The notes below the pieces were generated by a model. It made no database searches. It worked only from the letters and a program-made list of their open reading frames with translations, and had not been told where the DNA came from. DNA of 43,489 nt from assembly GCF_900163755.1 (NCBI RefSeq), contig NZ_FUKI01000093.1, positions 1 through 43,489 on the forward strand, read 5' to 3'. The position numbers and the translations under genes are program-made. Positions within the stretch are counted from its first letter, which is position 1; the number at the start of each line of letters is the position of its first letter. Positions 1 through 43,489 of this stretch are shown here, in pieces. The DNA comes from Crenothrix polyspora. GTDB lineage: Bacteria; Pseudomonadota; Gammaproteobacteria; Methylococcales; Methylomonadaceae.

Positions 1-45
1 AGGTTAAGCCATTCGTGGTGAGCGTGTCGGATACCAACTTAAAAC

Positions 46-168
46 GGGACAAAATGTAGGTTGGGTTGAACGCTTTTCTCAACCCAACATTCCCAAGGCC
101 TTGTAAAATGTTGGGTTGCCAAACAGCAGGCAGCCCAACCTACTTGAATGTTATTGTTTTTTTGTCCC
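46..168. repeat. MITE-like palindromic repeat, family 1 copy A
   Basis: The ends are complementary: GGGACAAAA at 46-54 against TTTTGTCCC at 160-168. Inside these is a second inverted pair, GTAGGTTGGG near the left end and CCCAACCTAC near the right end, with further CAACCCAA-type palindromes in the middle. A related but more degraded copy lies at 28557-28677. Bases 11-30, just upstream, look like a decayed half of the REP core seen elsewhere in the window. No protein is credible here; the open frame across this stretch is a by-product of the palindrome. Confidence 0.75.
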
Positions 169-172
169 ACGT

Positions 173-276
173 TAGGAACGTGCATGAAATAACTTGAACA
201 ACTTAAACGCCACCACCGTTCGTGCTGAGCCTGTCGAAGCATGAACTTGCTCAAGTTATTTCGTGCGCGTTCCTTA
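173..276 (-). repeat. MITE-like palindromic repeat, family 2 copy A
   Basis: The element has TAGGAACGTGCATGAAAT at its left end and the near-complement ATTTCGTGCGCGTTCCTTA at its right. The centre holds a REP-type core (CCACCGTTCGTGCTGAGC, then TGTCGAAGCATGAAC). The same element, inverted, is at 1518-1622 and at the right edge of the window (43388-43489). The three copies differ at only a few positions, so spread or homogenisation looks recent. From 277 to the gene end at 397 I see nothing else. Confidence 0.85.
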
Positions 277-396
277 CCTTAACTTTTGTTGCTTGTATTT
301 ATCAATGCGAACGACAAAATAAAATTTCAACTTTAAAACCAAGCGCAATTCAGATTTAAAATCTCCAAATTACGCTTGAACCGTATTACAAATGCT

Positions 397-1275
397 TTAT
401 TTTACTTTAATGCAATGTAAAAACGCTTGGTTTCTCGGGCGAATTTCTGTATTAGGTTTTGGTGTAAATTCGCTATACGTTCCGGTAGCGGAGGATATTA
501 AAAAAGGATAACTTCCGCCCATGCCTGTATGACGATTATCGCCCCATGTATTCAGTTGTGGACTGCCCACGGCATTCGCTTGTTGTTGAGCTTGCCAAGT
601 GTTGTTTTGTCTACCAGGATCAACGCCTCTACCATGATCCCAACCTCTAATAAATTCGCCACGTAAATCAGGCAATTTTACAAATATATCGGCACCTACT
701 TGTTGAATTGGAAGTACTCCATCTGTTGCAAGAAATAGATTTAAACCATCCCAGTTTAATGCACCACTGACTAAGAATGGAAATAGCTGACCATTGGTTT
801 CGCTCCAATTGGTAGGGCAGGAGTTTTTGGCAAATGCCATAATACCTCCCACTTGAAGATCACTGGTAGGATTGCTTGGCCCCATAATTTTGGCTGTTTG
901 TTCTTTAGCAGCAATCAACTCAGCAGGTTTTAACAAACCCGCTTCGGCTTTATCAATTAAAGGCATTGCCACTAATTGTAATTGCGCTTGTTGTTTTGCA
1001 TTAATTTTAGTTGGGTTGGATATAATAACAATGGGTGGTGTTGTATCTATCGGATCTGTTTTTATCGGATCTAAACCACCTGAGCCTGTTTCTATAGGAT
1101 CTGTTTCTATCGGACCTCCTGAACACGGACCTGTTTTTTGGAGTTCTCCATCGACTGAAAGTGGTGGTTGGCATTTTATGTCTGGTAATGCTATGGCATG
1201 ACTTAATCCACTATTAACTAAACAAACTGCTGTTAACGCGCTGTAAGCTAATAATTTTATTTTTTTGTTTTTCAT
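397..1275 (-). CDS. Secreted protein with phage tail-collar-like domain
   Basis: A 292-residue protein. It opens with a clear signal peptide (lysine-rich start, hydrophobic stretch to about residue 28), then a low-complexity linker of repeated PIETDP / PIKTDP / PIDTTPP units (about residues 53-80). The C-terminal half (about 140-292) resembles the phage tail collar family: it has PDLRGEFIRGWDHGRG, a QQQANAVGSPQLNTW-type stretch and the closing RPRNQAFLHCIKVK, which matches the RPRNxAFLYCIKA ending of many tail-fibre proteins. That similarity is from memory of the family. No other phage gene lies nearby, so this is probably a stand-alone exported adhesin-like or structural protein rather than part of a prophage. 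It sits between family 2 repeats. The ribosome binding site is weak. Confidence 0.75.
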   Translation of the reverse strand: MKNKKIKLLAYSALTAVCLVNSGLSHAIALPDIKCQPPLSVDGELQKTGPCSGGPIETDPIETGSGGLDPIKTDPIDTTPPIVIISNPTKINAKQQAQLQLVAMPLIDKAEAGLLKPAELIAAKEQTAKIMGPSNPTSDLQVGGIMAFAKNSCPTNWSETNGQLFPFLVSGALNWDGLNLFLATDGVLPIQQVGADIFVKLPDLRGEFIRGWDHGRGVDPGRQNNTWQAQQQANAVGSPQLNTWGDNRHTGMGGSYPFLISSATGTYSEFTPKPNTEIRPRNQAFLHCIKVK

Positions 1276-1517
1276 TTTTAATCCATTAAATCGTCAATCT
1301 AAATTTAGGTAAATTATCCTTAAAAAATTGGCTCTTTGTGAAGCATGCGCTATGAAAAACCCTGTTTCAGGATACGAAGATACATATCGTAATAAATTCA
1401 AGCTACTAAACAACATCAAGTCTTGAATCCGAATTGTTATATGCAATTTGAAGATTAGTTCATATACCATGCATTACAACTGTGAATATTCCACACACTT
1501 TACGGCACAAAAACTGC

Positions 1518-1622
1518 TTAGGAACGCGCACGAAATAACTTGAGCAAGTTCATGCTTCGACAGGCTCAGCACGAACGGTGGTGGCGTTTAAGTTATTCAA
1601 GTTATTTCATGCACGTTCCTTA
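1518..1622 (+). repeat. MITE-like palindromic repeat, family 2 copy B
   Basis: This is an almost exact reverse complement of the element at 173-276, with the same orientation as the copy at 43388-43489. It has TTAGGAACGCGCACGAAATA on the left and the complementary CATGCACGTTCCTTA on the right, enclosing the TTCGACAGGCTCAGCACGAA core. It ends 22 bases before a family 4 element. Together they fill most of the gene-free stretch 1276-1841; I see no gene or recognisable regulatory site in 1276-1517. Confidence 0.85.
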
Positions 1623-1644
1623 GAATAAATCAAAGCTATTATTT

Positions 1645-1753
1645 ACTAGTCTTAGTCAACTTTATTTTTCGGGTATTGCAAAGACCTACGAGGTTTTCAA
1701 AACCTCGTAGGTCTTTATAGCATCCGACAGAATAATATTGACTGAGTACTAAT
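1645..1753. repeat. MITE-like repeat, family 4 copy A, with perfect palindrome core
   Basis: The left end reads ACTAGTCTTAGTCAACTTTA and the right end is its imperfect complement (TTGACTGAGTACTAAT region). The core is a perfect inverted repeat: AAGACCTACGAGGTTTT (1681-1697), one C, then AAAACCTCGTAGGTCTT (1699-1715), 17-base arms with a 1-base centre. The same terminal sequences border two elements at 36082-36183 and 36178-36332, but with different cores. Confidence 0.75.
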
Positions 1754-1778
1754 TTGTTGAAATCGTAGGCGGGCTTTT

Positions 1779-1822
1779 AAAAAAGCCGCCATAGCCTTTA
1801 TCGTGCTATGAACGGCTTTTTA
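1779..1822 (-). terminator. Rho-independent terminator after the 1842-2987 gene
   Basis: Read on the minus strand, this is AAAAGCCGTTCATAGC, a loop of about nine bases, GCTATGGCGGCTTTT and then a run of T. One mismatch interrupts a stem of about 15 pairs. It begins about 20 bases past the stop of the minus-strand gene. A second short hairpin (GGGCTTTT / AAAAGCC, about 1771-1788) overlaps its tail. Confidence 0.8.
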
Positions 1823-1841
1823 TGGGGTGGTGTAGGTTTTC

Positions 1842-2987
1842 TTATTTACTTAATAAAACAGGCTCTAACACTATGGCTGGCAAAGCGATTCTAGGTTTCG
1901 CTGTTTTTCCGAACAGGTATCGGTATGAAAATACTTTGCTCTGACCTGGATTTAGCGCTCCAACCTTGAAGGCAATATTAATTGTGGCATCTGAATAAAT
2001 AACGCCAGGGCTGGGAACTTGTGCGACCCCGCAGATGGCATTCAAAATATTATTTGGTACCGTTGTCCAGGTGTCGCTGATGCAGGTTTTATGAGTAACC
2101 GGATCAACTGAATACAGTGCAGTAAAAAGTTTTGTATTTTTGCCACCCGCCCAGGCTATGTGGTCTGGATCTACCACAACATTGGGGATGCCAAAGCCGT
2201 AATTAAATGTATGGCCTATATGATTAGCCGTACGAAACTCACCGTATCCATCGTAATCTTGATCAGGATCGAGCCCACGGGCAAACTGTATATTTTTAAC
2301 GGTATTTTTCCCCGTATTTTCTATCTCAGTACGCATAACAATTTCGCTGGCGTTGGGATCAAGAGAGTATTTTTGTGTAATCTTTAATTTATTTGATCCT
2401 TGTGTGATGGTAGATGTTGCCAGTACAGCACCTTCTTGGCCAGCGCTCCTATAGAGTGGTGTAATAGTTGTTGGGATATTATCCGCACCTGAAATTAACG
2501 GGCCATTGCTGTTGTTATTGGTATAAACGGGGCTTCCATTGTTAAAACTGACCGAAAAATATTCAAAAGGCGAGCCGGGTCTTAAATAATCAGGTGTGTT
2601 AAGTGTGCCCGTTCCGGCGGGATTATGGGTTATACCCAACAAGCCACTGCCATTGCCCAGCGTGCCGTCTTGACTTACACAGGTAGCAACAAAATTGTTT
2701 TCTAAAAAATAGCCGTTTGTTTTGTAGCACTCTTTTCGTGGCGATATAAGAAGTTCGCGGGTGAGAACAATAGCTGGTGTTGCCGTTTCATTATGAATGG
2801 TACTTGGGTAAGCAGATTCCAATTTGCTAAAATCAACGTTCCGTCCCGCAAGATTGGCATATATACTAGGGTGGAAGTCTTTTAGATAAGAATCCAACGT
2901 TACAACTTCCGGCTGCACGACCGCTGCTTCTGAAGTCAATGAAAGCACTGCGCTGACGGCTAAAAATAATTTTTCTAACGTGTTCAT
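1842..2987 (-). CDS. Secreted protein of unknown function (381 aa)
   Basis: I do not recognise this family. The protein starts with a plausible signal peptide (first about 22 residues, ending near SEAA). The rest is rich in Asn, Thr, Gly and Pro, with alternating short hydrophobic stretches that suggest beta-sandwich folding. The segment around residues 205-245 (NKLKITQKYSLDPNASEIVM, then RTEIENTG, then ARGLDPDQDYDGYGEF) looks like a beta-rich domain with an acidic, possibly calcium-binding loop (DPDQDYDGYG). Four or more cysteines are scattered, so disulphides are possible. No membrane segment follows the signal and there is no PEP-CTERM tail. It has its own terminator downstream and is transcribed away from the mla operon. 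An extracellular or periplasmic location is inferred. Confidence 0.7.
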   Translation of the reverse strand: MNTLEKLFLAVSAVLSLTSEAAVVQPEVVTLDSYLKDFHPSIYANLAGRNVDFSKLESAYPSTIHNETATPAIVLTRELLISPRKECYKTNGYFLENNFVATCVSQDGTLGNGSGLLGITHNPAGTGTLNTPDYLRPGSPFEYFSVSFNNGSPVYTNNNSNGPLISGADNIPTTITPLYRSAGQEGAVLATSTITQGSNKLKITQKYSLDPNASEIVMRTEIENTGKNTVKNIQFARGLDPDQDYDGYGEFRTANHIGHTFNYGFGIPNVVVDPDHIAWAGGKNTKLFTALYSVDPVTHKTCISDTWTTVPNNILNAICGVAQVPSPGVIYSDATINIAFKVGALNPGQSKVFSYRYLFGKTAKPRIALPAIVLEPVLLSK

Positions 2988-3201
2988 GTGATAATCTCCA
3001 AAGAAAATGAGAACTAGGCAGCGTTGGCTTCCTAATTAAACTTGTTGCCAGGTGATTGAAAAAACCAAACGCATAACACCGAAGTCGTGGCTAGTATGAC
3101 GATCACTAAGCGCCCTGTCTGTGAAGTAATGCACACACTCAGGGGTGAATATTACCTTTTCTTATCATTTAAAATATGCCACTTCGCCTTGGCGATAGAC
3201 A

Positions 3202-3228
3202 TTGAATTTCATCCTCCAATGCTACAAT
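3202..3228 (+). promoter_or_regulatory. Possible sigma-70 promoter for the mla operon
   Basis: TTGAAT (3202-3207) and TACAAT (3223-3228) are spaced by 15 bases, and the -10 is preceded by TG at the extended -10 position. A competing candidate is TTGACT (3232-3237) with TAGACA (3254-3259), spacing 16. Both lie 40-100 bases before mlaF. The remainder of 2988-3297 shows nothing else I can support. Confidence 0.35.
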
Positions 3229-3297
3229 CAATTGACTTAGCACCAACGAGTCATAGACAATGGTATGTTAATTTGGAAATAACGATTTACTTCTCGC

Positions 3298-4125
3298 ATG
3301 GCCAATAGCGATTCCCATCTCAATACCTTGATTTCAGTTTCCAACCTATCGTTTTCGCGCGGCAACAAGAAAATATTTGACGATATTTCCTTAGATTTCG
3401 AGCGCGGCAAAATTACCGCCATCATGGGGCCTAGCGGCACGGGCAAAACTACCTTATTAAAAATAATCGGTGGCCAGCTATTGCCTGAGCGCGGCACGGT
3501 GCTGGTCGATGGCCAAAACGTTCACCAGTTACGCCGTGCCGACTTGTTCACCCTGCGCAAACGCATGGGCATGTTGTTCCAAAGTGGTGCGTTGCTGACC
3601 GATATGAACGTCTTCGACAACGTCGCCTTCCCCTTGCGCGAGCACACCAAGCTGACTGAATCCATGATTCGTACGCTGGTGCTGATGAAGCTGGAAGCGG
3701 TCGGCTTGCGCGGTGCATGCAACTTAATGGCTAACGAACTGTCCGGTGGCATGGCAAGAAGGGTCGCCTTAGCCAGAGCCATCGTGCTTGACCCGATGAT
3801 GATTATGTACGACGAACCGTTTACTGGCCAAGATCCCATCTCTATGGGCGTGCTCGTGCATCTGATCAAAGCCTTGAACAAAACCCTGGGGCTGACCAGC
3901 ATCATCGTGTCGCACGATGTCCACGAAACCGCCGCCATCGCCGATTACATTTATATTATTTCCGAAGGTAAAGTGGTAGGGCAGGGCACACCGGATGAAA
4001 TTAAACAGTCTGATTCTGAATGGGTGCAACAATTTATGACCGGTGCTGCCGATGGCCCCGTGCATTTTCATTATCCGGCAAAAGATTATCTGGACGATTT
4101 ATTGTCATCAGGGAAGCGTTATTAA
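3298..4125 (+). CDS. mlaF: MlaF, ATPase of the Mla phospholipid transporter
   Basis: ATP-binding subunit of the MlaFEDB complex, which moves phospholipids between the periplasmic carrier MlaC and the inner membrane to keep the outer leaflet of the outer membrane asymmetric. The 275 residues contain a full ABC ATPase: Walker A GPSGTGKT (44-51), Q-loop in GMLFQSGALLTDMNVFDNVA (91-110), signature LSGGMARR (148-155), Walker B IMYDEP (169-174) and switch histidine H206. The C-terminal TGAADGPVHFHYPAKDYLDD stretch is typical of MlaF and sets it apart from other ABC ATPases. It is first in an operon with mlaE 12 bases downstream. No strong ribosome binding site precedes the ATG, but the start fits the family length. 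Confidence 0.97.
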   Translation: MANSDSHLNTLISVSNLSFSRGNKKIFDDISLDFERGKITAIMGPSGTGKTTLLKIIGGQLLPERGTVLVDGQNVHQLRRADLFTLRKRMGMLFQSGALLTDMNVFDNVAFPLREHTKLTESMIRTLVLMKLEAVGLRGACNLMANELSGGMARRVALARAIVLDPMMIMYDEPFTGQDPISMGVLVHLIKALNKTLGLTSIIVSHDVHETAAIADYIYIISEGKVVGQGTPDEIKQSDSEWVQQFMTGAADGPVHFHYPAKDYLDDLLSSGKRY

Positions 4126-4137
4126 TGGATTGTTATT

Positions 4138-4920
4138 ATGACTGAGTTATTTGCCCAGTTGGGTAAGAGTACGCGCGGCAGTTTTAGCAAGCTGGGGCGG
4201 GCGACCTTTTTTCTGCTGCAATGCTTGTCGGGTATCGGTAGCGTATTGCTGCGTCCGCGTTTGTTGTTAAATCAGTTACACTCGGTCGGCGTATTGTCGT
4301 TTCTCATTATCAGCATCTCCGGCTTGTTTGTCGGTATGGTGCTGGGTTTGCAGGGCTTTTATATCCTGTCCGAGTTTGGTGCAGAAGAAACCTTGGGGGT
4401 TATGGTCGCCGCATCCTTAGTGAGAGAGCTAGGGCCAGTCGTGTCTGCTTTGTTGTTTGCAGGCCGTGCAGGTTCTGCTTTAACCGCCGAAATCGGCCTG
4501 ATGAAAGCCACCGAGCAGTTGTCTGGCATGGAAATGATGGCAGTTGACCCGATTAAACGTATCATTTCGCCGCGCTTTTTGGCCGGATTTATATCCATGC
4601 CGTTATTAGCGGCGCTGTTCAGTGCCATCGGCATAGTGGGCGGACAAATTATCGGCTCTGGCTTGCTGGGTGTTGATGAGGGTGCGTATTGGTCGCAAAT
4701 GCAAACCAAGCTGGATTTTACCGATGACATCATCAACGGCGTGATCAAAAGCGTGGTGTTTGGTTTTATCACCAGCTGGATCGCCTTGTTTGAAGGCTAT
4801 GATGCCGTCCCGACTTCTGAAGGCATCAGTCGCGCCACCACACGGACGGTTGTTAATTCCGCTTTTAGTATATTGGGTCTGGATTTTATCCTGACCGCCC
4901 TCATGTTTGGAGATGATTAA
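4138..4920 (+). CDS. mlaE: MlaE, permease of the Mla phospholipid transporter
   Basis: Membrane subunit of the Mla ABC transporter, 260 residues, the same length as the E. coli protein. It has an amphipathic N-terminal helix followed by about five hydrophobic segments. Family landmarks include GLFVGMVLGLQGFYILSEFG, LVRELGPVVSALLFAGRAGS and the EIGLMKATEQLSGMEMMAVD coupling region that contacts MlaF. It lies between mlaF and mlaD, and its stop (4918-4920) is followed one base later by the mlaD ATG, so translation is probably coupled. Confidence 0.97.
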   Translation: MTELFAQLGKSTRGSFSKLGRATFFLLQCLSGIGSVLLRPRLLLNQLHSVGVLSFLIISISGLFVGMVLGLQGFYILSEFGAEETLGVMVAASLVRELGPVVSALLFAGRAGSALTAEIGLMKATEQLSGMEMMAVDPIKRIISPRFLAGFISMPLLAALFSAIGIVGGQIIGSGLLGVDEGAYWSQMQTKLDFTDDIINGVIKSVVFGFITSWIALFEGYDAVPTSEGISRATTRTVVNSAFSILGLDFILTALMFGDD

Positions 4921-4921
4921 C

Positions 4922-5389
4922 ATGCAGCACAGCTCTACACAAGACACTTTTGTTGGCCTGTTTGTGGCCGCAGGCATAGCGGCCTTGTTCTTTTTGGCCT
5001 TGCAAGTGAGCAATTTAAGCTCGTTTACCGACCAGGACAGTTACACACTGGTCGCCCGCTTTGAAAATTCCGGCGCTTTAAAAGTAAAATCACCGGTTTC
5101 GGCGGCGGGTGTTAAAATAGGCCAGGTCAGTGATATTAGTCTTGATCCCAAGACTTACCAATCCGTCGTTAAAATGAGCATTTATTCACAATACAATCAT
5201 ATTCCTAGCGACACCACCGCCAGCGTGTTTACCGCTGGGCTGTTGGGCGAGCAATATGTCAGCCTTGAGCCAGGCGGCTCGGAAGACTTTTTAAAAGACA
5301 ACGAAGTGCTGGAAATCACCCAATCAGCGATTATTCTTGAAAAAGCTATCGGTCAGTTCTTGTTTAAATCCGCCGAAGAAAAGAAGTGA
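4922..5389 (+). CDS. mlaD: MlaD, MCE-domain subunit of the Mla transporter
   Basis: Periplasmic, inner-membrane-anchored MCE protein that forms the hexameric ring on MlaFEB through which lipid passes. It is 155 residues from the chosen ATG. One membrane helix lies near the N-terminus (about 9-32), followed by the MCE domain (about 38-120) with ENSGALKVKSPVSAAGVKIG and GLLGEQYVSLEPGG. An in-frame TTG at 4907 would add five residues inside mlaE. The ATG at 4922 is preferred because GGAG (4909-4912) sits nine bases ahead of it. In most gammaproteobacteria mlaC follows mlaD; here mlaB follows directly, overlapping the stop. Confidence 0.95.
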   Translation: MQHSSTQDTFVGLFVAAGIAALFFLALQVSNLSSFTDQDSYTLVARFENSGALKVKSPVSAAGVKIGQVSDISLDPKTYQSVVKMSIYSQYNHIPSDTTASVFTAGLLGEQYVSLEPGGSEDFLKDNEVLEITQSAIILEKAIGQFLFKSAEEKK

Positions 5390-5694
5390 CCGTGCTGACC
5401 ATTAGCCCGCAAGGTGCTGGCCAATTTAGCGTGGCAGGCCAGATGACGTTTGCCGCCATAAGCGCCCAGATAAGCACGGTGTGTGCGTTTTTAACATCGG
5501 CTAAGCAAATCACCATTGATCTTGCCCAAGTGACCGCCGCCGATAGCGCAGGTTTGGCCTTGTTAATCGAATGGAAAAAAATAGCCCGCAACCACAAATG
5601 CCAACTGGTGTTAAAAAACATCCCTGAACAATTACGCATGCTGGCAGGACTCAGCGGTTTTGACCTGTCTAGCCATTTTACCCTTCAGCCTTGA
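5386..5694 (+). CDS. mlaB: MlaB, STAS-domain subunit of the Mla transporter
   Basis: A 102-residue cytoplasmic STAS protein that binds MlaF and stabilises the transporter. The diagnostic loop is TAADSAGLALLIEWKKIA (about residues 45-62), which contains the DSAG motif of STAS domains. The start is a GTG overlapping the mlaD stop in a GTGA arrangement. It ends 45 bases before murA. The small bolA-like gene (ibaG) that commonly separates mlaB from murA is absent, and so is mlaC. Confidence 0.92.
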   Translation: MTVLTISPQGAGQFSVAGQMTFAAISAQISTVCAFLTSAKQITIDLAQVTAADSAGLALLIEWKKIARNHKCQLVLKNIPEQLRMLAGLSGFDLSSHFTLQP

Positions 5695-5703
5695 TTAGCT
5701 TAG

Positions 5704-7005
<1,302 letters not shown>

Positions 7006-7017
7006 GGAGTAAGCGCT

Positions 7018-7647
7018 ATGTTAACAATTGCAGTCTCCAAAGGCCGTATTTACGAGGAAGCTTTGCCGTTATTGGCCGAAGTTGGCATTGAGCCGATTGA
7101 TGACCCCAAAACCTGCCGCAAATTGATTTTGCGTACCACGCGCGATGACGTGCAGTTGGTCATTATCCGTGCGACTGATGTACCGACGTTTGTCGAATAC
7201 GGTGCAGCGGATTTAGGTATTGCCGGTAAGGATGTGTTATTGGAACACGGCGCAGAAAGCCTGTACGAGCCGCTGGATTTAAACATTGCCCGTTGCCGTT
7301 TAATGACCGCTGCGCACAAAAATGCACCGCCGCCATACGGGCGTATTCGGGTGGCTACCAAGTACGTAAAAATTGCCCAGAAGTATTTTGCCAGTCAAGG
7401 TATCCAGGCGGAAATTATCAAACTGTACGGGTCTATGGAGCTTGCGCCGTTGGTAGGTTTAGCGGATTGCATCGTGGATTTGGTGGATACTGGCAATACT
7501 TTGCGAGCGAACGATTTGGAACCGCGTGAGCATATTATGGACATCAGTTCGCGTTTGGTGGTAAATAAAGCGGCTATGAAGATGAAAAATCAGGCCATTG
7601 CCAGTTTGCTTGATCAGCTTGAAAAAAATATTGCCCAAAAAAATTAA
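7018..7647 (+). CDS. hisG: HisG, ATP phosphoribosyltransferase, short form
   Basis: Catalyses the first step of histidine synthesis, joining ATP and PRPP. At 209 residues this is the short form, which lacks the C-terminal regulatory domain and in known cases needs HisZ as regulatory partner; no hisZ is in the window. Landmarks are [14 protein letters not shown] at the N-terminus, [19 protein letters not shown] and the PRPP-binding region [26 protein letters not shown] lies well placed before the ATG. It is last in the mla-murA run. Its usual followers hisD and hisC are about 33-36 kb away on the other strand, and a palindromic repeat begins 71 bases after the stop. Confidence 0.97.
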
Positions 7648-7717
7648 GCTTTATCACCTTGGTCTGCGCATATATTTGCGCATATATTACAGTGCCCACT
7701 GCGTTGTATGCTGTATG

Positions 7718-7846
7718 TACAGCGTTTTCAACTTAGGACAGTTGCAGCCACCGTTCGTGCTGAGCTTGTCGAAGCATGAACGGCACACTTCGACAAGCTC
7801 AGTGCGAACGGTTACGCTGTAACTATTGAACTGTGAAAACGCTGTA
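7718..7846 (+). repeat. MITE-like palindromic repeat, family 3 copy A
   Basis: Ends are TACAGCGTTTTCAACTTAG and the complementary AAAACGCTGTA. The core is a long REP palindrome: CCGTTCGTGCTGAGCTTG...CACTTCGACAAGCTCAGTGCGAA. The reverse complement of the whole element is at 21534-21660 with few differences. It fills much of the gap 7648-7966, which also has a short direct repeat (TGCGCATATAT at 7665-7675 and 7678-7688). Confidence 0.85.
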
Positions 7847-7910
7847 AGTGTAGGTTAGTTATTTTTGCTGGTGAATGCTCGCGGTAGTATTGCCAGATGC
7901 CGATGTGATT

Positions 7911-7989
7911 ACACTTTGGTGTTGCCCCCACTAAAGTGTCAGCATAAATGATCTGTAAAAATCATACTATTGCTCACTCACTTTAGTGG
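7911..7989. repeat. Three-arm inverted repeat at the 3' end of ychJ
   Basis: ACACTTTGGTG (7911-7921), CCACTAAAGTGT (7928-7939) and CACTTTAGTGG (7979-7989) form a set in which the middle arm can pair with either outer arm: perfectly over 11 bases with the right arm, or over 11 bases with one mismatch in a tighter hairpin with the left. The right arm lies inside the last codons of ychJ. A transcript end, processing site or repeat remnant are all possible; no T-run confirms a terminator. Confidence 0.5.
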
Positions 7990-8359
7990 CACCATCAATA
8001 TATAACCAAGTACCCTGATTTTTTTTAAAGCGACTAATCTCATGCAATACAAAATGCTGACCGTCTTGTTGATAATAGGCTTTAAACTCAACTGTGCCTT
8101 GGCTGTGAGTCTCCCGTCCTTTGTGACAACGGATAATTTCTAGTCGTAACCAGACAGTTGTATCGTTAGAAAGATTCAGATTAGCCGGGCATTTAGTCGC
8201 ATCCCATGTTGCCAATAAATAATCCACATGCTTTACAACAAAAGCGCTGTAGCGTGACCGCATTAGCACTTCTGCGGTCTGTGCCAATTTAGATGTATTG
8301 TGATATGGCTCGCAGCAGTCAGAATAATGCAGCTTCAATCCACAATAACAATCCGCCAT
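7967..8359 (-). CDS. ychJ: YchJ-family protein with N-terminal SEC-C motif
   Basis: A 130-residue protein of the YchJ (UPF0225) family. The N-terminus CYCGLKLHYSDCCEPYH is a SEC-C-type zinc-binding motif, followed by the family hallmark LMRSRYSAFVVKHVDYLLAT. A core NTF2-like fold runs to ISRFKKNQGTWLYIDGAT. The E. coli homologue has a second SEC-C motif at the C-terminus; this one ends before it. Biochemical function is unknown in the family. It is last in a gcvR-bcp-ychJ run, starting 10 bases after bcp. Confidence 0.85.
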   Translation of the reverse strand: MADCYCGLKLHYSDCCEPYHNTSKLAQTAEVLMRSRYSAFVVKHVDYLLATWDATKCPANLNLSNDTTVWLRLEIIRCHKGRETHSQGTVEFKAYYQQDGQHFVLHEISRFKKNQGTWLYIDGATKVSEQ

Positions 8360-8369
8360 AGCTAATAAG

Positions 8370-8846
8370 TTAAGCAGAAACTGCGTTTAAAACCTGTAAA
8401 AGTTCATCGACATGGGCTTTAACTTTTACTTTGCGCCATTCATATACCAGTATTCCAGCGGGATCAATTAAAAATGTACTGCGCTCTATACCCAAAACTT
8501 GTTTGCCGTACATATTTTTTAGTTTGATGACATCAAACCATTGACACAAAGTTTCATCGGTATCGCTCAGCAAGTCAAATGGGAGCTGTTGTTTGCACTT
8601 AAAGCCTTCATGAACACGGACACTATCACGCGATACACCAATAATAGCCGCGTTTAACTGGGTAAATTTATCGATATTATCCCGAAACGCCTGACCTTCC
8701 AGTATGCAACCGGGTGTATTGTCTTTAGGATAAAAATACAAGACCAGATACTTACCCCGATAATCGGATAATTTAACCGTTTTATCGCCTGTCGATGGTA
8801 AAGCAATATCAGTAATAATCGTACCGATAACGGGATGAGGCATCAT
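8370..8846 (-). CDS. bcp: Bcp/PrxQ-type thioredoxin-dependent peroxiredoxin
   Basis: Reduces hydrogen peroxide and organic hydroperoxides in the cytoplasm. The 158 residues match the family. The peroxidatic cysteine is C47 in YPKDNTPGC, and the GIERSTFLIDPAG stretch is typical. The resolving cysteine found five residues later in many PrxQ proteins is Gln52 here, so resolution must use another cysteine (candidates lie in FKCKQQLPF and DETLCQWF) or an outside thiol. The start could be either of two adjacent ATG codons. It sits 5 bases after gcvR, as in E. coli, where gcvR and bcp are also neighbours. Confidence 0.94.
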   Translation of the reverse strand: MMPHPVIGTIITDIALPSTGDKTVKLSDYRGKYLVLYFYPKDNTPGCILEGQAFRDNIDKFTQLNAAIIGVSRDSVRVHEGFKCKQQLPFDLLSDTDETLCQWFDVIKLKNMYGKQVLGIERSTFLIDPAGILVYEWRKVKVKAHVDELLQVLNAVSA

Positions 8847-8851
8847 GTTAG

Positions 8852-9376
8852 TTAACGTTTTATGGGTTCAAGTATGGCATCAATATTAGATTGATCACAA
8901 AAATCTAAAAACTCTTCACGCAGCGACAATAAATGTAATTGCGGTGGAATCAATAAAATAAATTTGGTGGAAAATACCGAAGATTGAATGTATGGCGCTT
9001 GATAACAGCTGCCAGTGATTTCTTCAATCTCTATTTCCCTGTCATATAAAAAAGACGTGATAGACTCCACAACATTAGCGCGATCTAAAGAGATGGTTTC
9101 TAATGAATACGGCATGTAATCTTTGCCCTTATCCTTGGCTTCTGGACGCAAGGTATGTATTTTTATCTCCAGACGCGTTTGAATAAGTTCTAATGTACTT
9201 TCAAACTTAGCAATTTGATTCCAGTTACCTTGTATCAGCATATACGCTGCGGTTGATTGCGCTAATTTGGTTGTTCGTATTTCCATAATGCTGCATTTAC
9301 AATCGCGCACAGCAGGCAGCAATTCGGCAACGAAATTGATTTTGTTATTACCTAAAACAGTGATGGCTAGTTGCAT
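8852..9376 (-). CDS. gcvR: GcvR-like ACT-domain regulator
   Basis: A 174-residue protein with two ACT-like domains (about 1-75 and 90-170). It resembles GcvR, the glycine-sensing partner that holds GcvA in its repressing form for the glycine cleavage operon. The N-terminal LAITVLGNNKINFVAELLPA resembles the first beta-alpha unit of this family. The identification is strengthened by the adjacent bcp, the same neighbour as in E. coli. No gcvA or gcv operon lies in the window. The 194 bases upstream (9377-9570) are AT-rich and hold nothing I can name. Confidence 0.85.
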   Translation of the reverse strand: MQLAITVLGNNKINFVAELLPAVRDCKCSIMEIRTTKLAQSTAAYMLIQGNWNQIAKFESTLELIQTRLEIKIHTLRPEAKDKGKDYMPYSLETISLDRANVVESITSFLYDREIEIEEITGSCYQAPYIQSSVFSTKFILLIPPQLHLLSLREEFLDFCDQSNIDAILEPIKR

Positions 9377-9570
9377 TATTTTTTTAAATTTTTTATTTTG
9401 AGTAGATTAGCATCAAATTAATAAAATTTGACTAACATTAGGTTTTATTGTCATAAAATAAACATCGGCACATAATCTGCCTGTCATCTCATAGTAAACA
9501 GTATAGCTTATTCATCCTACAGTAAAAAAAATCAGTAGGGCTATTGTAATCTTAATTAATCGTTGTAAAT

Positions 9571-10578
9571 ATGTCATCGTTAAAAGATAAAAAATCGCAT
9601 TTTTGGAACACAGGTATCGATACCGATCATATTGTCACGTTAGAGGGTGCGGACAGTATTAATCGCTTATTGGCTCATAGCGATTTCGATAGCTTGGATA
9701 TGCCAGAAATTACCACCCAGTTTTCCGCATTTAATAGCCACGAAGCATTGCTAGATATTAAAACGATAGATGATTTTCACGATTCTACGTTGTTTATGGA
9801 CACTTTAGTTGAAAAAATACCTCACTTCCCTGTTGAAATTATCGCTGTCATTGATGAGCCTCAAAAACCCATAATCTTAAAAAACAGCGACACCGCATTA
9901 GCTAACACAGATAACAACTCCATTATTACAGCGTTAAGTCGTTCAGACACAATAATATCGGTAGCCAATAGTGCTGGTTATCCTGATACCTCAGTCATGC
10001 TTGCCGATGTAACTATAGCAGCAACTGCTATCCCTACAGCATTGGATAATATCACAGTAGCACCGAGCGCCTCTGTTATCGTGTCTGCGGATACAATCGT
10101 GCAAAGCACTAACATACAAAAACCAATGTCGGCTTACCAAGCACACCAACCGTTTAATAGTCCGCGTGAAGTCGATAAATATGATAAGCCTGTTAGCGAG
10201 GCATTGAGTGCTGACGTATTCGCATGTCCTACGGAAAACATATCAAGTCTAGCTGATAATCATACACCCGTGGAAAAAGTTGCCGACGATGCTGCTATTC
10301 TTAATAATTTTGTTACACAGACGGCACTGCATCAGGCAACACGTAGTGATTTTGATAAGCACATCCAAACCTCTGTTACCTTTACGTCAACCATTAATGA
10401 AACTGTACACAACTCCGAATGGGCTTTATTTAAAGCCGAACAAGAGAAGAGCCACGCACACTTGAAAAAACGCATCACCCAACTGGAAAAATCCATTAGA
10501 ACTGCTGTACTGTTTAGCATACTCGCCGGCATTTTGGCCGGTGTTTCTTTAATTGCTGCGGTGAGCGGCTTAGTGTAG
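9571..10578 (+). CDS. Unknown protein with C-terminal membrane anchor
   Basis: A 335-residue protein I do not recognise. The first about 270 residues are hydrophilic, rich in Asp, Ser, Thr and Ala, without catalytic motifs, and probably largely disordered. Residues about 285-308 (ALFKAEQEKSHAHLKKRI, then TQLEKSI) look like a coiled coil. A single hydrophobic helix follows at about 312-335 (TAVLFSILAGILAGVSLIAA), ending the protein. There is no signal peptide, so it should be anchored by its tail with the bulk in the cytoplasm. It is 15 bases upstream of the 5'-nucleotidase gene and probably co-transcribed, but the pairing does not reveal a function. Confidence 0.75.
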   Translation: MSSLKDKKSHFWNTGIDTDHIVTLEGADSINRLLAHSDFDSLDMPEITTQFSAFNSHEALLDIKTIDDFHDSTLFMDTLVEKIPHFPVEIIAVIDEPQKPIILKNSDTALANTDNNSIITALSRSDTIISVANSAGYPDTSVMLADVTIAATAIPTALDNITVAPSASVIVSADTIVQSTNIQKPMSAYQAHQPFNSPREVDKYDKPVSEALSADVFACPTENISSLADNHTPVEKVADDAAILNNFVTQTALHQATRSDFDKHIQTSVTFTSTINETVHNSEWALFKAEQEKSHAHLKKRITQLEKSIRTAVLFSILAGILAGVSLIAAVSGLV

Positions 10579-10593
10579 AACGCAATAAACCTT

Positions 10594-11499
10594 ATGAGAA
10601 AACAAAAATTAGTCGTTGCTATCTCCTCCCGCGCGTTATTTAATTTAGACGAGTCCCACGCCGTGTTTGAAAAACAGGGCAAAGAAGCGTTTTTACGTTA
10701 CCAAATTGAGCATGAAGACGAGGTTTTACAACCGGGTTACGGTTTCTCGCTGGTCAGAAAATTTTTGGCGCTTAACGAAAAAACGCCAGATGATCCTTTG
10801 GTTGAAATCATTTTATTATCACAAAACAGCGCCGATACTGGACTTCGAATTTTTAATTCCATTGCTCACCACGGCCTACACATTACCCGTGCCGCTTTTA
10901 CCAGCGGCGTATCGCCGTACGGTTATATGGCTGCATTTGGTGCCCATTTGTTTTTATCCACTAACGCCGATGATGTTGCCAAAACCCTGAATGCGGGTTT
11001 TGCAGCCGCCACCATTTTGTGCGGTTCGTCAATCGACAGCCACCCCGACCAGCTACGCATTGCGTTTGACGGCGACTCGGTGTTATTTTCCGATGAATCT
11101 GAGCGTATTTACCAACAACGCGGCTTAACTGCATTTGCCGAAAATGAGCGTACCGAAGCTAAAAAACCCTTACCTGGCGGGCCTTTTAAAGATTTTTTAA
11201 GCGCTTTGCATCATATTCAAACCCAATGCGATCCAGACACTGCGCCCATCAGAACTGCTTTGGTAACCGCACGCGCTGCTCCAGCGCACGAACGTGTTGT
11301 AAGAACCTTAAGAGCCTGGGGCATCCGTATAGATGAAGCGCTGTTCTTAGGTGGCATGCCCAAAGGCGAATTTTTGAAAGCTTTCGGTGCCGATATTTTC
11401 TTTGACGATCAAGAAGGTCATTGTGAATCCGCCGCGCAACATGTTGCAGCAGCTCACGTTCCGCATGGCATTATTAACCAAAAAAAACCTGATGCTTAA
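10594..11499 (+). CDS. Cytosolic 5'-nucleotidase family protein
   Basis: A 301-residue protein of the 5'-nucleotidase family related to animal cytosolic cN-I (Pfam 5_nucleotid, recalled rather than searched). It would hydrolyse nucleoside 5'-monophosphates. Recognisable stretches are KLVVAISSRALFNLDESHAV with the first aspartate, GLHITRAAFTSGVSPYGYM, RIAFDGDSVLFSDESERIY with the DGD motif, and LFLGGMPKGEFLKAFGADIF, then FDDQ. Length and order fit bacterial members. It follows the anchored unknown protein by 15 bases and converges on galE, with only 34 bases between their stops. Confidence 0.88.
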   Translation: MRKQKLVVAISSRALFNLDESHAVFEKQGKEAFLRYQIEHEDEVLQPGYGFSLVRKFLALNEKTPDDPLVEIILLSQNSADTGLRIFNSIAHHGLHITRAAFTSGVSPYGYMAAFGAHLFLSTNADDVAKTLNAGFAAATILCGSSIDSHPDQLRIAFDGDSVLFSDESERIYQQRGLTAFAENERTEAKKPLPGGPFKDFLSALHHIQTQCDPDTAPIRTALVTARAAPAHERVVRTLRAWGIRIDEALFLGGMPKGEFLKAFGADIFFDDQEGHCESAAQHVAAAHVPHGIINQKKPDA

Positions 11500-11533
11500 A
11501 TCAATTGGCAACATGGCGCATTAACAAAAAAAC

Positions 11534-12589
11534 TCAGCTTGCATAGCCTTGAGGATTTTGGACTTGCCACTTCCAGGTATCCGCTACCATATCGTCCAGA
11601 TTTTTTTCAGCTGTCCAGTTAAGCTCTTTAGCGGCGCGTTCAGGATTAGCGAAACATTCTGCTAAATCTCCCGCTCTTCTGGGTGAAAACTGGTACGGCA
11701 GTGTTTTGCCCGTCATTTTTTCAAAGGCATTAACAATGTCTAACACACTGTAACCTTTGCCGGTGCCCAAGTTATAGGCATGGCAGCCGCCGTTATTAAA
11801 CGCCGCACTTTCAATGGTTTCTATGGCTTTAATGTGGCCTTTTACCAAATCGACTACATGAATATAATCACGGATGCCCGTGCCATCGGGTGTTGGGTAA
11901 TCGTTACCAAATACCGATAATTGTTTTAGCTTACCGATGGCCACTTGCGTGACATACGGCATCAAATTATTGGGAATGCCGTTTGGATCTTCACCAATCA
12001 GACCACTTTCGTGTGCGCCGATGGGATTAAAATAGCGCAGCAAGGCAATTTTCCACGGCGTGTTCGTTGAGCCAAGTTTATCTACCGCCGATAGGTCGCG
12101 TAAAATATCCTCAATCATCACTTTAGAGCGGCCGTAAGGATTGATTGCACCTAGCGGCAAATCTTCAGAATACTGGGCGTTGGTTGTAGAAGGCTCATAC
12201 ACGGTAGCAGACGAACTGAAAACCAATTGTTTTACATTGGCCGCTACCATAACATCCAGCAGTACCAGCGTACCGTAGACATTATTATGGTAGTAATTTA
12301 ACGGTTGTTGGCAGGATTCGCCCACCGCTTTAAGACCTGCAAAATGTATCACCGTGTTGATAGATTCTTCGGCAAAAATCTCGGTTAATGCGGATTTGTC
12401 TCTAATATCCGCCTCATAAAACTGTAAGGTTTTACCGGTAATCTGCTGTACGCGCGACAGCGATTCGACTTTGCTGTTAGATAAATTATCCACCACCACT
12501 ACCTGATAACCTGCTTGCAATAACTCGATGCAGGCATGGCTACCAATAAACCCCGCCCCACCGGTCACTAAAACGGTGTGTTTATCCAT
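11534..12589 (-). CDS. galE: GalE, UDP-glucose 4-epimerase
   Basis: Interconverts UDP-glucose and UDP-galactose (possibly also the N-acetyl forms), supplying galactose units for surface polysaccharide. It is an extended SDR enzyme of 351 residues: NAD-binding GGAGFIG (10-16), SSSAT near 125-129 and catalytic YGRSK with Tyr152 and Lys156. The ATG at 12589 is chosen, with AGGTGA just ahead; an in-frame GTG at 12598 would add three residues. It begins 15 bases after corC and so may be read with the miaB-ybeZ-ybeY-corC operon, an unusual partner for that set. Confidence 0.96.
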   Translation of the reverse strand: MDKHTVLVTGGAGFIGSHACIELLQAGYQVVVVDNLSNSKVESLSRVQQITGKTLQFYEADIRDKSALTEIFAEESINTVIHFAGLKAVGESCQQPLNYYHNNVYGTLVLLDVMVAANVKQLVFSSSATVYEPSTTNAQYSEDLPLGAINPYGRSKVMIEDILRDLSAVDKLGSTNTPWKIALLRYFNPIGAHESGLIGEDPNGIPNNLMPYVTQVAIGKLKQLSVFGNDYPTPDGTGIRDYIHVVDLVKGHIKAIETIESAAFNNGGCHAYNLGTGKGYSVLDIVNAFEKMTGKTLPYQFSPRRAGDLAECFANPERAAKELNWTAEKNLDDMVADTWKWQVQNPQGYAS

Positions 12590-12604
12590 GTTGTTCACCT
12601 ATCC

Positions 12605-13447
12605 TTATTCAAGTATTTTTAGTTTAATGAGATGTATGCGCCGTGTATCGGCTCTAATGACTTCAAATTTTAAATGCCCCACCACCAGGCTTTCACCTTT
12701 TTTGGGCATGTGTTCCAACTGATTAACGATTAAACCGCCGACCGTATCGTATTCATCGGTGGTTAATTGTGTTAAAAAATACTCATCGAATTCATCAATA
12801 GGCATTAAGGCGTTAATCATGTATTCGTGTTCATTACGCTGGGTGACGTAATCCTTGTCTTCAAAATCATCGTGTTCGTCTTCAATTTCACCCACGATTT
12901 GCTCCAAGACATCTTCAATCGACACGCAACCGGCGGTTTGGCCATACTCATCCACGACGATAGCCATGTGATTGCCGTTAGTGCGCAGCTCTTTTAACAA
13001 CACGTTCAGGCGTTTGCTTTCTGGCACAAAACTGGCCGGACGCATAATATCCTGAACCAGTAACAACTTGTTCTTTAGTACATGTGCTAATAAATCTTTC
13101 ACCAGCAATATACCGACAACTTTGCTGCGATCTCCATCAATAACCGGATAACGCGAATGCCCCGATTCGATCACCAGCGGAAAAATAGTTTCCAATTCAG
13201 CATCTTTAGGCACAACCACCATTTGTATGCGCGGAATCATAATATCGCGCACCCGTAACTGTGATACCTGTAACACGCCCTCAATCATAATCAGCGCGTC
13301 GGTATCTAATAAGCGTTTTTCACGCGCCTCTCGCAATATTTCCAATAAATCATCCATGTCTTGCAACTCCCCGGTCAGCAAATGGACGATTTTCTCGATC
13401 CAGCTCTTATGCGGGGAGTGTCTACTGGGAGGCTGATCTTCGCTCAT
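12605..13447 (-). CDS. corC: CorC/YbeX, CBS-domain transporter-associated protein
   Basis: A 280-residue soluble protein with two CBS domains (about 70-190; RVRDIMIPRIQMVVVP, GHSRYPVIDGD and VVDEYGQTAGCVSIEDVLEQ) and a C-terminal CorC_HlyC domain (about 205-280). In E. coli the gene is linked genetically to cobalt and magnesium efflux and to ribosome and rRNA maturation through its operon. Its ATG overlaps the ybeY stop by four bases. The order miaB-ybeZ-ybeY-ybeX is conserved across gammaproteobacteria. The lnt apolipoprotein acyltransferase gene that often comes next is replaced by galE. Confidence 0.95.
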   Translation of the reverse strand: MSEDQPPSRHSPHKSWIEKIVHLLTGELQDMDDLLEILREAREKRLLDTDALIMIEGVLQVSQLRVRDIMIPRIQMVVVPKDAELETIFPLVIESGHSRYPVIDGDRSKVVGILLVKDLLAHVLKNKLLLVQDIMRPASFVPESKRLNVLLKELRTNGNHMAIVVDEYGQTAGCVSIEDVLEQIVGEIEDEHDDFEDKDYVTQRNEHEYMINALMPIDEFDEYFLTQLTTDEYDTVGGLIVNQLEHMPKKGESLVVGHLKFEVIRADTRRIHLIKLKILE

Positions 13448-13905
13448 TCGTCATTCACCAAACGGTACGGATTATCAATATGCAGCTGTTGTAATAACGC
13501 GATTTCTTTACTTTCCATGATCTCTGCTTCACCGTCGTCAATGTGATCATAGCCCAGAAGATGCAATACGCCATGAATAACAATATGTGCCCAGTGATCC
13601 AGCAAGGTTTTGTGTTGCTCTAGCGCTTCTTTGGCGACAACAGGGACACAGATCACCAAGTCACCCAGTAAATCCAGCTCAATACCGTCAGGTATTTCGA
13701 CAGGAAAACTTAAAATATTGGTCGCACCGTGTTTATGGCGATATTGTTCATTTAACGCCTGACTTTCTGACGCGTCAACCAAGCGGATCACGATTTCGTT
13801 ATCGTGGTCAAGCTCTGTTAACGCGGCATCTACCCAGACCTGTAACTGCGCTAAACTCGGCACATCGGGCGATTCACAGACATTTTGTAACTCTATATAA
13901 TTCAC
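13444..13905 (-). CDS. ybeY: YbeY, rRNA-maturation endoribonuclease
   Basis: A single-strand endoribonuclease needed for 16S rRNA 3'-end maturation and ribosome quality control. The 153 residues contain the zinc-binding signature HIVIHGVLHLLGYDHIDD (HxxxHxxxxxH form) with the following EAEIMESKE helix. Upstream, RHKHGATNILSFPVE is the usual family motif. It overlaps ybeZ and corC by four bases on each side, which implies translational coupling. Confidence 0.97.
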   Translation of the reverse strand: MNYIELQNVCESPDVPSLAQLQVWVDAALTELDHDNEIVIRLVDASESQALNEQYRHKHGATNILSFPVEIPDGIELDLLGDLVICVPVVAKEALEQHKTLLDHWAHIVIHGVLHLLGYDHIDDGEAEIMESKEIALLQQLHIDNPYRLVNDE

Positions 13906-14882
13906 TGATTGGCTTTCATCTTTTTATCATAGGTTTCATAAGCCAATACAATGCGCTGCACTAACGGATGTCTGACCACATCGCGCACATCAAAAAACGT
14001 AAAGCTGATGCCTTCCACGTCTTTTAGCACGTCTAACACATGCCGTAACCCCGACATTTTTTCAGACGGCAAATCAATCTGGGTAATATCGCCCGTTATA
14101 ACCGCTGTTGAGCCAAAGCCCAGCCGCGTTAAAAACATTTTAATTTGCTCAACGGTGGTATTTTGTGCTTCATCCAAGATGATAAATGCATCGTTCAGGG
14201 TTCTGCCACGCATAAACGCTAACGGCGCAACTTCTATAACCCCGCGTTCAATCAACTTTTCTACTCGCTCTAAGCCGAGCATATCATATAACGCATCGTA
14301 TAATGGCCGAAGATACGGATCGACTTTTTGCGCCATGTCACCGGGCAAAAATCCCAGTTTTTCACCGGCTTCTACCGCTGGACGCACCAAAATAATGCGT
14401 TTCACTTTTTCAGTCTGCAACGCCTCAATCGCACACGCCACTGCCAGATAGGTCTTACCCGTACCCGCAGGTCCTACGCCAAAATTAATATCGTGCAAAA
14501 AAATCTGCCGCAAATAGTTTTGCTGGTTAACACCGCGACCTTTAATATTGCCGCATTTGGTTTTTATGCTGATTTGTTTGGGTGGCACGGTTTCAACCGA
14601 CACCTCCGCTAATAAGTCATTAATCGAGGCATCTTGCATCGCCAAATGAATCAGCTCTGGGGTCAATCGTTCGTTTTCGGTGCTGTTAAACAATGTTTGC
14701 ATAACGGCACAAGCCGCTTTTACCGCCTCCTCAAGCCCCGTTACTTCAAATTGGTTGCCACGATTGGCGATATCGACCTTTAAACGGGTTTCAATTTGTC
14801 GCAAATTGACATTGGTACAGCCACAAAAATTAGATAAACGTTCATTATCGGCGGGGAGTAAACACAATTCCTGTGAAATCAT
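13902..14882 (-). CDS. ybeZ: PhoH-like ATPase YbeZ
   Basis: PhoH-family P-loop ATPase that works with YbeY in RNA metabolism. From the chosen ATG it has 326 residues: Walker A GPAGTGKT (137-144) in FGVGPAGTGKTYLAVA, Walker B with AFIILDEAQNTT, and the TRLGFGSTAVITGDITQIDL sensor region. The start at 14882 lies three bases after the miaB stop; a TTG at 14885 is an alternative. Gene order and tight spacing place it in the conserved miaB-ybeZ-ybeY-corC operon. Confidence 0.96.
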   Translation of the reverse strand: MISQELCLLPADNERLSNFCGCTNVNLRQIETRLKVDIANRGNQFEVTGLEEAVKAACAVMQTLFNSTENERLTPELIHLAMQDASINDLLAEVSVETVPPKQISIKTKCGNIKGRGVNQQNYLRQIFLHDINFGVGPAGTGKTYLAVACAIEALQTEKVKRIILVRPAVEAGEKLGFLPGDMAQKVDPYLRPLYDALYDMLGLERVEKLIERGVIEVAPLAFMRGRTLNDAFIILDEAQNTTVEQIKMFLTRLGFGSTAVITGDITQIDLPSEKMSGLRHVLDVLKDVEGISFTFFDVRDVVRHPLVQRIVLAYETYDKKMKANQ

Positions 14883-14885
14883 CAA

Positions 14886-16241
14886 TCAACCAACCGCCAA
14901 AATTTTATCAACAGACGCTTCAATTAAGCGCCCCCGCAATGAATTCGGTAAGGATTCAGTAATCAGCACATCGACAAACTGACCTGCAAGGCGTGGATGG
15001 GCAATAAAATTCACCACACGGTTATTTTCGGTACGGCCTTGCATTTGCAACGGGTTCTTTTTTGATTGCCCTTCAACCAGCACGGTCTGTACGCTATTGA
15101 TCATGGCGGTGGAAATCGCCGCTGTCATTTCGTTAATACGCGCCTGAAAACGCTCTAAACGCTGTTTTTTAACGTCTGCGGGCACTTCATCCGGCAATTC
15201 TGCTGCCGGTGTGCCAGGCCGTGGGCTGTAAATAAAGCTAAATGACAAATCAAAACCAATCTCATCAATAAACGCCATAGTTTCTTCAAACTCGGCATCG
15301 GTTTCGCCAGGGAAGCCAATAATAAAATCGGAAGATAAGCAAATATCAGGTCGCACCAAGCGTAATTTGCGGATGGTTTCCTTGTAATCGGCAGCTTTGT
15401 GGCCGCGTTTCATGGCGGTTAAAATGGCATCACTGCCGCTTTGTACCGGCAAATGCAAATGGTTGACCAATTTGGGAATTTCGGCAAACGCCTCAATCAG
15501 GCTGTCGGTGAATTCTAGCGGATGCGAGGTGGTAAAGCGGATGCGCTCTATGCCATCAACGGCGGCGACATAGTGCAGCAACAAGGCAAAATCGGCGATA
15601 TCGCCGTCGTCCATCAGGCCACGAAACGCATTGACGTTTTGCCCCAGCAAATTAACTTCGCGCACGCCTTGTTTGGCCAGCGCGGTAATTTCGCGGATCA
15701 CGTCATTTAACGGACGGCTGATTTCTTCGCCGCGTGTGTAAGGCACAACGCAGAACGAACAGTATTTGCTACAGCCTTCCATGACCGAGACAAAAGCCTT
15801 AACGCCTTCGGCACGCGGAGCGGGCAAGTTATCAAACTTTTCGATTTCGGGAAAGGAAATATCAACAACAGGCTTGTGTTTGTTGCGGACTTGATCGAGC
15901 AACTCTGGCAGCCGGTGCAAGGTTTGTGGGCCAAACACCATATCCACATACGGCGCACGTTTTTGAATGGCCGCACCTTCCTGGCTGGCAACACAGCCAC
16001 CGACACCGATAATAACATCGGGGCGTTTGTCCTTAATTTTGCGCCATTTACCCAGCGCAGAAAAGACTTTCTCTTGCGCCTTTTCACGTATGGAACAAGT
16101 GTTTAACAGTAAAACATCGGCCAGTTTTGGGTCTTCAGTCAATTCAAAACCATGCGACGCGTTGAGTACATCCCGCATTTTGTCAGAATCGTACTCGTTC
16201 ATCTGACAACCGTTGGTTTGAATATAAAGTTTTTGTGCCAT
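14886..16241 (-). CDS. miaB: MiaB, tRNA methylthiotransferase
   Basis: Radical-SAM enzyme that adds the 2-methylthio group to i6A37 of tRNAs reading UNN codons. The 451 residues carry the three N-terminal cysteines C12, C49 and C83 for one 4Fe-4S cluster and the C157-C161-C164 radical-SAM triad ([17 protein letters not shown]), at the same positions as in E. coli MiaB. A C-terminal TRAM domain (about 375-440) follows. It opens the minus-strand operon; 170 bases with no recognisable feature separate it from the GHMP gene. Confidence 0.98.
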
Positions 16242-16412
16242 ATTCTCTTAAAAGTAAAACATCCAAAAAATTACTGAGCCCAGATTCCCTGCATCATTGA
16301 GCTACACTACCGGACAAGCGATTAATCAGTAAACTGACGACCTGCAAAAATAATAAACAAATACTTGTCGTTTTACAAGGTATTATCGAATCTATGCCCT
16401 GCCATTACCCTA

Positions 16413-17408
16413 TTAAACAATTTGAATATCACCCCCGCTATTACGCGCGCTGGCAATACTAAAACTTAATTTATCGTAATTTGCAAAACGCTCACGAGCC
16501 TCGTTAACTAATTTTTCGGCAAAATCAGCATTGTCAACTGCACAAAATCCGGTCGGCCCCCACGAAGTCTGCCCTATTGCCACTGCGCCTTGTTGCGCTA
16601 ACCAGTGCATGACTTTAGCCACTTTGCCACTGGCAAACACGCCACCTTGCACGGGCGCAAAATGTTCACCCACCGAGCGTTGTAACTGGGTGATGACATC
16701 ACCAAATTGATGGATATTATTTTCCGCTACCGCTGGTAAAGCTTGCATTAATAATAAATAGCATAACCGCGCCGCCTCTTGCTGAGGAAAAGCCGGTAAG
16801 CTCTTAAAGGCCTGGATTTCTTGCTGGCCGTGCAAGCCTTGGCCACGGCTGTCAAACACCAGGATAAAACGCCAATTTTTAGGGATATGAAGATGAACTA
16901 AAACAGGGGGTGTGATGGTGTTAACGCCGCGTCCACCATCAACAATCAGGCCGCCTTGCTCAAACACGCCGATGCCTATTCCTGAGCGCAAGCCACGATC
17001 CATCACGGCGGCAATCTCGCGCACGCTTAAGCCTAAAGCATAAAAAGCATTTAGCGCACTGCCAATCGCCATTGCCATTTGTGTGCCAGAACCCAGGCCG
17101 ACATGCTCAGGAATGGCGCTTTCGATAGTGATGGCGAGTTGATCGGATACCTTTAGCGCCTGGCAAAGTTGCGTTAAACACAGCTCCGCACGTTGCGCTG
17201 CTGCGCCGGTAACGCTGCGTTGTGCCGCTTTACGCACCGATAAGCGCGTGCCGTGCTCATTTAAGGCGACACCGATACTGCCGAAATGCCGGCCAAGGGA
17301 ACCGCTTAAATCTACAAAGCCCATGTGCAATCTGGCGGGGGCTAGAACTGAAACTGTGGTGGGATGGTCTGTCAATTTAATCGCGGATTTTGCAGCTGAA
17401 GTTGGCAA
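16413..17408 (-). CDS. Beta-RFAP synthase-type GHMP protein (H4MPT synthesis)
   Basis: Resembles beta-ribofuranosylaminobenzene 5'-phosphate synthase, which joins 4-hydroxybenzoate or p-aminobenzoate to PRPP at the start of tetrahydromethanopterin synthesis. In bacteria that cofactor carries one-carbon units in formaldehyde oxidation by methylotrophs. The 331 residues have APARLHMGFVDLSGSLGR near the N-terminus and the GHMP phosphate loop PEHVGLGSGTQ (100-110). Later stretches (RGLRSGIGIGVFEQGGLIVD, then FDSRGQGLHG and GQTSWGPTGFC) fit this subfamily better than sugar kinases. It lies 19 bases after a HAD phosphatase gene and may be read with it. This is the best metabolic marker for a methylotroph in the window. 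Confidence 0.88.
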   Translation of the reverse strand: MPTSAAKSAIKLTDHPTTVSVLAPARLHMGFVDLSGSLGRHFGSIGVALNEHGTRLSVRKAAQRSVTGAAAQRAELCLTQLCQALKVSDQLAITIESAIPEHVGLGSGTQMAMAIGSALNAFYALGLSVREIAAVMDRGLRSGIGIGVFEQGGLIVDGGRGVNTITPPVLVHLHIPKNWRFILVFDSRGQGLHGQQEIQAFKSLPAFPQQEAARLCYLLLMQALPAVAENNIHQFGDVITQLQRSVGEHFAPVQGGVFASGKVAKVMHWLAQQGAVAIGQTSWGPTGFCAVDNADFAEKLVNEARERFANYDKLSFSIASARNSGGDIQIV

Positions 17409-17427
17409 ATTATACTCTGATTGTAGC

Positions 17428-18090
17428 CTAAGCGTTGAAGCTTTCCAGTAACTCAGTCAAATCATTGACGATTACTGTGCTGTGCAAACGCATCCGTTCA
17501 TCCATAGGCCACACTGACGGCACACCGACCACGTAAGCACCGGCCTTGTCTGCCGCCATTACGCCGGTATAAGAATCTTCCAGCACCAGGCAATCGACTA
17601 TATTAACGCGCAAGCGTTCAGCCGCAGCCAAAAAAATATCCGGCGCGGGTTTGCCGTGTTGCACATCGTCACGGCTTAAAATAACGGGAAACGTCTCTGA
17701 TAAACCCGCATAAGTCAAACAGGTACGGGCATCTTTTTCTCGCGTATTGGTGGCAAGGCAATACGGTATATTAAGTGTGGTAATACTGGCCATTAAGGGC
17801 GCAAAGCCGGTTTTGACGGCAATGCCGTGGGCGTTAACCCAGTCGTACCAATGCTGTTCGCTCAGTGCATTGAATTCACGGGTGTTAAAAGCTGTGCCGA
17901 AAGTGCTTACGATTTTAGCCAGGCCATTTTCGCTGGACAAACCGGACAAAGACTCGCAAAATACATCGGTAAAGTCATAACCCATTGTGCTAGCGGCCAT
18001 TTTCCAGGCGTGACGGCAAATACTTTCGGTATCTAGCACCAAGCCGTCCATGTCGAAAATGACGGCGGCGAAATCGCTTAGTTTAGGCAT
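17428..18090 (-). CDS. HAD-superfamily phosphatase or phosphoglucomutase-like
   Basis: A 220-residue HAD hydrolase of the beta-phosphoglucomutase / phosphoglycolate phosphatase-like subfamily. The motifs are FDMDGLVLDTE (nucleophile D13 and D15), a helical cap (about 20-85), the ATNTREKDAR threonine motif, and KPAPDIFLAAAERL with LVLEDSYTGVMAADKAG for the lysine and metal aspartates. Substrate cannot be told from sequence. It precedes the H4MPT-type gene by 19 bases; a role in dephosphorylating a pathway intermediate is possible but only inferred from position. Confidence 0.85.
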   Translation of the reverse strand: MPKLSDFAAVIFDMDGLVLDTESICRHAWKMAASTMGYDFTDVFCESLSGLSSENGLAKIVSTFGTAFNTREFNALSEQHWYDWVNAHGIAVKTGFAPLMASITTLNIPYCLATNTREKDARTCLTYAGLSETFPVILSRDDVQHGKPAPDIFLAAAERLRVNIVDCLVLEDSYTGVMAADKAGAYVVGVPSVWPMDERMRLHSTVIVNDLTELLESFNA

Positions 18091-18118
18091 GATTTATAAG
18101 GGTGCGTATTAGACAAAT

Positions 18119-18997
18119 TTAATGGGGTTGCATGTATTTTGCCAGGAATATTAAAATTCTGGTTTCATAAATCTGACGGTCAAATGTGTGTAAATCTTCA
18201 TGGCCAGCGCCTTTAATAATCCAGAGTTCTTTCGGTGCATTAGCCGCTTGAAATAGGCGCGAAGTTTCAGCCCGTGTTGTATGTTGATCTTTTGAACCAG
18301 AAGCAATTAATACTGGTGCGTGGATTGCTGAAATAGCGGCAATTGGACGTAATTGCTTTGCTGAAACGCCTATTTTATAAGGCAATTGCCATAATAACAG
18401 CGGCGCAAAATACGTCCCCAACACACCCATATGCAAGTTCAAACGATCAATAAGCGCTTCAGTAATGCTAGGAAACAAGGATTCCAGTACAACGGCACTC
18501 GGTGGGGCAGGCATACTGGCAAACACAACTGATGCAGCACCTAGCGAAACACCGATAATCGCAATTTTTTCATCTGGCAATTGTTGCGTTAAGTAACGCA
18601 AGGCAGCAGTAACGCCTTTTGCTTCGTGAAAGCCAAATGATATTCTGTTTCCGGTACTTTCGCCGTGTGCGGGTAGATCAATTAACATTACTGAATAGCC
18701 CGCTTTATTTAAAAACCTTGCGCGTTCTAACATGTCAAGCCGATGACCACGCACGCCGTGCAATAGCAAAACCGCGCCCTGGCCTTGTCTGCCTTGAATA
18801 AACCAGCCCGACACTGATTGATTGGCTAGCGTTTGTAAGATGACAGTCTGTATTTTTATATCCTGTGGGACGCGACCTGCCGACTTTCTAACAGGGCGAC
18901 TTAATAGCTCGCCAGCAGCAAAACTTAAAATGGCTAGCAGCAATACTGTAACCACAAGGCTGTAAGAAAATTGGCGCAGAGTTAACGTAAAGTGCAA
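18119..18997 (-). CDS. Membrane-anchored alpha/beta hydrolase
   Basis: A 292-residue alpha/beta hydrolase. An N-terminal hydrophobic helix (about 12-30) anchors it, with the catalytic domain probably in the periplasm. Landmarks are the oxyanion region LLLHGVRGHR (77-86), nucleophile S151 in GVSLG, an acidic residue in IASGSKDQHT and the histidine in GAGHEDLH. The nearest relatives by pattern are S9-like or BAAT-like acyl hydrolases used for peptides or esters; the substrate is unknown. It lies 28 bases before the HAD gene on the same strand. Confidence 0.83.
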   Translation of the reverse strand: MHFTLTLRQFSYSLVVTVLLLAILSFAAGELLSRPVRKSAGRVPQDIKIQTVILQTLANQSVSGWFIQGRQGQGAVLLLHGVRGHRLDMLERARFLNKAGYSVMLIDLPAHGESTGNRISFGFHEAKGVTAALRYLTQQLPDEKIAIIGVSLGAASVVFASMPAPPSAVVLESLFPSITEALIDRLNLHMGVLGTYFAPLLLWQLPYKIGVSAKQLRPIAAISAIHAPVLIASGSKDQHTTRAETSRLFQAANAPKELWIIKGAGHEDLHTFDRQIYETRILIFLAKYMQPH

Positions 18998-19081
18998 TTT
19001 TCATCTCATGAACGGGTTAAATTCAGATAGCGACCCAATGATTAAAGCGGCTAAGAATTGTAAATGCCTCTGCACACTGTG

Positions 19082-21094
19082 TCACGGTATTTGTTTCATC
19101 GCTGTAAATGCTGGGCGTAACATATTACCAAGCAATAACGAACCACTGGCGGACAGATGATCATCATCGTAATACACTGATTTGCCTTGATAAGCAACAC
19201 GACATTGCCCATCTAAACGACACAGCTGAGAGTGAGGATCTAATAATGCTACCCCGTAAGTTGTTTGTAAGTCTTTAAACACATCTAGGATAGCCGCAGC
19301 GCGCTCAGGGTAGGGGTTATTTAACCAAACATCGGTTTCCTTTGTTGCATGCAGTGCCAGCCAGCGCGGCACTATTCTGTCCATTTCCGGCACGGGCAGT
19401 ACAAGCCAAACTTTAACGCCTATTTTTTGTAGCTGAGTTACGGTGTCCTCTAGCCCTGAACGGAAGGCTTGTATTCCGGTTTTTTGTCCTTTGATCAAGC
19501 GACTCGGAATACCATTTCTACCCAGAGAGCCTTCAAATTTAGTGGCGGAAAAAACATAGCTAGGCCATCTACCCACCAAAAAAACATGATGAATACCTAG
19601 GTTAACCACTGTTTTTAGTTGCTGTTGATTAAAAAACATCCAATTTTGTGAGGCGGTATTGTCATTAGATGTAACGCCCCATAACGCAGCATGGCCAAAA
19701 AGACTGGTATGCACACCTTTTAAGCCATATTCTTGTCCTAAAACATTAAAAACAGGTGTCATCGCATTGGCATGGCTATCGCCCCAAACAAGGAAGCTAG
19801 TTGCATTGGCTTTTTGTGAGCCTATGAAGCAGTTATTAATTTCTGGAAAATGATAATCGGTGGCATAAGGATCAACATGACATTCTTTTTGTGAAACATT
19901 TTTATCGCTAGCACCTGCCGCATAAGCGCCACTTAAAAGGCTAAAACGCTGCGGAAAGCCATTGTTATACAAAACACCCAGTGCGCATACGCCCAATACT
20001 GCTTGCATAGCAAAAGCCAGCTTGGCAACGGATTGTGTTTTCCAACGTGCGTGCTGACGAAACGGTGTTTCTACATAGCGCCAGCTTGCATAAGCCAATA
20101 TAAACGTCAGTGCTAATAATAAAGTGATTTCATAATGAGAAGTGGCTCTAGGATGTAATCGATAGGCATACAGGCTAAACAACGGCCAATGCCATAAATA
20201 CAATGAGTAGGAGATACGGCCAATTCCAACCAGAGGTCGCCAGGCAAGAAACCGAGTCACCCAAGTACCATTGCCTCCTGCATTACCGTTAATCAGCAAG
20301 GTCATGCCAACTACTGCCAATACTTGATGACCAAAATCTGAGTAAATACCATTGTTTCGCGCACTGACAATAGCTAAAAATACCATCAGCAAACCTGTAA
20401 ATGACATAAGTATTTTATTATTACAATAAAGAATCTTACGCATATGATAGGTAGCCAGTAAAGCGCCGCACAGTAACTCCCATGCGCGTGGTGGTAACCA
20501 GTAAAAAGCAAAGGTGGGTCTAAAAACAATCGACCACACGGCGCAGGCAATCGCTATTAATAAAACACCGATTAATAATAGCAAGCGCCATTCTGATCGG
20601 GCGTACCGTAATAACAGATATAACAGCAGTGGAAATAATAAATAAAATTGCTCTTCAACGCCCAGTGACCATAAGTGTAAAACAGGATTGCTATCAATTG
20701 AAGAGGAAAAATAATCTCCCGACGTTTGCCAGATGCTGATATTGGGTATCATTAAAACGGTAGCGAGGATATTTTTAGCCAACATTTTAAAGTCAAGTGC
20801 CGTTAGAACCCACGAGGCCAAAGCCAAGGTTACAAACATTACTACAATTAAAGCCGGTAATATGCGTCTAACTCGCCGCAAGTAAAAGTCTTTAAAACGA
20901 AATGTTTTTTCTTGGTATTCTCGTAAAATGATCCCAGTGATCAAATAGCCTGATATAACAAAAAACATATCAACGCCTATGAATCCCCCTTCAAAGCCTG
21001 GAACACCTGCATGAAAGAATAACACTGCAAGTACCGCAATGGCTCGCAACCCATCAATATCAGGTCGATAAAGTGACTGCTTTTTAGATAACAC
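19082..21094 (-). CDS. OafA-type acyltransferase with SGNH domain
   Basis: A 670-residue fusion. The N-terminal about 370 residues form an acyltransferase-3 membrane domain (YRPDIDGLRAIAVLAVLFFH, FIGVDMFFVISGYLITG, RRVRRILPAL and SLGVEEQFYLLFPLLL) with about ten helices. The C-terminal periplasmic SGNH domain has the GDSH block in VWGDSHANAM and the catalytic DxxH in DDDHLSASGS near the end. Members of this family O-acetylate lipopolysaccharide O-antigen, peptidoglycan or exopolysaccharide. No polysaccharide cluster lies alongside, so the acceptor is unknown. It appears to be a single-gene unit. Confidence 0.93.
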   Translation of the reverse strand: MLSKKQSLYRPDIDGLRAIAVLAVLFFHAGVPGFEGGFIGVDMFFVISGYLITGIILREYQEKTFRFKDFYLRRVRRILPALIVVMFVTLALASWVLTALDFKMLAKNILATVLMIPNISIWQTSGDYFSSSIDSNPVLHLWSLGVEEQFYLLFPLLLYLLLRYARSEWRLLLLIGVLLIAIACAVWSIVFRPTFAFYWLPPRAWELLCGALLATYHMRKILYCNNKILMSFTGLLMVFLAIVSARNNGIYSDFGHQVLAVVGMTLLINGNAGGNGTWVTRFLAWRPLVGIGRISYSLYLWHWPLFSLYAYRLHPRATSHYEITLLLALTFILAYASWRYVETPFRQHARWKTQSVAKLAFAMQAVLGVCALGVLYNNGFPQRFSLLSGAYAAGASDKNVSQKECHVDPYATDYHFPEINNCFIGSQKANATSFLVWGDSHANAMTPVFNVLGQEYGLKGVHTSLFGHAALWGVTSNDNTASQNWMFFNQQQLKTVVNLGIHHVFLVGRWPSYVFSATKFEGSLGRNGIPSRLIKGQKTGIQAFRSGLEDTVTQLQKIGVKVWLVLPVPEMDRIVPRWLALHATKETDVWLNNPYPERAAAILDVFKDLQTTYGVALLDPHSQLCRLDGQCRVAYQGKSVYYDDDHLSASGSLLLGNMLRPAFTAMKQIP

Positions 21095-21533
21095 GAATTT
21101 CTCCAGATCGCTCTCTTAAAACAAGAGCGTCATGATTTGCCATAAATGAATTTTTAACTATTTGAGGACGCGCATGAACTCAGTTGAACAACTGTAGGTG
21201 CGACTTTTACTGCATGGTGTGGATTTGTCCATATTGTAAATATTTAGCGGCCTCTTTGTAATAATGCCACTGAATAATTACATTAAGATTAAGCTTTGTT
21301 AAATATTTTTAGTTTTTTAGTCAGGCCATTGTAACTAGAATAATAAAATCAATGGCTCAAATCTAAATTATGTCTGCCTTGTCTTTTATAGCGTATAAAA
21401 TACTGGGGAATGAGGTGTTTTTTAATGAAACTGCAATATTTTTTTGCGTAACATGTAAATTTTTATGACAACCTTGGGTTGAAGTAGTTTTTCTGGCTAA
21501 GATAAGGTAAAGTAAAGAAGTTTAGTGATAGTG
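21095..21533. other. Gene-free AT-rich stretch upstream of the acyltransferase
   Basis: No credible open frame or RNA gene is visible. The first about 100 bases should hold the promoter of the minus-strand acyltransferase gene, but no clear pair of hexamers stands out. The rest is AT-rich sequence leading into a family 3 repeat. Confidence 0.6.
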
Positions 21534-21660
21534 TACAGCGTTTTACAGTTCAATAGTTACAGCGTAACCGTTCGTGCTGAGCTTGTCGAAGCATGAACGG
21601 TACACTTCGACAAGCTCAGCACGAACGGTGGCTGTAACTGTACTAAGTTGAAAACGCTGT
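21534..21660 (-). repeat. MITE-like palindromic repeat, family 3 copy B
   Basis: This is nearly the exact reverse complement of 7718-7846. The ends are TACAGCGTTTT and AAAACGCTGT, and the core is the paired CGAAGCATGAACGG / TTCGACAAGCTCAGCACGAA palindrome. The two copies are in opposite orientation 13.7 kb apart. Confidence 0.85.
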
Positions 21661-21687
21661 GTATCGTAATGCTTTAATGACAGTATA

Positions 21688-21802
21688 GTCTAAAATATTA
21701 GCAGTTGTATAGTAAATTTTATACACTTGTGCAGTTGTAATACTTTTAAAGTAGCATGGTCTAAAATATGATAGTTGTATAGTAAATTCTATACACCGGT
21801 AC
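21688..21802. repeat. Imperfect tandem repeat carrying paired palindromes
   Basis: Two units starting with GTCTAAAATAT (21688 and 21759), period 71 bases. Each unit contains a dyad: TGTATAGTAAATTTTATACA (21706-21725) and, as a perfect 7-base-arm palindrome, TGTATAGTAAATTCTATACA (21776-21795). The spacing is close to seven helical turns. It may be an operator pair or a repeat remnant. From 21803 to the gene end at 21943 I see only a short CCGGATTAAAATACCGG dyad. Confidence 0.55.
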
Positions 21803-21942
21803 AGCACGATTCATCCGGATTAAAATACCGGCAGTGCAATTTTATTTTTAGAATTGCTCTTTAAAAAATTGGGGCAGTGGTTTTACATTTTATACGTAAC
21901 AAAAATAATTAAGTAACTGATTAATATATATTTTATTCTTAG

Positions 21943-23040
21943 TTAAGAAGCGTAAGTTTCTTTCTCAGTGTCTTGCGGCCAAGCAGTTAACACCGCTTTA
22001 ACTACCGTAGCCAATGGAATTGCCAAAAACACCCCCCAAAAACCCCATAAACCACCAAAAAATAAAATGGCGATGATAATAGCAACCGCGTGTAAATTAA
22101 CCGCCTCAGAAAATAATACCGGTACTAAAATAACCCCGTCTAAGGCTTGAATAATTGAATAAGCAATCAAAATATACAGAAATTGATCGCCGTCTAAACC
22201 CCATTGAAAATAGGCTACGCCCAGCACTGGAAAGGTCACCAACGTTGCACCAATGTAGGGGATAATCACTTGCAAACCCATGAGTACAGAGAGCAATAGC
22301 GCATAATTTAAGCCCATTGTCTTGTAAGTAACATAGCTGATGAACCACATAATGAGCACTTCGGCAAATTTCCCCCGAATATAATTACCAATTTGCATGT
22401 CGATTTCTTCCCATACGCGTACCGATAAATTACGCTCTTCTGGCAAGAACTGTAAAAACCAGTTGATGAGTAGCTGTTTATCTTTTAAAAAGAAAAATAC
22501 CATCATGGGTACTAAAAATAAATACACTAACGCGCTGACTAAGCCAAGCACAGAAGCCGCCGAAAAAGACAGCATATTGTGTCCATAAGCGAGCAATTCA
22601 TTTTGGATGGTAAACAGGATATCCTGCATTTTGTGTTCTGAAATAAATTGTGGATAGGTTTCTGGTAAACGCATGACTTCATCGCGTAGGCTGGAGATGA
22701 TTGCCGGTATGTGCTGTACCAATTCTACCGCTTGCTCTGAAGCAATCGGCATTAAAGCCAGTAATAAAATGCCAAAACACGCCATAAAGCAAGAGAAAAC
22801 CAGATACACGGCAGCTAAGCGCGGTAATTTTAAATCTTCCAGTTTGCCGACAATACCTTCCAATAAGTACGCTAATACGATTGATGTAAACGCGGGCATT
22901 AATAAGTCGGCTAGCGAGTAAATCAATAAAAAACTGACAATTAAGATTATAGCTAACGACACAGCCTGAGTGTTTGGCAAAAACCGATTAAGACGTGCTA
23001 AAAAAAATCGTAGATTGACGGATTGGGTTTGCATAGTCAT
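21943..23040 (-). CDS. AI-2E transporter family (PerM/YdiK-like) permease
   Basis: A 365-residue inner-membrane protein of the AI-2 exporter / PerM family. About seven or eight hydrophobic segments flank a central soluble loop (about 90-150). Family landmarks are the long tail VNLHAVAIIIAILFFGGLWG, then FWGVFLAIPLATVVKAVL, and VIIPYIGATLVTFPVLGVAY. Functions assigned to members range from autoinducer-2 export to sodium/proton exchange, so the substrate is open. An ATG at 23040 is chosen over the GTG at 23043. It is monocistronic. Confidence 0.88.
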   Translation of the reverse strand: MTMQTQSVNLRFFLARLNRFLPNTQAVSLAIILIVSFLLIYSLADLLMPAFTSIVLAYLLEGIVGKLEDLKLPRLAAVYLVFSCFMACFGILLLALMPIASEQAVELVQHIPAIISSLRDEVMRLPETYPQFISEHKMQDILFTIQNELLAYGHNMLSFSAASVLGLVSALVYLFLVPMMVFFFLKDKQLLINWFLQFLPEERNLSVRVWEEIDMQIGNYIRGKFAEVLIMWFISYVTYKTMGLNYALLLSVLMGLQVIIPYIGATLVTFPVLGVAYFQWGLDGDQFLYILIAYSIIQALDGVILVPVLFSEAVNLHAVAIIIAILFFGGLWGFWGVFLAIPLATVVKAVLTAWPQDTEKETYAS

Positions 23041-23043
23041 CAC

Positions 23044-23554
23044 TTCTTGTTGTAATTATAGTAATAGGTTTGAAGTATTTGTCGACAGAGTTATCGAGTC
23101 ATTAAAAACGATTTTGGGGCAACTGCATAAGAATAGTTTAATAAGGTTAATGTTTTAGCTATTCCAGTAACGCGCCTGTTGCCTGAGCTTTTCTGTGACT
23201 TGTGTAAAATGGGCGCTGAGTATAATGCCGATGTTGATTGTTGTGGTGTCGTTATTTTTATGATTTTTGGTGTGCATTTGTATATTTAAATTCTTTATTT
23301 AGGATTTATTGGCTATTTTATAGGCAATGAGTTTACAATATTGAAACATTTTTGACTTAAGCACGGCGTGGTGATGGCGGCGTTACTGCTGCTAAAATGT
23401 GGTATTGCTAAAAGCATTTTTTGCATTTTTTTTGCTTGTATCGCGTATCCGAGCTATTAAAAAAGTTTGTTAATAGTCAGCGCATTGTAATTGCGCAATA
23501 TTACCCTGTTAAATAAATTATAGAGAATGATTTTAAGGTGGATAAGAGGCGCAT
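23044..23554. promoter_or_regulatory. Intergenic region upstream of the PEP-CTERM gene; weak sigma-54-like site
   Basis: A 511-base stretch with no credible gene. TGGCGGCGTTACTGCT at 23375-23390 has the GG-N10-GC spacing of a sigma-54 promoter but three mismatches to the consensus. PEP-CTERM target genes are often driven by sigma-54 with the PrsR activator, which is why it is worth recording. AAGAGG lies shortly before the start codon. The T-rich run at about 23418-23440 could be a curved or activator region. Confidence 0.25.
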
Positions 23555-24220
23555 ATGAAATATAAGCGATTAACAACGCTGATTATGGTCGGTTGGGTAA
23601 CATTGGGTTTTACAAGCGTTAGTGCCTCGGTAATAACGCCGACCGGTGTTTGGGCATCCAGTATTTTTGACATATACGATGTCAACAATCTAATCGACGA
23701 TTCAGGTTTAAGCGATAAGTTGTATCACGATACTAGCGAAGGACACATGTGGTTGTCCAAAGAAAAAGACATAAAATCTACCCTGACCTTTAATTTAGGG
23801 GCGGTATATAATCTGAGTGGTGCTTATATTTGGCAGTACAATCCAAGTGCGGGCGGTACGGCGAGTGGTGTGCAAAATTTTAACATTTCGACATCCTTGG
23901 ATAATGTGGTGTTTAATGCAATTACCACGGCATCGCTAACGCAAGCGGTGGGTATTAATTCGATTGAGGCGCAATTTAGGTCTTTTAACCGCACAGCTAA
24001 ATTTGTTAAGTTTTCAGTGTTGTCTAATTTTGGCGATAACTATACAGGTCTTAGCGAAGTAAAATTTCAAGAGGGTCCTGTCATGCCTGATATTGGCAGT
24101 TTAGTACCGCCATCAAATTCGGGGATTCCAATACCAGAACCCAGTTTGACATCGTTACTGGGATTGTCTCTTTTAGGATTGTTTATGTTGCGTGGTATGT
24201 CGCGTTTTTATAACGCGTAA
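23555..24220 (+). CDS. PEP-CTERM sorted exported protein, discoidin-like
   Basis: A 221-residue exported protein. It has a signal peptide (about 1-24), a middle domain (about 28-170) resembling F5/8 type C / discoidin folds (LTFNLGAVYNLSGAYIWQYN, FNISTSLDNVVFNAI, RTAKFVKFSVLSNFGDNYTG), a Pro/Ser linker, and a C-terminal PEP-CTERM signal: IPEPSLTSLLGLSLLGLF followed by MLRGMSR. Such tails are cut by the exosortase EpsH/XrtA, and the protein is then exported with exopolysaccharide in biofilm-forming bacteria. No exosortase or polysaccharide genes are in the window, so the sorting machinery must be elsewhere. It stands alone and converges on the PAP2 gene. Confidence 0.88.
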   Translation: MKYKRLTTLIMVGWVTLGFTSVSASVITPTGVWASSIFDIYDVNNLIDDSGLSDKLYHDTSEGHMWLSKEKDIKSTLTFNLGAVYNLSGAYIWQYNPSAGGTASGVQNFNISTSLDNVVFNAITTASLTQAVGINSIEAQFRSFNRTAKFVKFSVLSNFGDNYTGLSEVKFQEGPVMPDIGSLVPPSNSGIPIPEPSLTSLLGLSLLGLFMLRGMSRFYNA

Positions 24221-24264
24221 ATTTTTTAAAGTGTGAGTTTACGTCAGTGTTTAATTTTTTACTG

Positions 24265-24981
24265 TTAACACGGTTTTGGTTGGTGTAAGTGCTTTCTAAA
24301 AAAAATGAAAAATATAAGTGTTGTAGAAAACCAGCAAATAGCCAATGTAAATAAATCATGACTTAAAAAGTGTGCGCCGCGTATTTCTTGGGCAGCAGCA
24401 AAAATACTGCCTGTTAGCAGACCAATCGCTAAACCGTAAAATTTGTACGCGGGTTTAACTATCAAGCAGAAAAAATACAAATTAACTAAGGTATAGCCTA
24501 GACTGGAATGGCCTGCAGGAAAGCAATGGCCAACCCCCAGTGTGGCACTGATGCTGTCAAATAAATGTATATGCGGTTTGTTACCGTTATACAAGCTTAG
24601 ATCCCAGGGACAATAAATGTGGGTACGGCTTTTTAAATAGGTAATCACTAAAGGCCCTGCCACACCTGAGATCACCAGAAATGCTAACGCTTTTCGGTGT
24701 GCTGCCAATTTAGATGCGCTTGTGCAGGATATTAATAAACACACCAGCATCACAGTGCCGGCAGCATATATCAGGTTACGGCCTTTTTTATGGATAATAT
24801 CTTGCAGTAACCAATGATCTCGGTATGGCCATTTTTGTAAGTTGTGGTCATAAAAATGCGTGGTAAGCCACACATCAATTTCAGTAAAGTGAAAACAGAT
24901 TAGCAGTATTAACCAAGCCAGTAGCGGTAGGCTAATATGGTATTTAATAAAGTTTTCAACATCCAATGTTTTATGAGGCAC
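24265..24981 (-). CDS. PAP2-family membrane phosphatase next to eptA
   Basis: A 238-residue PAP2 (type 2 phosphatidic acid phosphatase) protein with about six helices. The three phosphatase motifs are visible: KSRTHIYCPWDL (where Cys-Pro replaces the usual Arg-Pro, as in PAP2 proteins found beside eptA), FPAGHSSLGYTL with the PSGH-like histidine, and GAHFLSHDLFT with the catalytic histidine. Likely substrates are lipid A phosphates, undecaprenyl pyrophosphate or phosphatidic acid. It begins 10 bases after eptA and is almost certainly co-transcribed, which favours a role in lipid A or in recycling the EptA by-product diacylglycerol. Confidence 0.88.
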   Translation of the reverse strand: MPHKTLDVENFIKYHISLPLLAWLILLICFHFTEIDVWLTTHFYDHNLQKWPYRDHWLLQDIIHKKGRNLIYAAGTVMLVCLLISCTSASKLAAHRKALAFLVISGVAGPLVITYLKSRTHIYCPWDLSLYNGNKPHIHLFDSISATLGVGHCFPAGHSSLGYTLVNLYFFCLIVKPAYKFYGLAIGLLTGSIFAAAQEIRGAHFLSHDLFTLAICWFSTTLIFFIFFRKHLHQPKPC

Positions 24982-24991
24982 GCGTTAGCCT

Positions 24992-26623
24992 TTATTTCCG
25001 ACAGCGGTAAAAAATATCATAATTTTTATTGTAGGTGTGGGTATTAATCGCCAGTAAACCCAAAACAGAATGGAACAGATTGTCATGCGAATACTGCTCA
25101 GTACTGTTTTGTTTTAAACACGCGGTATTAATGCCAAATTTGGCAGCATAGCCATCCGATAACCACAGTATAAAAGGGATATGCTTCTGTTCATCTGGGG
25201 CTAGCATATAAGGTAAGCCGTGCAGATAAATACCGTTTTCGCCCAAAGATTCGCCGTGATCAGACATATACAGCATGGCGGTATGGTAATTAACGCTGTT
25301 GTGTTGCAAAAAATGAATGACTTGGCTTAAGAAGTGATCGGTATAGGCAATGGTATTGTCGTAGGCGTTAACAATCTGTTGTTGTGGGCAGTCTTGTACT
25401 TGGTTAGTTGCGCATTCTGGGGCAAATAGCTTAAATTTGGCTGGATAGCGTTTGTAATACGCAGGGCCATGACTGCCTTTTTGATGCATTACAATTACGC
25501 TGTCATTAGGTAGTTTGTCGATCATCGCCTGTAAGCCATGTAATAACACCTCGTCGTAACACTCTTCGCTGTTGCACACATCAGGGATTTTTAAGCTTTC
25601 CATCGCTTCCGTTGGGATTCTATTGCATACCCCTTTGCAACCGGAGTTATTGTCGCGCCAAAACACGCTGATACCCGCGTGTTTGAGAACATCCAACAAA
25701 TTCTCGGATTTTTCGGCTTTGGCTTCATCGTAATCTTGTCGATTAAACTGTGAAAACATGCACGGTACTGATGCTGCCGTTGCCGTGCCGCACGAGGTAG
25801 TATTTGGATAGTTGATGATGTTTTCTTTGCTCAATTCAGGATTGGTTAGCTGGCTGTAACCGTTCAGCGAAAAATTTTGTGCGCGTGCAGTTTCTCCAAC
25901 CACTAATATCAGCACAGATTTTTTACCGCGTGTTTGCCAGCTTGCCGTTTGTTTGGCATCTAGTCCTAGCGCCTCAACATTGATTATTTTGGGGTGTGCA
26001 GAACGCTTCAGGTATTTAATTAGCGCATAAACGGCATGGTTAGGGTTAATTAAATAGCGTAAATGTTTATTATTTCTGTCAACAAAAGACAGTTCTTTAT
26101 AGTTGCTAAAAACTGCGCCAGCGAGTACGGCAACCGCCAGTATAAAAACAATAAGTCGGCTTGATAGTTCTTTTAAAAAAGGCCGATATAAAATGTTAGT
26201 GCGATATACCAATAATGCCGGCAATAATCCCCAAAATACAAGATGCACCAGCAGCTTAATACTGATTAGTTCTAATGTTTCCTTGGTATCGGTTTCAAAC
26301 ATATTTTGTATCATCGACGTATCGACAATAACTTTGTAAGAATCCATAAAAAAGCTGATAACTGAGGCGACGATCAGAATGACAACGACGACGGGTTTAA
26401 ACAGGTATTTATTGGCAAACACAGACAGCAGTGCGGTAAACAAGGCGATGAGTGCAATGACCAACGCACATTTAAAACCGATCCCGGTTAATGACGATTG
26501 GTCAGCCACTTTAAAGACGGCTTGAAAAAAGGCTTGATTATCGAATAGCGCTAAAAATAAGGCAGCGGCAATCAGCAGCTGGGTAAGGGTTAAGCTTGGT
26601 CTTAGCCATTTTTCGGGCAGCAT
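24992..26623 (-). CDS. eptA: EptA-like lipid A phosphoethanolamine transferase
   Basis: Transfers phosphoethanolamine from phosphatidylethanolamine to lipid A phosphates on the periplasmic face of the inner membrane, which lowers surface charge and is the basis of polymyxin resistance. The 543 residues comprise five N-terminal helices (about 10-180) and a sulfatase-fold catalytic domain. Zinc-site residues are E243 in VVGETARAQNFSLNGY and the nucleophile T280 in TTSCGTATAASVPCMFS, the same number as the Thr of Neisseria EptA. Later ligands lie in YMSDHGESLGENGIYLHGLP. Several cysteines in the domain suit its disulphides. It heads an eptA-PAP2 pair. The acceptor (lipid A or another glycolipid) is inferred from the family. 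Confidence 0.93.
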   Translation of the reverse strand: MLPEKWLRPSLTLTQLLIAAALFLALFDNQAFFQAVFKVADQSSLTGIGFKCALVIALIALFTALLSVFANKYLFKPVVVVILIVASVISFFMDSYKVIVDTSMIQNMFETDTKETLELISIKLLVHLVFWGLLPALLVYRTNILYRPFLKELSSRLIVFILAVAVLAGAVFSNYKELSFVDRNNKHLRYLINPNHAVYALIKYLKRSAHPKIINVEALGLDAKQTASWQTRGKKSVLILVVGETARAQNFSLNGYSQLTNPELSKENIINYPNTTSCGTATAASVPCMFSQFNRQDYDEAKAEKSENLLDVLKHAGISVFWRDNNSGCKGVCNRIPTEAMESLKIPDVCNSEECYDEVLLHGLQAMIDKLPNDSVIVMHQKGSHGPAYYKRYPAKFKLFAPECATNQVQDCPQQQIVNAYDNTIAYTDHFLSQVIHFLQHNSVNYHTAMLYMSDHGESLGENGIYLHGLPYMLAPDEQKHIPFILWLSDGYAAKFGINTACLKQNSTEQYSHDNLFHSVLGLLAINTHTYNKNYDIFYRCRK

Positions 26624-26711
26624 AATAGACAGATGGGTGCTAAGAAAAGCAAGGCTTTGTTGAGCCTGAGTACTGTTGCAGCACTATACCAAGGCGTTTT
26701 AGGGGGTATTG

Positions 26712-26787
26712 TGAGATACGGTACACGCCAGCATTTTTTATAGGGCGATAGTTATCGATCATTGAACTTATGGGTAGCCGTATCTCA
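26712..26787. repeat. Inverted repeat in the eptA upstream region
   Basis: TGAGATACGG (26712-26721) and CCGTATCTCA (26778-26787) are exact complements enclosing 56 bases. It lies between the eptA start and the 3' end of the PepSY-like gene. It may be a short mobile-element remnant or a hairpin in the eptA leader; no T-run follows. Confidence 0.5.
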
Positions 26788-26803
26788 GGTGTTTAATGGG
26801 TTT

Positions 26804-27271
26804 TTAGTTGAGTTCTTTTTTTTCTACATTACCGGCTTTGTCAATTGACACATCCCATTGCTTGCCAGCCGCCTCAAGAATAACATCAAACTCTTCGCCA
26901 ACGCCGTTAGGGTTTACTATTAAAAACGCTTCTTTAATAGCGTATTCAGGAAATACTTTTTTTAGGTTTTCTCGGCTGGTTGCAAACATCAGGTCGTCGG
27001 CGGCTATATTAATGCCTGAGACATGGTAATTCCCATTAGATCGGTATATTTCTATTGCACTAACGCCATTTTCCTTAAGATGTACTTCGGTAACATCTTG
27101 ACCAAAATGTTTGGTTGTTTCAGCACTTATGTCGATTGCTTTAGGGTGTTTTTTGTTGATGTGTTGCATTATTTTTTCGGGTATCGCTTCTTTACTTAGC
27201 ACTTCTGCATAAGCTGAGATTGAGCACACGGTTAATACTAAAAAACTTAATTTTAAAATATAGTGTCGCAT
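26804..27271 (-). CDS. Periplasmic PepSY-like protein
   Basis: A 155-residue exported protein. The signal peptide covers about 1-22 (ending SISAYA). The mature part looks like two copies of a PepSY-like unit (about 25-85 and 90-155), each with a helix, then strands ending in acidic or lysine-rich turns (LKENGVSAIEIYRSNGNYHV; VILEAAGKQWDVSIDKAGNV). This matches the PepSY-like (PF11396-type) group of small periplasmic proteins, some of which inhibit or sense proteases; the function here is unknown. It lies upstream of eptA on the same strand with 180 bases between, so an independent promoter for eptA is likely. Confidence 0.75.
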   Translation of the reverse strand: MRHYILKLSFLVLTVCSISAYAEVLSKEAIPEKIMQHINKKHPKAIDISAETTKHFGQDVTEVHLKENGVSAIEIYRSNGNYHVSGINIAADDLMFATSRENLKKVFPEYAIKEAFLIVNPNGVGEEFDVILEAAGKQWDVSIDKAGNVEKKELN

Positions 27272-27405
27272 TGTCGTGGTTACCTGAGAGTCATTATTAG
27301 TAAGGGCGGTGAGAATAACTTTAAAACCTAAAACCCAAGCTTATTGTACATGGGTTTTTCTGTAAGCTTGTGTTTATATTGCACACTGTACTGGGGTTTT
27401 GCGCT

Positions 27406-27693
27406 ATGAATTGGTCGGTTTATATTATTTTGTGCAGTGATGATTCTTTGTATACTGGCATTACTACGGATATTGTTCGTCGCTACACACAGCATACTAC
27501 ACAGCGTGGTGCTAAGTATTTTCGAGGTAGATTACCCAAACAACTGGTTTATATTGAAACGTGTCATAGTCGTAGCGCTGCCAGTCAGCGTGAGTGTGCT
27601 ATTAAAAAGCTCAGTCGGCTGCAAAAATTGCAGCTGATTGCATCACGAAAGCTTACAGTAGTGTCCGCGTTTAAGGTTGAACAGGTTTTGTAG
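27406..27693 (+). CDS. GIY-YIG domain protein (YhbQ-like)
   Basis: A 95-residue protein consisting of a single GIY-YIG nuclease fold of the UPF0213 / YhbQ type. The signature reads VYIILCSDDSLYTGITTDIV (VYI...YTG), followed by RRYTQHTTQRGAKYFRGRLP and the conserved arginine and glutamate (SQRECAIKKLSR). Members are small DNA-acting nucleases or DNA-damage proteins of uncertain role. The ATG at 27406 is preferred to a GTG at 27370 that would add 12 residues unlike the family. The divergent PepSY-like gene lies 134 bases upstream. Confidence 0.88.
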   Translation: MNWSVYIILCSDDSLYTGITTDIVRRYTQHTTQRGAKYFRGRLPKQLVYIETCHSRSAASQRECAIKKLSRLQKLQLIASRKLTVVSAFKVEQVL

Positions 27694-27793
27694 GCTGGAG
27701 TACATTGCCATTAAGTGGATAGCCAAAACTTGAAAATAATAGATAATAGCCAGCTGGCGCATGTATTATTTATATTGAGGGCAGGTTAGGGAC

Positions 27794-28537
27794 ATGAAAA
27801 GAAAAATGTTGCAGATTTACTCTATTTTTGTATTGGTCTGTGCTATGTTGTTGAATAGTGAGGCAATGGCTGAAAATACTAGTACACCAAATTGGAAGTC
27901 AACAGGATTTTAATTTAGCTTTATGCTGTACACAATCAGCATTTCATTCATGATTTGAAGATTTTTATTATCCTGTTTTTATACGATTTGATGTACTAGT
28001 GATTATCAGCCGGCAATCGCCATATTTGCAGGAGGTTGCTTTTGGTGTATGGAGCCGCCTTTTGATGCTGTACCTGGCGTTATTAATACAGTGTCGGGTT
28101 ACACCGGTGGGCGTACCGAAAATCCCTTGTATAAAGACGTTTCTAACGGTAAAACAGGCCATTTAGAAGCGCTGCAAGTAACCTATGATGCCAGTAAAGT
28201 CAGTTACGAAAAGCTTTTGGATGTGTTTTGGCATAACATAGACCCGCTTAATGATAATGGGCAATTTTGTGACCAAGGTGAGCAATACAAGAGTGTTATT
28301 TTTTATCAAGATGAGGCACAAAAACAACTTGCTGAGCAGTCAAAGCGTTCGATAGCTAATTATTTTGGAAAATTATTTGAACAACAGGTAGCGACATCAA
28401 TTCGGCCTGCGCAAAAGTTTTTCCCTGCCGAGCAATATCATCAAGACTATTATTTGAATAACCCTAAAACCTATCACTTTTATCGATTTACCTGTGGGCG
28501 TGATCGTCGCCTTAAGCAATTGTGGGATAAAGATTAG
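27794..28537 (+). pseudogene. msrA: msrA, peptide methionine sulfoxide reductase, interrupted by a 117-base insertion
   Basis: MsrA reduces methionine-S-sulfoxide in proteins. The segment 28001-28537 encodes a nearly complete MsrA domain: AIFAGGCFWCMEPPFDAVPG with the catalytic Cys of GCFWC, SGYTGG and a QYKSVIFY stretch. Yet there is no ATG, GTG or TTG in frame between the stop at 27989-27991 and the Met at 28049, which lies past the catalytic cysteine. A 39-codon frame at 27794-27913, with AGGG before its ATG, encodes a signal peptide (MKRKMLQIYSIFVLVCAMLL, then NSEAMA) in the same phase. Deleting 117 bases between the two ACTAGT sites (27878-27883 and 27995-28000) joins them into one frame of 208 residues, an exported MsrA. 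The insert carries three in-frame stops, so the present allele should not make active enzyme unless it uses a non-standard start or readthrough. Confidence 0.85.
27878..28000. repeat. MITE-like insertion inside msrA, flanked by ACTAGT
   Basis: The element has terminal inverted repeats: ACTAGTACACCAAATTGG at the left, and on the other strand from the right end ACTAGTACATCAAATCG; both continue to an ACAGGAT block about 30 bases in. ACTAGT occurs at both edges and once in the restored reading frame, consistent with a 6-base target duplication, or with a shorter TA or CTAG target inside it. The 117-base net insertion keeps the reading phase but brings stops at 27911, 27953 and 27989. It shares the outer ACTAGTAC with the family 4 elements but not the rest. 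Confidence 0.8.
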
Positions 28538-28556
28538 GGTTGCCGACTTACAGCTT

Positions 28557-28677
28557 GGACAAAATGTAGGTTGGGTTGAATGTTTTTTCAACCCAATATG
28601 ATTAGGTGGCTGTACATATTGGACTGCCAAACAGTTGGTAGTCTAATCTACTTGAGCGCTATTGTTTTTTGTGTTGT
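28557..28677. repeat. MITE-like palindromic repeat, family 1 copy B
   Basis: A diverged copy of 46-168: it begins GGACAAAATGTAGGTTGGGT and retains CTGCCAAACAG, a degraded CTAATCTACTTGA and the TATTGTTTTTT tail. The right terminus is decayed compared with copy A. It occupies most of the gap between msrA and the cmoB 3' end. Confidence 0.7.
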
Positions 28678-28719
28678 CTTAAATGAATAGTTGTTTCACG
28701 TAGTATGGCACAGCGTATT

Positions 28720-29676
28720 TTATACCGCTGTTGCAATAAAAATAGCCCGCTTAGGCGCAGGCAAACCTTCGCACGTCAGTTGTAAATTGTTCGGATCAAG
28801 AAAATCTTGCAGCGAATGAAAACGCATCCACTCGGTACTGCGCTGTTCTTCAACCGTGGTTGATGTGACATCCACCAAGCGGATATTTTTAAAGCCGCAG
28901 CGTTTTAGCCAGCTTTCCAGTGTTGCGCAACTGGGCAAAAACCACACGTTACGCATTTTGGCATAGCGGTCTTCTGGTAATAATACCTCGCCCAGTTTGC
29001 CGTCTATTACCAAGGTTTCCAGTACCAGTTCGCCACCGGATTGCAAGGTGTCTTTCAATTCCAATAAGTGATCAATAGGTGAGCGCCGATGGTACAGCAC
29101 ACCCATGGAAAATACCGTATCAAAGGCTTTTAAACCCGCAGGAATATGTTCTATACCCAGTGGTAAAACATGAACAGGGGCATCCCCATACAATTTTTTA
29201 ATCGCTAAAAATTGCATTACGTTCAGCAGCATTGGATCAACACCAATAACCGCTTTTGCCCCAGCACCCAACATACGCCAGCAGTGATACCCATTGCCGC
29301 AGCCTATATCCAACACCGTGCGCTGGCTGAGCGGTGTAATATGATCTTTAACCCGCAACCATTTCCAATCCGAGCGCCATTCGGTATCAATGTGAATATC
29401 GTATACCGTGTACGGGCCTTTGCGCCATGGGTGTAAGTTGCTAAGATTTTTGTGCAGTTGTAAGTGTTGTAGCGTACTTAATTCGGCTGCTGTGCCTATA
29501 CAGATTGCAGCACTATCCAGTTGTGTGTGTGTGCTGACAAGCGTAGGTAATGCGGCCATGCAATTGAACCAAGTGGCCAAATCGCCGTGTTTGCTGTTAT
29601 CAAATGCCTGTTCGAGTTGTTCTGGTAGCACCGCCAGCCAAGCGTCTGCTTTTATCTTCGACAGTGTGTCGTACAC
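28720..29676 (-). CDS. cmoB: CmoB, tRNA U34 carboxymethyltransferase
   Basis: Transfers a carboxymethyl group from carboxy-SAM to 5-hydroxyuridine at tRNA position 34, giving cmo5U and wider wobble reading. The 318 residues resemble the E. coli protein (323): NLHPWRKGPYTVYDIHIDTE, then WRSDWKW, the SAM-fold motif VLDIGCGNGYHCWRMLGAGA, DTVFSMGVLYHRRSPIDHL and the C-terminal FLDPNNLQLT followed by EGLPAPKRAIFIA. The start is a GTG; compared with E. coli the N-terminus may be several residues short, and no upstream ATG is in frame. The partner cmoA, which makes carboxy-SAM, is not in the window. Confidence 0.95.
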   Translation of the reverse strand: MYDTLSKIKADAWLAVLPEQLEQAFDNSKHGDLATWFNCMAALPTLVSTHTQLDSAAICIGTAAELSTLQHLQLHKNLSNLHPWRKGPYTVYDIHIDTEWRSDWKWLRVKDHITPLSQRTVLDIGCGNGYHCWRMLGAGAKAVIGVDPMLLNVMQFLAIKKLYGDAPVHVLPLGIEHIPAGLKAFDTVFSMGVLYHRRSPIDHLLELKDTLQSGGELVLETLVIDGKLGEVLLPEDRYAKMRNVWFLPSCATLESWLKRCGFKNIRLVDVTSTTVEEQRSTEWMRFHSLQDFLDPNNLQLTCEGLPAPKRAIFIATAV

Positions 29677-29759
29677 TGTCGAATATTGTGCTTTTAATGT
29701 AGGTAACAGAGCAAACGCCTTTGGTAGGATGATAAGGTGGGACAGGAGTAGATTACCTG

Positions 29760-30389
29760 TTATTTACTGGCCAATGCGTCTGAATTACGTTTAACCAAGC
29801 CTTCAATTACCGCATTCAAAGAGCCTTTAGACTGTACTTCGCTAGCGAAAGTGGTACGGTAGTTAGTGACCAGGCTGACACCTTCAATCATAATGTCGTA
29901 AGCTTTCCATACGCCATTGCTCAACACCATACGGTAATTAACACCGATAGGTTGAATGCCAGGCTGAATCACTTCGGTTTTAACAATGGTTTTGGTTGCG
30001 CCGGCTTCCAGTTCTAATGGTAAAAAGCGTACTGTCCAGTCTTTAAACTCTACAAAAGCTCTGGAATAGGTTCTGACCAACAACGTTTGAAACTCGTGTT
30101 TAAAGCGTGTTTGCTCATCTGAGGTGGCACTTTTCCAGAGCTTGCCCAGTACCAATGAAGAAATTAAATCAAAATCCGTGTGTGGGTAAATGGTTTCATT
30201 GACAAATTCGGTTATTTTGGCAAAATCTTTGGTGAAAGACTTATCTTGTAGCTTTTGTTGCAATGTTGTTGATGCATTTTCTATCGCCACTTGCGGTGCA
30301 GCTAATTCTGCTGCGCTAACGGGTGCAAGTGGTAAAATCCCCAGCAACATAACCAGCAAGCCGAGTCGTGTAAAACGTTTAACCTTCAT
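29760..30389 (-). CDS. mlaC: MlaC, periplasmic phospholipid carrier
   Basis: Periplasmic shuttle that carries phospholipid between the outer-membrane MlaA-porin complex and inner-membrane MlaFEDB. From the ATG at 30389 it has 209 residues with a signal peptide (about 1-27, ending PVSA). The body has the family pattern FAKITEFVNETIYPHTDFDL, then KHEFQTLLVRTYSRAFVEF, NYRMVLSNGVWKAYDIMIEG and VSLVTNYRTTFASEV. AGAGG precedes the start; an upstream in-frame extension to 30518 would lose the signal peptide. It is separated from mlaFEDB by about 24 kb and transcribed on its own, divergent from hemB. Confidence 0.93.
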   Translation of the reverse strand: MKVKRFTRLGLLVMLLGILPLAPVSAAELAAPQVAIENASTTLQQKLQDKSFTKDFAKITEFVNETIYPHTDFDLISSLVLGKLWKSATSDEQTRFKHEFQTLLVRTYSRAFVEFKDWTVRFLPLELEAGATKTIVKTEVIQPGIQPIGVNYRMVLSNGVWKAYDIMIEGVSLVTNYRTTFASEVQSKGSLNAVIEGLVKRNSDALASK

Positions 30390-30444
30390 AAAAACCTCTG
30401 AGTAATCTGACAAATTTTGAAATAGCGTAACCTTTATTCCCTGA

Positions 30445-32354
<1,910 letters not shown>

Positions 32355-32605
32355 GCTATGCGTCAAACTTGTTGTCGTGTAAAGTTGAATTCATCATACT
32401 TGTTATGCTGTTTTTTGCCCGTTGTGGAATGGTATTTCATCTGAAATTGAGTGCTAAAAAACGTCGGAAAGTGTTACGTAAATACCGGCACTAAGTTTTA
32501 AAGCGTGGTTCATTTTATCTAAAATCGGTCTGTTGAAAAGTGTTGATTGCGCCTCTTGGCAAGTAATGTTATGTTATAAAACCTTACTTTGTCGTGGGAG
32601 TTACC

Positions 32606-33916
32606 ATGTCGCATCCTTTGTTTACTAACCCGCCGCAAGGGGGGGTCATCACTCTGCACAATGGTAAATTGAATGTGCCAGACAATCCTATTATTCCGTT
32701 TATAGAAGGCGATGGCACAGGTCCTGATATTTGGCGTGCCACGGTACGCGTTTTAGATGCGGCAATCGCCTGTGCTTATAAGGGGCAACGAAAAATTCAT
32801 TGGTTAGAAGTCTATGCTGGTGAAAAAGCCTTTAATCTATTTGGCAACTGGCTACCCGATGAAACCATCGACCTGTGCAGGGAATACAAAGTTTCTATTA
32901 AAGGTCCATTAACAACGCCCATTGGTGGCGGTATCCGTTCGTTAAATGTGGCTTTACGGCAATTACTGGATATGTACGTGTGTCTGCGTCCTGTGCGTTG
33001 GTTTAAAGGCGTGCCTTCTCCGGTTAAAAATCCTGGCGCTGTTGATATGGTTATTTTTCGGGAAAATACCGAGGATATTTATGCCGGTGTCGAATTTGCC
33101 GCTGGCAGCGAGGACGTTAAGCTGTTTTTAACATTGTTAAAAGAGAATTTCCCCGCTCAATTTGACAAAATTCGTTTTCCTGAAACATCGGGTATTGGTA
33201 TTAAGCCGGTTTCCAAAGATGGCACAGAGCGCTTGGTACGCGCGGCTATTGATTACGCTATTACTCATAAACGTAAAAGCGTCACTATTGTCCATAAGGG
33301 CAATATTATGAAATTTACCGAAGGTGCGTTTAGGTTGTGGGCTTACGCACTTGCCGAGCGTGAATACCCTGAGCAAACTTACACCTGGGAACAATGGGAA
33401 AAAACCAAGGCGCAATTAGGAGAAGCGGCGGCTAATAAGCAACAAGCTGACGCATTAACCAGTGGCAAAATATTAATAAAGGATGCTATTGCTGATATTA
33501 CGTTGCAACAAATATTAACCCGTCCTGAAGATTTTGATGTGATTGCAACTTTAAATTTAAATGGCGATTATTTATCAGATGCACTGGCGGCACAAGTTGG
33601 TGGCATTGGTATTGCGCCAGGCGGTAATATTAATTATCTAACCGGTACGGCTATATTTGAGGCCACTCATGGCACAGCGCCCAAGTACGCCAATCTGGAT
33701 AAAGTCAATCCAGGTTCGTTGATTTTATCGGGTGAAATGCTGTTGCGTTATTTAGGTTGGCAAGAAGCAGCCGATAAGTTGATTGATGCAATGGATGCTG
33801 CCATTGCCAGTAAGCAGGTTACTTATGATTTTGCGCGATTGACGGATAATGCAACAGAGGTCTCATGCAGCCAATTTGCAGACAAAATTATTGAGTGTTT
33901 GCAGAACCCAGCCTAA
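32606..33916 (+). CDS. icd: Icd, NADP-dependent isocitrate dehydrogenase
   Basis: TCA-cycle enzyme that decarboxylates isocitrate to 2-oxoglutarate with NADP. It has 436 residues from the ATG at 32606, with GGGAG six bases upstream (32596-32600); an in-frame GTG at 32594 is less likely. The sequence contains [20 protein letters not shown], the substrate loop [13 protein letters not shown] with S112, which aligns with the serine phosphorylated by AceK in E. coli, [28 protein letters not shown] and [11 protein letters not shown]. No aceK lies nearby. The 250 bases upstream hold no gene; possible promoter hexamers are unclear. Confidence 0.97.
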
Positions 33917-33930
33917 TAATACAAAACCAG

Positions 33931-33968
33931 ATACGACGACCTGAGCTTTCTGTTCAGTATCGTCGTAT
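33931..33968. terminator. Possible terminator after icd
   Basis: ATACGACGA (33931-33939) and TCGTCGTAT (33960-33968) are exact complements, with an inner CTGA / TCAG pair extending the stem. A run of seven T follows 13 bases later, rather than directly. It lies between the convergent icd and the minus-strand gene ending at 33990, so it may serve both. Confidence 0.55.
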
Positions 33969-33989
33969 GCGAAAAACTGATTTTTTTAA

Positions 33990-34475
33990 CTACTGGTTTT
34001 GCGTTATTAAAGGCCCCAGCTGGTCACTGTGTTTAAAGCCGGTCTCTGCGGTTGCACTTTTTACTGTGGTATTACAAAAGGTTTGAATTTCATAGCTGGT
34101 TATGCCTATGCCACGCTTATCCACCGTAATTGTATAAACACCCTCACCGCCTTTAATGCTCGCATAAGGTCCAAAGATAGCATCGCCATTTTTGGTGTCT
34201 GTTGTTTTGGCGGTATTGGCTGCTTTTTTAATTTGCATACTCACTAAAGCACCTTTAATGCCTCGTATACGTGCAACAAATGCAGTGGTTGGTGCTGAGC
34301 CTGCCGTGATTTTTTTCGAACATGTCGATTTGTATACATCTACGGCGGTTGCTTTTTTACCTAATACGCCGGTGGTTTTTTGCGCTAGGGCAGTGCCAGT
34401 ATAACTAAGAGTACTGATTAATGTGCTTAATAAAATGGCTGGGAGTGCAGTATTTTGCAAATATAATTTTTTCAT
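33990..34475 (-). CDS. Secreted protein of unknown function (161 aa)
   Basis: I do not recognise this family. A signal peptide spans about residues 1-32 (ending TALAQ). The mature part is basic and rich in Thr, Lys and Ala, with two cysteines (in KSTCSKK and QTFCNTT) that could form one disulphide. Alternating strands such as GVYTITVDKRGIGITSYEIQ suggest an all-beta fold. No membrane segment or sorting tail is present. It is transcribed alone, convergent with icd. The 296 bases upstream of its start (34476-34771) are AT-rich with no other feature. Confidence 0.7.
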   Translation of the reverse strand: MKKLYLQNTALPAILLSTLISTLSYTGTALAQKTTGVLGKKATAVDVYKSTCSKKITAGSAPTTAFVARIRGIKGALVSMQIKKAANTAKTTDTKNGDAIFGPYASIKGGEGVYTITVDKRGIGITSYEIQTFCNTTVKSATAETGFKHSDQLGPLITQNQ

Positions 34476-34771
34476 GATGAGCCTTCAAGATATTGTTAGA
34501 TTAACGATAAAATAAAAATCAACGATAAAGTGTTGCATTATTAAGCGAGCTTAATTATTTGTCGGTGAGCATTTTAAAGTCACTCAAATAATTGGGTGTC
34601 GTATCAAATCTGCAACATATTTAGAACGAATAACAACGTCATACCAAGTTAGTATGCAAAGATGCTATCAAATTTAATTGACTGCATACAAATATTGAAA
34701 ATAATTCAGCTGATTATTTTTTGAATTGTGCTGTAGATGATATCGTTAATAATTATTAAACCGGTGTGGTT

Positions 34772-35155
34772 TTATTTAACCACGCGCAAAGCAGGTCTGG
34801 TTGGTGGCGTATCGGGTGGCAAATCATCAGAATCATTGTCATCAACCCCCTCGGCATCAAAGACCATGCCTTTACCACTTTCTTTTGCATAAATAGCTAA
34901 AATTGCTTTCATCGGGGCAAGAATATACATAGACTTACCACTGAATCTGGCGTTAAATTCAATTTCTTCGTTGCCCAAAGAAAGCGCATCTACCGCAGCC
35001 GGTTTAATATTTAAAACAATTTTGCCATCGTCAATAAACTGCATCGGTAAGATGGCTTTCTTATGGGTTGCATCCACCAAAAGATGTGGTGTGCAGTCGT
35101 TATCAATAATCCATTCGTAAATAGAGCGGATTAAATAGGGCTTTAAAGGTGTCAT
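34772..35155 (-). CDS. sspB: SspB, ClpXP adaptor
   Basis: Adaptor that tethers ssrA-tagged proteins to the ClpXP protease. The 127 residues have the SspB fold (about 1-95; KPYLIRSIYEWIIDNDCTPH, PMQFIDDGKIVLNI, FNARFSGKSMYILAPM), then an acidic flexible linker (DDNDSDDLPPD) and the ClpX-binding tail ALRVVK at the very C-terminus, as in E. coli. It follows sspA by seven bases, the conserved sspA-sspB pair. Confidence 0.97.
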   Translation of the reverse strand: MTPLKPYLIRSIYEWIIDNDCTPHLLVDATHKKAILPMQFIDDGKIVLNIKPAAVDALSLGNEEIEFNARFSGKSMYILAPMKAILAIYAKESGKGMVFDAEGVDDNDSDDLPPDTPPTRPALRVVK

Positions 35156-35162
35156 ATCAGAC

Positions 35163-35798
35163 TCACTTCGAAGTGGGGCTCATTTCTTTTTCAGCTTCAC
35201 TTAAGCTGCGTTTAAAAGCAGGTCTGCTGAAAATACGTTGTGCATAGTTATTAATCACTTCATTCGGCGTAGAGATATCAATGCCAATACTGGGTAAGCG
35301 CCATAATAAGGGTGCAATTGCACAGTCTATTAAAGAGAATTCATCACTCATAAAAAAAGGCTTAGCAGCAAAAATGGGCGCTGACGAAAGTATGCTTTCT
35401 CGTAACATTTTTTTAGCTTTAGCGGATTTTTTTTCACCAGAAGAAATGATTTCATCCAGCAATTGATACCAGTCCTGATCGATGCGTTTTATTAACATAC
35501 GTGCAGTAGCGCGAGACACTGGATCCATTTGATGCAATGGCGGATGCGGAAAACGTTCATCAAGGTATTCCATAATGATACGCGAATCATAAAGCACCAA
35601 GTCCCGTTCAATTAAAGTCGGAGATGCCCCTGTTGGATTCAATTCAAGCAAGTCTGCCGGTGGTTCATTTGGGTCATAATATTCTATATCTGAAACAATC
35701 GCTTTTTCATGTAAAACGAAGCGAGCCGCGTGACTCATCGCACAGGTAGGCGAGGAAAAAAGTGTCATCACAGATTTACGGGTAATAATATTTGCCAC
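35163..35798 (-). CDS. sspA: SspA, stringent starvation protein A
   Basis: RNA-polymerase-associated protein with a glutathione transferase fold that acts in the starvation and acid-stress response. From a GTG at 35798 it has 211 residues and begins MANIITRKSVMTLFSSPTCA, which aligns well with the E. coli start; an in-frame TTG at 35807 would add three residues. GAGG precedes the GTG. NPTGASPTLIERDLVLYDSR and IIMEYLDERFPHPPL are near-identical to SspA proteins. Downstream of petABC and upstream of sspB, as in many gammaproteobacteria. Confidence 0.96.
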   Translation of the reverse strand: MANIITRKSVMTLFSSPTCAMSHAARFVLHEKAIVSDIEYYDPNEPPADLLELNPTGASPTLIERDLVLYDSRIIMEYLDERFPHPPLHQMDPVSRATARMLIKRIDQDWYQLLDEIISSGEKKSAKAKKMLRESILSSAPIFAAKPFFMSDEFSLIDCAIAPLLWRLPSIGIDISTPNEVINNYAQRIFSRPAFKRSLSEAEKEMSPTSK

Positions 35799-35839
35799 AA
35801 ATAACAACCTCTTTAGACATGTAGGCAGTAAAAATGACG

Positions 35840-35848
35840 ATTATAGCA
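35840..35848 (-). promoter_or_regulatory. Extended -10 promoter for sspA-sspB
   Basis: On the minus strand the sequence reads TGCTATAAT, a perfect -10 with the extended TG motif, about 42 bases before the sspA GTG. No good -35 hexamer is seen at the normal distance, which is common for extended -10 promoters. Confidence 0.5.
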
Positions 35849-35935
35849 TAAAAGGTCAGCTTTTTACGGCGCAACACCCAGAATTGGTAACAGTCGCTGT
35901 GCAAGAAAGCGTCCTTGTTTTTTCAATTCACACTC

Positions 35936-35975
35936 AGTCTATATCTTTTCAATACTTTTTCTTTAGCTCATAGGC
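35936..35975 (-). pseudogene. Decayed duplicate of the petC 3' end
   Basis: These 40 bases match 36330-36369, the last codons of petC, at roughly nine bases in ten. On the minus strand they read Tyr-Glu-Leu-Lys-Lys-Lys-Tyr-stop-Lys-Asp-Ile-Asp-stop, against Tyr-Lys-Leu-Lys-Lys-Glu-Tyr-Trp-Lys-Asp-Ile-Asp-stop in petC. The rest of petC is not duplicated. It lies beyond two mobile-element-like repeats that abut the real stop codon. Confidence 0.7.
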
Positions 35976-36039
35976 TAGTTTCGCGTCAGTAAACCGCCAA
36001 TTAACGCACACCCATGCCAATGTTAAGGAGACGTATTGT

Positions 36040-36066
36040 GGTGGATTGCCTAGCGGCGAATCCACC
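36040..36066. repeat. Short hairpin repeat
   Basis: GGTGGATT (36040-36047) and AATCCACC (36059-36066) are perfect complements around an 11-base GC-rich loop. It stands 16 bases before a family 4 element and looks like another small intergenic repeat. Nothing indicates a gene in 35849-36327 beyond these repeats. Confidence 0.5.
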
Positions 36067-36081
36067 CTATAATTTATCCAC

Positions 36082-36183
36082 GAGTAAGTCAGTCACGTTT
36101 GTTCTGTCGAGTGTTGCAAAAACTTCGTAGGTTTCACGCTGGCTAAAAACATACCGACATATCAAGATTGACCGAGTACTAGT
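36082..36183. repeat. MITE-like repeat, family 4 copy B
   Basis: Left end GAGTAAGTCAGTCACGTTTG and right end GATTGACCGAGTACTAGT are imperfect complements of the family 4 terminus (consensus ACTAGTACTCAGTCAA). The core contains ACTTCGTAGGTTT, a degraded half of the palindrome in copy A. It shares its ACTAGT (36178-36183) with the next element, so one seems to have inserted at the end of the other. Confidence 0.65.
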
Positions 36184-36332
36184 ACTCAGTCAACTTTATT
36201 TTGGCGAGTGTGAATTTTAAAAAACCGTTCGTGGTGAGCTTGTCGAACCATGAACCACAAGTCCTTCGACAAGCTCAGGACGAACGGAGTATTTTATAGT
36301 ACTCGACAAAGTAAAAATGACTAAGTACTAGT
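36178..36332. repeat. MITE-like repeat, family 4 copy C, with REP core
   Basis: Starts ACTAGTACTCAGTCAACTTT and ends with the complementary AATGACTAAGTACTAGT. About 32 terminal bases pair with a few mismatches. The core is a REP palindrome: CCGTTCGTGGTGAGCTTG at 36226-36243 and CTTCGACAAGCTCAGGACGA at 36264-36283. The petC stop codon (TAG, 36330-36328) lies within its right-hand ACTAGT, so the insertion sits exactly at the end of that gene. Confidence 0.8.
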
Positions 36333-37050
36333 CTATATCTTTCCAATACTCTTTCTTTAGTTTATACGCAATTACTGAAAATATGAGTAAGAAAAATAAA
36401 ACGTATTTACCCAAACGATGCCTTTCCATTTGCACGGGTTCGCCCACGTACACCAAGAAATTAACCAAGTCATTAACCATTAGATCAAATTCTTGTTCCG
36501 ATAATTTACCTGGCTCAGCAATGACTAATTTTTCGATTTGTTGCTGTCCATCCACTAAATGAAACACCGGCTTTTGTTGGCCTTGTAGCTGCCAAAACAC
36601 ATTGGGCATACCCACGTCTTTAAACACCGTGTTATTGGTGCCTAAAGGCTTGGTTTTATCAACGTAAAAACCTTTCAGATAGCTGTATAGCCAATCAGCA
36701 CCGCGCGAACGGCCAATCAACGATAAATCAGGCGGTTGTACGCCAAACCATTTTTCCGCGTCATGGCTATTCATTGCAGAATGCAACTGATCGTAAATAG
36801 TCGCACCTTCGATAGCGATGTCTTTTAATACTTTTTTGTCGTCGATTTCAAAATCTAACGCCATTCGTTGATAACGAATGTGTTTAAGCGAATGGCAACC
36901 CAAGCAATTATCCACATAATGCTTAGCACCGCGCTGTAATGATTCTGAATCACTCAAATCAATATCGGCTTCTTGCAGCGCCATATCCTCTGAGGCGTAG
37001 CTACAAAAAGACAGTGTTGCCATTAAAAATAGAGTTATTAACCTTTTCAT
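36328..37050 (-). CDS. petC: PetC, cytochrome c1 of the bc1 complex
   Basis: Heme c subunit of ubiquinol-cytochrome c reductase, passing electrons from the Rieske protein to soluble cytochrome c. From the ATG at 37050 it has 240 residues: signal peptide (about 1-20), heme-binding CLGCH (49-53), axial methionine probably in the conserved GMPNVFWQLQG or a nearby segment, and a C-terminal anchor (about 215-233, YVLFFLLIFSVIAY). The ATG is two bases after the petB stop; an in-frame TTG at 37059 overlaps petB. Its TAG stop lies inside a repeat end, and a decayed copy of its last codons survives at 35936-35975. Confidence 0.96.
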   Translation of the reverse strand: MKRLITLFLMATLSFCSYASEDMALQEADIDLSDSESLQRGAKHYVDNCLGCHSLKHIRYQRMALDFEIDDKKVLKDIAIEGATIYDQLHSAMNSHDAEKWFGVQPPDLSLIGRSRGADWLYSYLKGFYVDKTKPLGTNNTVFKDVGMPNVFWQLQGQQKPVFHLVDGQQQIEKLVIAEPGKLSEQEFDLMVNDLVNFLVYVGEPVQMERHRLGKYVLFFLLIFSVIAYKLKKEYWKDID

Positions 37051-37051
37051 A

Positions 37052-38452
37052 TCAATCAAAGCTCTCTTTTAGTCTTTTTGTTAAGCGAATAATGACAATA
37101 AGAATCCCTTTAGCATCGGGTTTTCTCATATTAATAACTTTGCCACTCTTGGTTGTTATGGGTTGTTTAACGGTTACTTGATCAAAGGTTGCCGCAAAAG
37201 CCAGCATGCGATCATCCAGTGATGTGGTTTTTGTTAAACGATCCGGTACCGGTTTGGTTTTTTCCCAGCGTGTGTAAATCGGCATCAATAAGAAGAAGCA
37301 AAAATACAAAGTAGTGAAAATACGCGCCACGATGGTTGCGCCATGCGTAGCAGGCTGTGTACCTAAATAACCTAACACCACAAAGCTGATTACAAAAATC
37401 GCCAAGGCTTTTTTATAAATACCGCCACGGTAACGTATAGACTTAACCGGACTACGGTCTAGCCAAGGTAATAAAAACAATACGACAATAGAACCAAACA
37501 TGCCAATAACGCCAGCGAATTTGTCAGGGATAGCTCTTAAAATGGCATAAAACGGGGTGAAATACCACACTGGGGCAATATGCTCCGGGGTTTTCATTGG
37601 ATCAGCCGGAATAAAGTTGGCGTGTTCCAAAAAGTAGCCCCCCATTTCTGGCCAGTAAAAAATAATCGCGGCAAAAAAGATTAAAAATACGCCGACACCG
37701 ACTAAATCTTTCACTGTGTAATACGGGTGAAACGGAATGCCGTCGAGTGGAATGCCGTTAGCATCTTTGGTGTATTTAATTTCGATACCGTCTGGATTGT
37801 TAGAGCCCACTTCATGCAGCGCAACAATGTGTAAAAACACCAGCAATACCAACGCTAATGGCACAGCAATCACATGGAAAGCAAAGAAACGGTTTAGCGT
37901 GGCATCGGAGATAACGTAATCGCCTCTGATCCACAAGGATAAATCATCACCAATAATAGGGATAGCACTGAACAGGGAAATAATCACCTGTGCGCCCCAG
38001 TAGGACATTTGTCCCCAAGGCAACAAGTAGCCCATAAAGGCTTCGGCCATTAAAGCGACAAACAGTAACATACCAAAAATCCAGATCAACTCGCGTGGGT
38101 GTTTGAATGAACCAAACAGCAAGCCTCTGAACATGTGCAAATACACTACGATGAAAAACGCGGACGCACCGGTTGAGTGCATATAGCGTATCAACCACCC
38201 CCAGTTCACATCGCGCATGATGTATTCAACGGAATCAAACGCCAGGGTTGCATCGGGCTTGTAATTAATGGTCAACATAATGCCGGTGGCAAACTGGTTG
38301 ACCAATACCAACATGGCTAATGAACCAAAGAAGTACCAAAAATGAAAGTTTTTCGGCGCATAATATTGCGCCATGTGGCTGTTCCACAAATGTGCCAGTG
38401 GGAATCGATCTAAGATCCAGTTACCCACGCCAGCAAAGCGATTTATTTTCAT
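37052..38452 (-). CDS. petB: PetB, cytochrome b of the bc1 complex
   Basis: Quinol-oxidising and quinone-reducing core of the bc1 complex in the inner membrane. The 466 residues are full-length fused cytochrome b with eight helices. The heme b ligands are H92 and H106 (RYMHSTGASAFFIVVYLH) and H193 and H208 (AFHVIAVPLALVLLVFLH). The Qo-site motif is PEMGG, altered from the PEWY/PDWW seen in many families, within FYWPEMGGYF. A C-terminal extension of about 60 basic residues follows the last helix. It overlaps petA by four bases, giving a coupled petA-petB-petC operon. Confidence 0.95.
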   Translation of the reverse strand: MKINRFAGVGNWILDRFPLAHLWNSHMAQYYAPKNFHFWYFFGSLAMLVLVNQFATGIMLTINYKPDATLAFDSVEYIMRDVNWGWLIRYMHSTGASAFFIVVYLHMFRGLLFGSFKHPRELIWIFGMLLFVALMAEAFMGYLLPWGQMSYWGAQVIISLFSAIPIIGDDLSLWIRGDYVISDATLNRFFAFHVIAVPLALVLLVFLHIVALHEVGSNNPDGIEIKYTKDANGIPLDGIPFHPYYTVKDLVGVGVFLIFFAAIIFYWPEMGGYFLEHANFIPADPMKTPEHIAPVWYFTPFYAILRAIPDKFAGVIGMFGSIVVLFLLPWLDRSPVKSIRYRGGIYKKALAIFVISFVVLGYLGTQPATHGATIVARIFTTLYFCFFLLMPIYTRWEKTKPVPDRLTKTTSLDDRMLAFAATFDQVTVKQPITTKSGKVINMRKPDAKGILIVIIRLTKRLKESFD

Positions 38453-39048
38453 GCTGCTTTCTCCTCAGGGGCTTCACCAATAATTAACCGCGTGTCAGAT
38501 AAGTAGCGATAAGGCGGCACTTCTAAGTTAGTAGGGGCAGGTACGCCGCTGTAAACACGTCCGGCTAAATCAAACTTGGAGCCATGACAAGGACAGAAAA
38601 AGCCACCTTTCCATTGTGCGCCTAAATCTGACGGGGCAATCTCGGGTCTAAAGGTAGGTGAGCAACCTAAGTGCGTACATAAGCCCAAGGCGACAAACAG
38701 CTCCGGCTTAATAGAGCGGAAATGATTTTTACTGGATGTCGGTTGTAAAGACGCTTGTGATAAGGGATCGCTTAATTGATCGTCCAGACTTTTCAAGTCG
38801 TCTAATACTTTAGGGGTTCTGTTGAGAATCCAAACTGGTTTACCACGCCAGGCAACTCTCAATAATTGACCGGGTTCCATCTTGCTCAGGTCAACTTCAA
38901 CGGGTGCGCCCGCTGCCATCGCTTTAACACTGGGTTGCATTTGAGCCAAAAAAGGAACGGCCAAATAACCCGTACCAATCGCGCCAACCACGGTCAATGC
39001 CGAGGTTAAAAATTGGCGCTTAGACTTATCGACGCCTTCATTAATCAT
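38449..39048 (-). CDS. petA: PetA, Rieske iron-sulfur protein of the bc1 complex
   Basis: Carries electrons from quinol to cytochrome c1 by a moving 2Fe-2S head. From the ATG at 39048, which has AGGAGAG ahead of it, the protein has 199 residues. A Tat-type N-terminus is seen as KSKRQFLTSALTVVG, with Lys-Arg instead of the canonical twin Arg, then a membrane helix (about 14-36). The cluster ligands are CTHLGC (C124, H126) and CPCHGS (C152, H155), with C129 and C154 as the disulphide. A longer frame to 39117 has no family support. First gene of petABC. Confidence 0.96.
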   Translation of the reverse strand: MINEGVDKSKRQFLTSALTVVGAIGTGYLAVPFLAQMQPSVKAMAAGAPVEVDLSKMEPGQLLRVAWRGKPVWILNRTPKVLDDLKSLDDQLSDPLSQASLQPTSSKNHFRSIKPELFVALGLCTHLGCSPTFRPEIAPSDLGAQWKGGFFCPCHGSKFDLAGRVYSGVPAPTNLEVPPYRYLSDTRLIIGEAPEEKAA

Positions 39049-39094
39049 TATAGAACTCTCCTGGTTAGAATCGTGTCTTTGACAGCTTATTTTT

Positions 39095-39103
39095 ATTATA
39101 GCA
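39095..39103 (-). promoter_or_regulatory. Extended -10 promoter for petABC
   Basis: The minus strand reads TGCTATAAT, a consensus -10 with extended TG, 47 bases upstream of the petA ATG. The same nine bases precede sspA. No convincing -35 is found at 16-18 bases. Confidence 0.55.
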
Positions 39104-39405
39104 AGCCAATATACCACTAGAATGACGTGAATTTGAAGTGCTAGGTAGGATTAATTTAGCTGCTATAGGCTGTTTTTATGCGTGCTGAGGCTATTTATGG
39201 GTTAATAAATATTTAAGTGTATGAACTTAATATAAATTATGCTGTCTTGACTGGTTGAGCTAGCTAATAAAAAAATCGGTAATTTATCATTGTTATGCTA
39301 CGTGGCAAGCTAACGGCGTGATTATCAAGCTATACGTTAAAAAATGATTGTCCACTCTACAGACATTTCAATAGGATTAAGTTTAGAGGCCTAGACGGGC
39401 AAACA
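39104..39405. other. Gene-free AT-rich stretch
   Basis: Between the petA promoter and the stop of the membrane-protein gene. I see no open frame with family support, no RNA gene and no clear terminator. Confidence 0.6.
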
Positions 39406-39957
39406 TTACACATCGAACTTGTTTGTTTTGCTTCGCCGATTCAAGCTGATAAAGCTGGCTATAATCTGCCATACTACGCTGGCAATAGCCATAAACCAAA
39501 AGATATACAGCCATTTTGGTGGAGTCAGTTGTGCTAAAAAAGGGGTCAGGTACGTGCCCAATACCGTCACAAAATAAGGTAAATTAAATATTTTAGCAAA
39601 ATACGGTAATCGCGTTTTTGCGTAGAGAAATACGGCAACGCCAGTAATCAGATAAGCCATAACAGCGAAAAATGGGGAGATATCTGACATGAAAGCAGAA
39701 AAACTGGTTTTTTCTTCTACGATGATTTGATGCCATGTACCGTCTTCCCCATAATAATTGACAACAAACAAGACAGTCCAAATTATCTGTAGTGCATAAG
39801 CACATAATCCTGCTAAATGCCGCCAAGAACGTCGCCATTCTTGCTGTAGCGATAAGGTGGCCATAGTGCGATCTCTCGTTTTCCAAAGCCATAGCCAAAA
39901 TATTAAAGATACAGCTACACCCAAAATAAGCTCTATGATTAATAGGGTATTCATCAT
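39406..39957 (-). CDS. Integral membrane protein of unknown function
   Basis: A 183-residue protein with about five hydrophobic segments (about 4-26, 46-68, 90-112, 122-143 and 148-171) and short loops, the longest (about 68-90) rich in acidic and aromatic residues. A basic C-terminus (LNRRSKTNKF) suggests the end faces the cytoplasm. I do not recognise the family. It lies between hisC and petABC on the same strand, in the interval where other gammaproteobacteria carry different genes. It ends well before petA, so joint transcription with petABC is uncertain. Confidence 0.65.
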   Translation of the reverse strand: MMNTLLIIELILGVAVSLIFWLWLWKTRDRTMATLSLQQEWRRSWRHLAGLCAYALQIIWTVLFVVNYYGEDGTWHQIIVEEKTSFSAFMSDISPFFAVMAYLITGVAVFLYAKTRLPYFAKIFNLPYFVTVLGTYLTPFLAQLTPPKWLYIFWFMAIASVVWQIIASFISLNRRSKTNKFDV

Positions 39958-40013
39958 CGAATAGTCTTGATTTGTAGAGTGGGAAAATCTGAGGCTGTAG
40001 TTTTTATAAGCGT

Positions 40014-41099
40014 CTATTTATCCAGGCTGTTTTTCAACGCCGCTAAAAACCGTGCATTCTCTTCAGGCTTACCCACAGTCACCCGCAAACAATCCACCAA
40101 CAACCCGCCTTGCGGAGTCATATTTTTAATTAACACGCCTTGCTGTTTAACCGAGGCAAAAATGTCATTAGCTCGATCTTTGGGTACTCTAAATAAAATA
40201 AAATTGGCGTTGCTAGGATAAGCAATGATACCTTCCAGTGCATTAAGCTGTGTCATCATCATCGTCCGATCTGCACAAATAGCTTGGGTTTGCTGCTCAA
40301 ATACCGCGCTGTTGCTGAGTGCAAATTCTGCACTGACTTGGGTAAGAATATTGATGTTATACGGTAAACGAATCTTGTTGAGCTGTTCAATAAGCGCGGG
40401 GCTACCCACCAAATAGCCCAAACGCAAGCCTGCCAAGCCCAATTTAGACACGGTACGCATCACCATAACATTAGCATATTGCCCTAACTGGCCGATAAAA
40501 CTGACATCGGCAAATGGCGTATAGGCTTCGTCGATAATCACCAAACCTTTGGCAGCGCTGATGATGTCTTTAATAGCCGTTTCGCTGAACAAATTGCCGG
40601 TGGGGTTGTTGGGGTAAGCAATGAATATCACCGAGGGCTGGTGTTGTGCTATTGCCGCCAGCATGGCGGGTAAATCCAGGTCGAAATTATCGGCCCGCAA
40701 CGGAACGCCAATGTATTTAAGCCCCAAACAATCACTGAGCTGTTTGTACATCACAAAGCCTGGTGCGGGGCTTAGTACGCTAGCGCCTGTCGGCAAAGCC
40801 ATTAGCAGGAGCTGGATGATTTCATCAGAACCATTGCCAAGCATAATTTCCCACTCATCGGCGATGGCATTGGTGCTGCGGATGGTGTGCTTGAGCTGTT
40901 TGGCTTCAGGGTCAGGGTAGCGGTTTAACGCACAGTCTCTTAATGCCTCCAGCCATTGTTGCTTAAGGTCTTCAGGCCAGCTGTAAGGATTTTCCATAGC
41001 ATCCAGTTTGATTAAACCTGTCGCATCGGCGACGTGGTAACTCGACATCGCCAAAACTTCTTGACGGAACAGTGTGCTGATTAAGGTATCTTGGGGCAT
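40014..41099 (-). CDS. hisC: HisC, histidinol-phosphate aminotransferase
   Basis: PLP enzyme that converts imidazole-acetol phosphate and glutamate to histidinol phosphate. The 361 residues have LDAMENPYSWP, EIMLGNGSDEIIQLLLMA, IFIAYPNNPTGNLF, VIIDEAYTPFAD and the PLP lysine in MRTVSKLGLAGLRLGYLVG, all typical of class I fold HisC. It lies downstream of hisD on the same strand, but an unknown 236-residue gene separates them. Confidence 0.96.
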   Translation of the reverse strand: MPQDTLISTLFRQEVLAMSSYHVADATGLIKLDAMENPYSWPEDLKQQWLEALRDCALNRYPDPEAKQLKHTIRSTNAIADEWEIMLGNGSDEIIQLLLMALPTGASVLSPAPGFVMYKQLSDCLGLKYIGVPLRADNFDLDLPAMLAAIAQHQPSVIFIAYPNNPTGNLFSETAIKDIISAAKGLVIIDEAYTPFADVSFIGQLGQYANVMVMRTVSKLGLAGLRLGYLVGSPALIEQLNKIRLPYNINILTQVSAEFALSNSAVFEQQTQAICADRTMMMTQLNALEGIIAYPSNANFILFRVPKDRANDIFASVKQQGVLIKNMTPQGGLLVDCLRVTVGKPEENARFLAALKNSLDK

Positions 41100-41148
41100 G
41101 TTAAGGGCTAGGTGGTTTTTTTGAAAGGTTAGAGTTGGGCGCTGTGAT

Positions 41149-41859
41149 CTATGTTTTTACGCGATAAGCTTGGGCAAGCACTTCAAAAGTATCGCCAGGA
41201 AGCCGAGAGCGATCAACGGGAATGGCGCTTTCCCAGTTTTTTTCACCCGCAGAACGAAATTTTGTAATCATGGCTTCAATAGTGTCCACATTGATTTCTG
41301 GAACATCCACAACGGCATTCAGGCCAATTCCATACCGATAGGTTTTGTCGGTTTGAAATGATTCAAAAATAGGCGCAGTATGACCCGTATCTTCATGAAT
41401 GAGTTTTGAGCTGTATTCTTGTGCAAACTGAGAGCGAGTAAGCTTATTCAATGCTTGGTGTACTTCGGGTTCTCTCATGACATAGTGAAGCTTTTTGCCC
41501 GTTACCGGGTCGTACACGGGAATAAATAGGGAATCAATGTCATCTTCATCAGGGTTACTTGGGCAAAGCCGGTACGACTCATCATAAGCCAAATCTCGGA
41601 TAGCCTCCCAGTAAGCCTGATTTGCCGTGCAGATGGCGGCATTCCAAATCGTTGCCCCATCCAATCCAAGAAAGTAAAAATCGAACCATTGATTAAAAAA
41701 CGCTGGTCTATCGGCTTCGTTTAGTAACAGCATACTTGTGAAATTTTGCCCGTAGTCAGACGCTGTGCGTTTGATTTTTCCTCGCAAACGCACATACAAA
41801 TCCCGTTGTTTATGGCGGGATAGTTTTGAAAATGGGGTGAATTTTTGATAATGCTTCAT
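41149..41859 (-). CDS. Unknown protein between hisD and hisC
   Basis: A 236-residue soluble protein without signal peptide or membrane segment, which I cannot assign. It is rich in aromatic and charged residues, with a basic N-terminus (FSKLSRHKQRDLYVRLRGKI), a mixed helical middle (about 60-100; DGATIWNAAICTANQAYWEA) and an acidic stretch (CPSNPDEDDIDSLFIPVYDP). No nuclease, kinase or DNA-binding motif stands out. Its position inside a histidine run is unusual, since hisD and hisC are normally adjacent. Spacing of 49 bases to hisC and 73 bases to hisD permits co-transcription. A link to histidine metabolism is not shown by sequence. Confidence 0.65.
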   Translation of the reverse strand: MKHYQKFTPFSKLSRHKQRDLYVRLRGKIKRTASDYGQNFTSMLLLNEADRPAFFNQWFDFYFLGLDGATIWNAAICTANQAYWEAIRDLAYDESYRLCPSNPDEDDIDSLFIPVYDPVTGKKLHYVMREPEVHQALNKLTRSQFAQEYSSKLIHEDTGHTAPIFESFQTDKTYRYGIGLNAVVDVPEINVDTIEAMITKFRSAGEKNWESAIPVDRSRLPGDTFEVLAQAYRVKT

Positions 41860-41932
41860 AGTACCGACCCTGCTAAAAAATATGCCTCTATAGTGCTCGC
41901 TTCAGCATAGGGCGTATTATTGAACAACTGTG

Positions 41933-43252
41933 TTATTTAATCCGATATTCCGCAGAACGCGCATGCGCCGTCAAGCTTTCGCCCCGCGCTAACACAGATG
42001 CAATCTTGCCCAAACTGTCCGCGCCTGCCGCTGAACAATTGATTAAACTGGTACGTTTTTGAAAATCATACACCCCCAAAGGCGATGAATACCGCGCCGT
42101 GCTGGACGTTGGCAACACATGGTTTGGCCCTGCACAATAATCGCCCAAGGCTTCTGCGGTGTAGCGCCCCATAAAGATGGCACCGGCGTGGCGTATATGC
42201 TGGCTCAGTGCTTCAGGGTTTTCTACTGACAGCTCCAAATGTTCGGGCGCAATGCTGTTGGCAACGGCAGCAGCTTCCAGTAAATTGGCCACTTTAATGA
42301 ATGCACCCCGTGTTGATAACGACGCTTTGATAATGTCAGCACGCTCCATTGTAGGCAGCAGTTTGTTAATGCTTTGCTCAACCGCCAGCAAATAATCCGC
42401 ATCATCACTGATTAAAATCGCTTGCGCGTTTTCGTCATGCTCTGCCTGTGAGAACAAATCCATCGCAATCCAGTCCGGATTGGTTTTGCCGTCACAGATA
42501 ATCAATATTTCTGAGGGGCCTGCGATCATGTCAATACCAACTTGGCCAAATACCATTTTTTTGGCAGTTGCCACATAAATATTGCCAGGCCCCACTATTT
42601 TGGCGACCGCTGGAATAGTTTCAGTGCCATAGGCTAAAGCGGCTACAGCCTGTGCGCCGCCAATGCTAAACACACGATCCACACCGGCCAAATGTGCCGC
42701 CGCCAATACCATCGCATTAGTTTCGCCATTGGGCGTTGGCACCACCATGATTAATTCATCAACACCGGCCACTTTGGCAGGAATGGCGTTCATCAACACA
42801 GAAGAGGGGTACGCGGCCTTACCACCAGGGACATACAGGCCAACGCGTTCCAACGGGGTGATTTTCTGGCCAAGCACCGTGCCATCGGCTTCGGTAAACT
42901 GCCACGGTTGCAGTTTTTGGTGTTCGGCATAGGCACGGATTCGATCAGCGGCAATTTGCAAAGCGTGCGCTTGATCAGTCGGCAAGGTTTGCCAAGCGGC
43001 CAATAAATCAGCCTTCGGGAGTTCTAAGTTGCTGGCCAAACTGACATTGCGCTTATCAAAACGATTGGTGTAATCCATTACTGCTTGGTCGCCACGTTTT
43101 CGCACATCGGCAATAATATCCAAAACACGGTGTTGAATGTCCAGATCGTCTTTTTCATCAAAGGCTAACAGCAATTTTAAGTGTTGTTGGAAATCGGCTG
43201 CGGAAGCATTCAATTGGGTGATATTCAAGGTTGTCATAACGCTTAAGCTCAT
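41933..43252 (-). CDS. hisD: HisD, histidinol dehydrogenase
   Basis: Zinc enzyme that oxidises histidinol to histidine in two NAD-dependent steps. The 439 residues include [34 protein letters not shown], the metal and catalytic region [28 protein letters not shown] and [21 protein letters not shown] second in-frame ATG at 43237 would shorten it by five residues; neither has a strong ribosome binding site. No hisG is next to it, though hisG-hisD are adjacent in most relatives. Confidence 0.97.
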
Positions 43253-43387
43253 CGTTTGTTAGGCTGTTTTTAGGTTGCAAAATAACTTTTGATACTAGCA
43301 CACTTAAATTTAAGTTTTGTTAAATTTCAATTACTAATTTAAGTCGCCATGCCATTCGTAGTTTGATAGGGTTCACCATGAAACTGC

Positions 43388-43489
43388 CTAAGGAACGCGC
43401 ACGAAATAACTTGAGCAAGTTCATGCTTCGACAGGCTCAGCACGAACGGTGGTGGCGTTTAAGTTGTTCAAGTTATTTCATGCACGTTC
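43388..43489 (+). repeat. MITE-like palindromic repeat, family 2 copy C, cut by the window end
   Basis: Starts CTAAGGAACGCGCACGAAAT and continues to GCACGTTC at the window edge, matching 1518-1622 almost base for base, with the final few bases missing. It lies 136 bases upstream of hisD. Confidence 0.85.

Follow-up and report, generated by a model that had tools for sequence, protein, structure and literature searches.

MITEs linked to IS630 are already known, as the accessible portion of the RUP report attests. In that portion, the RUP of Streptococcus pneumoniae is a 107-bp element linked to IS630-Spn1 and proposed to be moved in trans (PMC2229807). The element described here is like it in having stops in all six frames, IS630-like ends and TA in its target, and RUP also lands in IS genes (PMC2229807). 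The two differ in placement: the accessible text has RUP between genes 108 times, at TA (PMC2229807), whereas the present element, in 19 copies, lies inside frames six times, and at CTAG. The Correia elements (NEMIS) of Neisseria, as far as the same portion of that source describes them, are likewise small, with TA termini, inverted repeats and a target duplication; their sequence and host are different, and the present MITE has one or more stops in each of its six frames. A 107-bp type of Correia is reported there as fused in frame, and a 155-bp type as carrying an IHF motif (PMC2229807).

IS630 and ISY100 are autonomous, whereas the MITE is free of genes, and one MITE copy suggests a duplication of 4 bp rather than of TA. 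The likeness lies in the target: IS630 reportedly prefers the TA in CTAG, to go by the title of a 1991 paper by Tenzen and Ohtsubo. ISY100 duplicates TA, and so by earlier work does IS630, in the accessible part of the ISY100 report (PMC2170065). In its accessible portions, the literature searched on IS630, MITEs, CTAG targets and methanotrophs holds no description of the present MITE, most subscription journals lying outside that search; for MITE insertion together with methionine sulfoxide reductase, the match in the accessible text concerns an integron.

In the window (the whole stretch of 43,489 nucleotides of Crenothrix polyspora DNA analysed here), msrA occupies positions 27794-28537 (+) and is split by a 113-bp MITE core, 27883-27995, lying between two CTAGs. 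Its first frame runs from an ATG at 27794 to a TAA at 27911-27913; the frame of the MsrA domain is open from behind a TGA (27989-27991) to 28537, in the same phase. The first-pass annotation had described a signal-peptide frame and a start-less MsrA domain sharing one phase, and frame reading bears this out. The parts are these:

27794..27882, + strand: 5' part of msrA, from the signal-peptide-like start (judged by eye) through the left CTAG; the N-termini of orthologues align with it
27879..27882, no strand: left CTAG target copy (CTAG at both edges of 18/19 copies, CTAC at both edges of 1/19)
27879..27913, no strand: left terminal inverted repeat including CTAG; it agrees at 27/35 bases with the right end of the IS630 remnant in this genome
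27883..27995, no strand: 113-bp MITE core (TACACCAA...TTGATGTA); eight further copies in the genome have an identical core
27911..27913, 27956-27958 and 27989-27991, + strand: the three in-frame stops brought by the element (frame reading)
27965..27999, no strand: right terminal inverted repeat including CTAG; its outer 16 bases are those of the resident IS630 right end, with 25/35 matching overall
27996..27999, no strand: right CTAG target copy, with the same edge counts as the left
28000..28537, + strand: 3' part of msrA, the complete PMSR catalytic domain including GCFWC (PF01625, TIGR00401)
28049..28537, + strand: downstream ATG-started frame of 162 aa that begins just past GCFWC, without the nucleophilic Cys

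The MsrA domain of the split gene is undamaged: PF01625 matches at 5.3e-62, TIGR00401 scores over its cut-off, and GCFWC, the Cys in which is the nucleophile of MsrA, is present. Reading of the frame between the last in-frame stop and the catalytic Cys finds no ATG, GTG or TTG, and the protein from ATG 28049 lacks the nucleophile because its start lies just after GCFWC. The inverted repeats of the element (27878-27913 and 27965-28000) form 36-nt arms that are 75% complementary. Repeats of about 30 bases with ACTAGT edges had been noted beforehand: the arms and the ACTAGT at both edges stand, but the copies have no more than CTAG in common; of the A and the T around it, one on each side is the element's own TA end and the other belongs to the target. 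The unit is one of 117 bases (113 + 4), and CTAG, 113 bp and CTAG together span 27879-27999.

Taking out one 117-base unit in silico and keeping a single CTAG yields, as had been claimed, a continuous MsrA, here of 209 aa, its exported character being read by eye from a signal-peptide-like start. In a joint alignment of MsrA proteins (nine rows) the joined protein is ungapped across the joint against the G019 gene (L063), those of Methyloglobulus (L101, L102) and that of Methylococcaceae (L100), and the more distant pair L103/L064 shows no gap at this place either. A gap of two residues lies further up in L104, and the sister MsrA of the same genome, on contig C150, is one residue shorter beside the joint. 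The nearest named orthologues belong to Methyloglobulus and Methylococcaceae (among the best 80 of 563), and G009, of the same family as the host, shares its msrA protein region with a Methylococcales MAG from Lake Pavin (L064 and L103); the host is thus very probably a gammaproteobacterium that oxidizes methane. An insert-free msrA at this very locus was not found in G001 or G002: an MsrA search at E 1e-40 gave no match in the former and only one, of MsrAB length, in the latter, and the two contigs run on for only about 0.5 and 1 kb beyond the gene neighbouring the msrA locus. The empty site for msrA thus rests on the sister gene and the orthologues. No functioning gene carrying the same 117-base insert was seen in the genomes and collections searched.

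The host genome (G000; 3.92 Mb in 180 contigs) contains 19 copies of the MITE by blastn, 18 besides that of the window (E 6e-61 to 7e-40), so that the element in msrA is no chance arrangement of bases. Nine of the cores, the window's among them, are identical, and the copy on contig C25 is a core of this type with 11 bases deleted. The other nine copies make up a second subfamily, about 91% identical to the first type: six have identical cores, two share one further change, and one (L017b) has the core of the six within CTAC edges, the only departure from CTAG/CTAG (18/19). Two copies on contig C49 lie only 20 bases apart. No palindromic tetramer is rarer in the window than CTAG, with 56 occurrences against about 164 expected from base composition (roughly one third); since it nevertheless stands at nearly all copy edges, the choice of target must be strong. 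With at least one stop in each of its six frames the element lacks coding capacity, and what characterizes a MITE is found here: a short, gene-free sequence with inverted repeats, in dispersed copies with target duplication, and with empty sites in relatives. As a single strand it folds well in both directions (z -6.2 and -6.9), but a good RNA fold is to be expected of any long inverted repeat; Rfam, at gathering thresholds, gives no match in the window.

For 15 of the 19 sites the flanks were joined and compared with six relatives; among the matches listed, those spanning the joint concern two sites, in a gene of GmrSD type and in a gene on contig C25, and the other 13 have none across it, the matches being mostly short repeats. 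The GmrSD site is ungapped in G001, with a single CTAG; in G019 it has no gap at the joint, with gaps elsewhere, and the tetramer is CAAG. The C25 site is ungapped in G001, where the tetramer at the joint is CCAC, and ungapped at the joint in G002, with gaps elsewhere. CTAG at the empty site is accordingly found in only one of four comparisons, a result that divergence would also give. When copies were removed singly in silico, a stop-to-stop frame of more than 300 nt ran across the joint at 7 of the 18 tested (the second C49 copy was removed only jointly with its neighbour). One of these cases, a cupin gene (C97:6637), was left out of the count, as the gene probably starts past the insertion. 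Six copies are counted as interrupting genes: those in msrA, the GmrSD gene, the C25 gene, a beta-helix gene, a putAbiC gene and a 717-aa frame. Homology extends across the joint in the first three only; the beta-helix, putAbiC and 717-aa cases are open frames alone, in which the best Pfam stretch lies to one side of the joint or there is no Pfam match. The GmrSD-type restriction gene is interrupted by the copy at L005 (contig C144), and the copy at L010 (C93) sits towards the 3' end of a presumed abortive-infection gene (PF16872); two of the six interrupted frames thus look defence-related.

An exact 34-base MITE pattern has 0 matches in genome_contigs and 0 in viral_contigs, and blastn finds none among 72,556 records of plasmids and 50,697 of phages, collections from which the window's own genome may be absent. 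A search of 60 relatives returned a sole match, 52 bases at 81% in G045, which was rejected as a copy because no CTAG flanks it. The terminal pattern occurs 32 times in G000 and once each in four others of 237 genomes of the family; a reversed control pattern occurs once each in 12 of the 237, and the four single matches are therefore taken as chance.

What moved the element? On contig C99 of G000 lies the terminal part of an IS630-type transposase (L024, frame 656-871). This remnant matches DDE_3 at 1.3e-5 and NF033545 at 2.1e-16 when read through, or at 1.7e-8 for the place alone; none of these scores reaches the curated cut-offs. The remnant terminates in GATTTGATGTACTAG, which is the right end of the MITE, the outer 16 bases being identical. 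Contigs C10 and C34 both start with the final 62 bases of this IS, which fits a repeat present in several copies that has disrupted assembly. The C99 copy, the sole long stretch, is itself broken by two copies of another repeat, and the G000 assembly has no intact IS630 with the exact ends of the MITE, which is why we infer the source transposase rather than point to it. Related transposases (E 1e-25 or better) occur in 12 of 151 genomes, G000 included. In G137, another genome of the family, there are five copies of a unit of 1324 bp including both CTAGs (measured on L220 and L222), with frames of 168 and 253 aa; it starts CTAGTACA and ends GTACTAG, is CTAG-flanked in all five, and so has the ends CTAGTAC ... 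GTACTAG. In G070 the ends are CTAGTATA and GTACTAG in two of three copies; the third closes with GTACTCG and could not be aligned at its left end. The ends vary between relatives (L211 ends TATTAG and L210 TGCTAG), and the 12 copies in G185 have ends missed by the motif used. With 16 outer bases in common with the resident remnant, and with CTAGTAC/GTACTAG ends in relatives, the MITE is most likely a non-autonomous derivative that an IS630 transposase would move.

The length of the target duplication is a subtler matter. Copies flanked by CTAG fit a duplication of CTAG no better and no worse than one of TA by an element with G and C as its terminal bases. The CTAC copy (one of 19) fits a 4-base duplication unchanged, and one of TA only if a terminal base has changed; it poses a small, testable question. 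It is conceivable, though rather doubtful, that the IS630/Tc1-mariner lineage here duplicates four bases (CTAG, once CTAC) and not the TA of characterized members, and that its MITE has burst so recently, as two parallel subfamilies in only one of the 237 genomes of the family by the end pattern, that genes are being inactivated at present, open to observation.

The reading that we hold with high confidence is insertion of a 113-bp IS630/Tc1-mariner-type MITE into a CTAG of a duplicated msrA of exported type, with duplication of the target. The non-autonomous DNA transposon would have entered at CTAG within msrA and duplicated that CTAG in doing so, an IS630 transposase presumably acting in trans; the insertion is probably recent, because nine cores are identical and the msrA frame is otherwise undamaged. 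A null allele would result, yielding a 39-aa signal-peptide fragment, with no canonical start from which a Cys-bearing protein could be made. As to the transposase, one may ask whether another family fond of CTAG moves the MITE, the likeness to IS630 ends being secondary. An IS5-type element, which makes a 4-bp duplication, would be one example. The CTAC-flanked copy argues for just such a length, and characterized IS630 elements duplicate TA, in the accessible part of the report cited above (PMC2170065); this alternative is nonetheless unlikely, in the face of 16 terminal bases identical with those of the resident IS630 remnant, a match of 27/35 bases at the other end of the MITE, and full-length IS630 relatives whose ends are CTAGTAC and GTACTAG.

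Active MsrA might also still be made, from a rare start (ATC at 28016 or ATA at 28022, both in frame before GCFWC), by read-through of stops or after precise excision in some cells, and an undamaged catalytic domain would be in keeping with continuing selection. We regard this as very improbable: there are three stops to read through and no ATG, GTG or TTG before the catalytic Cys, a protein from a rare start would be without its signal peptide, and a recent insertion accounts equally well for the undamaged sequence. Least credible of all, and in fact already refuted by the copies elsewhere and by the empty sites, is an immobile insert, that is, a chance inverted repeat or old lineage-specific linker flanked by pieces that are separate functional frames; the common phase of the two frames and a segment length that is a multiple of three are compatible with it, but 18 copies at other sites, three in-frame stops and orthologues without the insert are not. 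The first-pass annotation had proposed a MITE-like insertion splitting msrA and a genome search for further copies, and would have yielded to the lack of any other copy or empty site. Its proposal is upheld by the 19 copies with their CTAG edges (CTAG/CTAG in 18), by the ungapped orthologues, and by empty sites in relatives at two other copies.

What an insertion of this kind costs the cell is another question, and here the same annotation went too far in suggesting that periplasmic methionine repair is lost or reshaped: this does not follow, because further msrA genes remain. G000 has four PF01625 genes: the split one, an intact one on C150, an MsrAB fusion with a hydrophobic N-terminus on C83, and a fourth on C41. 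The C150 protein, 203 aa from a GTG start, also has a hydrophobic N-terminus and is 75-76% identical to the window copy. In a tree of 41 rows selected from the loci fetched, these two are sisters (100/93), with G019 next (99/87). C150 and G019 msrA have neighbour genes in common, and the window copy is set elsewhere, beside a gene that we take to be cmoB; tree and neighbourhood together make the window msrA look like a lineage-specific duplicate that was afterwards hit by the insertion. With three in-frame stops and no usual start codon ahead of the catalytic Cys, the insertion very likely makes it a null allele, on the reading of its frames. The broken gene looks like a redundant duplicate, and its loss is probably near-neutral, since the intact sister and two other msrA genes remain. 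As a natural case of gene inactivation by a MITE it is clean: one genome and its relatives show the target, what was duplicated, the site without the element and where the transposase probably came from. The event is of an ordinary kind, its before-and-after picture unusually clear; the wider import is modest, the gene being redundant and IS630-linked MITEs being known.

The element may affect neighbouring transcription. A scan of 27650-28750 gives nine promoter-like sites, where shuffled sequence averages 2.7; one of the nine crosses the left edge of the element on the minus strand (27902-27873). The scan also gives one terminator-like site, outside the element, against 0.7 in shuffled sequence.

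Other repeats were met along the way. The one that breaks the C99 IS630 remnant (L024:64-307 and L024:436-679) is a second MITE-like repeat, 244 bp long. Its ends comprise 17 bases (CCGACATTCCGCACCCC), and six bases appear to have been duplicated at its insertions (CTAAAG and CCCAAA); its 223-base inner part occurs at 19 places in G000, including these two. Another dispersed repeat (TACTCAGTCACTCTTTAA in L004, TACTTAGTCACTCTTTAA in L016) begins right after CTAG beside two MITE copies, in L016 following a second CTAG, and matches in G002 (L186, L190) begin at the same edge, which suggests that different elements share CTAG sites. In the right flank of L003 a stretch of about 50 bases, the first of which follows the C of CTAG, turns up again at several places in G001, of the same genus (contigs C464, C282, C425, C190, C172 and C43, in some cases at contig ends). 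The left flank of L007 holds, next to one MITE copy, a short dispersed repeat around TTCGACAAGCTCAG that is abundant in relatives, with many places in G003, G023 and others.
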